Of a stretch of DNA of 64,000 bases, positions 1 to 64,000 are shown one piece after another (position 1 is the first letter of the stretch; each line of letters starts with the position of its first letter). The stretch spans positions 1,426,001 through 1,490,000 of the forward strand of contig CM022368.1 in assembly GCA_011800155.1 (NCBI GenBank), written 5' to 3'. The notes beneath the pieces were generated by a model, which worked only from the letters and a program-made list of their open reading frames with translations, made no database searches and was not told the origin of the DNA. Origin of the DNA: Flammulina velutipes. Taxonomy: Eukaryota; Basidiomycota; Agaricomycetes; Agaricales; Physalacriaceae. The position numbers and the translations under genes are program-made.

Positions 1-2092
1 CTTGTCGAGCATCCTGCCCTCGAGCGATAACATCTTCTTCCTCCACCTCGTCCTCGTCGTCCCTACGCACGTCCGGTGGTGTAAGTGAAGGAGGTGTTGC
101 CGAGTCAGCACCAGAAGCTTCCGAATCACTAGAATCAATGTCCTCTGGCGCCAATGTCTTGCGAAGATCGACAAGGTTCGAGGGAGTCACATCTAAGAAG
201 AGGCGCTGAGCGGGGAAGGATCGCGATTGCATTGGCCTTGGGGCTACAGGACTGGAGATGGGATCGGCTCCAAAGTCGTTATCATCAAGAGACGCTGACC
301 GACTGGCCGAAGGACGCACAGGAGATGAAAGATCATCGGTATCGTGCGACTGTGATGGCGTCGGTGAGATGTATCCTTCCTCCTGGTCCACAATGTGTTC
401 TTGTGCAGTCAAGATTTCGTCCACATCCAGCTCCATCTGGGGTTCAACGTTTCCTTGCACCATTACTGAGTAGTCATCGTCCACATCATCCGCGATGGGA
501 ATATTCTCCTTCTCGCCTCGTAAGCGGGAAGGTCCTGCTACAGGCGACGTAGGCAATGATTTCCTTCGGGGGCTAGCAAAGAATTTCGAAACAGTGAGTT
601 GCCCAGGTTCGCTCGCTCGAGGTTTCTTGCAGCGAACGTCTTCATCCATGGCGTCGGCCAAGGTCCGCTTACCACTCGCCTTTCCAACGACCATTCGCCT
701 CTCCACCATCAGACCTTTTTTCGTAGGTGACTTGGGTGTTTGAGGTATTATTGGGTTGGGCCCTAGAAATGGTAGTTTGAATCAATGCACCGTTGGAATT
801 TCTCAATGCTTACCGAAGAAATCTCGAATGCCACCGGAAGCTTCCTTTGCCTTGCCCTTTCCTTTGTTGAGAGTTTGAAGCGATAATTCTTTGGCGCGTT
901 TAGGGCTGTACGACGGGTTGATGTCATCCATTGGGAGGAAAGTTATGGGGTCTAATCTGCCTAGCGCTAGCTGCTTTGCTACTGCAGGCTCGAGATCGCT
1001 ATAAATTGCGTTAATGTGATGGAAAGAAAGAAAGATGCGATAAACACTCACGGTCCCACATGTGCATCCAGAGCAGAATCCCATTCGCCTTGAATCTCAG
1101 TCAAATGTACGAGTCGTTCGAGCTCGGGGCAATAAACGCGTTGATGAAGGAAGCACATCTCAGCCATTTTGAAGTTATCCAGGTAGCCCGGTGGTACCGA
1201 CTTTTTGCCTTCAAGAGTGACGGCGCGCACGACCTGTTCGACTGTCTTCCACCTGCGCAAGAGAGAACACGCAGTTTTGAGTCCGATGCCAGGTATGCTC
1301 GTTAGGTAGTCGCAGCCACTGAGGATCGCCATGGTGCGAAATTGCTTGTCAGACCAATTTGTGAGAGTAATGCCATCAGAATGAACGGAGGAGAAGTCTG
1401 AGCGGGAGATGGACACGACAGTGCTGTGTGCGACATCGAGTTTGTATAGGACTGTCTTGCAGCCAAAGACTAGCAAGTCCGAGTCTTCGGTGACGATGGC
1501 ATCGACGAGTCCGACGCGTTCGAGGTATGCCATCTGAGCGTCGGCTTCGTAAGGCGCTACGACGAACTTGACGTTTTCAGCCATAAGAGCCTGCAAAAGA
1601 GCTGTCAGCGAAGAAGACGCGTCTATGAGTGGCGACGAACCTTGATGCACTGGTACGCCATCTGCGGAGTAACATCCACGCATTTCGCAAAGAACTCGCG
1701 CGCTTGGGAAGGCTTCCCCATTGCCTGTAGTGATTTCCCTCGCGCCATGTTCTCCTCGCGCCTCGCCTTTCTTGAAATCTCTGTCTCCTTCTTTGCTGGA
1801 AGTGGGCCGCCGTCGAATACAATGTATGGTTCCACACCGTTGTGTCTCAGAAATCTGACCCTTTCCATAACGTAGGAAACATATCTGGAGGCTTGTCAGT
1901 GAACACCGATGTTGAAATAAGTGGCACTCACTTGATGGTTGTCATGTTCATCGCCAATTCCGTGGCACAGGCGTGAACACCTCTATGCAGCCAGGCATAG
2001 GCATCGACAGCTACCGTCTTTCCTGAATATTCCGAGATATGCTTGGTCTTGTGTATAGCCTTGAGCGCTGGCAGCAAGCCAGTGATACCCAT
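1..2092 (-). CDS. EXO1: Exonuclease 1 (XPG/Rad2 family 5'-3' DNA nuclease), 3' end missing
   Basis: Exonuclease for mismatch repair and DNA end resection in the nucleus. Starts at 2092 with MGITGLLPALKAIHK, the classic N-nuclease opening. Exons 2092-1932, 1884-1641, 1590-1052, 998-814 and 762 to beyond the left edge; about 630 residues are present. Metal-binding acidic positions are visible in DAYAWLHRG, VFDGGPLP, YEADAQMAYL, TEDSDLLVFG and SGCDYLTSIPGIG, which also begins the helix-hairpin-helix. The N- and I-nuclease regions are intact. The part after about residue 380 is disordered, rich in Ser, Asp and Glu, and carries a PIP-box-like motif QLTVSKFF at residues 431-438 (578-601). The stop codon lies outside the window. 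Family assignment is firm. Confidence 0.95.
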
Positions 2093-2280
2093 GTCCTAGC
2101 CAAGAGCAGAACTGGCATGAAGGTTGAAAAGAGGGCAAGTTTTATGAGGGTCGAAAGACAAAGGCCGTTGACGAACAAATATGCGTGACCGCGTGGCCTC
2201 GCGATGATCACATCTCACGCGTTTACTTGCACGCTTCTTTTCAGTGAAGTGTTGGAGATTAACGTGTAAAGATAAAGTAT

Positions 2281-3427
2281 CTACTCGCGAGGTATGAAGG
2301 GACTTCTACGGTACGCAGGCGCTTCAATAATAGTTGGGAGGCCCTTCGCCATTGCACTTGTGCCAGCTGGGAACGGCATGTCATCCACACCAGTGGGTAG
2401 TACTTTCTCGTAAAGGCCCTTCATTTGATTGTGCTGGGCACGCTGAAGCATTTTCTTCTTCGCGTCGCGAACCATGACATGGGCATTGTCGACACCTGGC
2501 AAAGAGCCTTCCACAAAGAGGAGGTTCAAGGCCGTGTCAATGCGTAGGATTGACAGGTTTTGCACTGTTATGCGTTCTCCACCGAGGCGTCCAGCCATCT
2601 TCTTTCCGGGAAAGATACGACCAGGATCCTGTATTGACTTCATTTAGCACTGGCATTCACGGACGACGATGAGATATACCTGATGTTGACCCGTTGAACC
2701 GGACGAACGATGGGCTTTAGACACACCGTGACTGGCACGCAGACCTTTGAAGCCCCATCTTTTCATACCACCCGCGAATCCTTTTCCAAGTCTATAGATA
2801 CAGAGTCAGTTGTCATACGCGAAATTATTAATTCGGCACGCACGAGGTTCCTACTATGTCGACGTATTGGCCGGGAACGAAATGAATCGCAGAAAGCTGG
2901 GTGCCTTTGATATTTTTTGCTGTCAGGGAGGCGGGCATAGGTAATGTAGATGCAATACGCACCGACTGGGACATGGGCATCAGGCGTGACGGGAAATTCT
3001 TTGACCACAGCTTTGGGAGGAACACCTGCTTTCCTGAAGTGTCCTTTCATCTGGTTGGTGGTGGTTTTAGCCGGCTTGTTCGACGCAGCGACCTGAACGG
3101 CGTGGTATTCTGTCCCGTTCCCTCGCGGGGTACAGATATTTGCAGTAACTTGGCAATTGTCCAGCTGAGGTATTCGTCAGTCATCACTCAAGATAGAGGA
3201 TAGCTAGGACGTACTTGTAGAACTGTAACGGGTATTCGAGCACCCTGGTCATTCCAAATAGCAGTCATCCCTCGTTTACGCGCTATCACGCCCGTTCTCA
3301 CAGAGAGAGGTGTCCATTTCGCCGGCGTCGTAGACGTGGAAGCTTCTGGGACAGCGAAAAGCCTCGCGGTGGTGTGCAGTCGTCGGAAGCCTGAGAAAGA
3401 GGTCCAATTTTTGCCGACCTTGAACAT
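2281..3427 (-). CDS. Mitochondrial large-subunit ribosomal protein uL3m
   Basis: Homologue of bacterial L3 (yeast MRPL9) in the mitochondrial large ribosomal subunit. Start at 3427 gives MFKVGKNW followed by a basic, Ser-rich presequence fitting mitochondrial import. Core L3 sequences come in order across several short introns: [58 protein letters not shown], then [17 protein letters not shown] in the last exon (2643-2281). Intron edges between 2640 and 3215 were inferred from frame continuity and may be off by a few bases. The gene is divergent from the RRN6-like gene, and their 336-bp shared promoter is mostly a foldback element. Confidence 0.9.
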
Positions 3428-3502
3428 GTCGGATGGAGAGAAATCACAAAAACCACATAGACATAAACAACCAAGATAATACAAAAATAATAATAAACAC
3501 CT

Positions 3503-3724
3503 CACACCGTGGACAAGGTAGTTTCTCCTTAGGCGAAACTCTTTTGGCCAGCAAAGATATGCAGGTTTCGTAGATATGCATCTAGATAACACCTCCGGCA
3601 CCTACTCCATTTGGTAATAGTTTCCCCATATAGTACCGTCCCGGAGGTAATTTCTAGATACATTTCTCCAAAATGTGCATATAACGAGTTTCTCCTAAGC
3701 GGAAACTACCTTGTCCACGGTGTG
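3503..3724. repeat. Foldback / MITE-like element with 39-bp terminal inverted repeats
   Basis: The arm at 3503-3541 is the inverted copy of the arm at 3686-3724, with 36 of 39 positions matching; the outer 22 match perfectly and begin CACACCGTGG. A second inner pair, 3581-3602 against 3639-3660, matches at about 18 of 22. The whole 222 bp could fold into one long hairpin with a central loop. No coding region or transposase is seen. A 3-bp direct repeat CCT (3500-3502 and 3725-3727) could be a target duplication but is too short to prove insertion. It ends 39 bp before the start of the RRN6-like gene. Confidence 0.7.
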
Positions 3725-3763
3725 CCTTTACTTCTTACACTCACGCAACTGCTTCTCAATGGA

Positions 3764-6700
3764 ATGGAAATTTGGCCTACAGATGCCCGAAGTATAGCAA
3801 GCTCGTCGAGGAAAGAAGGAAAAAACAAGCAGAACGCGTATTACCAACACTTGAATCTTGGACATGGATTAGTAGCAGCCTTGGCTTTGCAAGACCGCGG
3901 TGATCAACTTGGGTGGACGTCTGTCGTTAAAGAATTCGGTGAGCTCGACACTCGACGAACCATCTTCCTACTTATGATGACCAGACACGCGTCACGCGCG
4001 GTTAAACGCGAGCAAGTCTGTCAATGTCTTCCCCGCTACCCGTTCACTGGCCGTCCGTACTCCTCAAATTAGCAATGCGCAGAAGGGAGAACAAGGAGTA
4101 AGCCATCGTAGAAACAGGCCTCTCCCATACTGACCTGGCTCCTAGGCTAACTTTTTGCGCAAACATTTTCCAGATGTTGATGTCACCGCTGAGCTGATGC
4201 GTGAGGAAATCGAGAGTGATGCAAAAATAACAGCTGAATTGCAAGAGTTCAATCCATACCACGGGAACCCAATCACACATCTACAAACTCTCAGCCGCCA
4301 GTATCTCGCGTTTTCTATGGGTGAAACAGGCGGCGATCTGAGTACGTGCTGCATACCCTAGCAGCAATTACTTCGCTTATCATCTACAGATATATCCTCT
4401 TTTCGAGGCAGCACTCTGAAAGCCTGCGCGAAGCCTGTCAAAACCTTCCCGACTCCCATCACACAAATTGTGGCTGAAAGTGCAAGCGTTGGAAACAGTT
4501 AGTTGTGTGATCCACCTCCAGTTGAAATGCTAAGCATACCTTCTAGACACAACGTTGGCCGTTAGGACATTTAGTACCACTTCGGTTCTAAAATTGTGGA
4601 ACGACGACCCTCATCTACCTGCGCAGGTAGAAGAAATAAACACCATATCGAGTGCTGACGTTGGACGACGAGAAATTGTTGACATCCATTTGCCCTCTTC
4701 CGACGAAGCCATCGTCATCAACGACCAAGGAATGGCATACATATATGACCGTGCTTCAACTGTTTTCTCTCGGTGATTTTTCTTATGGACGATCGAGTCG
4801 CTTTCACTAACTCTCATAAAAAAGGATTTTCAATTATGCGGACTTGGATTCAACTTCTGAAGTCTTGGCCGACGATTTCTGGCGTGCTGCGGGAACAGGG
4901 ATGCCATCCAAGTACTTGCTGACGTCGGGAAAGACTGCGAGACATATAGACAGCAGAGTATGTGAAGAAGCTCCCGTGTTACCATTTATTGACCGAACAT
5001 AGGGAGAAACAGATTTCGTCGAGCTCTTTTCCGTCCATCGTCCTGCGGACTACGTAACAGGTCTTGAAAGTCAAGATGGGCACCTCATTCGGCTTTGTAC
5101 GACAGCTCATTTGCTTTGGATCGATGTGCGATATCCCGGAAGACCTCTCCTCGGAATCTCTCATGAACGCCGCTATGACAGGACATTAGGCACTCAGACG
5201 TTGCACTTGAATGGAGGCAAGTTACCTTCAGAGCTACCCATCAACTCCCTCTGATAAACTTTCTAGGGCCCCTCACTTTTTTGACTTCCCTCAAGAACGG
5301 CGTGGTCAACGTTTACGATGTCTCTCGTGCAGATGAAGACAGTTTATTGCACGCCAATCATCAACCCTACAACCTGACTTCGCGCACCGAGTCCTCGCAA
5401 GCGACACTTGGTCAAACTTTTGTCTCGTACCTCTCCGAAGACACAATCGGATTTTTCAGACTCCAAGAAGATGGCGGTGTGCACCGCATTGATTGTGGAT
5501 TTAGTCGCGAAGAAGACGATTTTCTATCCAATCTCGTGTGGCCCGACGATGTGAAAGCGTTGAACGCGAGTACTCCCTCTTTACGGAGAGGCTTGGGTCC
5601 GCTCGGTGCCAGAGAGTACATGGAAGAAGATCTCTCTGCCGCTTATGTTCGTGAGTTTGTGGTGGATTCTAAGCATCATACCCGTTATTCACAATACTAT
5701 GCAGGTATTCACCAAGGGGTACTCAACAAATTGGATGTTCGGGTGGCAAGCGTCATATATGATCTAGCTGAAAATGCCTCTTCGTTCTGGCAAGAAGCTA
5801 ACATGCCATTGGAGCATGTGTTAACATTGTACGCTTTTTCTTTTGCTGTATTCGATCTGTTATTTTGACACGCCTTGAAGTTTTGATGTCATGTTCCGAG
5901 CTGGAGATGAGCCAGAGACATCCTACCGCTCTGACTTCCTCACGGGAAGTGTCATGAGCTCGACGAAAGGCTATCAGGCTTTACAACAAAAACGCTTGAC
6001 AGCTGGTGCTCTGGCTAGCGGAACGAAATGGCATTGGAATCTGGAAGACAGCCTTCGTGCACTCGATCCTACATACGCCGGCGACATTGATGAAATCTAT
6101 AACCGCCTGGGTGACTATGACTTGCAGGATACCGCACTCTCCGATTCCGATTCCAGCGTCAGATGGGAGGATAAGGCTCGTGAACAGGTCGCCGTCGATC
6201 TGGCGATGTCCGGACATGTGTACTCCCTCCTGCCTTTCAAACGATCCGATCCTATTCCCGATGATTTGGAAACAATGACCAAAGCTCTTACAATCGATGC
6301 AGAACCACCGCCCGTTCATTTTCATTATCTGCTCCCCGTCCCGCGATCCCGTGCGCCGAAGAGACGTGTCGATCTCACTCAGGATTCAGAAGAGGAAGAT
6401 GAGGTTCTGGAAGTTGACGAAGAACCTGAAGAGCTGGACCTTCCTCTTGGCGTACGGCTCTTGCTCAAAGATTGGGATGTCGGGAACGATCCTGGTCTAT
6501 TCGCCTATATCGATCCCTACACCGACGCCAAGGAGGATGCCGCAGCGATGATGCCAATCAACAAACCGAAGATTCAGGCTGTTCCACAGGTTGCTGTTGT
6601 CAGGCCACAAGCTCCTCCTGCAATTGCGAGAGCGAGCTCTCTCAGAAATTTAACACACCAAAATCTATTCTTTGGATCACAACCGAATCTGCGCGACCTC

Positions 6701-6835
6701 TCTTCTCAACAAACTCCGATTCCGCAAGGGTCGCAAGCACCGGTAGTTAGCACGCAAGTCCTTCCTGGACCTCATGGCGGACGCCCAATAGTACCGAAGA
6801 AGAAGCCAGTGAAGAAACGATTGGGTGGCTTTTGA
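3764..6835 (+). CDS. RNA polymerase I-specific initiation factor, RRN6-like
   Basis: Predicted subunit of the core factor recruiting RNA polymerase I to the rDNA promoter. Nine exons: 3764-3938, 3985-4097, 4146-4341, 4390-4497, 4547-4772, 4825-4957, 5003-5216, 5267-5828, 5881-6835; they sum to 893 residues in one frame. Begins MEIWPTDARS, like other fungal RRN6 proteins. The middle third has strand-rich WD-like segments expected of its beta-propeller. The C-terminal third is helical then disordered, ending in a basic tail KKKPVKKRLGGF typical of the family. Intron 7 (5217-5266) has a GC donor, AG|GCAAGT. The assignment rests on overall resemblance and both termini, not on a catalytic motif. 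Alternative: another nucleolar propeller protein. Confidence 0.6.
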
Positions 6836-7260
6836 ACGACGAGCCATCGACCAGGTAGGCAATCAGTACCATAATAGTGGCGACGTCGCTTACTTGGCAT
6901 TGCTTCAGTTCAGATATTTCTTGTCTTTTCTTGAAAGGTCGAGTACATCTTTCGTCTGATCTTGTGATGCCAGTCATCCTGATATTCCACGTAAAAATTC
7001 CCTGGCAAGTAGGTTCATCCCCCTCCTGCTGCATTGCCGCTTATCTTTTGACAGCAGTTAGTAGTTACCTTCGTGGTCAACTAGATCATGGACGAACCCG
7101 ATGGAACATCCAATTGACTTTTGGACATCACGGTTTCAAAAGCCTTGCGATCATACACGTTGCTTCGGCGTGTGCGTTACCCACCTCCCTTTCATAATGC
7201 ACTACAAAGGTGTTATCACTTGCGTCCACTCTCCACTTCACTCCCCTCATCGTCTCCATA
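6836..7260. other. Intergenic, no gene seen
   Basis: Holds the 3' region of the RRN6-like gene and the promoter of the next plus-strand gene. Short open frames on both strands lack a plausible protein and no RNA gene was recognised. Confidence 0.5.
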
Positions 7261-8774
7261 ATGATCATAGCACCTAGCAGCATCAGCCGAGCACCAAGTC
7301 CTTCGGCGTTCAGTCGCATGTCGGATCCCTTACCCTTTGGACATGGAAGCCCAAGCTTCAGTGATCTCCACATCGAACGAGGGACGAGGACTCCACGTCG
7401 GCAACGTTCGTTGGCAATGGCACCGCTCGCCCCTGCTGGCTATGATGAGGAACTCATATATCGCGAGCATGTGTCTCGCCTACTCGCTGCAAGGAGCGCG
7501 GTATTCTCTGTATCTGGCAGGATCCCACTCGATCCTTCTCAACTGGTCCTTTTCTTTCGCACCAAGGTATGATCCTTCTCTCGTCGCTTCTTCTAGTTTA
7601 CTGAATGGCTCAGAGCGGCATAACCCACTCCCTCGACTTCCCGATTGACGTCGATTACAACGCTCCACCAGCACTCGATGTCCTAATAGCCTCATGCCGC
7701 CCTCACCAAACATCTGACTTGGAAACCTATGCTGAGAACGAATCCCTTTTCTACCCACCCAACCTTCCTTTGACCACATCACTTGAAATCGCCAACCACC
7801 CCATCCTCGACGCTGTCCGCAGCACACTTTTTCCATCCTTGCCGGAAGGCCATCATCTCACGGCATTGCGTGACCGATTGGAAGTGGTCGTTTCCGGCGG
7901 ACGGATGGGCCCCCAGTCGAGGACTCTCCGTAACGATGGACGTGTAGCCACTCTGAGCGTCACCCTCCCCGTACGATTCCGTGGTGGAGGCATGGTCATC
8001 CGCTCTGATACCTTTGGCGTAGAAGAGAAGTATTATGGTCGTGGTGGCAAGACGGGCGATATGGAATGGACGGCGTTCCTGGCTGACTGCGACTATGAAG
8101 TCGAGACGGTCGAGAAGGGATGCAGGGTTTCTATTCTCTACGGAGTCCATCTAAAGACCTTTGGGACTGGTATCGGGGCCACCCTACCTGCAGAGCCTCT
8201 CATCAACCCGAGCGATGGCCTCTTCGATTTGCTATCGCCGGTGTTGAACATGTCGAGGGGCAGGAAGATCGCATTTTATCTTTCTCACGATTATGGTGTC
8301 AACCCAGCGGAAACACTGGCTGAATCTCTAGTACCTAAGGTAAGCTATACTCATGTTACCCCAAGAACTTTTCTAATATCCCGGTAGCTTAAAGGGAATG
8401 ATTCCCTCATGTACCATGCCCTCAAACTCTTCAAACTTACACCCGAACTTCACTGGACCGCTGGGGGCTTCATCTGGGCAATCGACCAGACGGTCGAGTC
8501 GCTCAGTGAGGACCTATCACTCCCCACTCCAAGTCTCTACAACTTGGGCTCGCCTGTCATGCGCGGCGCCTTCAATAATCTACCCCAGGAGCTCGGCCAA
8601 GTGGGCAATTTGCGCCACCGAATTGAGGCGAGCGGCGCAATCCCAATAGCCAGTGCAGACATTGCTATCCTGGTAGACAATACGCCGCCAGGAAAGGAAC
8701 GTGTACCTTTCGTTTCTGGCACAGTCTTGGAGAAGCTTTGTGTCAACACTCTCATTGTCGTTTATGTTCCTTGA
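7261..8774 (+). CDS. Fungal 2OG-Fe(II) oxygenase-like protein, probably degenerate
   Basis: Exons 7261-7566, 7614-8339 and 8388-8774 give 472 residues. Residues about 225-290 resemble the double-stranded beta-helix of a large fungal family of prolyl-hydroxylase-like proteins. The part FRGGGMVIRSD is followed by WTAFLADCDYEVETVEKG, where members usually read W-x-A-F-x-x-D-x-x-H-E. Here the expected metal-binding His is Tyr263, so iron binding is doubtful. No signal peptide or membrane helix. The family link is by memory of the pattern; the loss of function is inference. Convergent with the inositol transporter, with 114 bp between the two stop codons. Confidence 0.55.
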
Positions 8775-8888
8775 TATCATAATGTATATACATACTGTTT
8801 TCGTGTTGTTGTGTCTTACTTTGTAAATGGACGGGGTGTACGTTACAACATTGGGTGTCATTAAGGTATCTCTTGTAGGTATTACAAT

Positions 8889-10917
8889 TCATGCTGGAGA
8901 ATTTGTCTTCTCGGGGTCCAGCTCAGAAGAGTTTGGTCGGTGATCCGCTTTTGCGTCCTCCTTCATTTGCCTCTTCGCTCGAATGAGTCTCTTGCTCTCC
9001 TTAATACCAAAGCCTGTGCGGAATACCATCCGCACTTCCTCCAGACTCAATCCAGCGGTTTCCGGGAAACAGCAAATGACGAAGATCCAACCGAGCAAAC
9101 ACAGACCAGCATAGAAGCCAAATGCTCCGGCGGGTGTTATAGCGTCCATGAGAGACAAGTATGTGGACCCAATCACCAGGTTCGCTGACCAATTAGTAGC
9201 GGTGCAGAGCGATGTCCCCATACCACGCACTAGAAGAATTAGATCCATGCGAGCCGTACGAGAATGGGAGATAACTTACCTTCCAAACCAAACAGCTCTC
9301 CTTGCTGCCATGGAACGTTACCCAGGCCGGTGGCGTACGACGCGACATAGATGATCATGGCAAGTAAAACGATGGCGGACCATGACTTTGGGTATTCCTC
9401 GCCTTGAACAAGATCACCACTTGTCTGGATGGTCAAAACTGAAAAATAGATACTCGTCAAGCGATTTGTAGCAAGATGGAACCTATCGGACTTACAGTGG
9501 AATGCGATACTGGCCAGAACCAAACCAAATATCATTCCAGGAGAACTCCAAACCATGATCTTGCGACGACCAATTTTATCGATCCATTTCAGAGCGACGA
9601 GAGTAAAAATGAAGTTCGTGCCGGAGACAATGAGGCCAACAGCTGTGGGCTGATCAAAGCCGATAGTCGCAAAGAGGGTGGCAGAGTAGTACATCAAGGT
9701 GTTAAAACCACAAAGTTGTTGGAAAGCTTGCATGCCGCACCCAACGACTGCTCTGGAGTTAGCTGAGTACGCTGAGTGAGTTCGAAACACATACTGAGCG
9801 CTCGACGATTGACGGGATTGCCGACCATAGACCTGAACCGCTGGAATATTGTCGTTGTCTGTGAAATTTCGACACTGCGCCGCACAGAGGCTTGTAGAAC
9901 TTTGATTTTCAAGTCCACCTCTTCCGGTTTTGCGAAAGGATATATCTTTGCCATGATCGCACGCGTCGAATCGTACTCTCCTTTGATCAGCATGATACGA
10001 GCTAGGACGAAGTTGGTAAGACGGTGCACGGTACATCGCATTCCAAGAAAAAAAAGTCAACGTACGGCTCTCGGGCAAGAAGAAGATGAAAACAAGCTGG
10101 ATGGCAGCCGGGGCAGCTCCAAGGCCTACCATCCATCTCCAACCGCCATTGACATGGGCAAAGCCAGCACCGATACCGTAGGCAACGACTTGGCCTAATG
10201 TTATAGCGACGACGTTGAGAACAACCATCCGACCCCTCAAGCGCGTCGGAGAAAGCTCCTGGATGTATAAAGGTGCTATGCATGACGCGAGACCGACACC
10301 AATGCCTAGAAGGAAGCGACCGCCAATCTAATAAAAATGTAATTGGACTCAATGTTGCAGGGACATGGGAGAAGACTGACCATGGGCCAGACATCGTGAC
10401 AGACTGCTTGTGCTATTGCCCCACCGATGAAGATGACATCGGAAATAAATAGTATCAGTTTGCGTCCCACCCAATCAGAAAGCGTTCCGGCAGCCAAACC
10501 ACCTAGAAGAGCGCCCAATGTTGTGGACGATGTGATCAATTCCTAAGTTCTCGGACATCAGGAAGACGAAGCTGGGGTTGATGAGATGCCTTGCCTTTTG
10601 TCCATTCGTGAGTGCAGCGCCGCCCAAGTCCTTCCCAATAGTAACCAGTGCTCCGGAAATGACGCCAGTATCATAACCTTTGGCCACATGAACACGAAAA
10701 GAAGCATTTGCTGATGGCGACCACACGCACCAAAGAGCAGACCAGATACCGTAGCAGAGAGAACGAGCATCCAAACGAACCAGGACGTCTTTTCCTCGCC
10801 TTCCGCGACGACAGCGAGTTCGTTGATTTCTCCAGAGTCGATGTCGTGAATGACATTAGACAAATCCGGAGAAAGCTCGTCGGTTTGGGCGACTGTATGT
10901 TTCTCAGATGAGGACAT
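8889..10917 (-). CDS. Myo-inositol transporter (MFS sugar porter, ITR1/ITR2-like)
   Basis: Plasma-membrane proton-coupled inositol importer by family. Start at 10917 (MSSSEKHTV) opens a cytosolic N-terminus ahead of 12 predicted helices. Sugar-porter signatures appear across about seven exons: GYDTGVISGAL in helix 1, LSDWVGRKLILF, GRFLLGIGVGLAS, FLPESPR before the central loop, FQQLCGFNTLMYYSA in helix 7, WIDKIGRRKIMV, and VPWQQGELFGLEVRG with PETAGLSLEE at the end. The VPWQQGELF segment is characteristic of fungal inositol transporters rather than hexose carriers. The cytosolic tail is Lys- and Glu-rich. Some intron edges in 9239-10560 were placed only by frame. Confidence 0.85.
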
Positions 10918-11471
10918 GGTAGTACTGAAGAAAGGGCCAACGAGAATGCGGGGATAACTCCATTCCTCCAGTCCTAGGAAATTCATATCTAGCCGCCACA
11001 TGGAGTACAGGGGCCGCGATCGGCCATTCTGCTCAGATAGTGCACAGGCGTAGAGTTGTACTTGGGCCAATGGCAGTAAATGAGCGCATAGCTCGCTGTG
11101 TTGGCAATGGGTGTCGCGCTGAATGAAACAATTGCAAGACTTACAGTAGAATTATGCTAGCAATTGGCTCTAGCAATTCAGATTTAGCTATAGTAGTACG
11201 CTCTCTAACATGTTTGAAGGGAGGGAACCATTCGCATTGGACGACATGGATTCCAAGCCAGAGTCTAAAGCCAAAGGACGGAGGAAATAAATCTCTATTT
11301 AAAAGTCAAGTGACCGACATCGACGCGAACCTGCCAGAACAGCTGCCTGCCATTTACTTGCACTTGACTTCTTCCATCGTCAAGGTCAAGTCACTTTCAA
11401 CGTTTACATTATCTCCGGCGCTTGGGGCATGCAAGTCTTTGGACTGACCATTGTCACGGCCAGGCCACCAT
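10918..11471. other. Divergent intergenic region, no gene seen
   Basis: Separates the divergent inositol transporter and mitochondrial carrier. No coding frame of substance. A single CATGTG core at about 11000 (minus strand) resembles half of a yeast inositol-response element but alone is not evidence. Confidence 0.4.
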
Positions 11472-13036
11472 ATGGATGGGAAAAGGCAAGACAATTCGCT
11501 TTTTTCCGCCTCGTTGGCTGAACGTGCTAGCAGCAACAATCTCATGTTTGAGCAGACCGCCTATCATGATTTCCTCAGACGTAATTCCTTCGTTGTACCT
11601 CTTCCCATCCATCGCTGAGCTAGCCCATCCCCAGGCAACAAAGCTGTCGTATGCGCACTGTCTGCCAGCTACATTTCCACCTTTGCGGGTTACCCTGTCC
11701 GTAACGCTATCCTCTCGTTCCTATGCCCTTCTTTACGATAAATCACCTAGCTTGACTCCCTCAAATCAAGGCTCCAGACTATCAAGACGCCAATAACAGT
11801 TCCGAGACTCGCCGCAATAGTTTATCGTGAAGAGGGTGTAATTGGCTTCTATCGTGGGCTATGGATACCTCTGATGACAATCTCATTCGTTCGTACGTCG
11901 TCGTTATTATTCTCAATTCTTCATCTCAACTGCTTCTAGGCGCCGCTAGTTTCACTATCTATACGCGCACCAAAGAGTATTTTCGCGACCGCCATCTCCT
12001 CACGCGTGATTCCATGATAGATGCCTCTTTGGTTGGAGGAGTGAGTGGTGCTATGTCTGGCGCATTGATTTCCTTTGGCAGTGCGCGTGAGTCCTACCTT
12101 CAATTGTCATTGTCTTGCTTCTGACCCCAAATTTAATCCCTCAAGCATTTGAACTGGTCAAGGTAAGAAGTCATGATACGTCCGGTCCATTACCATAATT
12201 TATCACATTCTATCAGGTTCGTCGACAGCTTGAGTACACCATTGCGCAGACCAAAGGACAGCACTTGGTTAAACCCCCGGGAACTATGGAAGCCGTTAAA
12301 GAGATCTTCCGAACTAACGGTGTGTCTGGTCTGTACACTGGCTTCCGCCTCCATTTCGGTTAGACTCTGGTTTCCCTTCTGGATATTCATCGAGGCTTAA
12401 TGTCGCACGATTTCCCACAGTCCGTGACACACTCGGTACTGCACTATACTTCCTCGAATATGACGGTATGCGGCATCTGTTAGGCAGAGATAGAATGGGA
12501 GAGCAAGGCGACACGCCGGCCTGGCTGCCTATTCATCAATCCCTGGTCCCGTTCTTTTGTGGCTCGTTGTCTGGTGTATGTTCGCATCTATGTTTTCCCT
12601 ATGGCACGCACTGAGACTCGGTTAGGTGACCTCTTGGGCTCTAATCTATCCACTTGACGTGTAAGCGTGTCTTCGAGTGTATCATATCCATTCCTAATAT
12701 TTCTTATAGTGTGAAAACCAAAGTCCAACAACGTGCATTAGCAGGAGAAACATACCGTGGACCACTGGAAACACTGCATCGTCTTGTGCGGGGTATGTCC
12801 ATCCTCCATTCTTTCGCCCGTTCTCCTTATTCATCTGGATTCTCACAGGACCCGACCCCGCCCATCCGAAGACCTTCCTAGCAGGGATGGCACGGATTTA
12901 TCGAGGTCTCGGTGTCAGCGCTGTGCGAAGCATCACAACCCATGGTCTTCTCTGGACATTATTCGACGCCGTGTCGAACTACATTGATCGGTTACCAGAT
13001 CCTGAAGCTTCACCATTCCGCCGTCGTTCTAGCTAG
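11472..13036 (+). CDS. Mitochondrial carrier protein (SLC25 family)
   Basis: Inner-membrane solute carrier with three repeats of two helices. Ten exons: 11472-11580, 11635-11696, 11751-11892, 11940-12086, 12146-12162, 12217-12358, 12421-12575, 12626-12660, 12710-12792, 12849-13036; together 359 residues in one frame. Carrier signatures P-x-[DE]-x-x-[KR] are seen: GYPLDSLKSRLQT in repeat 1, APFELVKVRRQ in repeat 2 and YPLDVVKTKVQQ in repeat 3, with GFYRGL and IYRGLG motifs following repeats 1 and 3. Exon 5 is only 17 nt and encodes the second signature core. The substrate cannot be told from what I see. The N-terminus before repeat 1 is short. Confidence 0.85.
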
Positions 13037-13665
13037 TATCTTGGGTTTGGCGGGAAAGTGGAACTTGCCGTCATCGACTGTTTTACTCACTACGCGAAGT
13101 AGTAAAGTACCATATGTAGCAATGAGATATCTGGAAGCTCTTGTGGCTCAGGATCTAATTATATTACTATCCTTGCGCCTAATACCACATCGCGGTGCAC
13201 GTGGCCGTGTTAACATTCTTCTGTGAATGTAGCGCCACATGCCCTCAGCACCGAGTTCAAGATCCTTCAGCTGAGTTCTGCATTCCTTGCGATATTTAGG
13301 GTGCCGTATGTGCAAACATTGCATTCGATGCAATATGGGAACCCTCTTTTTCAATACTTCGAGGATCGGTGGTCAACGAATGCGTTGAGGGTGCACCACA
13401 TTTACCTCTAGCAAAACGTCCAAAAAATCAGACAAGTATACGTTTACTATATCTATAAAGTTTGCTTTCGAAGCTATCGCAAGAGATCGCGCGACAAATT
13501 AGTGTGGCGCATATTTCGGTTACTCGGAACGATGTCCGCATCAGTCACAAATTGTGTCACATTGTGGCTTGCCAGCTATACAGTCTGATCAATTCTTTCA
13601 CACGGCCAGTTTAGGCGGAACACCAGCCAGACGACGGAATTTCCAGCGACCTCCTCAAGACACCA
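13037..13665. other. Intergenic, no gene seen
   Basis: Trailer of the carrier gene and promoter of the uL30 gene. Small open frames on both strands look random; no tRNA was recognised. Confidence 0.45.
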
Positions 13666-14824
13666 ATGGCCTTCACGACGTACGTTGCGCCACGCTTCAT
13701 CTATAGCTCTTGCTAATTTCTTGCTCTGTCTAGTGTCCCGACCGCTTCGGTGTGTTCAATTCCAGCTAGCGATGCCATCGTACTCAAAAAATTGTTAGGC
13801 GATCGAAGTGCCAGAAACCCTCCTCAAAAAACGCAAGCAGACTGAAAAGGCCCGTGAGGAGCGCCTAGCTGCTGCTGCTGAAGCCCGCAAGGTTAGCTCA
13901 AAGTTCCATTTGCACAATTATGATGCATACGATATACCTTTCGACGAATGGCTAGCAATAGCGATGAAGCCTTCAATTAACCATCTTTCGGGACTGAACA
14001 TCTAATCAACCTTTGGATATGCGCTAACCTTCTTATCTCCAGGCATCGAAGGCGAAGCGAAAGGTCATATTCAAGCGCGCAGAATCATATGTGAAAGAGT
14101 ACTTGACCCAGGAGAAGGAGGAGATCAGGCTGAAGCGAGCTGCGCGTACCGCTGGTGACTTCTATGTGCCCGCACAGCCCAAAGTTTACTTTGTCGTGCG
14201 TATTCGTGGGTGCGTTGACTGTCTATTTTCCCCGGACTGTTCTGATGGGCGATTTTCCTCAGTATTAACGAGATCGCACCCAAGCCCCGTAAAATCTTAC
14301 AACTCCTCCGTCTCCTCCAAATCAACAACGGTGTCTTCGTCAAGGTCACCAAGGCTACCCAACAAATGCTCCGTCTGGTAGAGCCTTACGTGACATATGG
14401 GTATGCACAATTCGCTTGACAACTGGGTTCGAAGGAGTTGACCTTTTCTCAGTGAACCTAACCTTAAGACTGTGCGCGAGTTGATCTACAAGCGCGGTTA
14501 CGGCAAGGTCGACAAGCAACGCGTACCTCTTGCCAACAACGCTGTCATCGAGGAGGCACTCGGAAAATTCAACATCCTCTCCATTGAAGATTTGGTCCAC
14601 GAGATCTTCACCAACGGCCCCAACTTCAAGCAGGTCCGTCATACACGTTTCTTATTTATCGTTGTCGCTCATCGTCCATCTAGGCATCGAACTTCCTGTG
14701 GCCATTCAAGCTTTCCAACCCCAATGGTGGCTGGAGACAGCGCAAGTTCAAGCACTTTGTCCAGGGAGGCGACTTTGGTGACCGGGAGAGCAACATCAAC
14801 AAGCTCATCAGGCAGATGAACTAG
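13666..14824 (+). CDS. RPL7: 60S ribosomal protein L7 (uL30)
   Basis: Cytosolic large-subunit protein. Seven exons, 13666-13679, 13734-13749, 13799-13891, 14043-14209, 14263-14400, 14453-14633 and 14684-14824, total 249 residues, the usual length. Recognisable stretches are [18 protein letters not shown] at the N-terminus, [18 protein letters not shown], the RNA-binding region around [31 protein letters not shown], and the end [18 protein letters not shown]. The first two exons are only 14 and 16 nt. Intron 3 (13892-14042) is 151 nt, three times the local norm, and holds a probable snoRNA. Identity is firm. Confidence 0.97.
13915..14003 (+). ncRNA. Probable intronic C/D box snoRNA guiding 25S rRNA 2'-O-methylation (snR39b/snR39-like)
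   Basis: Lies in the oversized third intron of RPL7. A C-box-like ATGATGC (13920-13926, 6 of 7 to RTGATGA) and a D box CTGA (13994-13997) are 78 nt apart end to end, normal for the class. A C'-like GCGATGA is at 13961-13967. The 13 bases before the D box, 13980-13992, ACCATCTTTCGGG, are the exact complement of the conserved 25S rRNA segment CCCGAAAGAUGGU. By the D+5 rule the paired target is the G of CCCG, equivalent to yeast G805. Yeast RPL7A and RPL7B introns host snR39 and snR59, which modify A807 two bases away. A terminal stem is not obvious. Boundaries are approximate. Confidence 0.72.
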
Positions 14825-16106
14825 GTTGATTATGTCTGTGGGGGCTTCCTACTATTATGGTACTTCTGTCATATGTCTATGCGTTATGAACTGCATGGCC
14901 TCCATTGCCTCGTTGCGTTGTCAGTCGCTATCCCGTCGTAGCGTGGTAGGAATAATCATTACATTGAAATCCAACCAATATGTACAACTTCACTGCGGGA
15001 ACACATGGTGAATAGTGCGCACAATCAAGTCACAATGAGCATGGCAAGTTCTGATGGTGTTTGAAGTAGTGTACCGCGATGTTCAGATCGTTAATGAACT
15101 TAAGTAGATAACATGGTAGATGCTTATCGATCAGTGCTCTTGTGATGGTTTCAGGCATAGGTAAGTGTGGCGCAATATTAATTGCTGACGGAACTGACTT
15201 CGTCGATGGAAGACTTGTGGGTCGGTCGATGGAGGCAGGGTGTATCCTGGCGCTGTTACATTCCCATTAATTCACTGTGTGTGTGCGTAGTCTAACTCAA
15301 GGTGATGGACGCCCGCACTAGTTGTCCGATGTCACCTTGCCTTCACTACTGTGCCGTCTATGTTTGCGGGTACACGAAACATTCTATGCAGCGTCCTGTA
15401 GCATCCTAGGCGACGGAAAAAACAAAACAGATTGGGACGGGGATACTGGCCGAAATAAACTGTTTCCATTTGATGATCAGCGGAAGGATTGTGCGGGTGG
15501 GGCGTGTGGCGCACACATCCAATAAAATCGTCACAGGGAGAGAAGGGATATTCTTGCCGGTGGTGCTCATTGGGGCTGTTCTGGAGCCCAAACACTTGTC
15601 ATAGAAAGTAATGAGATAGTTGGTGGGGCCGACAAATGATCCAAAGCTTGATGAGAGACTCGTGTATTTTGATAGGGTTCTTGCAGTAGATGCAGGGACA
15701 AGCTTGGTCAAGCTGAATGCATTATTTCTACATACCACCAATAGCGCCGTAGTCTGTAGAGCATGAAGACATGCGGCCGTCGCCTGAGACTCGCCACCTA
15801 CCGCATGTCAACTCTCATGGTACTCACCAACTCGAAGCTATTTCGGAAGATGAAAGTGATTGAGTTCGGATTAGGTTAAGATTAGATAATGGAGACCCGT
15901 CTCGAAGTGCCTTTTGAATCAACGATCCGGTCTGATTTTTACAATGAAACGCTGGCCAGATCCGTGGCCAGAGATGGCCCTACGGAGGCTGGAACGGCGA
16001 TGAACAGCCTTTGCAAGCACGACAATAGCCAGCCGGGAACAATGAACCCTGCTCGCACAAGCGGTGTTTGGTTGTTTGTATCCAAAAAAAGATAGGGGCG
16101 CCCGGA
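14825..16106. other. Long intergenic stretch, no gene seen
   Basis: About 1.3 kb between RPL7 and the LPMO promoter. The longest open frames (for example 15322-15525 plus, 15406-15741 minus) are Cys-, Arg- and Pro-rich without any recognisable domain or splice pattern. I see no tRNA, rRNA or transposon remnant. Confidence 0.4.
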
Positions 16107-16114
16107 TATATAAG
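16107..16114 (+). promoter_or_regulatory. TATA box of the LPMO gene
   Basis: TATATAAG lies 157 bp before the start codon. It is followed by a C/T-rich tract (about 16140-16200) common before transcription starts of strongly expressed fungal secreted-enzyme genes. Confidence 0.55.
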
Positions 16115-16263
16115 AACCAACTGCGAACAAGGATTTTCTCGCCTCCCCTTACCCTCAAGGCTTCATCCCCCTCCCCTTCTCCTTCTTTTACGACTGAACT
16201 TGCCTTTGCCGCGCAAGCAATTTCAACACTCAAATTATTCCTTTAATCCGCAAATCACCTACG

Positions 16264-17320
16264 ATGAAGTCCTTCTCCACCATCTTTTCTGTCCTCACCC
16301 TCGCCTCGTCTGTATGGGCGCACGGCTATGTCAACAATGTCAACATTGCTGGCACAGACTTTCCAGGATCCGGTCCTGGTTCGGGCAGCACTGAAGGTGT
16401 TGTCCGTGTTATCACCACCACATCTCCCGTCAAGGGCGCATTTAACCCCGACGTCAACTGTGGTTCTGGCGCGACTGCTGTCTCTGGCCTTGCCCGAGGC
16501 AACCCCGGCGATGTTATGGCCTTCTCCTGGAATTCTGGCAGCTCAACAGTACGTTTGGTTGACTTAGTTTGATTGGCATCTCAACTTAAAACTTTCCTAG
16601 TGGCCCCACAACACCGGCCCGCTAGTGACCTATATGGCTTCATGCACCAACGGCGACTGCACAACATTCGACACCACCCAAGCACAATGGTTCAAGATCA
16701 AAGAGGATGGTTTCGATGCCGCCGCCGGTGCATGGGTCCAGCAGACAGTCATGAACGGTCAACCTGCCTACGCGACAATCCCTTCCAACCTCGCTCCCGG
16801 TCAATACATGGTACGCCACGAGATCATCGCTCTCCATCTTGCTACGTCCGATGGTGGTGCAGAATTCTACCCATCATGTACTCAACTCGAGGTTGGCGGT
16901 AACGGCAATGCAGGGCCCCAGGCGAGCGACCTCGTTAGCCTCCCTGGCGCGTACTCCGACCAAGACGCTGGTATCCTGCTCAACCCCTACTCGGCTGAGG
17001 GAACCACAGGGTACCGCTTCCCGGGACCGCAGCTTGCCAGCTTTGTCGAAGGTGCCACCGGTTCCACAGGCGGATCGAACTCTGGGACAGGAAACTCCCC
17101 TTCCACTACCACCACCGTTGACCCCGCTTCAGTTCCTACTGCGACCGGCACCACCACTGGCCAAACATCCGGCGGTGCGTGCAGGCTCAAGAAGATGAAG
17201 AAGCGTGCTGCCATGCTCAACGGCACCTACACCTCTCACGTTCAGAAGCGTGCCGATGCACTGAACAGGCCTCGTCATGTCTCCCGCATCATGCGCGGCA
17301 TCGACTTGTCCAGCGCATAG
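16264..17320 (+). CDS. AA9 lytic polysaccharide monooxygenase with extended C-terminal tail
   Basis: Secreted copper enzyme that oxidatively cleaves cellulose or hemicellulose. Exons 16264-16548 and 16601-17320 give 334 residues. A signal peptide (1-19) ends SSVWA, leaving His20 as the new N-terminus and first copper ligand (HGYVNNVNIAG). His98 in WPHNTGPLVTYMASC is the second ligand; Tyr185 in GGAEFYPSC is the axial residue; RHEIIALHLA is the conserved core. After about residue 255 comes a Ser/Thr/Gly linker but no CBM1. Instead the protein ends with a Lys/Arg-rich tail with two KR-A sites 13 residues apart. Family assignment is firm; regioselectivity cannot be told. Confidence 0.93.
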
Positions 17321-17932
17321 GTGCCTTCATGACCTATTCTCTTTCCACCCTCCTAGCGAGACTCCACCGTGTGGTTTTCTTTATCTCGATTCCAAGAATC
17401 TCTCCCGCTAGACGGTTTTCCTTTCCTGCCTCTATGTACCGCTAGCTCGGTGGCGACGCTAGCTCGTCCCTTTCCTTGTCTCATGCTCTCCCCCCCACGT
17501 CCTCCCACGTCTCACGCTCGCTATGTCAATGCATGCATTGTATCATTATCACTCATTATCATTATTGCTCTAGTAGCAGTTTACGCAAGCGTATATCTAG
17601 CTGGTTGTATTTTTAGAGGTATTATTTATGTTCATAGATTGAACAAGAGGCTTTTTTGATGCTATCAACAACGTTGGCGATTCCAATCTCTTCGAACTCC
17701 TGCTCGTGACCGTGTGTTATCTATCACTCACGTTCCATAAATTCATTAATCTATCTAGCAACTGTACCACTCCCTGTTCACTCATTCACACTATATACAG
17801 AGCAGTGGGGATGTTTCAAAGAAAGTATCACATATGAATTGTTTACAGCTCATTCCTATATCTGTCGCGGACATTCCTCTTTAGTATTACCTCTTGCCAA
17901 CGCAGCCTACAACACCTTGGCTTTAGCTTCCT
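17321..17932. other. Convergent intergenic region, no gene seen
   Basis: Trailers of the LPMO and the DUF6534 gene, rich in C/T tracts. No coding frame with a recognisable product. Confidence 0.45.
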
Positions 17933-19250
17933 TCAACCATGTACTATTGAGAGAAATGGAAACCTCACCTCAAACACATCGAGCTGGATGGGCTGGCTGT
18001 TACGGTCAACGAGCGGCATGGTCCGTAGTCTATCAACCATCGAGGGGGTGTCGAATAAAGAGTATGACGGGACTGTTGAACGCCGCTGAGGTGCGAGAAT
18101 GAAGGCCTGCGAGTTCAAGATCTAATATCGCGTTAGCTTGATAAGTAAACAAACACACCGACCGACGTACCACCATGAGACTGTTGGAATAGATCTTGGA
18201 CATCGGTACAGCCACAACGGCAAAGTAAGCGTACTGATTGTACTTCACAAACAATGCTAATTCGACGACGGCAAGTGAAGAGCATAACAAGGCCGTCTCA
18301 ATAATGAAGCAGAAGAATTGGAGGATCGTAGAGGGGAGAGAATGAGCCTCGAGTTTTCGTTTCTGGCAGTAGAGCACGATCATGCTGGTGGAAATTATAA
18401 GATCACATATTGCGGATCCTATGAGCCATATGTGCGTTGTAACCATCATGAGGAGAGCGGCGGTTTGGCTACTCTCTCTTGCGAATGCATGGCCGATCGA
18501 AGAGAGGTGATAGAAGGTTCCCCCGGCGATGCAACTTGCTGAAAGCTGTACAACACATATCTGGAAGGAGTGGCATCAGAAACATATATTTTGCTTGGAA
18601 TTGACTGCGCGACGAACGACGGAGACAATGATTGCTATCCACATGAAGCCGGATGAGGCGTATAACCGCCACGCGAAGAAGAGTTGTACAGTGAAACTGA
18701 CTGTTCGTTCAAGGTAAGCTATGAGCCACGGATATGTGAAGAAATGACTTCCTTATGCCGGTCATGACTGGGACACTGATCCCCGTAAATCCCGCCGATG
18801 TAAATACACGTAGGTCACCCCAGTACGTGCCAAACATTCGAAAAGAATCGATACTTATTAACACGGTCTGTGTGATCTCGGCCATGCAGATCCAGGAGAC
18901 GAGGTAGAGTGGCCACCGCCTCCTCGGTTCTGGCTCGGAATCGTCTGAGGCGGGAACATTGCGCGTAGGAGCGAAAGTTACATAGAGGACTACCAGTGGG
19001 CGCTCGTAAGTATTCGTACACAGGTAAAGGTCGTCGAAAGACAGACAACTCACAGACTTGTACACATAAGACCGAGAACAGAGACCAGTTGAGGGCGATA
19101 CCGAGAAGCTGGAAGTCGTGAGTAAGACGGAATAGTGTCACAATAAGACCTACAAATGGGACGGTGCTAAATAACCGGCATCATCGTCTAGCACCGTGTA
19201 AGTTGGAAAGTAACAACGTACGTTGTGGATATTGGGGGAGAGCCATCCAT
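17933..19250 (-). CDS. DUF6534-type seven-helix membrane protein
   Basis: Member of a large basidiomycete-specific family of predicted seven-transmembrane proteins of unknown role. Start at 19250 (MDGSPPISTT); exons 19250-19222, 19166-19054, about 18944 onward, then further exons to 17933. Typical parts: LLGIALNWSLFSVLCVQVY (helices 1-2), RRRWPLYLVSWICMAEITQT, TVQLFFAWRLYASS, HIWLIGSAICDLIISTSMI (helix 5 region), and KIYSNSLMVVILNSQ near the end, followed by a hydrophilic tail. The junction between about 18770 and 18690 could not be settled: two splice choices keep the frame open with slightly different residues. Family call is firm, exon edges are not. Confidence 0.8.
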
Positions 19251-20782
19251 AACCAGCCGAGGGGGAGAAGAAGAAAGAAAAGGAGGGAACGAGTAATCAA
19301 ACAACTTCTCCACCTGATATAAGCCTTGATGATATATTCGGATTCTACTAAGCTTCTTATAGACAGCGTTCAGGCAACAATCAGGATAAAGAATTTCCAT
19401 AAAAGCATTGGTCGTCGGTCGTCGTCGAGCTTGTTGCCGCCAGCTGGCAATTGGATCATCAAAATTAACATGAAAAGGTACTTACACAGTGTTACACTTG
19501 CAACCGGTCGACGGTCGTCCTTTCGACAGGAAGGCTAAAAGGGTTTAAAATTTTCGATTTGCCGATTTTTGTATGGTTCTCAGTAGGTTCTAAGAAAAGA
19601 AATTGTTATCAGTGAAGTAATAACGTGGAGACACATTGTAAAGTACTTGCTTCTTTGAGGAATTCGTCGCTGCCTCCCGTGAGTTTCAAACGATATGATA
19701 AGTCTTGAGTTTGCGTTTGCGTCGAGAGGCACCGTCGGCTAATGGTGGTAGGAGACCAAATGTGGCGCACTCGCCATTCCATCAAAACTCATTAGTATCG
19801 GGTGCTCCGGTGATGCTGGCATCAAATTTAAAGCATGTGGGTCAAGGTTCGCAGCTGAACGGATCTCCTCTTGGTCAACTTCGAGATTGACTCTAGATCT
19901 GAATCGTAAAGGCTATCGTAAATGCCGTCGGTTTGCCGGAAGTAGTTTAGGGTGACTGGCAACACGACGTCGCTCAGCGCTCAGCATGCGATTACGTGGG
20001 TGGCGTTGCGCACCATGTTGTCAGCGTGTAAACAAGTCATAGAGCCGTATGCACGATCTCGATGATCTGGGAGGGATTCGAAGCGGCTAGAATCTGTGAA
20101 TCCTAGTGTAGGCATGAAGAAATCGGCGACCAGGAAGAGAAGTAATAAGGCAATAATAGATGGAAGCTGGGTAGAAGCGAAGCGTTTACATGTGAGGTAT
20201 CTCGTATCTGTTGAGACAATCGTAATGTACAGTTGTACGCCAACTCGATGACCTATAGTTGGTTTGGTGCCAATGAACTGCATTCGATGGAAGGCAATAT
20301 TAGTGCCTGTCGACGTGGATATACGTGGCGCCTGTTATGTATGGCGGAAATTTAGCGGATCGTAAGCGCAGTATACTCCTGGGCGAAGGAACAGATATAA
20401 AGGTGAACACGTACAGCAGCCCGGAAGTTGGATACTCCCATATGCATGCAAGAAGACGCAAGTTTATAGGTTTGCTTGTCGCTGTACCGATGCAAGCAGT
20501 AGACCGAGGAACTTTGTATTCGAGCAAGCAATGTGTTCAGAGGACGAAGTCGGACAACTACGAGCTTTCAGTATGAGGGAAATTCACCTGGCGTAGTCTC
20601 AGTGCACCAAAAGCAAGTGCTAGTCGCATCCAAAGAGCAGGATAAGTGAAAAGCAAGAAACACTAAAGATTTTAATGGTGGTGGTCCTTAACAGAAAGTG
20701 ATACGTCACGCGTTGTGTCACATCTACATAACTTACCCTTTGGCCACCATCATCGCTCTGCGCCACGTCGTTCTCGACAGTC
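19251..20782. other. Long intergenic stretch, no gene seen
   Basis: About 1.5 kb between divergent genes. Only short open frames with no shared splice pattern. GTCGTC-type runs near 19410-19520 look like simple-sequence drift. No RNA gene recognised. It may hold the regulatory region of the HSF-type gene. Confidence 0.4.
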
Positions 20783-22358
20783 ATGGCGACTTCAAACAAC
20801 CAAGTAGCTTTAAAGAGCTCATTCCATGCCACGACCAGCAAAATACCTCCATTCTTACTAAAACTCTACAAGTGAGCCGGATGATTTCTCAGGAAACTAT
20901 CGTCGACTAATCTGGCCTTAGGATTGTTAGTGACCCGGAGATTGACTATGTTCTCTCTTGGGCGGAGGATGGCCGCTCATTCTTTAGTATGTGATCAGTA
21001 ACTACCACACCATAGGATTTGTTAACATTTCACCAGTTCATGATCAAGCCGCCCTCGAAAGCGTTGTTCTCCCGTTCTGGTTCAAGACCAACAAGACTGC
21101 TGCCTTTGTTCGTCAACTCAACAAATATGGCTTCCGAAAGGTTACCCATCTCCAACAAGGGGTGCTCAAGCGAGAAGCAGAGGCAGAGGCATCCCAATAC
21201 GTCCATCCAGACTTCTATCGCGGTGGAGAAAGCCAACTCGCCCTCATAAACGACAGCAAGAAACATATAAAGGATTCAATAATCATCGACCCCACATCCA
21301 CCGAACCAACGACGAACTCTGCCGCTGTCCCACGGCAAGGTCTGGACGTCAGCACCGTTCTAGCAGACATCCGGAGAACGCAGTCTCGCATAACTCAGGA
21401 GCTAGCGGAGCTGAAGCAAGCGGACCGTGCGCTGTGGGATGAGGCACATCAGTCATTGCAGCGGTACCAGCAGCAGCAGAACACGATTAATCTCATTGTC
21501 CAGTTCCTCGGAAATCTGCTCGGGCAGATAGGGAACAAGGACAAGACACCACAGAAACACTCTCCGGTCCCTGTTCAGCAACAACGGCTAATGATCGAGG
21601 ATAAGCCTACAAATAACAACTCTACCGATATCAACGGCAACGCGAGCATCATGGAGGTGAACGAAGAGGAGGAAGACAGTTTGTTCTCAGCAGAGGACTC
21701 GCCTCTTGGTATACATCTACCGTCCCCGTCAAAATACCAAGTCTTACGTTTATTTCTAACAGAGCCGACGATAGAAACACCAGGATCCGTTGCACCACCA
21801 CCATTACCTTCTCAGAGTACCTCACCGTCACCACTCGATCTCTCTACCGACAACCAACTCATGAAACTTAGCGACATAAACACCTCCAATCCTTTTAACC
21901 CGTCCGAATTTAATCCCCAGGATTGGGCCAACATGTTATCCAGCTTTGGACCACTTGCGGTCCAGGACGACATGACCTTTAGCGACTTTCTTTCCAGTCT
22001 GCCTCCTGAAAACACTGCCGACGCCTCTATCGCGCCGCAACAGGAGGATTTACACTCTCATATTTCTGAGATTGAGAAGACTGTTGACAACATGAATAAC
22101 GATATCGAAAGCCTGACGAATCTGCTTGCACTGTCCCCGAGTGTATCGGCGACACTGCCTGAAGACCTAACTTCCTATATCAACTTTGACCCTCCACCGG
22201 TGGAGGTTTCGCCTGCACCTGAAGCAGCGATGAAGGGGCAAAAGAGAAAGTCGGACGTGCTGGAACCGCCGCCGGACATGACGGGGTCGACTCCGTTGTT
22301 CACTGTCGATGGCTCAGCACCACAACAACCGCCTCCGAGGAAACAAAAGAATAGATGA
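20783..22358 (+). CDS. Heat shock factor (HSF)-type transcription factor
   Basis: Nuclear DNA-binding regulator. Exons 20783-20871, 20922-20986 and 21037-22358 total 491 residues. The winged-helix HSF domain spans about residues 21-115: PPFLLKLYKIVSDPE, the W in VLSWAEDGRSFF, and recognition helix KTAAFVRQLNKYGFRKVTH. A heptad-rich stretch at about 160-215 (TQSRITQELAELKQ onward) fits the HR-A/B trimerisation coil. The rest is disordered and acidic with Pro/Ser-rich parts, including an LPPEN-type acidic patch as in activation domains, ending in a basic RKQKNR that could act in nuclear import. Whether it is the essential HSF1 or a paralogue cannot be told. Confidence 0.9.
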
Positions 22359-22577
22359 GCGACGGAGATATCTTTCCTGGTGGACTTTAGAGCCCATTCG
22401 GAGGGTGGCAGATCTTTTTGCTGTATAATCAATATATGAGTGTGACGCTCGCTAATTATTCGGAGATGCAGAGTAAGTTTTGAGGGCGTTTGGGCATACA
22501 GTGTACCAGCAGTAAGTTGCCTATTATGAAGTTAGTACACGTTCGGAATTAACCGAAACCACTTTCATGTTGCTTCC

Positions 22578-24276
22578 ATGTCCTATGGTTTGAACAACCT
22601 CCCAAAACTAAGGGGAAATGCGCCATCCGTACGAGTATGTCACAGATTCCTTTACACTAGCAAATTCTGATACGTTTTATTAGTTCAAAAAAGTCAACGC
22701 AGGCTCAATAAATGGAGTTCATCCCTTTCAAATAAAAATCGCGCGGCTCGATGAGGCGCACCCAGCCATGAAGGTCGATATTAAATCTCTTCCGACTGCC
22801 CGTGACGCCTATATAATGTGGAAGGCCGTCCCAGTCAACATTCTTTCCAAGGTTGAGTCCCCGACGACGTTCCAGCAGCCGTACGAAGGGTGGAAGCAGC
22901 GCGTCGAGCGAGGACGGCGCAACGGAGGCGTCCTGCCTGTGTCACTGGCGAACAACATCGTGCCTCACAGAATACCTGTGTCTATTGCTACCGTCCTCAC
23001 CAAGGCAGCGATACACAAAAAGGCATTCCACAGGCAGCATGTCCAGCGGAGGGTCAAGAATGCGATAGAACTAATTGTTCGCAGAGGTGCGAATGTGGAT
23101 GCAAATATGAAGCTCGTGTTGAGGGAGGACGCTACTGTTGAAGAGGGATACCAACTGTTTCGCACTGGTACGCCTTTTTCCATACACTGTTCATGTCTTG
23201 TCTAACACAGATCGTACAGGCTGGCGCTATATTTGCAGTCCAAACCTCCGATTATACAATCTCCCCCTCCCTGATCTTATCAACAACTTCCGCAAGGCGT
23301 TCACCTCGCTGTCGAAACAGATCCAGTATCTCGAGGCTGCATGGGCAAAGACTGTGAAGCTTCGCCCTTCGAACGATGTGGTCCCTCTGTTAGCGCTACC
23401 CGTGCAGAAACAATTTCCACACATCAAAACTTGGGCGGAACACAGGGCCTCGATGAAAGAGAACAGGGAATCAAGGAAACAGCAACTACGGGAGGAAGGG
23501 GACGCTGAACCCATCTTATCAAGCCTCCCGAAGGATCACTATAGTCGAATGAAACAAGTTGAGGCTATGTTTCCGGAAATGGTGAAGGAGGTCAAAGAGA
23601 GTAATCGACAGTCGGTGCGTAGGTTCAAGGCTCGATTTTCTGGCACTGATGTAGCAAACAGGATCCGCCGAAACCTAACCGAAAGGCGAGTGAGGCTATC
23701 TTCGCGCAGAAACCGAAATTAGCTCGACCGTTCTCTACGTCCTGCATCGTTGCGGAAGACCACAAACGCGACCCATTACGAGCAGTGGATGTAAACGACT
23801 CAGCAGATCTCCTCGCAACCATAGTCTCGCGCTTGTCAACGACTTCAAAAGTTTGTCTTTCCACTTGTCGTTTCGTCATCTCGTTCGACTGACCTTCGCT
23901 AGTTTCCGAAAGAGAAAGGCAACACAATTCCAGCAAACCATGAGTGGTTTGCTACTCTCCTGAAAGAATACAAGGTGGAAGTTGGTCCCCCTATGGACGA
24001 AGAGGTGACTATTCCATAGAATTCCTCCACGAACACATTCATAATCCCTGATTCTAGGCGACGAAAGGAAGTGAAGTAGATGCAAACTGGATGGATGCTC
24101 TGTCGAAGAAGGAAAACCCCGAGTCGGATATGGAGGTGAAGATGCCAACAAGACTTCGCAAGAGCTATTCATCGCCATCGACATCTTTGGAACGGTCGAA
24201 GAACAGACTTGGACGGGCTACGATGATTAAATTGGGACCTGGCGGTAGGAGTAAGGACCTGGGGACCGAATGGTGA
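22578..24276 (+). CDS. Unrecognised basic fungal protein
   Basis: Six exons, 22578-22634, 22684-23167, 23220-23614, 23662-23850, 23903-24004 and 24058-24276, give 481 residues in one frame. The first exon (MSYGLNNLPKLRGN) was added because the second begins in open frame before any ATG and a clean donor/acceptor pair joins them. The N-terminal half is Arg/Lys-rich with alternating helices (AIHKKAFHRQHVQRRVKNAI), then GWRYICSPNLRLYNLP; the C-terminal half is charged and probably disordered. No signal peptide or membrane segment. A mitochondrial ribosomal or RNA-binding role would fit the composition, but I recognise no domain. Confidence 0.7.
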
Positions 24277-24532
24277 CGGAACATTGGATCTATTCGTGAT
24301 AATAGGATACAAACCAGGTAATTACTATGGCTATATGTGGCGCTGTACGTCTGTAATCGAAATGGGAGGCTGATTGAATTCTACAAACCTCGTCAGCACT
24401 TTCTACCCTCGACCTCTGTGACATCGGTCAGATCGCAGCCTCGGATACGAGCAACTAAGATCAATAGGACTCGTCTGAACATTAGGAATACGCGGATAAT
24501 ATTAAGAAGTAAGAGTATACGTTCATTAGCGC

Positions 24533-25518
24533 CTAGACATCTGTGATAGAAACGGAGTGATCCCAAAGAGCTGCCTTCTCAGCGTCCGTATACTGGAAAA
24601 ACTTGGAGCTCATGGGCTCGCCATGGTTGTCCAACCGGTACGACGAACCTTTGCTCGAGGTGAGCAACCCATAGAGCATGTATTCCGCACATGACTCTGG
24701 ACTCTCCGCAAAGAAGAAAGTCGCAAGCTTGACGAGGGGCTTGAGGAGAAGCAAGTACCACGAGGTATACATGTGCTCGTAAGCTGGAGTGTCTACGAAT
24801 CCGGGAAAAATGTGGGTGAAGGCGACTTCTGGATTACGCTTGGAGAATTGCTATAGGGGCACCTGGTTAGACGTGGACTATGCTTGTGAGATAGGAATTG
24901 ACTGACCTCCATCATGATATCGTTGTATGCGGACGGCTGGAAGACACCTTTGGAGGATGTATGGGTCTTTTTCAGATCAAGGTCGTCGACGTCGAGCTTG
25001 AGTTGGGACGTGGCGGGGGCAAGTATGGACAGGACCTGGGCGTTTTGTCCTGCTGCACCAGCAGCTTTGAGCAACGGAAGCAATTCCGAGATAAACTTGA
25101 ACCGGTTGTAGTAGCGCATAACCATGACTTTATCCAGCCCTTCCTCCGTCTCGTCCCTCGCTGCGAGCTTGAAGTAGCCTGCCGAAAGTACGAGAAAGTT
25201 GATCCTGTCCAGTTTTTCGCTGAGCTCGCGAGCAGTGACTTTGATGTTCTTCATGAGGTAGGCGTCGCACGACACGAATTCGCGAAGGACTGGTTTGCCG
25301 TCTTCGCCAGAAGGGCGCGGGAGGGCGGATAAAGTCTTCTCGGCGGCGGCGCGATTACGACCAATGATAATGATATGGATCTTCCCGTCGAGATAGGCGG
25401 AGAGGGATTTGACCATCGCCTCGCCAATACCAGAGGTTCCGCCTACGAAGACGCCGACTGGGACATAGGATGGTTTGTATGTGGCGTTGAAAGCTCGGGC
25501 GGCTGATTGGGAGGGCAT
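24533..25518 (-). CDS. Short-chain dehydrogenase/reductase family protein lacking the catalytic lysine
   Basis: Exons 25518-24907 and 24850-24533 give 309 residues. The Rossmann nucleotide-binding motif GGTSGIG is at residues 26-32, followed by IIIIGRNRAAAE where Arg suggests NADP(H), and VLSAGY stands where SDRs have NNAG. At the active site the usual Y-x-x-x-K is Y198-N-D-I-M202, so the lysine is absent. It continues HIFPGFVDTPAYEHM, as in a group of fungal SDR-like proteins that share this loss. Cofactor binding is likely; ordinary SDR catalysis is doubtful. No targeting signal seen. Confidence 0.85.
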
Positions 25519-25840
25519 GATTGGGAGCTAGACTTTAGACATCCGAGATTCTCCTTTTAATACCAGCTATGACGGAGGACTGTTTGCGTTGACGCTCCTC
25601 AGCTGACCATCGTCTCTCGTAAGTGTCTCGGAGAACCTCCGTTTGATGATCGGAGTGTAGCCTCGCCATCAGTGAACTACGGAATCACAAAATGAATATG
25701 TATCTTATTCCGTCGATGAGTCCTTGTGTACGCGTATGGGTCTGAATGTACCCACGTTGATGTAAATTGTGGCCAGGGAGGTGGTACGGAGAATAATAAC
25801 CAATAACAATATGGCATGAATTCAAGATCGTCCAAATATT

Positions 25841-27571
25841 TCACGTTGCCCATGGAACTGTCACGAATCGTGCGGGAATCCATGCTTGGTCTCGTAAGAC
25901 CATTTGGTGAGATATAGCTCGCAAAGGCCAACCTGTTTCATCACTAAACGTCCTTCAATAAGCATGTCCAGCCACGAAAAATCGCAAGCACTCACGATGA
26001 AGGAGCAGACGTCAGAAGAAAAGTTATGTCTACGGCTACGTGGTGATCCTTCCCGTCTCCAACTTGAGTGTGCAAAGTGACGAGAGTCCGATCATCTTCC
26101 ATGTACAATACGTCGTAGTCCCCTTCGAACGAGGCCTTCCCTGTTCTTGAGAGAAAGGAAAATTCTCCCAACGAGGTCAGAGATTTACATATCGCATCTC
26201 GACCGATCGCCAACACGTAGGTTTGGGAGCCAGAGAACGCATGCGCTGTCGATAAAGATGGATGTTTGTCCGCGACGACGGAGTAGGATAGAATAGAAGT
26301 CTCTGTGTAAGCGTCGCGTAGGCGTTCTCGGTCATGATCAAACGCCTTTATAAATCTGAGGATAGAAGTGAGTTGAGAACAAGTACAAAGGGTAAGAAGA
26401 GTTACACTTACCGCCGAAGGTAATCCAAGGCCAACTCTTTCATTGCAGGAGGTGTTTGGTGTTCAATCTCTGCTACAAACATAGATTGAGGTATATGATG
26501 TTGCGGTTCATCTATCTCCTCGACATCGTCGTCGTCGTCAGATAGAACTATAACCTCGGGTTCTGGAGCGGGAGTCACGCCAGGGGATGGGTGATGCGAT
26601 GGGGGATGTGGAGAAGGGGATAATGATGGATTTGGAACGACAACGACGTTGTCCCAGTAGTGGTTTTGAAAGGTAGGAACAGGATCTTTCCTCTTCTTGC
26701 GCCGTTTCTTCGTAGGTACGGGATCTGATGATGTGGATGACTGCTGGTCCAAAGGCATCGGTGCTGGCTTTGGCTTTGGCTTTGGCTCTGGCTCGAGGGT
26801 ATCTGGATGCACTGGAATAGGCGACGACCAGTCAATGACCATACCGTCGTCGCTGGAGGAATATGAAGGGTTGATGGTCGAGGAGAGTTAATGTACTTAC
26901 CGGAAGAAATTACGAGTTACTTTCAAGCCCTTTGAGCGTAAGATTCGGCTCTCGTTGGTGAACCAACTTTGTCTATTCGCTGACCAGTTGGGATTGGATC
27001 TGAGGCACTCTGGAGGGAGAGGATGGTACCATTTCGAGCCATCGGTTACCAGCGAAACGTGAGAAAGACTGATATCAATGTCCTCGGCCTTCACAGAGGA
27101 TGGAGAATGACTGAATTTGCGGCGTTTGGAGACAGGCGGAGTGTGTGAGGATGAACTAGGTTCTGGGGGAGTAGGAACTGCTTCATTGGAAAATGGTTTG
27201 TATTCGTTGGGGTACGTGATTCCAAAGGGCTTGAGAGGTAGCTGGAAAGAATTTCGACGAGGGGAAAATGTCCGATGCTTTGTATGTGCGCCACGACCTC
27301 TCTGAGGTGTATTTCCGCGTCCCCAGGCTGGTGGCCCCCTTCCGCGAGAGCCCCGACTGGAAGACGATATTATAGCAGGCGGCGCTGTCTGTTTCCGCTT
27401 GTCGATGGCTTCGTTTGGCTGTGAATCCTCTGCATGAACGATGCCTGCATTGTGCTTGTTGTACGGACGATAGCGTCCTCGCTGTGGCTGAAAGACCCGT
27501 CTGGCATTGCTCGCTGCTGGAATTTCGCGAGGTCGTTGTGCGTATTCTGGTTTGAAGCGTGCATCGTTCAT
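25841..27571 (-). CDS. NTF2-like domain protein with RG-rich N-terminus (Mex67/TAP-like NTF2 fold)
   Basis: Exons 27571-26901, 26852-26412, 26355-25996 and 25943-25841 give 524 residues. N-terminal third: Arg/Gly-rich (GSRGRGPPAWGRG, QRGRGAH), like RNA-binding RGG segments. Middle: disordered, with PEPKPKPKP repeats, a basic KKRRKKRK and the SUMO-interaction-like motif VIVLSDDDDD. C-terminal 160 residues resemble the NTF2-like domain of mRNA export receptors: FIKAFDHDRERLRDAY, a middle barrel, then GWPLRAISHQMVLRDQ. The last splice was chosen because it restores this conserved WPL-AISHQM block. RRM, LRR and UBA-like TAP-C parts of Mex67 are absent, so it is not an ordinary Mex67. Confidence 0.75.
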
Positions 27572-27778
27572 GACGGTCAATAAGAGGACACGTCTCACGT
27601 GAGAACGGTCACAATCAAGTTCAGATTCTGGCCGGTTTCGGCTGCCCTTTAACTCTTTGTTCACGACCACGAGCACGGCGCTCTCGACGCGTTTTATATC
27701 TCTTTTTTTCTTGCTTGTTAGGTCAGTCTACACCACCAGAAAATCATCTATCCTATCTAAACTTATTGCCTAGCTGCG
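27572..27778. promoter_or_regulatory. Short bidirectional promoter region
   Basis: 207 bp separate the start codons of the divergent NTF2-domain and disordered-protein genes. It includes a T-rich tract near 27695-27712. No TATA element was identified. Confidence 0.4.
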
Positions 27779-29305
27779 ATGTCGAAACGCACACACCGAG
27801 AGATGGAACAATCCTACACCTCGTCTGTTCTTGCCCCTTCTCCACTATGCTCTCCAGAGGAATATCTTCGTATCTTGCATTCCCAACGCGACGCACTCAA
27901 GAACGTCCGCGGCAAAATTCCTTGGCCTGATTCCGATGCAGATTCGCAGACATCTGTCAGTAAACGTACTCAAGCTCTAACCCAAAAGGTGCAATCCCTT
28001 CTTGCGACACGACAAAAGTCTGGTGGGAAGGATGAAGGCCTCGCCATCTCGATGGTACCCCGCCTGCTCAGCTTGACCTGCACCAAAGGAGGAAAGAAGT
28101 GGTTGCCACGAGTTTACCATCCCAGCACATTCGAGGTCGATAAACCTGCTGAACAAGAGGTAGAACTTGATGCTGCGCAAACTCAGCCGGAGCCAGTCGA
28201 TGCCGACAAACTAGACCTAGTTGCCAAGGTCGTCAATTGGGTCAAGGCCGTCGAGCCCCACGATCCTGAAGAAGAGAAAGCATCCAAGAAGAAAAAGAAG
28301 AGGGCGTCCGACAAGGGAAAAGGCAAGGCCGCCTACAGTCTGAAGGACCCATCGCCACTCGGATTTGTCGTTTCTAAGCGTCGCATCGACCTCAGCGGAA
28401 AGGGCGATGGGCAAAGTGACAAGGACTCAAACCCACGCAGCAGAAAACGCCCCAGACTAGATAACGACGAGGGAGAAGACGGTCTAGGTCGTGTCTTGGT
28501 CCCAGCTTCATCCCCACCGCCACCCGCCGTTGAATCCTCTCCCGCTGCTCATCCACCCGAAAGCCCAGCCCTTGAGTCAGACAACCACATCACTACTACC
28601 TCCCCCTTTACCCCCTTGCAACAAGGCAACAGACAAACCATCGACTCGGTGGCCGAAACGTCTTTTTTTCCTCCTTCGTTCCCATCCTGGTTGAACACAT
28701 CTACACCACCGCCTCCAACTAACGGTCGAGGAAAGCAACGACCCGAACCTATCCCCGATATACCAGCTGAAGAGACATTGACTGACGCAAGTATCGTCCA
28801 TCGTGAATATCCTCTCTCGTCGTCGCCACCCAAGCAGCGTAGAGAGTCATCAATGGACATCGATATTCCTCCAGTTCCGTCTTCCTCCAAATCACCGCTC
28901 AAATTTGTTCCATTGACCAGCAGATTACCTTCCAGGAATCTTTACCTTGATGTGGATATCGCGTCGCCGACCAAATCCCTTTCGTCAATTGCAGCCGATG
29001 ACTCTTCTTCCGAAGACGAAGACGAGGTGCGGCAGGAGATGTTCGCGTCGACGCAGATGCGCAAATATGATTCACAACAAGAAGGGAACCTCGAGGGGGA
29101 TGTGGATGATATGGTTGGATTTTTGGAGAAGGATGTTGATGTTGGGATGGATGAGGATTCGCAGGAGCGAGTCGGGCGCGGTAAAGTTCGTCATCGTCAC
29201 CACGACGAGGAAGAGGAAGACGATGAGGAGGGGAAAGATGAGATAACAGAGTTCGACGAATGGGTCAACATTCCACGGTCTGTCAGTGCTGCGCACTCGC
29301 ATTGA
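27779..29305 (+). CDS. Large disordered acidic protein, function unknown
   Basis: Single-exon gene of 508 residues starting MSKRTHREMEQSY. The first 130 residues could fold (helical EEYLRILHSQRDALKNVRG; SLTCTKGGKKWLPRVYHP). The rest is low complexity: a Lys-rich patch KASKKKKKRASDKGKGK that could be a nuclear signal, Pro/Ser-rich repeats, and a very acidic tail (DEEEEDDEEGKDE). The long intronless frame and consistent codon use support a real gene. I recognise no domain; a chromatin or nuclear role would be a guess from composition. Confidence 0.75.
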   Translation: MSKRTHREMEQSYTSSVLAPSPLCSPEEYLRILHSQRDALKNVRGKIPWPDSDADSQTSVSKRTQALTQKVQSLLATRQKSGGKDEGLAISMVPRLLSLTCTKGGKKWLPRVYHPSTFEVDKPAEQEVELDAAQTQPEPVDADKLDLVAKVVNWVKAVEPHDPEEEKASKKKKKRASDKGKGKAAYSLKDPSPLGFVVSKRRIDLSGKGDGQSDKDSNPRSRKRPRLDNDEGEDGLGRVLVPASSPPPPAVESSPAAHPPESPALESDNHITTTSPFTPLQQGNRQTIDSVAETSFFPPSFPSWLNTSTPPPPTNGRGKQRPEPIPDIPAEETLTDASIVHREYPLSSSPPKQRRESSMDIDIPPVPSSSKSPLKFVPLTSRLPSRNLYLDVDIASPTKSLSSIAADDSSSEDEDEVRQEMFASTQMRKYDSQQEGNLEGDVDDMVGFLEKDVDVGMDEDSQERVGRGKVRHRHHDEEEEDDEEGKDEITEFDEWVNIPRSVSAAHSH

Positions 29306-29628
29306 TGATGTTTCCTGGGGCATTTTGCCGTATCAATTTTTCTTGCTTGGGTACAAACCGTACTACTTATTTTTTTTGTATGCTTGTACCAATATTGTTC
29401 GACTATCAGCGCTACTATCTACATTATAAATGCTATGCGAAACCATTGAAGGTCACCATCAGGATTGGGAAGTTCTAAGAATCGAGACATACCGATTTGC
29501 TTAGGTGTTACAATTGTAGGCCTATTAGGCGTTCTTCCGATACTCAAGTTCGAAAATAGTCATACTAATAAGCATCATACATTATATTGAACCACAAGCA
29601 CATGAATGAATACAAAAACGACGAAAGA
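29306..29628. other. Convergent intergenic region, no gene seen
   Basis: AT-rich trailers of two convergent genes, with a T-run near 29371-29380. No RNA or coding feature recognised. Confidence 0.45.
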
Positions 29629-31140
29629 CTACGACTCCCAGAAGCTCGTATTGAACTCGGGATACCAAACCTCCGTATGTGGTATATCGTGGACTGCATC
29701 CTGACACATTTCCTTGGTGTGCAGTTTCTTTACTCCCACCTCTCGCCAACATTGTTGGGAACAAACAATGAATGTATAGCATCGACTACACCGTTTGAAC
29801 CCATAATCAAACGAGAAGGAGTTGTCGCACTATGATGAACGTCAATGACGAGATCGAAAAAGGAAGAAAAGAACAGACACACCTTCGGATTCATGCAAAT
29901 CAAACTAACAGCGTTCGTCTGCGGGTCAAGTCTCGTCACCTTCTGCACAATATCGACAAAAGAAAGCCAAGACCACTTCAAGGGAGTGGAATCGTCAGTC
30001 ATCCTCGACCTACCCATCCCGTCCATGTTCTCCACTACAATTCTCGCCAATCCACGACATGTTCTAACTGCTACCTTTCGGCTGCAGATTGTGTAAATGC
30101 TCATATCCACCAACAAATACTGCAACCAGTCAGACACGCCTACTGTCTGGTTTCCGAACACGCGAACCGCTTTGGCCGCTACCTCCAACAACCCAGCGTC
30201 TAAAGATTGGATCCATCCAGCGGCACGGAGATGCATAGTAACATCGGCCCTAGAATCGTGCAAGGATACTAAGACCCGCAGAAACCTGTTGATATTCGAT
30301 CGCCAGTCGGTGCCACTAGTAGATAAATCGAAATGGTCGAGAAATCTGTGGAAAATAGTAACGACTGAGGACAACACATTCCTCTTCCAAAGACTCTCCC
30401 GAAGCTCAGCGTCCACGAAGCCTATCGTTCCAGCGTGTATGAGATCTCTCATCACATGTTGTACGGGGGGTGTCATGCCTGGATTCGCCTTGAGCATGTT
30501 GGCGACTTTTTCCAGTCTGTTGATCGGCGTATATAGCAGCCTGGAGGATTGGCAACGAAGGGCGGTGCACATATGAAGGCGAGTGGTGGGGTCCTGGACA
30601 AGAAAGGGTAGAATGTTGCAAATGTCGTAAAAGTCTGATTCATGCTCTTGATGGAGGAAGGCGTGGACCAGACCCGAAGTGCATTGGACGACAAATGACG
30701 AGGCGCCGATGAGGGGGGGGATGTTGGGATCTATCATAAGCGCAAGTAAATGGAGGTAAAGGCCCCTCTGTTTGCCTAGCCTTTCATCGTGCGAGATATA
30801 GGACGGCATCTCTACCATGAGCGTCACAAGCCACTTTATAAGGTGATTCACCACAAAATTGGCATCGGCGGCGAGTATAGGATGGACATCCTCGCAGGCT
30901 TGCGTGATGCGAAAGATTCCTCGCATGCAGACCATGAATACAGCAGTATCCATATTCACCACATCCAGGTTGGATGCGGGTTCGTATGCTGGGCGGAAGT
31001 TCGGTTTTCTCACCTGGGATTTGATGATTGGCATCAACTCATCCACAGGGAGGCCAAGCATGAGCTTTTCGAGATGATCAGTTGCAGACTAAAGACGTTA
31101 TTAGCGGGTTGTCAATATCCAAGATAAATTACATTACCAT
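29629..31140 (-). CDS. MYND-type zinc-finger protein
   Basis: Exons 31140-31138 (only the ATG), 31088-29883, 29829-29740 and 29700-29629 give 456 residues. An all-helical body of about 400 residues (HLEKLMLGLPVDELMP onward, probably armadillo-like) is followed by a MYND finger split by an intron: ICMNPKCDN, then KRCSRCYTFIVCSQQCW. The last two zinc ligands of a normal MYND (H-x-x-x-C) are replaced by HDIPH-type sequence, so the second site may be incomplete. This architecture recurs in many Agaricomycete proteins of unknown role, presumably protein-protein adaptors. The intron right after ATG was chosen because it joins the start to SATDHLEKL in frame. Confidence 0.75.
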
Positions 31141-32656
31141 GGTTGGCTAGGCTTTGATAAATGGGTATGGTGGTCGATAGATAGGGAAGAAAAGGTGGGA
31201 GATGACACTGTGCTTTTATACAAATTGGGCTTCAGAGCGCATTGACCCAGAAACAAAGTCTCTCCACATTGCTCGCCAGGGGATGGACACAAACAAAGAT
31301 TAAAATGTCCCCGCAGCTTTGAAATGGCCTCACAGGCCGATATAGGAGGATGATCGGAGGACCATCGAATTGTTTGGACAATGTGCATGGTCTTGGAATG
31401 GTCGTGACGGAAGTAGGGCCATCAACGAGCGACACGCAAGAATGCGTGAAGGTACGCCGAGAATAGAGTGTACGCGTTGAGGAAGGTAGAGCTCCATTCC
31501 TCCTATTGGCTCCACGAGGAATCGGGTGCGCTTGAAGAGAGCCACGGGCATTCAATGTTAAGGACATCGGGATGTGATTTCGAAGACGGGGAAGTGTCAC
31601 AAATATCGGCGTCGAGCTGCCTACAAAAAACTTCGTGAATAAGAACTTCTAAACAAAGGTTTCAAAGACCTTGGGGAACACTGAAGTTGTGTCAATCACA
31701 TTGCTCGTCAAACAAAATCCCCAAAATTGAAAGTAAAATTGATTCTCACCGTCCCAAGGTCAATATTTATATTGTACACCAACAGCTTGGAGTTCCGAGT
31801 CAGGGTGTCGCCAACGATATACATCGATTCTCCTTGGATTCTCCAGGTCTCGTGAGGGGCGCATGGACCGGAGCACTTAAACGTGTAATTATTGGGGCGG
31901 GCTGAGAGCAAGTTCACCATAGGAGGATCCATAGGCGTATGGCGGAAGGTGTATTATGTCGTCGAAGTATTAGTGCCTTTGGAGGAAGTTAAGATCTGAG
32001 CGAAGATTACTTCCAGTGGGGATTGTGAGGGTTGTATTGAGTGACGGTCGTGATAGTTGGGCGAATCCTAAGCAGTAACTGTCCTAGTAAGTACTTTGTT
32101 GAATACCGGAGTTTGGGTCATGGATAGGTATCAAGATGGCAGGGCATCTTATGAGAAGTATCGACGCAGTAGGTGATCCGATGCAGTTTTTAGACATCTC
32201 CCTCGCCCTTAGACTCAGAGATTTCAGTGTTTCCGGTGAGAGACTACATATGGTGGTCGAACTACTCGAGCGTTCGGCTTGTCACAGTCTGTCACACTGA
32301 TCCCCATGCTCGTTCCGTAAAGTGCCGTATCCTGCTGCCTGTGCACCTAGCGTAAAATTATTCTGAGTGTTCAAGAGGTAGTATATATACAGTATACCTT
32401 TTTTCAGAAGCTTGTCTGAATTTTATGAAGTGTTTCAAGCTCCCAGCATGAGTTGTTCACTCTATCTCGCCCATATGCACTTTAATTTGAACGAACATAA
32501 TGCTTCTCATAGCGTAGTATTGCTTGGGCATGTACCAATAAACAATGAAATATACATATACGTGGTTGGCCTACGGGAAAAGCTATAAGTAGATGCGTCG
32601 AGTTGAAATGCTTTGGAAACCAAATGAATAATACATAAATGCAGGGCGAAAACCAA
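31141..32656. other. Long intergenic stretch with one doubtful small gene
   Basis: About 1.5 kb between two minus-strand genes. Apart from the candidate at 31503-31932 there is only short, random-looking coding potential. The part 31933-32650 is AT-rich with no recognised RNA or repeat. Confidence 0.4.
31503..31932 (-). CDS. Doubtful small Cys-containing protein
   Basis: A frame from ATG 31932 encodes about 60 codons of protein-like sequence (NYTFKCSGPCAPHETWRI, MYIVGDTLTRNSKLLVYN). It can be joined through two short introns with normal ends to a second part ending at 31503 (SPSSKSHPDVLNIECP). No signal peptide or domain is recognised. It could be a small hypothetical gene, a decayed gene, or part of the upstream region of the MYND gene. 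Confidence 0.28.
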
Positions 32657-35600
32657 TCACTGTCTGAATCCCATCCTTCTCGCGTACTCCACCTGTTCCT
32701 CCTGCGTTAGCCTATCAGTCCCAGCCCAATTCGCCGAACTCGTCCTAGCCCTAAAGCGACTCGCCCGCCCAGTCCTAAACACCTCCTCCATCCTGAGCGG
32801 TTGGATCGTCCCGAAGATATCATCAGGATTGATGTCCGCCTGATCTTGTAACGCCCGCATAAGCTCAGGACTCTGCGCCCAGTGCGGAGCCTGATACCGT
32901 TGGCGGTCCTCATCGTCAGAATCGGAGTATTCACTGTTGATGTCCGGTAGCTCGATGCTCTCGCTTGGTGGCAAGTTCGAAGCAGCCTGTATTTGCGCCT
33001 GGGCGCGGGCGGCCATTTGCGATTGAAGCATTTGTGACGGCTGCGCCGTATCATCGTCGTTCTGTACGCGCGCCTTGCTCGGGCCGGCAATTTTCGACTT
33101 GGCCGTGGGCGTTGGTTTGGCCTTGGGTTCGACTGTTTCTTGGGATGAACCAGCACCAAATTTCACAGAAGGTTTGAAGGTCGATTTAGCCAGGTTAGAT
33201 TTCGACGGGGCCTTCTTGAGCTCCTTCTTCTCCGGTTCAGCCAGTAATTTCCGCTTCTTCATCGTATCGTCGTCCTACACAATTCGTCAGTAACCGCAGA
33301 AAGAAACATTGGGAATCAAATACCTTCTTGGTAGCAGGCTTGACAAGAACGCGTTTACCAGTATGTTCCTCGTCTCGGTCGCGCTTCCTCTTATCGGCTT
33401 CCTCCCTGAGCTTCTTCTCTTCTGCAAGAGCGCGAGCTTTATCCTCGTCGGCCTTCTTCTGTAGGGCCTGTTGCCGTCGCGCTTCCATGTTCTTCATTAC
33501 AGCCGCTTTCTTATCCTTTTCCTCTTGATCCTGAAATGGGCGTTAACGTTAAGGAAAGGAGGGAAAAATCCAAACTACACACCTTCTTGGCAGCCGCGGC
33601 AGCGAGTTGAAGACTTTTCACCTCTGGCTTAGCTTTCTTGCCACTCCCAAGAACGCTATTCATAAGTTTGGTGGCATGTCCAAAGAAACCAAGGTTCGAA
33701 TCCGACTCGGCAAGCGATATTTGGCTCTTGTTCTTCAGAGGCTTTACAAAAGATCAGTAACGAGACTAAAAGATATAAAATACAGCTTACGTTGACCAAG
33801 GCAACTGTCATCCTGCTAGGATCTATGCTGATATCGTTATCAGCAAGATATTCGTCGTCGGCACCGGCGCCATCCATCTCCACGTCGAACGATCCTGGAA
33901 GACCAGCCTTGGTAGCTACTAAGCTTGAAGTGCCTGGGTGTGCTGGTAGATTGTCCTGGTCATCTTGAATGGCATCCTCAGTCTGATCAAGTCTCCTAGT
34001 CTCCGTTGGCGCACTGCTCCATGTCATACTATCTTCAGCATCGCCCCCGAACGTCCACTGGACACCGTCCTTCTCGCTCATAGGCCAGCTGTCGTCCTCA
34101 TCTAGTCCTGGTGGTGGTCTGGGATCAGGATAGACCGCTTGAGACTGTTGAGAGCCCATCATGCTGCTATAGTCGGTGTCCTGAGTCGATGGCATCCACG
34201 AAGGGCCTTGGCTATCGAAGACCGAATCGGATGCCATACTTTCCTGGGTGGACTGCTTGGACAGTGGTTGAGGACGGGGCCCGGTAGGTGAAGGTAATCG
34301 CGTTCCCAGACCAAGAGACATCGAAGCTGGCATGGAAAATGGTGAAGGATGTGTAGGCTTCGAAGCGGCTTTGAACACCTTGGAGGCTTTCGGTGACGGA
34401 GGTCGGAATACAGGCTGGGGATTGGAGAACACAGGGATATCCATTGGAAGCGATTCCTTCTGTTCAGCTTTCCGAGGGTCTTGAGGGAGCGGCTTGTGGA
34501 AGATCGATGGAGCTGGTTTATTGACTTCCTCGAGAGGGAACAGTTCGGAGACGCTGAAGCGAGGAGCTGCCTTCTCGAGGACAGTCGTTGACGCTCCTGG
34601 GACATCAGTTGGCACCGACGAGTCATGGATGGAATGCGAAGGATCGGAAGGTTGGACATCGCTCTCACGCAATGCAAGAGCAATGGTCTCGTTGCGTTCT
34701 CCTACGTTCCTCTCTGCTCGTGCCTTTGCCTCTCGTGCTTGGGCAAGTGCTGCCTCTGCAGCTGGGCCTCCCAAGGACTTGCTCATTGCCCCTCTCGCCT
34801 GCGCGGCGGCCATGGTCTTGCGCAACTGTCTCATCACGTCCGCCCGCATCGACGGTGTCTCTTCGTACTCTTCATCGACGTCAACATGTTTCGAGTCAGT
34901 GACGTCCTGGTCGAGATCCTTACGAAGTTGGAGAGGGGCAACGTCAGATTCGATGGTCTTGTGAACCTTGTGCTGCTTGCTGCTCTCTGCATCGAGCACT
35001 GAGCCCATAAAAGGAGAATCCGCGCTTTTGCGTTTCCCGCCAGCAGGTATTTGGGGGAGAGGCAGTGCTAGCCCAGCAAGACTCGTCTTCTTGCCGGTAA
35101 CTTCCAAAGTCTTGTTCGTTTGCCTGACCTTTGATAGCCAAGAAGTGCGTGTTCCTAGTCCAGCACCAGGAGTCTTTTGAAGATGAGTTGGAGCCGGGAG
35201 CGAGGGAAACTGTGTAACGGATTGCCGTGATGGAGCAGGAAGTGTGTCCATGGTGTCAGTGTCGTCGTCTTCAGGCGAGGTGATACGATCATCTGCGACT
35301 ACGGGCGCGTTGTCCAAGCTAGCATCTTGCTGTTCAGAGTGATAGAGAGGTTGTTCGTGGATGCGCGTCGCTTGTTCGAAGGGAGCATGGTCGGAAGTTG
35401 ACATGCTAATGTCATTGCTAGGGCCGAAGGAAATTGGAGAAAGTGGCGGCTGCAATGCACGTGTGTCCATCGCAAGGTCCGAATTTATGTTTTCGGGAGT
35501 AGACTGAGGGACTTTCGGGGAATCCAGAGGGATGGATTGGAAGGCTTCGGTGTCGTCCATGGACACGTCAATTTCATGAGGAGAACGGGTCTCTTCCTTG

Positions 35601-36249
35601 AGTACTTTCAACGTATCCAGTTGGATATTACTCTGAGAATATTCGCCAGTTTCGTCGTCCTCGGCAATGATAGATAGATCTGGCTGTTCAGTGGGGATCG
35701 TAAGTGAGGTAGTGTCGTGGCTACTGGAGGCGAGTGAGTCCTCTGAAGGCGGGGAGTGGTATGGTTGTCGGTCAAAGGGAGATGGACTTTGGTTGCGCAG
35801 TGGAGATCTAGGTGGTGGCCGCTCGGGGCTCTTCTCTTTGGCCATGACATGCGTATCCCTGAACAAATGCAGAGGTTTCGCATTCTCCTTCTCCGGAGCC
35901 TGGCGGAGTCAGAAAACGCGAGGATTGGCAGATTTATAAACTTACATCGAACGAAATGGCAACGATGTTCTTTAATTTAGAGGCTGTTCTCGGTTGCCTT
36001 GATGATTTTGTGCGACTAGGCGTTTTGACGAGGTCAATGAGGCCGCTAAGAAATGATCAGCTCGAGCCTGAGGGCTACTGTAGAGGCGACATACTCTTGT
36101 CTGGCTCCAGCGAGGATGTTGTCGAGATAGTCGTCGAGGAAAAGGAATCCGTCCTTCTGGATGCGATCCGAGAATGTCTGTCTGCCTTGGTCGCTGGCCA
36201 TTGAGCGACGAATGTCGTTGCACCATGAGAGGAGGCCGGTTTGCGCCAT
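32657..36249 (-). CDS. Inner centromere protein INCENP (Sli15/Pic1 homologue), chromosomal passenger scaffold
   Basis: Scaffold that binds and activates Aurora kinase at centromeres and spindle midzone. Exons 36249-36095, 36045-35946, 35899-33791, 33726-33583, 33530-33324 and 33274-32657 sum to 1110 residues. The N-terminus (MAQTGLLSWCNDIRRSM) fits the helix that bundles with Survivin and Borealin. A long disordered Ser/Pro-rich centre with many SP/TP sites follows. Exon 5 (about residues 837-905) is a highly charged run of Lys/Arg/Glu (KKLREEADKRKRDRDEEH) like the single alpha-helix of INCENP. The final 100 residues contain the IN-box: ELPDINSEYSDSDDED, HWAQSPEL, NPDDIFGTIQPLRMEE. The IN-box makes the identity firm. 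Confidence 0.92.
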
Positions 36250-36727
36250 GGTGGTGGTAACACTGAGAGGAAAGGTAGGGCCGAGCACAAACAAACAAAG
36301 GCGGGATGACGTAAATTGACAGCTCGTGTCTCGTCACGTGGTCGCTAAACTATGCGCCACATTTCTCAATGTTCTCCGTTGTTTCCCGCAATGGAGATAC
36401 AGTAATGTCTTCGCCGCGCCAGTCACCCACGACTTGATTTTTTTTACGCTGAATTAAGTCTTGTTCCATGTATTAAACTCTCCTTATTTCACTTCATACC
36501 ATTATCGTAACTCTGCGGCGTGTCACACCATTTCTAAGAGCGCTGATACTGGGATACGGACAGCGGAATGGTATCGTCTGAACTTCGGCGTGGCGTCGAC
36601 GAATTGACCGTAAGAGGCAATCATCACGAGACCCATTGCGTAGTAGCGCACGCCAGAATTACACCTCTTCCTCCTACCACCATCAACTTCTTTCTTTTCT
36701 GTACTCGTCTTTAACGAGCCTTTGAAC
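36250..36727. promoter_or_regulatory. Divergent promoter region of INCENP and SAR1 genes
   Basis: 478 bp between two divergent start codons. Contains an AT-rich part (36440-36500) and a CACGTG-like GTCACGTGG at about 36334-36342, a possible bHLH site. No gene seen. Confidence 0.4.
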
Positions 36728-37647
<920 letters not shown>

Positions 37648-37762
37648 GCTAGCAACGAGACTCGGAAGCTATTAGATTTTGTACTTGGTTTACGGCCGGA
37701 GTTTCCTTTACTTTACTGTCCTGTAACCCTAGCAGTTACATCCACCTTATGCAGTTACTCTC

Positions 37763-39222
37763 ATGACTGTTGCCTATATAATCCGCAATCTGTGGTCTTT
37801 CCCTCATATACTATGCCTCTCTGTCGTTGTGCGTGTTGCACTCATCCTGTATAGCGAATGGCACGATGCACGCTCGCTGGTCAAGTATACGGACATCGAC
37901 TACCGGGTCTTCAGCGACGCGGCGTTTTATCTGCTGCACCCAGGACCAGGGAATCAGGCGCAAGGACCGTTACATGGTTTATTTGGGAATGTTGGAGAGT
38001 ACGTGGCAGTCATGTCGTTGCGAGAGCGAAGTTCTCATGATTTAATTGTGCAGCCCGTATACGCGTGAAACATACCGGTACACTCCACTTCTCGCCCTCC
38101 TTCTGGCGCCCAACGAATGGCTGCATCCATCTTTCGGGAAATACCTGTTTGCCGCCTGCGATATCATTAATGGAATCCTCATATACCGACTTCTCCTCAC
38201 TGCCATCCTTCCCCGGAATCTAAAACAAAAAGACAGTACTAAACGGCCCGTAGAAGAATTGGCCACGAAATATGCTGCTCTCCATCTTCTCAATCCCATG
38301 GTCTTCTCGATATCCACGCGCGGCTCCTCGGAATCTGTTCTATGCCTCTTTGTGCTGTTGACTCTATACGCGGCACTCAGAGAACGGTGGACCGTGGCCG
38401 CTGTGCTTCTGGGTTTGAGCACACATTGGAAAATCTATCCTGGTGTGTATGGGCTCGCGTGTCTGGGAGCTATCGCAGGCGGCGGGAACGGCCTTGCCTC
38501 CCTCATCACTCGCAAAACGATCACATTTGGTGTCGTGAGCCTCTCTACGTTTGTCCTGCTAGGTGCAGGATGCTACGCAGTGTATGTGCTACCTCTCTAC
38601 CTCGACTCGTGTATTAATATGGATCAATATAGGTGGGGATATCCATTCCTCCATGAATCATACCTCTACCATCTACATCGCCTGGACCACCGTCATAATT
38701 TCTCGCCATACTTCTATATGACCTATCTCACTTATACTGGGTCCTCTGAAGCGTTGTCTTCCCTCCAAAAGATTCTACGGTCGCCTCTGGTCAGCTTCCT
38801 TCCTCAAATGATCCTCACATTAGGATCTGGCCTACTCTTTGGTAGCAAGGAATCCCTCATATTTGCATGGTTTGTGCAGACAGTATTTTTCGTCATTTTC
38901 AACAAAGTCTGCACCTCGCAGGTGTGTATTTACGACATGAATGTTGTTGACATGGATCTGATCAAGTGTATTGCAGTACTTCTTGTGGTATCTTCTGCTC
39001 CTGCCGCTGTTGCTTCCGTCGGTATATATGTCTCGACGGAAAGCGATAGCGTGCGTGGCAGTGTGGGCTGGTGTTCAAGGCCTGTGGCTCAGCGAGGCGT
39101 ATCAGCTTGAGTTTATGGGTCGCAATGTATTCCTTGGGCTATGGCTACGCGGTCTAATCTACGTGGTTGGGAATTGTTGGGTCCTTGGGAGTGTCATGCA
39201 GTCATACAAGAAGAGTCCGTAG
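37763..39222 (+). CDS. GPI mannosyltransferase 1 catalytic subunit (PIG-M / Gpi14)
   Basis: ER membrane enzyme adding the first mannose to the GPI-anchor precursor from dolichol-phosphate-mannose. Exons 37763-37998, 38054-38581, 38633-38921, 38977-39222 give 432 residues. Multi-pass GT-C fold: helix 1 (FPHILCLSVVVRVALILY), then the luminal catalytic loop KYTDIDYRVFSDAA with the D-x-D motif. Family motifs ETYRYTPLLALLLAPNEW, FSISTRGSSESVL, THWKIYPGVYGL, HRLDHRHNFSPYFYMTYL and FNKVCTSQYFLWYL all fit PIG-M. Convergent with the GMF gene, with only 45 bp between the stop codons. Confidence 0.93.
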
Positions 39223-39267
39223 TCAGACGATTATACGAATACAGGTTGACTTTGAGTCGCGCATTAT

Positions 39268-39897
39268 TTATAACAGTTTGCTGTCTATCGCTTCTTTGGT
39301 GAGCCCCTCTGGCCCTTCTCTCATTTCTATCACCTTGCTTACTCCGGCCTTGAGGAGGGTCATTGGAAAGGACGAGCAAAAGGGAAATCACGATGCTGCT
39401 TACGGTGCTCTGGAAATCGAGGAGTGCGCTTGCATGGAGAGTGAGGAACCCTAGATAGAGTTTAATGAGATTGCGGGGTATGTGGGCCATGCTGGCTGAC
39501 CGGTTTCGCTAGTGGTGGGCGCCCAGTTGATTAACACAAGCGGGAACGATTTCCTTCCATCCGAATGGTTCAATTCGTAGCTAAGAACAACGTATCGGGG
39601 GCTGTTCTCTGGCAATTCTGACGTGGGAAGATGAGCACGGACAAGCTGGTGGATGGCGGTAGAATACCTTCCGCCAGTTCCTCAATGCTAATACTGTCGA
39701 ACTGTTCATCCTCCTCCATGATCAGCTTGGCTTTATTGATCTTGATGACAAGGGCAGCGCTGCCTGCGCTGCGACGCGCGAAACGGAATTTCTTGAGGGC
39801 ATCCTTGATTGTCTGTGGAATGTCGACTGTGTGCGACTGGATCGTGTATATGATGTTCGCGGAAATCAATGAAAATGGAATAAAAGGAACGAACCAT
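39268..39897 (-). CDS. Glia maturation factor-like protein (ADF-H domain; Aim7/Gmf1)
   Basis: Binds Arp2/3 complex and promotes debranching of actin networks. Exons 39897-39895 (only ATG), 39836-39668, 39617-39501, 39450-39404 and 39348-39268 sum to 138 residues, the full size of one ADF-homology domain. Signature stretches: HTVDIPQTIKDALKKFRF, ALVIKINKAKLIMEEDE, ISIEELAEELPENSPRYV, SYELNHSDGRKSFPLVL, INWAPTTSE, and the helix near the end, VSKVIEMREGPEGLTKEAI. The intron directly after ATG is supported by MSHTVDIPQ in frame. ARP2, its expected partner's subunit, lies 10 kb away. Confidence 0.93.
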
Positions 39898-40089
39898 AAT
39901 GAAGCTGTAGAACAGGAGGAGAGATAAGATAACGCGGCTGGCGATCGATTTGCACACGCATCTGTGCCTCCACCGGCATCATGGCTGACCACTATCGGCC
40001 ATTCTAAATATCGTTCGCTCGTTCTCCCTCGTTTTCTATCTTGTCCTTTCTCTCTCAACTCGTTACCTGCTTGGTATCTGCAGGGAGCC

Positions 40090-42630
40090 ATGTCTCCCTC
40101 TTCCGAGCACTCGCGCTCGCGTCTCTCTTCTCGTTCCCGGCCCAGAGCATCCCGTTCAACAACTAATTCTGAGACCCTCCCCACGGATCCCGCGAGTATT
40201 ATGCTCGGGGAAGGTTCAATTACAGAACAAAGCACTGAATTGCTTCACGATTTCGTTCATCCTCACTCGCACCATGCTCAGGAAGAAACTCTTATCGACG
40301 AGGAGGATGAGGTCGAGGTCGAACTCAAGGCCAGATCCTCCCTTCCCTGGTGGAAACGCCCTTCTCCCGTATGGTAAGCGCACATTCCGTGTCTTTCGAA
40401 ACCGTCTCATCGCGTCGTAGGGTGCTCGCAATGATGCCGCTCTCAAGTATCGCATTTTCTAGCACAGTCGCGCCGCGTGTAGAGATATATACCCAGCTCG
40501 CCTGCGCAGTGCATAACCCCGAGATCTTCAACGACCAGGACACCCAATTACTAGCCTCAAAGGGGTTTTCCACCAGTTTTCTCCAAGACGAACACTCTAC
40601 TACAACGTCCTATCACAACGCTACTCTAGATTTCGTGCTGGGTGACAACGAAACAGACGGCCCCGCAGCGAAACCAAACTGTGCCTCTGATCCTGCTGTG
40701 CAGGCTGCCGTCGCTAAGTTAGCAGCCAGTGAGCAGCCTCGTTGTACCGGCAATGTTTCCGTTATCTGACTATTTTATCTCACGTCAGCCATGACCGCGA
40801 CAATGGGCCTCCTGGGATGTCTTACAACGGCCTGGTGGGGCTCTGTAGGTCTGACCCATGCTATACTATCAACAATGCTCACTACTGTCAGTACTCTGAT
40901 CGAGTTGGGCGCACGGCCATCCTCGGAATCTCCGTCGTTGGTCTCCTCCTTACCGATTGCGTATTCCTCTTGGTCTACTCTTACTACCAATCGTTACCCG
41001 GTGGATATTGGTTTCTAATTATCGGCCCCGTTGTCGAAGGCGCTCTCGGAGGTGCGTGGAGTTGCTGCCTAGACGACACGTTCTAACACCACGTCTAGGA
41101 ATGTCTTCTGCTGTCGCCGCAATGCATGCCTATCTCGCGGATACGTCGACTTCAGCCACACGGTAAATCACAAGCTTGTGCGGAAAATAAATCCAACTAA
41201 CTCGGAAAATAGATCACGCATCTTCTCACTCAATCTTGGGCTGCTCTTCGTAGGAATGGGCATTGGTCCGACTCTGGGATCAGTCCTCATTCACTTCACA
41301 GGCCAAATTCTTTCCGTGTTTTATCTCACAACAGTTGTTCACACTCTCTACGCACTTTCTGTCTGGTTCATCGTCCCGGAGTCTCTGACAAAGGCTCAGC
41401 GCCGACAGTCCAAAATCAAACATGAAGAAGCCAAATCTGTGGGGCATGAAGGACGACGCTCATTATCCTTCTGGGTTAATCGAGTGTTCCCTTTCATAAC
41501 ACCACTCGGCGTGATAATGCCCCAAATCAGTGCTTCTGCGAACCCGCTAAAGGCTAAGCGGGATTGGAATCTGACGCTGGTCGCCATTTCATACGGGCTC
41601 ATGATGACATTAATTGTATGTTCACTCTTCCACAATTTGTTTTTATACGGAACTAACTGTTGGTAAAGGGCTCGTATACCTACAAATTTCAATACGTCGC
41701 CTCTGCGCTTGGATGGAGTTCTGAAAATGTTGACTTTTGCGGTTTATAACTTATCTTCCGTCGCTGACCTAATGATAGATTGGATATTGGCTTAGTCTTG
41801 TCGGTCTGACTCGCGCTCTGTTCCTCGCTGTGGTACTCCCAGGTAACGATCTTACGGCGAAGATAAGCTAGTACTATTCATTGACTGAACGCCACTAGTC
41901 ATCATCAAGTACTTCAAATCTAAACCTGTCGAAAGCACGGCTCCCGAGTCGCAGCCTCTCATATCTGGCGACGGCGTTGATAACGACCATGCCTTGGTCT
42001 CAGATTCCGCCGATTCAGACCATTCTCCAGCCAGGAGCTTCCATTTCGTAAAGCACTCGTCTGGCTTCGATCTTGGGTTAGCGCAGGTGTCTCTTGTTCT
42101 GGACCTCATATCGTACATGTTGATGGGTCTCTCGCAAAGCCCAATACCTTTCGTTATTGCCAGCACCATAGGCTCATTAGGCAGTGGTTTCACACCATCT
42201 GTCCAGAGTGTGGCGCTAGAGCTTTACACGCAAAGGGGCGGTACGGAATCTGGCAAATTGTTCGGGTGCTTGAGCGTATTACAAGCCCTCTGGTAACTAA
42301 TCCTCTTCTTCTCTATTGAATTACAAAGTTCTGATCCTCGCGTGCAGTTCCCAAATCATTGGGCCGTCAATGTATGGCTTTATCTACGTGAAGACGGTCT
42401 CCGTATTGCCCGCCGCTATATTTTATGTGGGAGGGATCTCGGTAGCACTTTCCTTTGTTGCTTTAGCGTGTGTTCGACTGCCGCATCCTGAGCATCACCC
42501 CGGCAGAGGGGAAGATGTTGAGGATGTGCAAGGGACATCTCGGTCTATCGTTCGAGAGACCACACTGGTGGATGTGGAGGATGGCAGGGACACGTCGAGC
42601 AATAACAAGATATCTCCTTTGAACGCTTGA
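40090..42630 (+). CDS. Major facilitator superfamily transporter (TetA/DHA1-like)
   Basis: Predicted 12-helix membrane transporter, substrate unknown. Start at 40090 (MSPSSEHSRSRLSSRS) opens a Ser/Arg-rich cytosolic N-terminus of about 90 residues. Helix 1 (VLAMMPLSSIAFSS) precedes a long first luminal loop with several N-x-S/T sites. Motif A is WWGSYSDRVGRTAIL after intron 3; further helices include LLFVGMGIGPTLGSVLIH and SFVALACVRLP. A long charged central loop separates the halves. About eight introns; splice sites at 40375-40424, 40712-40790 and 40850-40896 are clear, later ones in 41640-42350 are less so. Fungal relatives resemble TetA-type MFS proteins; function is not known. Confidence 0.85.
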
Positions 42631-43332
42631 AGATAACGTTGGGTGTGCAAAAATACGCGCACATGACTAGTGGGGGGGAAAATAGACGGATATTTTAGGT
42701 TATGTACACCTTTCTTTTTCTTAGTTCTATAATCTATACTACGTCTCGGTGCCAATTATAGTAGTCATGATACCTCTCCGAGCGCGAACCTCAAATTAGC
42801 TTAACATCATCCCGAACTCTGTGCTGCAATTGAATGGGCGTGTATCAATTAATCATGGACGAATTGCCTAGACGCTCATGGGCTTCCGGTTCGGTGCTCG
42901 AAGAAGTAGGACGAGAAGGTCGCCGTGACCCGTTGGGCGTTGAGTGAAGAACGTGCGTGCGAAAGTGGGGGGCGGCACGCCGGCACCTCTACGATCGAGT
43001 GGTGTATTTCGCACCGCTCGGCTGAGCGCCTTTACTTTACACCTCCACCACTGATTTTCTTGCTCGCATTTTCTCTCTGACAGCCCAATTATCCTCTAAT
43101 TGTTGACACGTATAGGTAGGAACTGTCGTCAATCTCGACCTGATTCAGGCTCACGGGCTTTGTATCAGAATCTGCCAAGTGTTATCTCCTGTGGCACCCT
43201 TACGAGAAGTCAGGTATAATATTTCTTTCCGAGGTGAGTGTAACACCGTAAATGCATTTATGCCAGCGATCCCTGACCTTGCCTGGGGTATAAAGAGTAG
43301 GCCCACTATCCGCACCGTTCTGATTCCCCATC
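42631..43332. promoter_or_regulatory. Intergenic region with TATA box before the carbonic anhydrase gene
   Basis: About 700 bp. TATAAAG at 43289-43295 stands 38 bp before the ATG at 43333, inside a typical core promoter distance. The rest has a G-rich patch near 42967-42985 and no coding potential. Confidence 0.5.
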
Positions 43333-44203
43333 ATGTCTCAGTCTACTCAGTACCAGTCTGCAGGCGAGTCAGCGCTTCACAGTATCCTCTCTGCCAATGC
43401 CCAATGGGCGGAGGACGTTGACGACGCTGAGCCCGGTTTCTTCACCGACCTCGCCAAAGGACAGCAACCACCCGTGCGTTGCAGCGAATAGCCCTCGCTC
43501 CCGTTATGTTAACGCCCCACCTAGATCCTTTGGATAGGTTGCTCCGACTCTAGGGTGCCCGAGTCTGTCATCACAGCCTCTCGACCTGGCACTATCTTTG
43601 TGCTCAGGAATGTCGCAAAGTCAGCCCATCTATCTATGGACATCCCCACCGTTCATACTGACATTCCGTCTATCTAGCCAATTTCACGATGATGACACGA
43701 GCGCACACGCCGCCTTGACCTATGCTGTTGATTTCTTGGGCATTGAACACGGTGCTTGACCTCTTCATCTGATGTTAACACTATGCCAACCGTTTCTCCC
43801 TTTCCCCTTTCCCCGAACAGTCATAGTTGTCGGGCACTCTGAATGTGGCGGATGCTTAGCTTGCTTTAACGCTGCTCCCGGGTACATGAACGGTGAACCT
43901 ACCGTCACCGTTCCAGGCCTCCTTGCGGATGACCCCCTTAACCGCTGGCTGCACCCTGTCACTGCGCTCGCCGCATCGCTCCAACTCTCCGCGGCTCCAA
44001 AGGAAGAAGCCCTGCCAATCCTAGTGGAGGAGAATGTCAAGACGCAGGTGGAGAATATCTGCAAAGCGGCTATCATAAAGAAAGCCTGGGCGAGTAAGAG
44101 CGCCAAAGGCAAGGACGTGTTTGTTCACGGCTTGGTCTTTGATCTTGCTACTGGCAAACTGAACGATTTGGGTATCACTCGTGGACCAAAGGGCGCTGCC
44201 TAG
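43333..44203 (+). CDS. Beta-class carbonic anhydrase
   Basis: Zinc enzyme interconverting carbon dioxide and bicarbonate, supplying bicarbonate for carboxylation and CO2 sensing in fungi. Exons 43333-43473, 43525-43619, 43678-43751, 43821-44203 give 230 residues. Zinc ligands Cys53 in [11 protein letters not shown], His109 and Cys112 in [10 protein letters not shown]; Asp55-Arg57 form the catalytic dyad. The conserved FVLRNVANQF and [12 protein letters not shown] segments flank them. No presequence is apparent, so probably cytosolic, like Nce103/Can2. Full-length and intact. Confidence 0.95.
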
Positions 44204-44333
44204 ATGTGCTTGTAAACACGATCAATGTACATATACTCTAGATGCTTTTGTTTTGCTTTTTTTGTAAATTTCAGTTCAAGTGCTGTGACGACTCAGGAGA
44301 GTGACATCAGTTCTTGCTAGTTCTTGAACCACC

Positions 44334-45826
44334 ATGGCCACCGTCAAGGACAGCGACCTGCTCGTCCAGCTCGCGTCGTACAACACAAATCTGCAGGGCT
44401 CGTTGGGATTACCGCAAGACCTCGTCGACTGGCTGGCGCCGACGCTGCAGGTATCGACATTTCTTTCTCGTGCTCCGCGCGCTCCAGACATTGTTGCGGT
44501 CGGATTCCAAGAACTCTTGCCGCTCCATCTCGGACGTGCGTTGCTGCTCCTCTCACTCTGTGCAATGCTTACCAGCGCGGTCATTAGTGTCTGGACTGTC
44601 CAAGTCCGTCATCGACGAACGGAGTGCCCACATTGTCTCCGAGATCGAAGCTCATTCGCCCAACAAAGAGCGATATGCCCTAATTGCCAAGGTCGTGAAC
44701 GGCGGTGTCGCGCTCCTCGTTTACGGACGCGACGACACGATAAACAAGACGGTGTGCGACGTGCAGACGAGCTGGACGGGATGCGGGCCGATGTATATGG
44801 GAAACAAAGGCGCAGTTGGCGTGCGGTTTCGTGTTCCAGGCGTGGACGGGACTTTGGGCGAAGTGTTCACGTGCGTTTGTACTTGCAATTTCTATTTCCA
44901 TTCTCATGTCTGTGTAGGTTTGTATGTGCGCATTTAACAGCCCACGCCGAAAACCTGGATCGACGTCTATTCGACTACAAACATATCGTTGGCAGCTTGC
45001 TCTTCCCTCCCTTGCCGTCGTCAGAATCTCCAGCTCCCTCTACAATATACGATACCTCCAACCTATTCTTCCTAGGTGATCTCAACTTCCGCCTTGTCGT
45101 GCCTACAGACCACCCTTTGCATAACTTCCATAAGATACACGACGTCTCTGAGGCCCTCGAATCTGAGGCTACGCGTGAAGAGCTGAAGGAGTATGATCAG
45201 TTATTGATAGAACAGCGCAAGGGGAACGTCCTGGTAGGACTGCGCGAAGGCGAGTTTTGGAAGTTCAAATGCACGTACAAGTACCAGCCCGGGCAGGTGG
45301 ATCAGTACAGGTCTCTCGACGCGTATCCCCCCTTGTTCATACACTTATTCGAATTTCTATTTAGTACAAAACGGAGTCCTTCCTGGACAGACAGGATATT
45401 GTACACCACTCACACCGATACACCATTCAGACCCGAGGTGTCCAACATAAAGAACTTGTTGTACACCAATGTACCTGGGTATACCGCTTCGGACCATGTA
45501 CGTCGTTCGAGCCAGACGCTGTTGTTTAAATTCAGACGTCTGTTCAGAAACCTATCGTGTGCGTCCTCGCCATTCCGAAGCAAGAGAACCCGTTGCCGTC
45601 GAGGATTCCCGTTCTACGGATGCCTCCGAATTATAGGCCCGTCCACGATCCCTACGCCAACGTGAAGCGGTACACGGGTCGAACTATCGATAGGGTAATC
45701 GGTGTGTCGTGGTGGTTGTTGACCATAATCGGAGCAGGCTCTGCTGTAGTTGGAATCTTTAATTTCCTCCTTGGAATGGGGGCATGGGGGTGGTGGCGTT
45801 CGGCGTCTCCTTCGAGTAGTGTCTAA
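44334..45826 (+). CDS. Membrane-anchored inositol polyphosphate 5-phosphatase
   Basis: Removes the 5-phosphate from phosphoinositides. Start at 44334 (MATVKDSDLLVQLASYNTN). Five exons joined at about 44523-44587, 44873-44919, 45308-45363 and 45498-45551. Catalytic motifs in order: VAVGFQELLPLHLG (metal-binding Glu), GYMGNKGAV-type MGNKGAVGVRF, FVCAHLTAHAENLDRR, FLGDLNFRL, RSPSWTDRILY, and YTASDHKPIV with the catalytic Asp-His. The C-terminus has a transmembrane helix (SWWLLTIIGAGSAVVGIF) and a short tail, so it is probably anchored to an internal membrane. No Sac1 domain, unlike synaptojanins. It faces RCL1 across 164 bp between stops. Confidence 0.92.
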
Positions 45827-45990
45827 ATGTCGCATTCGTTTGTTGGTATCCTTATTTGTGGTTTGTAGGTAGTCGGACTTTTGTTAGCCAAGTATCACTT
45901 TGGGACATGTGTAACTAGGTAGCACAATTCAGTCATTTATATACATGGGGTCATAAATGCTACATATACACATTCCTACTAATGGGAACT

Positions 45991-47447
45991 TTATGCCAAC
46001 GTCCTGTTGGCGTTGACATAGCCCGTACCGTAGCAAGAGTACAAGAGCTGTGAGCACTCCGGGTCCGAAGGATCTGCCGAGACGATCTTGAAAGACGTCC
46101 CAAAGAAATCTCGAATATCCCGAAGAAATTGTATCCTGAGAATCCCAATCGAAGTAAGCCAACCAATTCACACTAATAAAAAGCAAGTACTAACGTTCTC
46201 GGCGTGGGTTCACCCATTCTACACCGGCCCACATCTTCGCTGCCTAGCACCATCATGAGGATGACGAGGGACTGATGTTTTTGGTCTACGCAGCCGCCTT
46301 TTGCGATTTCCGAGAGGAGCGCACGGGAGGCGTCTAGCGCGATGTCTTCGGGACTCACACCAGCTTTGGAGGTGGCTTCGGAGCAGTGGATGACTGAAGT
46401 GGTGGATTCGGCGAGAAGCGTCAACGCATAGCCTGGGGATCTAGAGAAGTGGGTGTCAGTGGGGATATGACAGAGCGAAGTGAAGAGGACAAACTTTCCA
46501 CTTTCATCACCCTTGTAGACGTCGGAGTAGAGGTATATGTCGGGGATGTAACGGTTTAGGACGGATCGACATGCCTCTATCATTCGATTCGAGAACTGTG
46601 GGGTTACTCGGACAGCGTGACTAGAAGGTGATCAACGGGGTAGGGAGGAGGAAAATAGTGTCACGTACGCGATACCGCGTATACGCTTTATTTTCCCTGG
46701 GTCTACAAAGTTTATTGTCTTGACTTGCTTCACGATGGGGCACATGAATTGGAGCTCTCCGCCGCCAGCTGGAGGGGAGCCACGCTTTTTTATCTATTGA
46801 AAGAGGTGAGCAGGTTTCAGCGCGGTAGACTTGATGCATACTCGAAGTTCAACACCATCTGTGATGCCGAATAATTCGAGATGGGGTAACGTCGCTATGC
46901 GTATCAAATCTGCCTAGTGTAATGAGTATTTTGAATAGCAGGATGGGAAGCAAAGCGTACAGAGAGGTCATTATCGTCGGTGGTTACTCCTCGAATAGTT
47001 AATTGCAGCGCCTTCTTCGCAAATGGTGCAATCATGATAACGGGCTCCAGGAAGTAGCCAATAGATCTGGATAGCGGGCAGTCGTGCACGCATACTCCTC
47101 CTGATATTATCCCGGGCTTCAATAGTATTGCAGTACCTACGAATGCAGTGAGTGTTTGGACAAGAGAAATCTGCACTAGGCGCACCTGTTATTGATATCT
47201 CTATCACAGTGCCATTGGTTACTTTCTCCAACAGTCGCAACAGACTGATTTCATAGTCTAAATAACCACCTTGTCAAAACACTAGACTGCATGAAGCAGG
47301 CTTGTTCAAACCTCGAAGTCCAGGATTTTTATCGTCCGATCGTATTTTATCGATCTTCACAGGTTTACCGCTAAGAATTGACAGAACCAGACGATTTCTA
47401 AGGTGTTGGTGACCGCTGTAGTGCAATAAAGAGCCGGTCTGCGCCAT
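45991..47447 (-). CDS. RCL1: RNA 3'-terminal phosphate cyclase-like protein Rcl1 (18S rRNA processing)
   Basis: Nucleolar U3 snoRNP-associated factor needed with Bms1 for 40S subunit assembly. Start at 47447 gives LLHYSGHQHLRNRLVLSIL. About eight exons through 45991; segments in order: GKPVKIDKIRSDDKNPG, DYEISLLRLLEKVTNGT, GTAILLKPGIISGG, RSIGYFLEPVIMIAPF, RGVTTDDNDLS, KRGSPPAGGGELQFMCP, SPGYALTLLAESTTS, and the C-terminus FFGTSFKIVSADPSD. The catalytic His of true RNA cyclases is not expected in Rcl1, and none is obvious here. Same strand as PIG-F, 73 bp downstream of its stop. Confidence 0.92.
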
Positions 47448-47520
47448 GGTAAAAGAGCAAAAAGTCAAGCTGTCCGAAAGGGGATGTAATCATCATCGAT
47501 CACTTTATTTACGACGAGCT

Positions 47521-48606
47521 CTACTGTGATTTAAATTTATCCATTTGCTCAGCTTGACGTCCTGCTTTCACTAGTTCAGACACCGCACTGACTGTCAGTG
47601 CACCTATGGATGCAACAATATAGCCTAATATCCCTCCGAACGCTGGAGTCAATGGCCATGCCTGTTAAAGGATGAGTACTCGTTCAAGCTGGTGGATACT
47701 ACACATACCTGCCAAGGTCTATCCCAGTCAAGGGCAATCGGTATAACTCCAAGCCATGCTCCCACAGCGGCACCGACGGAGGGATACACAAGGGCTCTTT
47801 CCACTGGTGTGCGGATGCTGGGATTTTGGTCAGTGTCATTCTGTTCTTATTTCCCAAGAGACATACGAAAACTCTGCAAACAGCCTTGTCCATGTCATCC
47901 GTACAACCAATGACTCTCTTGCATCCGAAAAAGAGGGTGTGCCGTATGCATACGCCGGTGCAAATACGGTAAGAATGGAGAGAAGGAGCGCTAGGAAGTA
48001 CGTGCGCAATACATACCTCGACGACAAGGTCAGAATCCAAAACTTTGGAGGAAAATGAAGGGGCTTACTGGAACAGTGGAGCCCCAAAGAGGATTAAAAT
48101 GGCATGTATCCCCAGTGAAGATACAAGCGTAGCCACCAACGCCTGCCTTGCATACTATTTGATGGATTAGTCGAAGTAGGGTGTTTATTCATAATGCGCA
48201 CTTGAAATCTGAGTTTATCGAGCATATTCCTGTCGAGACGGCGGTTCTCGTCTGAGCCTTGGAGGGAATAGTCGATGAGCCAGTCCCGTATCCAGCCTCC
48301 CCACCACGCCTGAAGTATGAAGACACCAATACATATAGAGGCAACGGTCAGCGGTGGGTTCCCTGTCAGAGACGCCATGAAAGGATGCTGCGGCCTATCC
48401 AGAGAGCTCGTCTGTCCAGTGGCCGTCCAGTCCAAGTCATGAAACATGCGCGGAAAGAACAAAGCAGTAAACGCCAATAAACTGGTGTGGACGCCTATGA
48501 TGGACGTGTAACGAGCGAAGGGAAAGAATGGCTCATTTTCTGGAAGTGGCTGAGAGTCGATGGTGGCGACTGGCGCCTTGGTGCTTTTTGACTTGCGTTT
48601 CGCCAT
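47521..48606 (-). CDS. GPI biosynthesis protein PIG-F / Gpi11
   Basis: ER membrane subunit that supports ethanolamine-phosphate transfer onto the GPI anchor. Start taken at 48606 (MAKRKSKSTK); an in-frame ATG at 48654 would add 16 residues but leave only 9 bp to the next gene. Multi-span: FARYTSIIGVHTSLLAFTAL, LTVASICIGVFILQAWWGG, ATLVSSLGIHAILILFGAP, YFLALLLSILTVFAPA, YPSVGAWLGVIPIALDWDRP, and last WPLTPAFGGILGYIVASIGA, the W-P-x-x-P-x-x-G block typical of PIG-F. About five exons. Head-to-head with the PHO13-type phosphatase. Confidence 0.85.
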
Positions 48607-48663
48607 GGACGAACGCGTTAAGATGGATTTCGGGCCGGAGTTGTCGCTTGACAACTCGCTGTC

Positions 48664-49810
48664 ATGAGCGTCCGCCTTTCTGCCAAAAAAGATTATGAAT
48701 CTCTATTCGACAAATATGATACATGGATGTTCGACTGTGACGGTGTCCTCTGGCATGGAGATCGTCTCATCGACGGGGCTATAGACGTCCTACGCATCCT
48801 CCGAAGCAAGAGTAGGTGGATTCACCACTTTCATGATCTGATATCTCATTATTCTTCAGACAAGAAAGTACTATTCGTAACCAACAACGCCACGAAATCT
48901 AGAAGGGAATACAAGAAGAAGTTTGACCAGCTAGGCGTCGAAGCCCATGTTGTAAGTGCTCCATCACAGATGTATTGGCCTGGCTCACTCACCATCACCC
49001 CCAGGATGAAATCTACGGTTCTGCATACGCGACAGCTGTGTACTTCTCCTCAGTAATGAAGCTCCCCAAGGACAAGAAGGTCTATGTTATTGGTATGAGT
49101 GGATTTGAAGAAGAACTACGCGACGAAGGTGTATCCTACATCGGTGGAACCGTGAGTTTGCCCCCTCCATACCACATCAGTGTCACCAAACCATTCAGGA
49201 TCCAGCAGATAGCACTCTTGAGCCCTTTGATCTTGAACACTTTGTCCTCGACGAAAGCATCGGAGCCGTAGCATGCGGACTGGACACCCACATCAATTAC
49301 ACCAAGCTCTCAAAAGCTTTCCAATATCTCACCCGCAACCCGGGCTGCGCCTTCATTGCCACCAACGAAGACAGCACCTACCCTAGTGCGCACGGTTTGT
49401 TGCCTGGTGCAGGTGCAATCAGTGCACCTCTGCGGTACGCGTTGGGGAGGGACCCAATAAGTATTGGCAAACCCGCGACTACCATGCTAGATTGTATCAA
49501 GGCCAAGTACTACCCATCCTGTTATCTTTCTTCTTTGCTTTGCTAACATCGTACACAGAGTCAACTACGACCCCGCCCGCACAATCATGATTGGCGATAG
49601 ACTCAACACCGACATCCTCTTTGGCAAGAATGGCGGCCTTGCTACGCTCTTGGTCTTGACCGGTATGTTTATCCTGAGAAGATGCTGAATCGTACCTCAT
49701 CACCTCCAGGAATCACCTCTGATAATGATATTTCTGGACCAAATGCATCTTCCACAGTTCCCGACTTTGTCACCCAATCAGTCGGCGACCTTCGTGTCGT
49801 AGAAGCTTAG
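48664..49810 (+). CDS. HAD-superfamily phosphatase, PHO13 / phosphoglycolate phosphatase type
   Basis: Cytosolic metabolite-repair phosphatase acting on 2-phosphoglycolate-like by-products by family. Start at 48664 ([18 protein letters not shown]). HAD motif [10 protein letters not shown] with the nucleophile Asp; motif [12 protein letters not shown]; the C2-type cap follows ([26 protein letters not shown]); Lys motif III in [12 protein letters not shown]; motif [16 protein letters not shown]. Introns at about 48813-48862, 48950-49003, 49151-49204, 49506-49558 and 49662-49710. Ends LRVVEA at 49810. Full-length with all catalytic motifs. Confidence 0.92.
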
Positions 49811-49922
49811 AGATAGACGCTAGACTTAGACTTGGAATCGTTGTAGAGAAGTGTACATTTTTGTTCTTTCGGACTGAGAATAGAAGATCCATTTCCGAGT
49901 GTAATCATTTCCGCTGTGTTAT

Positions 49923-51400
49923 CTAGCTTTCTCCTCGTCCAAGCTTGTCCAGCGCGCGTGCGCCTTGCTCGAACCACTCCTCACGCGTTATCCAGAACTC
50001 TTCACGATTCTTCATGATGTCGGCAAGAACAGCACCACCAAGGAAGACCATATGCTTCCGGCGAGGAGGATCTTCAATCTTGATCTTGAATTTCTATACC
50101 ACAGCGTCAGAGCTAACAAAAGCAACACGGTTTAGATACGCACGTTCAATCTGCTCGGGTCGCCCTTGAGCACCTCAGTGAGATAGAGCTGCTTCATCTC
50201 CTTTTCGAGGCGACTCGGTAAGCCGGGGTACATGCTCGAGCCGCCAGAGAGAACGACATGCTTGTACAGCTCGGAACGGATATCGACCGCAGCGGCCTGG
50301 ATGGTCTGGAAAAGCATTTCTGCTACACCTGGCTGTTCGACGTCGACAAGGTGAGGTTGGAACATGCACTCGGGGGCCTCAAAGCGCTCAGAGCCGACCT
50401 TGATAGTACGGCCATCGGGGAGCTGGGAGACGTCAGAGTATGTCAAGGATCGGTCATGTCGAGCGGACCTGGTAGGTTTCAACAAGGACTGTGGTTTCTT
50501 CGGAAAGGCGCGTATCGAGTTCCAGGTCGTAACTATATTGTCAGCTCAGATAGGTCGTACACCCAGCACGAACAACGCACCTAACATAACACATTTTTTC
50601 CTTGATCTCTCTGACCGTCTCGAAATCGGCCGTCCTGTTGAAAGCGTATCCGCGCATGAGGAGGAGCTTGATCAGATATCTTGTCACGTCTCGTCCAGCA
50701 ATGTCCAACCGGCGGGTGAGATGTGGTAGTGCGAAGCCATCGTAAACTGGCACAATATGGGTGACTCCATCGCCAGAGTCAACGACCACGCCCGTTGTAA
50801 GACCTGCCACCATTCCCGTCAGTAACGTCGTCTGCGCAGCGAATGGACCCAACTGACCTTGCGCGTACAGCGTCAGCACGGCCTGTATCGCAACGTACAC
50901 GCCGTCAAAGCCATACTCCTCGAACATGACTTGGCACATGCGCTGCCTGTTCACTTTGGGGTTCATTGGGGGCTCAGTCAACAGGATCTTGCGGCCGCGC
51001 GGGTCGACTTTGAGCTTTTCGTCAAAGGTGTAGTCCCATAGATGCTTCATGTCCTCCCAGTTCCTCACGATACCGTGCTCCATAGGCTGCGTAACCTGCA
51101 GATAATTCCGGTTCTCTGCTGCCTCGTCGCCGATCATGATATCTTTAATCGTCGTGCTCCCCACTCGTTCTTCTGCTCGTAGAATGGGCCGGCCAACGAT
51201 GGATGGGAAGACTGTGCATGTCTTGGTGAGCAATATTGCTGGCGTCGATGGCGGTGAAGCGTACCATGTTCAGGAAAGTTGGAGCCTGCATAGCCCACTT
51301 TGACGAACTGCAAGGCGTGTATTTAGTGCCATATTAGCTGGATTAGCGATACACGCACTCCAGTACCATTGTCTACGACGAGGGGCCGTCCTGGATCCAT
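49923..51400 (-). CDS. ARP2: Actin-related protein 2 (Arp2/3 complex)
   Basis: Subunit that templates branched actin filaments. Start at 51400 ([14 protein letters not shown]), then [14 protein letters not shown] and, after a second intron, VFPSIVGRP. The main exon has [54 protein letters not shown], the nucleotide loop [19 protein letters not shown], and [17 protein letters not shown]. Later exons give [18 protein letters not shown] and [16 protein letters not shown]. About six exons. Identity is firm from the Arp2-specific N-terminus and [10 protein letters not shown]. The pyridoxal kinase gene lies upstream on the same strand. Confidence 0.95.
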
Positions 51401-51497
51401 TGTGTATTCGTCGATGATGAAGGTTCTAAAGTGGAAGGAAGAGCTTATTTGGCACAAGCTATGTACAACAATCCCAATTTTTCTATTCAGGATATAT

Positions 51498-52782
51498 CTA
51501 CATGAACCCCGTCCAAGGCTCTAGCTTCCTAAGGGTAACCTTTGTTTCTCCCCGGATAATCCCCTGTGACTGCACAAGGCGCAGTTCCCGCCCGCGCATC
51601 CTGCGGACTCGTCTCATTGGCTCTGCTTCGTCCAACTCATCATCAGTGCTCTGCCTTTCAATCTCTGGGAGTCTCTCGGAATACTCATGAGTAACGCACA
51701 ATACCGCGTGAGTTTTGGTGAGCGCTTGAGTGGCGGCGAACGACAGTGGAGTCATCCCAGCAGGAATCTCCGCGTCGGGTGAGTTGAAAGAACCCAAAAG
51801 GAGCGCAGAGAACAGATCCCCTACGCCTGAAAAGTATCCAGGTATGGTCGGGACACAACACGCGTGAACTACAGGCTCTGTGCCGGCGAAGGAAGATGAA
51901 ATACACAGGAGATGATCGCTGGCTTCGTCCAAGGGAGGTCGAATAGCTGCAGGTAACGCGTCAAGCAACCACGGCGAAAGCGGGATCGAGCTGATCACGA
52001 CGTTGGGTACTTTGAATTCCGTGTGTAGAGTGGTGATGGCCGCGCCGAGAGTAGTCATGTCGGTTAGGACAGTGTTCGTTAAAGTTCTTGAGAAAGTCAG
52101 TTAGCTGGCTTTCTAATGCAAAGTCAAAAGCGTACTCTACTTCGAACCAGTTGGGCGTAATCACTGTGGCGAGAGGCAGCATGGCGCGGTATACGGGAAT
52201 CACATCGGGCGCGACGTAGAGTCGTCCAGCGTCTCCCATGACAGCTGTTGTACTTGAGATGTGGCATAGCTATAAATGGGTAAATCCAACGCACGATCTA
52301 GGAGATATACGATATCTTGGTTTTGCTGCTTCAATTTTGTCATCAGCTCGGACACCGCTAAGAGGGCCTCCGCTCCTGGTATGTAGCCTCGGGACAATTC
52401 AGATGATGGAATGGAAGGGCTTGAAGGTGTAAACTCACCCGTGAGCAATCTAGTGGGCTTCAAGAGCTCATTGAGCTCCATAGCCTCGAAGATGGCGGCA
52501 AGCTCTTGTGCGCTGGTCTTGCTTCCACCGGAACGTCTATAGCCTGTCTAAAGTTTGATTCAATGTCTCTTGATTGCATTTATGATAGAGTTTCTACCTG
52601 CATGATTGCTAAAGTTGACAGAATTGACCACCTAGAGTGCGATGAGTCATCTAATCTGAGCGGATGAAATGGAAGCGTACGTCGACATCGTAGCCTAGGC
52701 ATTGCAAGGGAAACACTGCGGCCTTGCCTCCTACATATCCAAAGGCGACGTGGGACTGGATGCTGAGGATGCGTTCTGCCAT
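51498..52782 (-). CDS. Pyridoxal kinase (vitamin B6 salvage)
   Basis: ATP-dependent kinase converting pyridoxal and relatives to their 5'-phosphates. Start at 52782: [19 protein letters not shown] with the subst rate-pocket S-H-V-x-x-G-Y-V-G motif. Later exons contain [50 protein letters not shown], and the anion-hole/catalytic [16 protein letters not shown] with the catalytic Asp. The last exon (52058-51498) carries [10 protein letters not shown] and a charged C-terminal extension. Six or more exons; small N-terminal exons 52700-52545 were placed only roughly. Confidence 0.9.
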
Positions 52783-53038
52783 TGTCGAGTTTTGGATTAC
52801 TGTAGATCTAGAGTGTCTAATGTAGAGGCGGTATTATTGTTCGACGTTGAGCAGAGAATTTTGGATCAGTTCAGAACTTGAAGCTAAAAGACCAGCATGT
52901 ATCCGTGACTCAGAAACTTTGAAGGAAGGTGATGGCGGGAAGCCGACGATAGGACCCAAATAAGGACAAGCACGACGCTCTAATGGCCACTTCAAACCTA
53001 TTATCTGGACTGCTGAATTACTGCATGTATCTATACTA

Positions 53039-54252
53039 TTACATTAACACTGTTTCAAATATGCCTCCAACGATGACGGCCCCCAGCCATCCAATCCACG
53101 TAGAAATACCGCTCCCACTGACAAGGCTCCTTCCAAGATTCACCAAACCGGGTCCCGCTGCAAGCAGTAAGTCACAGTGTGGCAGCATAAAGATAAAGAC
53201 GTACGACAGACACCTGCCAAACCCCAGCCGACACCGAATATGGCTGCGCCACAAACTAATCTCGTGTCGATTTCACCGTTCTTGGGTATTGACCATGGAC
53301 CACCAAGAGCAGGCACTCTCTTCGTAGGAGTGAACTTTGCGGCCAAAAAAATGGCCAGCGGCAAAGCTCCCACTGCTAGGAATGCCAGTGATGGATCGAA
53401 CCCCCCGGTTGGAATGTGCAAGAAGGATATAACTTTGCGCATGTCTGTGAGGTTGGAAAGGGCGAGAGCGAGTGAGAATTGAGCTGCAGAGTTGAACGCG
53501 GCGGCGACGCGTCGCGTCGCGTATGTCTTTGGTTTCTCTCCATCTTTGATGTGTGGCGCAGTCTGCTAATAAGTACATGGGTATAGTATCAGATGTGAGG
53601 TTCACCTTATATAGGACGTAAGAGATCGCCATAGGTATTAACTGTAAGCCCAGCAATACTTGTGCGGTCGTTCCAAAGTTGGCGGTCACATTTTCCAACG
53701 CCACAGGGGTTGAGGTATATGTAGGATCCCCTGCATGGAACAATCGCGATGCTGCAAGCCCGGTCGCGAAGAAAGACGTTGTTGCAACAAACGATCTGTA
53801 TGCTGACAGTGAGTTCTGAGATTTCATCGTACCGAAAAATCGCCCACCTTTTTGAGAGTCTTCCAATCCCTGCAAGCATATGGCCAGATGTGCATCCACT
53901 TCCCATCTAGAAACGCTCAGGACATAGAGTATAGAGAGCTAGGGCGTGATCTTACCTTTGTCCCGATACCTACAAGGAGGCCCGCGAGTAATAATTGCGA
54001 CATAGGGAGGTTCAGAGGAGCAACGCCAACTACATTTTCTGCTCGCTCAACAAGCCCTACAACAACGCCACCAGCTACGAGACCAGAGACCGCCGCCAGA
54101 GCTTCCTTGTTCCCCCGTACAGAGCGATGCAGAAATCCAGAAATCCCAAAGACGCTGCCGTTGAGAACGACCAGGGCGTGCATAGACAATGGAAGCCCAA
54201 CGCCTCCCAAGAACGAAGCCAATGGTGTTGGTGTCAAGATCGTAGTAGACAT
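53039..54252 (-). CDS. YeeE/YedE-family sulfur transport protein
   Basis: Membrane protein of the YeeE/YedE (Sulf_transp) family, whose bacterial members import thiosulfate. Start at 54252 (MSTTILTPTPLASFLGG). After the first exon, GSGCTSGHMLAGIGRLSKRS holds the conserved Cys motif; the second repeat has GVGWGLAGVC followed by AGPGLVNLGRS, the paired Cys motif. Helices include GLVAGGVVVGLVERAENVV, LGLQLIPMAISYVLYKV and LAFLAVGALPLAIFLAAKF, about nine in total. The two conserved cysteines are present, so transport is plausible. Substrate in fungi is inferred. Five exons. Confidence 0.87.
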
Positions 54253-54601
54253 ATGAGAAACGGATGGCGGCTTGGATGATCTACGTTAAATAGGCTTTGC
54301 CGATCATTTCGTTACCAATATCACGAGGTAAAGCACGTGTGGCGTCCGTCAGCCAGTGGTCGCGGCGTCGCGCTCCTGCGTCCATTCCGAATTCAAGAAT
54401 GGTAGCTGACAAACTGTTTGCTCTGGGCGTCTCGTGATTAGGTCGAGGCTTGCTATCCACTCGACATCCACACCAGAAATGTTAGGGATTAAAATCGGGC
54501 GGGGAATAGAACCTAAGTCATTGATATGAAGGCGGTTGAGATTTTTCAATGTTGTGTGTTACAGATGTCCATTTCAGCTTTTAATTGTCTCACAGCCCTC
54601 C
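54253..54601. other. Intergenic, no gene seen
   Basis: Promoter of the YeeE/YedE gene and trailer of the FAD monooxygenase on the same strand. No coding or RNA feature recognised. Confidence 0.45.
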
Positions 54602-56062
54602 TCATCGGTTACCCAGACCACTGAACCTCCAAGCCGTAGATACCTTCACAAACGGAATGCTTGAAATGAACCGCCACGCCCAATACGAGAGGAAGCGCGT
54701 GATGCGATACGACGCCATCACGTTATTCGTCGATTTGGACAAGGCTTTCGTCAATTTGATCGTCCCAAGAGCCCTCTCCCGTCTCAGCTTCGCCCACTCC
54801 TCCAACTTGGACGCGTCTTTCTCCAGCGGGTCCCCATCTCCCAAAATATGCTTCGCAAGGATTGGCGCCAAAAATAGAGTGTCCCTGAGACCGAGGTTCA
54901 TTCCCTGTCCTCCGAGAGGAGAATGAGTGTGTCCAGCGTCACCCACGAGCATTACAAGTCCTCCGTTCCCTTCACCGTCGGTGATGCGCTTGAAGAACTG
55001 ATCAGCAACGGCGTAACGCATCTTGTACCGGCTTGACCAGATAACACGGGAGACATGGACGGGCGTGGGATTCACAGCTGGGTCGGAGGACATGCGGGGA
55101 GGTCCCTTCCTATTGATGGCAGCCTGGAGATACTCGACAGGTGGCGTGGGCGGTGGAACTCCTTCAAACGGAGGGACATTGAACGCCAACCGGCGCACAA
55201 ACTCGTTGGGGCCTAAGGGCTGAGGGCCCTTGTACGACGCAGGCAGCGGGATGGTCATGAGAATCCCAGAAGGAGTTACGTTCGTCTCCAGATAATCTGG
55301 GGATGTCAGGGGATCCGAACCAGAGAATACGACATCTGCGTGGCACAATTGCTGCACAAGAGTGTTGTTGTTTGGACCGGTATCAGGGTCTTTGAAGGTA
55401 ATGCCGGAGACCTCTCGTATCTGTGAGCCATGGGGTTAATAATGATTGAAAAGAATGCATAATGCGGGGGTGGGGAAAGACTTACGACAGAGTGAGATCC
55501 ATCAGCACCTACAACATAGTTGGCCCTTATCGCATCTCCGGACTCGAATGTGACTTCAAGACCTCCAAGTTGAGAGCTGACTTTGATGCCAACTGCACGA
55601 TAAGGTCGATAGACACGAATTCCCATGGTTTCCAGATGCTGGCTGAAGATACTCTCGGTCATGCTTTGAGGAAGCAAAAGTGCGTATGGGAAGCGGGTAT
55701 ATGGTTCCAATGTAGAGATGTCGACCGCTGTGAAGGCGGTAGATCGTTCGTAGTGGATCATTCCCTTTCCTTTGACTCCCACCGACGTGAGCAAGTCGGC
55801 ACAACCGATGTCATCGAGAGCCTAGAGATGTATGTAGGTGAGCTGCTTTGCATTGTACAAGACAACGGGTATCACGTACTTCGAGAGTTGCAGCGTGGAT
55901 CATAGATGCCCTAGACGACCATCCGTAGGATTCCGTTTCCTCCGCGTCGACGATGACTATGTCGTCGACACCGTGTTTGCGAAGAGCTATCGCCGTGGCG
56001 AGGCCAATGGGACCAGCGCCGACAACGAGAATAGTAGTACTTTGAGGTAGTCGCTGAGACAT
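54602..56062 (-). CDS. FAD-dependent monooxygenase (aromatic hydroxylase type)
   Basis: Flavin hydroxylase of the PHBH/phenol-2-monooxygenase superfamily. Start at 56062 (MSQRLPQSTT). Residues 11-25 form the Rossmann motif ILVVGAGPIGLATAI; the middle has the D-G motif YVVGADGSHSV across an intron; the third FAD motif is MLVGDAGHTHSPLGGQGMN, with LGLRD after it. Two introns at about 55809-55868 and 55419-55483. No membrane segment or signal peptide except a hydrophobic WAWRFISSI near the C-terminus that may associate with membranes. The substrate cannot be predicted; it does not sit in a visible biosynthetic cluster. Confidence 0.9.
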
Positions 56063-56121
56063 TTTGTTGAGGAACAGGAATATGTGATTCAATGGGGGTC
56101 GGAAGAAAGCAGGACGAGTCT

Positions 56122-57270
56122 TTATACTACCTCGAGCTTCAAGAAGGCGTCTTCGTTCCCATGTGCAGGATACTCGACTGTCACGCACGTAATGATGTTC
56201 ATGAACCGATTAGCCGCCGGATTGAGCTTGCTTAAAGTAAACTTGGGGGCGGTTACAATACAGTATGGCTCCAGGCGGACGAAAGGAGAACCGGTATCAT
56301 TTGAGGCTCTGAGAACCAGCTGAGAACATCTCTGTCATGATATGCACACACAACATGTAGCAGAGAAAAGACGTACACTAGAACGATTCCAGACTGCAGA
56401 CAGTCGAGAGTCTCCAGAACATCATTAGCACGGTGGGCATCGGTCAGTTTCCTCCAGGGTGAAAATCCCTGCGTGAAAACATTCATTGAACTGAGTCTCG
56501 TGACGCGCCAGACGCGACTCGCATCTAACGTAAGTCAACCTCCGACTCGGAATTGTGGCGTACCTATAATTGGAAAGGCTTACTGGGAGGGAACGAATGG
56601 AACATGGCTAGATGAGTTCTTCATTGAAATCGTCATCCCGAGACACTCAACAGCTCTCCTCCTTCTCACCGATTATCCAGTCCACTCTGCCTCCACGCTG
56701 TCATCTTTCGGACGAAGGAGACCTTGTTGCGAGAGGTTTTGGCGACAGGATCGCGTTGGCGGAGGAAGCGATTTGCTGCGATACTTCATCCGAATCGTAA
56801 TGACTGTGCAAAAACGACGCGTCTTTGGCGTATTCGTCCAGATTTGTGAGCATCGGAGAAAGGTGCTGTATCTTTGAGGCTGAGGTTTATAGGGAGAGTG
56901 TGTGGCGCCACCCAAATTATGATAATGACAGGACCACCTCCCCATGCTCTTTAAAAAACAAAAAACGATGTGGCCACCGCACAGCGCGTAGGATTTCTAT
57001 GAACGATAGATCCGATGCGATGAGCTGTGTCGTCGCGAATGTGGGCCGGAAAAGGTTATTGAAGAGAGCGGGATGTGTTATGGTCCTGAGGAGTGAATTT
57101 GAACTACCATGTCCGACGCGACAACGAGCCACTTGACTTCCCATGGGAACATCATCGGGATGACTGCATAAAATTCCTCCGACGCAGTGAATCTAAAAGT
57201 CGGTAAGACGATAGGCATGGAAATCAAGCGTGGGGTAACCTTGCCAGAGACTATAATGTCATCCAAGCAT
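56122..57270 (-). CDS. Unrecognised multi-exon protein, 5' end uncertain
   Basis: Reconstructed by joining frames on the minus strand; no single long frame shows it. Order: LVCLDDIIVSGK, intron 57230-57184, then IHCVGGILCSHPDDVPMG and a long exon with RVGHGSSNSLLRTITHPALF and SFIEILRAVRWPHRFLFF; intron from about 56939; then MLTNLDEYAKDASFLHSHY, MFHSFPPNASRVWRV, FTQGFSPWRKLTDAHRA, FVRLEPYCIVTAPKFTLSK, and VTVEYPAHGNEDAFLKLE before the stop at 56122. In-frame ATGs at 57144 and 56853 are possible starts if upstream exons are false. I know no domain for it. It ends 60 bp before the FAD monooxygenase start, on the same strand. Confidence 0.55.
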
Positions 57271-57751
57271 ACGAGTCGGCCTTTAGGCCGCCGTCACTAT
57301 ACAGTTAGACGTGAATAGTCAGAGACTACAGACGTACATAAAGTATACATTCGGTGTAGGGTGAGAATAAAGTTAGACCGCGTGTTGTTTGCGTGTAGAG
57401 AGGGTGTTGCCTATTGTACTACGAATCTCCAGTGTGGCGGCAGGAACAGCCATTAATTTCTCATTTGAAAATAGTGTCAGTGGTCGTAGTATCGCGTTAG
57501 CCTCGCTCGTGAAGAGGTTTAGAGCACTTGAGCTGAGGCCACCGAGGCCAAGGGGTTTCGGGGAGATGCAACATCGTTGAAATCGCGTCTGTTAGATGTT
57601 TCGTATTTGTGCTTTCGGCGTCGGGATGCAGTAGGCTCTCTTCAAGGAAGACTTTGTCGAATTTTCAGAGGGCACTCATGGCGTCTGTCTAAATTATGGC
57701 GGAACGCATTGTTTGGCCAACCATGATTGCACAGCCACTTGCCTCTCTCCT
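57271..57751. other. Intergenic or 5' part of the preceding gene
   Basis: Divergent region between the unrecognised minus-strand gene and the chromodomain gene. An open frame on the minus strand near 57380-57460 (MAVPAATLEIRSTIG) could be a first exon of the former, but no clean splice joins it. Nothing else seen. Confidence 0.3.
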
Positions 57752-59900
57752 ATGGACGACCAAGTCGACGACCAGGAATATGAAGTCGGTGAGCAAATCC
57801 GTCTTCTTCGCTCGTCATCGTCGCTCACAGCGCGCAGAGAACATCTTGAAGGCCCGGGTCGTGAAGAAGAGTGCAAGGAGCAAACAGTTAATATGGGTAA
57901 GCCTCAGTTCACTAAACGAATATAACTCTCATTAACAGTTCTGCAGCAATATCGCGTTCATGTAGCCTGCTCTCAATATTCTACCTGATTAGAACTGACT
58001 CTTTCGTACAGTGGAAAGGATTCACCGCCGCCGAAGACACGTGCGTTGAACATCCTTGAAGCATCGTGTTGAATTGACGCGTCTTCTAGATGGGAACCTC
58101 TCGAATCTTTTGGAGACTCTCAAGACGTCCTGGACAACTTCTGGGCGCGTGCTAATACTGGTGGTCGGGACGTGAATGATCTCAGCCTGTTTCACGCCGA
58201 CGAAACTTTCTACGCCGTTGGACCACCTGGTATGTTCCACATGGTTGCACAATTTACCAACCAACACGTTCCACAGTCAAGCCTGGCAAACGCAAGTCCA
58301 CAGGGCACATACCCAAGGTCAAGCTTGATAGCTCGCCGCCAGCCCGCCCTGTCGCTAGGTCTGCCTCCTCAAAACGCAAAAGAAGTTCGTCGGTCGAAGA
58401 CGAAGACGAAGAACCAGCTCCTAAACGCAAATCCGGCCGTCCTAGAGTAAAGCCCAAACCATCTGTGCCATCCGCGTCAACATCATCGACTAGAGGAAGG
58501 CGGAAAAAGTCTCCAGTTGAGATCGTACCTTCTTCATCCCAGTCTTCTCCAGTGGCTACCACTACTCGACGTTCTTCTCCTCCCGAAGTCGTGCCTGATT
58601 CTGAAGACGAACGTGACAAGAACGATATCCCCAGTGCTCACGAGGATCCTCTAGATGCCACGGTCGTAAACGGTGCTGACCTCCAACGTCCAAAATCCAC
58701 GCCTCAAGCATCCAGCTCCAAATCAAAACCTGGACCGTCTCAATCCACTCCAGCACATCGTGCTCGTGAAGCACATCCTCGCGTCAAACGAGTCGATAGC
58801 GACAGCTTGGAAACTGGGATGGCAACAAAATCCCGTGTCGCCAACGCTGGTGCGCCTGCAAAGAAGATCAAAGCTGGGCCAGGCCGAAACTCAGGCGGGA
58901 TGAGGTCTTCTTTGTTGACCTTCACAAAAACGGGAGCGAAAGTGATTAAAGGAAAGTATCCCATCCCGAGCTCTTCAGCTCTCGATGCAGCCGCCGACGT
59001 AGATATGAAAGTAGATGATGCCCCACCTCCCCCTCCTCCAACAGCCGAAGAGCTGTTGAAACTTGCCGGGCTCAAAGAGGCTGCCGCAAACGAGTTAGAG
59101 GACTACGAGGAAGACCCCGCCGCTTCGTCAATGTATGTTTTTATCGTCGCATGCAGCTGCTTGCTTACGGCTTTTTCTTTCTAGTGCGCGTATGTTGCCA
59201 TCCACATCTGTCCCTCCCGTCGAATCCACAAGCAAGTTGTGGACTCGGAGCACGATTTTCGGCCCACTGTCAGTCCTATTTTCAAAATTGCAGACAAGCT
59301 TCTCATTCGGATCTATCAGTGGTTTAGCGTCGGAAGCCCTGCCTTCAGCAACATACGATTCGTACGTGAACGTCCTTTAGCCTTAACGTATCATCGAACA
59401 GGTTGTTTACAGGTCGGACCCACCGTTGTTCATACATATCGAGTCTTCTCTCGTTCCTGTCCGTGTCGTGGACATCCAACCGTCTGGCGAGGCATCACGA
59501 TTCACTTCTGATAAGAAGGGGGCTGCTGGTACTTTCTTTGACAAGCAGAAAGCACAGATGATCATCGATGCTGTACGAACGGGGGGACCCTCTGGACGAA
59601 TTGTCCTTGTCTCCGACGCGACCGAAGAGCAGAAAGGGCATTTCGCCAAGTTGACGGAGAGTTTGGTGGACGAGCGACTGGTGAGCTAATTTGAATCATC
59701 TAGACACGTTCTGACCTATCGTCGGTTAGTTCGTACTTCCGTTCAATACAGAAATTCTCGCAATTTGCTCTTCAAGAAGCGCGCTGGTTTGTCAACGGTT
59801 GAATATCCCTCAGAAACTTTTGGCGGGAGGCGCAGAGAGCCTTATTGTGTCTCTGATTTCGGTGGAAAATCCAATGGCTTATGCTAATGCTGTAGCTTGA
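57752..59900 (+). CDS. Chromodomain protein (HP1/Chp-like)
   Basis: Predicted reader of methylated histone tails. Start at 57752 (MDDQVDDQEYEV). The chromodomain (about residues 10-70) is split over several introns: EYEVENILKARVVKK, QYRVHWKGFTAAEDTWEP, LESFGDSQDVLDNFW; the aromatic cage residues Tyr, Trp and Phe are present. A long disordered, basic centre follows (SSKRKRSSSVEDEDEEP, RGRRKKSP). The C-terminal third has a folded part: PLFIHIESSLVPVRVVDIQ, FDKQKAQMIIDAVRTGG, RIVLVSDATEEQKGHF, ending VENPMAYANAVA at 59900. The final exon was taken after an intron at 59682-59729. No chromoshadow domain is recognised. Could relate to Chp1/Swi6-type heterochromatin proteins. Confidence 0.8.
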
Positions 59901-60371
59901 TTATTTAACCCTTTTGCTCTACCTACGGTTCGTTCTTGCACGCTTGCTTTACTTAATACCTTATCTTTTGTTATGCTGTGTCTTTGGGCTGCGCTCGGTA
60001 CGCACCGAGACTGGGCCAGCTAAAGACCAACGAAAATAAATGTCCACCTTGCAGTGACTTTTTCACTGCCAATGATTCCCTTCAGCTGCTTCGAATATTT
60101 ATACTAACCGAGTCGGACTCTTGTCTCATGTCTGCTCCATAAAGAAGCGTGACACTATGGCGCCCTCAACGTTGTGGCGCAGTGAATTGCAGATACGACC
60201 ATCTCGACCTCTGCTGTACTTCCTAGCGGTTCGACTTGCAAGTTCATACTCAACGTTGAGCGGACATATCAAGCTCGCTGTAGTAGGCAATTAGTAAAAT
60301 GATCTGGAGTGAAGGCGGTGCTTCACTTAAATATACAGCATGGGACCCTGACAGGCGATTCATTCACCACC
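59901..60371. other. Intergenic, no gene seen
   Basis: Trailer of the chromodomain gene and promoter of the BRI3-like gene. Contains no recognisable coding or RNA feature. Confidence 0.45.
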
Positions 60372-60947
60372 ATGATTAACCCCAAGGCGGAGGAATTGCA
60401 ACATGACGAGCTACCTGTCCAAAACCCACCTCCCTCTTATACACCTATTGCTGAGCGCGGGGCTACCTCTGCGCACACGGCACCCCCGCCATCAATCGCA
60501 ATGCCAGTGCCCAATGTGACCAACACGCCTTCGCGTCAACATGAACCTCCTTCTATGGGCCGCAGCCAACAATATGCCCCACCACTAGCACATTCACAAG
60601 GATACCCCCCTCCTAACTTGAAGCCTCCGCAACCCCCGACGCCCAAGACCGCTGCTCAGATCGGCGAAGAATATAAAGCCTCATGTATGTTATCTCGCTC
60701 ATCCTCACAGGCGTACAACTCATGTACGACACCTTGTAGTATTGGCGGAATGCGCACATGGAAGACATGACCGCAAAACGAAGTACGGCGTAGCCGGGAT
60801 TATTGCTGGCGTTTTGTTATTTCCTATCGGATTGATTTGTCTATTGTGAGTGTTATCGTCGACATGGTATATGACGAGATATTGACCAGTCCCGGTAGCA
60901 TTGACACCGAAGGCAGGTGTACGAGATGTGGCGTCAGACTCGATTGA
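60372..60947 (+). CDS. BRI3-like small membrane protein
   Basis: Start at 60372 (MINPKAEELQHDEL). A Pro-rich, disordered N-terminus (QNPPPSYTPIAERG with a PPxY motif, a possible WW/Nedd4-type ubiquitin-ligase site; AQIGEEYKAS) precedes a compact C-terminal block: CAHGRHDRKTKYG, the hydrophobic helix VAGIIAGVLLFPIGLICLF, then DTEGRCTRCGVRLD. This Cys-pair, helix, C-x-x-C pattern is that of brain protein I3 and its fungal relatives, small lysosome/vacuole-associated proteins. Exons 60372 to about 60683, about 60740-60846 and about 60891-60947. Confidence 0.75.
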
Positions 60948-61203
60948 TGGGCGGGAGGTCCTCGTCGTACATATATCATATAACCTTCTCTGAATGCCAG
61001 GATTCAGATGTAATAATCGACTTTCTATGATACAATCGCCTGTACAGATCCTTTGGCGGATCTACTCGCAGGAGCAACTCATTTACAATCTCCCAGGTCG
61101 TGTACGAAAATTCCAAAGTGAGGTCTTGCATACGGAGTAAAATTTACAGAAAGCTACATGCGATGACGGAAAACGATTGAACTATACATTTCAGCCCCTC
61201 CTT

Positions 61204-62289
61204 TCAGATAGTTGCCTGGCGCGGTCGTAATAAGCACATGCAAACGGAAGGATGATAGACGATTGAACAGACCTTCAATCCAGACCACCGGAAAACGATA
61301 GATTTGACGCGCTGTAGCAAATTCGCCCGACAAGTGGGGCACTTGACGCTCCCTTCCAGCGTCATCAAGGTCGATTGAATCTTCGATGCAGGGGTATCTG
61401 GTAGACCGACTTGGTCAGAACGCCCTAGACTCCGCACAAGAGTCCCAGACTTACTAGCATTGGCATCCCAAGTAATACTGGCGCCCGCCAGAGTCCAAGC
61501 TCTGCACAGGGCCTCGTACTTGCGATAATTACACGTCGCCGTACTTGGATGAGTCTGCAGAGGCTCGAATACCATACCCCGCAGCGTGCTCGTCCTGTAT
61601 TGGTGCAGGTTGAACAGTCGAAATAGATAGAGAGGTTTAACATCGTCAGACATGTCATCTGTGATGTCCTGCAGCTTGAAGCTCAGGAGGTATGCAGATG
61701 CAGCGACGGCTAGATCCTCCAAGTCATATCGCGATGCCAAAGCGAAAACGTTGAAGGGAGAAAGCGGCGTCTGGAAGCGTATGGTCTCGTAGAGGCTCGT
61801 GGCGGGCCACACGAGCACTTTGGGATCAAGCCCGTAGCGTGGGAGAAGGTCGACGGCGCGTATCAGCGTATTTAGGGATGGCGCGCCTGTGGCTGGGTGT
61901 TTGATATCGTACACGGCCATGAGGATTACCTCCAGTAGGTTGGCAGGCAGCGCGACGGGGATAGACGGGGCGCTTCGAGAATTGAGACGGCCGTTGAATT
62001 CGTTGGTTGAAGCGAGCGCCAGGACATCGCGGTGGACATGGTGCAAGATGTGGTCGGAAGAGTTCAATTGTATGTCAGGACGCGCCTGCGACTGCCCATA
62101 GACAAAGTCGGGCGTGAAGATAGTGGAGGTTCCGTGGACGACCAGATCGTCCTCGAGCTGTGGGAAATTTGAGGGTCAGTTTTGCTGTGGCGTTCAAGCC
62201 TGTGCGTACCGGAGGTGTAGGCAGCTGCTTGGGCTGCTCTGCTGGCTGGCCTGGATGCTGCCAGGAAAAGGACGTACTAGAAGTCATAT
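61204..62289 (-). CDS. BTB/POZ-like domain protein, function unknown
   Basis: Start at 62289 (MTSSTSFSWQHPGQPAEQ); the second exon begins LEDDLVVHGTSTIFTPDF. It contains HHVHRDVLALASTNEF, where BTB proteins have H-x-x-[IVL]-L, and IPVALPANLLEVILMAVYD, the BTB hydrophobic strip. A helical region follows (TPLSPFNVFALASRYDLED, LYLFRLFNLHQYR), then CPTCRANLLQRVKSIVF. This architecture recurs in many Agaricomycete proteins; a ubiquitin-ligase adaptor or transcription role is inference. The last intron near 61260-61217 is optional: both readings end at the same stop. Confidence 0.7.
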
Positions 62290-62598
62290 TGTGTGCATTC
62301 GACTTGTGGAATGAGGTATTCTGGGAATATGTCAAGGTGAGCAGCTGATTAGCGTCTGTTTCAATTCCGTAGTTTGTAAGTAAATAGAAAGTATACTAAA
62401 GTGGAAGCAAAGTTATCGAACGATGAGATGAGGGTCAGAGGCTGCCTATGACATGCAAATGACTGTCGAGCTTTGACAGTGACACTTTCAGTGACGATGA
62501 GTGAATTGACGTCATTCATGAAATAATCGTGCACAATTGGACGGTATAGATAATAGCAGTAAATACAAGATGCACAAACGAAAGATGGATACACTACA
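62290..62598. other. Intergenic, no gene seen
   Basis: Promoter of the BTB-like gene and trailer of the BRCT gene; AT-rich, no coding potential of note. Confidence 0.45.
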
Positions 62599-64000
62599 TC
62601 AGATCAGGAGCCTACCCGCCAGAAGGCTCTCCTTCAACACCTGCCAAACCACCACCTTGCCATGCTCGCATTCCTCCTTACCAGCACTGTCGTTATTGAA
62701 TACCACATAATCAAACTGCTTCAGCACCTTCTTTGGGGGTACATTCTTCACCACATCCACTCTGCTGGCCCCCATTGCAAACAGGATGAATGGAATACCG
62801 TGCACGCCATCGCGAGCCTATTAGCGAATCAGCACATCAGATAGGTACTTCATCGGATAATAAAGCAACTCACGTCGAGGTTCTTCTTTGGCACCAGTTC
62901 ACTCCCCACGCACAGGATATCCAAATCCTCCAGAGGTTTCGTCGAGATAGGATTCTCCAGGACCATCCCAAGGTCGGATTTCTGCCATTCCAAATCAACA
63001 CGTTGTGACACAGTTCGCTGCGCATAGACGCCCGCAGGAAGAAGATACGTCCGCCAGTCCAAGATACGGTTCGCCTTCACAGAATTGTGCACCCACGCTA
63101 TATCGACACACGGGATTCCTAGTGCAAGTGCAATCAGGTACTTGGGCTTCTCGTTCTGTTTCGGCGCTAAAAGGAAGACACTCTGAATGTTCATTGCCCC
63201 ACGCCATTTGGCACGTCCCTTCTCGATGTGCCAATCCCCATTCTGCCGGTAATCACCTCCCCATGCAATCAAGTTCTGCCAGTTATCGTAAACTCTTCCA
63301 TCCGCGGACTGAATTTCGGCGAGTTGGTGGGCTTTTTTGGTTTCCTCTAAACCTGTGACCATGAATGCATAGCCTGAAAATAGACCCAGCTGCGCGTCCC
63401 CAGATGAGGAGAGCATCTCCAAAGTGAGTATTCGATCGTTCCAGTACTCCCGGACGGATTTGTTCGGAAAACGAAGGCTGCCCGTATCGACCAGCTCATC
63501 CCGCCTCCCAAGCCTGACGCAAACCTTTCCATCCTCCGTAATCTCTGCAGCCCCCCCAATCTCCCCGGACTCTAGTATGGTGCTGCTGCGCGCGATGCTG
63601 ACCGCGTCCCCGACTTTCAGTTTCAAGACGCGAATGTCCGTCAGAGCCAGCTCGCTCGTTGAGGAGTCATCGAAGCGGATGTGGCAGAGTCCTTTACTTT
63701 TCCTGCCAGTGATGGACCCGACATACCAAGAGTTGTCCCCTCTCCAGTGACCGATGATGCGCACATTGTCCACAGCAACAGACGGGGGAGGACGTTTGCC
63801 GCTCCTGCTAACAGTACTGCCTTCCTGCTTCACAGAGGAAGCTTCGCTAGTAAGACGCTGTCGTTTGCGAGACGGTCCGGCAGAGGACAGCAATAAAGTC
63901 GACTCGGGCTCGCGTTTTGTGGGTGATACATCATCGTCCTCTTCGTCCTCACTCAGCGTAGCCTGACGCTCTTTCCCCTTCGCTGTTCGTCGGGATGTGC
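62599..64000 (-). CDS. Tudor-BRCT DNA damage checkpoint mediator (Crb2/53BP1/Rad9-like), N-terminus missing
   Basis: Checkpoint adaptor binding damaged chromatin. The frame is open to 64000, so the N-terminal part is outside. Visible: an acidic stretch (TLSEDEEDDDVSPTKREP), then a Tudor-like fold, RGDNSWYVGSITGRKSKG with LCHIRFDDSS, then tandem BRCT: FSGYAFMVTGLEETKK begins repeat 1, with the W in PCVDIAWVHNSVKANRI and DWRTYLLPAG; repeat 2 starts near PLEDLDILCVGSELVPKK and, after an intron at 62872-62817, continues HGIPFILFAMGASRV and KQFDYVVFNND. Ends at 62599. Order Tudor then two BRCTs is that of Crb2 and 53BP1. Confidence 0.85.

Follow-up and report, generated by a model that had tools for sequence, protein, structure and literature searches.

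The RPL7 gene and its third intron

The window, by which we mean the whole 64-kb stretch of Flammulina velutipes DNA that was analysed, carries the gene for ribosomal protein L7 on its forward strand. The third intron of this gene contains the boxes and guide of a C/D-box snoRNA related to snR39. The features are as follows.

13666..14824, + strand: RPL7 (uL30) gene, seven exons, stop codon at 14822-14824 (spliced frame, protein matches)
13892..14042, + strand: host intron 3 of RPL7, phase 0, 151 nt, 5′ GTTAGC, 3′ CTCCAG (GT...AG, spliced frame)
13913..13999, + strand: predicted C/D-box snoRNA, snR39-like, extent taken from the Rfam RF01197 match (30 bits, E 0.0049)
13920..13926, + strand: C box ATGATGC, 6/7 to RUGAUGA, one mismatch (direct reading and script)
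13952..13955, + strand: D′ box CTAG, degenerate, aligned with CUAG of the snR39 consensus (Rfam alignment and script)
13961..13967, + strand: C′ box GCGATGA, 6/7, one mismatch (script)
13980..13992, + strand: D-box antisense guide ACCATCTTTCGGG, 13 bp to 25S CCCGAAAGAUGGU (direct reading, Rfam alignment and script)
13994..13997, + strand: D box CTGA (direct reading and script)

The seven exons splice to a complete 249-residue frame with no internal stop, as checked by script, and 13892-14042 is therefore assigned as a GT...AG intron. The protein is 95% identical to the 60S L7 of Hymenopellis radicata and 94% identical to that of Mucidula mucida, the best of the 120 matches listed; L7 chains in the PDB also match the product, with E values down to 4e-91. 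The genome surveyed comprises 38.1 Mb in 23 contigs, and a search of it located a single RPL7 gene and no second one. The remaining five introns measure 54, 49, 53, 52 and 50 nt; intron 3 is around three times the length of each, some 100 nt longer.

Hosting of a snoRNA by RPL7 is described as common to ascomycetes and basidiomycetes (PMC2246297; PMC8476143), in agreement with a preliminary description of this DNA, which had held the host gene to be common to distant fungi. The intron position is reported to be kept in 82% of fungal species, intron-poor basidiomycetes included, and the 2021 study in question ties this to the snoRNA (PMC8476143). In yeast, the second introns of RPL7A and RPL7B carry snR39 and snR59, both assigned to A807 (PMC5295604), an assignment also given in PMC2806949. 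The snoRNA lies in intron 3 here and in intron 2 in yeast, which may or may not be one conserved position.

Boxes, guide and predicted target

The C box (from 13920) and the D box (from 13994) are spaced as in C/D-box snoRNAs, where some 60-90 nt separate them, and the 13-bp complement to rRNA, one base upstream of the D box, lies within the 10-21 nt of antisense sequence found upstream of a D or D′ box. The preliminary description had recognised an intronic C/D snoRNA in RPL7 with a 13-bp rRNA match; the boxes and the spliced frame confirm the former and the script, which places the guide at 13980-13992, the latter. It had also put the guide directly before the D box. The position stands, but the two do not abut, A13993 forming a single spacer base between them. 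As it had noted, the C box has one mismatch and the terminal stem is weak; both box-adjoining model pairs are non-standard in the Rfam alignment.

The D+5 position is C13989, which is the base arrived at earlier, the spacer having already been allowed for in that count. C13989 sits opposite the G of CCCG in the target, which we take to be yeast G805 on the basis of the yeast 25S sequence. The A807 equivalent falls at D+7, and the only CTGA adjoining the guide puts the G at D+5. Judged by target base, with the G numbered in this way, the RPL7 snoRNA is of the snR39b kind and not of the snR39/snR59 kind, since D+5 faces the G two bases before A807. The published yeast sites Gm805 and Am807 are two bases apart, in agreement with this numbering (PMC2806949).

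In a study of mushroom mycelia, ten LSU passages carry the target word, seven as ACCATCTTTCGGG and three as CCCGAAAGATGG, and the word is thus present in mushroom-forming fungi (PMC12287172). Its presence in F. velutipes is one that we infer, because neither search for the organism's own rDNA found it: a 174-base yeast 25S probe, used without a positive control, matched nothing in the 23 contigs, and a 5.8S search of the same contigs gave no match.

A second methylation guide upstream of D′ was also considered. The candidate TTCGACGA (13940-13949) pairs over 8 bp only with the yeast 25S word UCGUCGAA. A match of eight bases is expected by chance according to our own estimate, and the D′ guide was therefore rejected. 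By eye, UCGUCGAA appears in two of the ten mushroom LSU passages and is replaced by UCGUCAAA in eight (PMC12287172).

Family membership

At gathering thresholds no Rfam family passes anywhere in the 64-kb window. A permissive search of 1.2 kb gave seven weak families, with snR39 (RF01197) at the top; its 30 bits lie below the gathering cut-off of 40 bits, and a routine Rfam scan would for this reason miss the RPL7 snoRNA. A survey of Pleurotus with Rfam lists seven snoRNAs and none of the snR39 family (PMC5040776), which fits the sub-threshold score seen here. The snR39 model aligns end to end and keeps the D′ box, C′ box, guide and D box in register. Three of the other families, TtnuCD19, SNORD96 and nematode ceN109, match through the guide, each under its own cut-off; the remaining matches in the 1.2 kb look unrelated.

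Across the genome snR39 has three matches at E <= 10, and the one in the RPL7 intron scores highest. The snR39 search also matches eight of 14 prokaryote controls, none of them over the cut-off, and the score alone is therefore no proof. A match on contig C4 (26.2 bits) is without the guide end and the D box and was judged to be chance.

The RPL7 snoRNA shares with RF01197 its RPL7 host, the D′/C′ region, the overall length and the arrangement of guide ACCAUCUUUCGGG, one base and CUGA seen in the consensus. It differs in scoring below the gathering threshold and in its target, the yeast members being assigned to A807 and not to G805.

Second copy on contig C13

A pattern search with guide and D box located a second copy of the snoRNA intron.

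C13:1233745-1233890, - strand: second snoRNA intron copy, predicted GT...AG, 146 nt, 5′ GTTAGC (4746-4891 of locus L009)

Aligned from the final four bases of the exon to slightly beyond the D box, the two copies are 86.6% identical; the remainder of the C13 intron is weakly alignable to that of RPL7 (shuffle p 0.0055). Differences occupy 16 of 119 aligned columns: eight in the 5′ portion, five between C and D′, two (including a gap) between D′ and C′, and one past the D box. None falls in C, D′, C′, the guide or D. The longest identical run, 39 columns, spans C′ to D (permutation p 0.018, a modest value that comes from one pair of related copies). The C13 copy scores 25.5 bits with snR39, and in the 3.5 kb around it Rfam matches nothing else at E <= 1. 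From its sequence, this second intronic copy probably makes the same guide.

We considered what kind of gene hosts the C13 copy. It does not appear to be a remnant RPL7 gene, as the surrounding 9.9 kb yielded no RPL7 exon (best protein match E 9.7). Two frames across the predicted intron, of 150 and 165 residues, match no Pfam family, and a protein gene was likewise rejected. Compared with a large protein collection, the 150-residue frame has one match, which is nearly the same stretch from another sample read straight through the intron. The copy may sit in a non-coding host gene. A search of viral contigs found no relatives.

With two copies bearing the same guide, either the RPL7 or the C13 copy might be a decaying, unexpressed duplicate while the other does the work. 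The C box is imperfect in both, and yeast snR39 and snR59 are themselves described as redundant (PMC5295604). Against this, C, D′, C′, the guide and D do not differ between the copies, the changes falling in spacers and flanks, and RPL7 is the conserved host in other fungi (PMC2246297; PMC8476143). We regard such a duplicate as unlikely.

Guide occurrence against chance

The 17-mer formed by guide and D box, CCATCTTTCGGGACTGA, occurs at two places in the 38.1 Mb, among 21 matches of a looser pattern, against an expected count of 0.004 at even base composition. Both places are snoRNA copies, the RPL7 intron and C13. The 12-base guide core CCATCTTTCGGG by itself is not enriched, being found at five places genome-wide and at three in a reversed control; the core alone therefore means little and the box context carries the case. 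Within the window, allowing up to two mismatches, the core has eight matches compared with a shuffle mean of 5.4. One perfect 12-base match, at 38127-38138, lies in the exon of a PIG-M/PIG-U-like mannosyltransferase gene with no snoRNA family around it and is attributed to chance. At the other CCATCTTTCGGG places, on contigs C2 and C10, CTGA does not adjoin the match, as judged by eye.

Since the core also stands in the mannosyltransferase-like exon, the RPL7 match could in principle be another chance case in an ordinary intron. For a 13-mer match at one set position ahead of a D box, however, p is ~8e-5, taking ~5400 rRNA positions, a value that leaves the C, D′ and C′ boxes, the established host and family, and the C13 copy out of account. 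Chance complementarity is accordingly a very improbable account of the intron.

G805 or A807

The reading that we favour, at close to nine chances in ten, is that RPL7 intron 3 encodes a C/D snoRNA of the snR39/snR59/snR39b group that guides methylation of the G805 equivalent, the C13 copy probably providing the same guide. The sequence evidence indicates that the RPL7 snoRNA is real and probably functional; its expression, RNP assembly and methylation activity are what we infer from it. Splicing and debranching followed by exonuclease trimming would yield an RNA of ~80 nt in complex with the C/D core proteins. The D-box guide would then pair over 13 bp with CCCGAAAGAUGGU in 25S, and fibrillarin would 2′-O-methylate the base opposite D+5, the equivalent of yeast G805.

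Published tables give chicken, human, Arabidopsis and Plasmodium a guide for the G805 equivalent (PMC2653536; PMC2656528). The target is so listed for snR39b, vertebrate snR39B, plant snoR39BY and Plasmodium PFS8, which differ from the RPL7 snoRNA in having other host genes or genes of their own. The chicken guide is hosted by EIF4A2 (PMC2653536), while yeast snR39b is marked M and human snR39b I (PMC2656528). A search of C. parapsilosis, C. orthopsilosis and L. elongisporus is reported to have turned up neither snR39 nor snR59 (PMC5033589).

Rfam had annotated snR39, snR52, snR60 and snR61 in N. crassa, and a study of that fungus lists CD47 as intronic, with target 26S-Gm785 and snR39b as its counterpart (PMC2780460). 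The CD47 row is starred, meaning annotated earlier and undetected by experiment, yet its expression column reads N, R (PMC2780460). From the starred row, CD47 is apparently the Rfam-annotated snR39. Like the RPL7 snoRNA it is intronic, with a guide upstream of the D box and a target on the yeast snR39b row; it differs in being 75 nt long with a 16-bp match.

Could the RPL7 snoRNA instead guide A807, or both bases, through non-canonical spacing? The yeast snoRNAs in RPL7 introns, snR39 and snR59, are assigned to A807 (PMC5295604; PMC2806949), and the 13-bp duplex covers this base. No separate guide with A807 spacing was found. For an A807-type guide with core CCATCTTTC there was none among 54 genomic contexts, a search blind to shorter cores and to more degenerate boxes. 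Four of the 54 have a D-like box within 6 nt together with a C box of at least 6/7: the RPL7 and C13 copies, plus two at other spacings. The sequence ACCATCTTTCG has 37 genomic places, of which 30 were examined together with other loci. A807 spacing is seen in one of the 21 CTGA-linked matches, CCATCTTTCACCTGA, the sole candidate, which is without a C box of at least 6/7 in the 110 nt upstream. Set against A807, the D+5 position of the only CTGA adjoining the guide faces G, with A807 at D+7, and a G target is given for the apparent relative in N. crassa (PMC2780460). Guidance of A807 by non-canonical spacing thus seems quite unlikely.

Returning to methylation at G805, the preliminary description had explained the apparent shift by two bases either as an snR39b-type activity that had moved into the RPL7 intron or as a lineage with altered spacing. 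Neither explanation is upheld. The Rfam snR39 consensus, CUUUCGGGGCUGA, has the same guide-to-box spacing as the RPL7 snoRNA, and CD47 is listed with the same G (PMC2780460). The shift is no local oddity. The exception is rather the published A807 assignment of Saccharomyces snR39 and snR59, the comparison being one of assignments and not of sequences. Either Saccharomyces changed, or the spacing in yeast snR39 and snR59 may differ from what the consensus shows.

One scenario, offered tentatively and as the less probable side of an even guess, is that the fungal RPL7 snoRNA originally guided G805, a role retained in mushrooms (in two copies here) and apparently in Neurospora. The A807 target of Saccharomyces snR39 and snR59 would then have arisen later, when the guide-to-box spacing changed by two bases, a separate snR39b taking over G805.

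The Flammulina RPL7 snoRNA is a member of a known family and is new as a species record, together with its second copy. A literature search found no paper title naming this gene in this lineage and no report of the second copy. The family's host and guide were already known, and the base predicted as target is the one given for its apparent Neurospora member. We therefore regard this well-supported mushroom snoRNA, present in two copies, as a sound but largely ordinary find that leaves the wider view of intronic snoRNAs in fungi unchanged. It does sharpen a small question, namely whether, from one fungus to another, the same host intron directs methylation to neighbouring bases.

Comparative signal in read-through proteins

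Two public protein predictions, P0122 and P0121, read through snoRNA-bearing introns. P0122, from the large protein collection, runs through RPL7 intron 3 and is 98% identical over the part searched. Codon changes number 0 of 27 in the snoRNA body and 4 of 23 in the flanks (Fisher p 0.038); this p is modest, and the comparison is blind to silent changes and comes from a single pair of related sequences. Read-through mispredictions of this type can offer a hidden source of comparative data on intronic RNAs.
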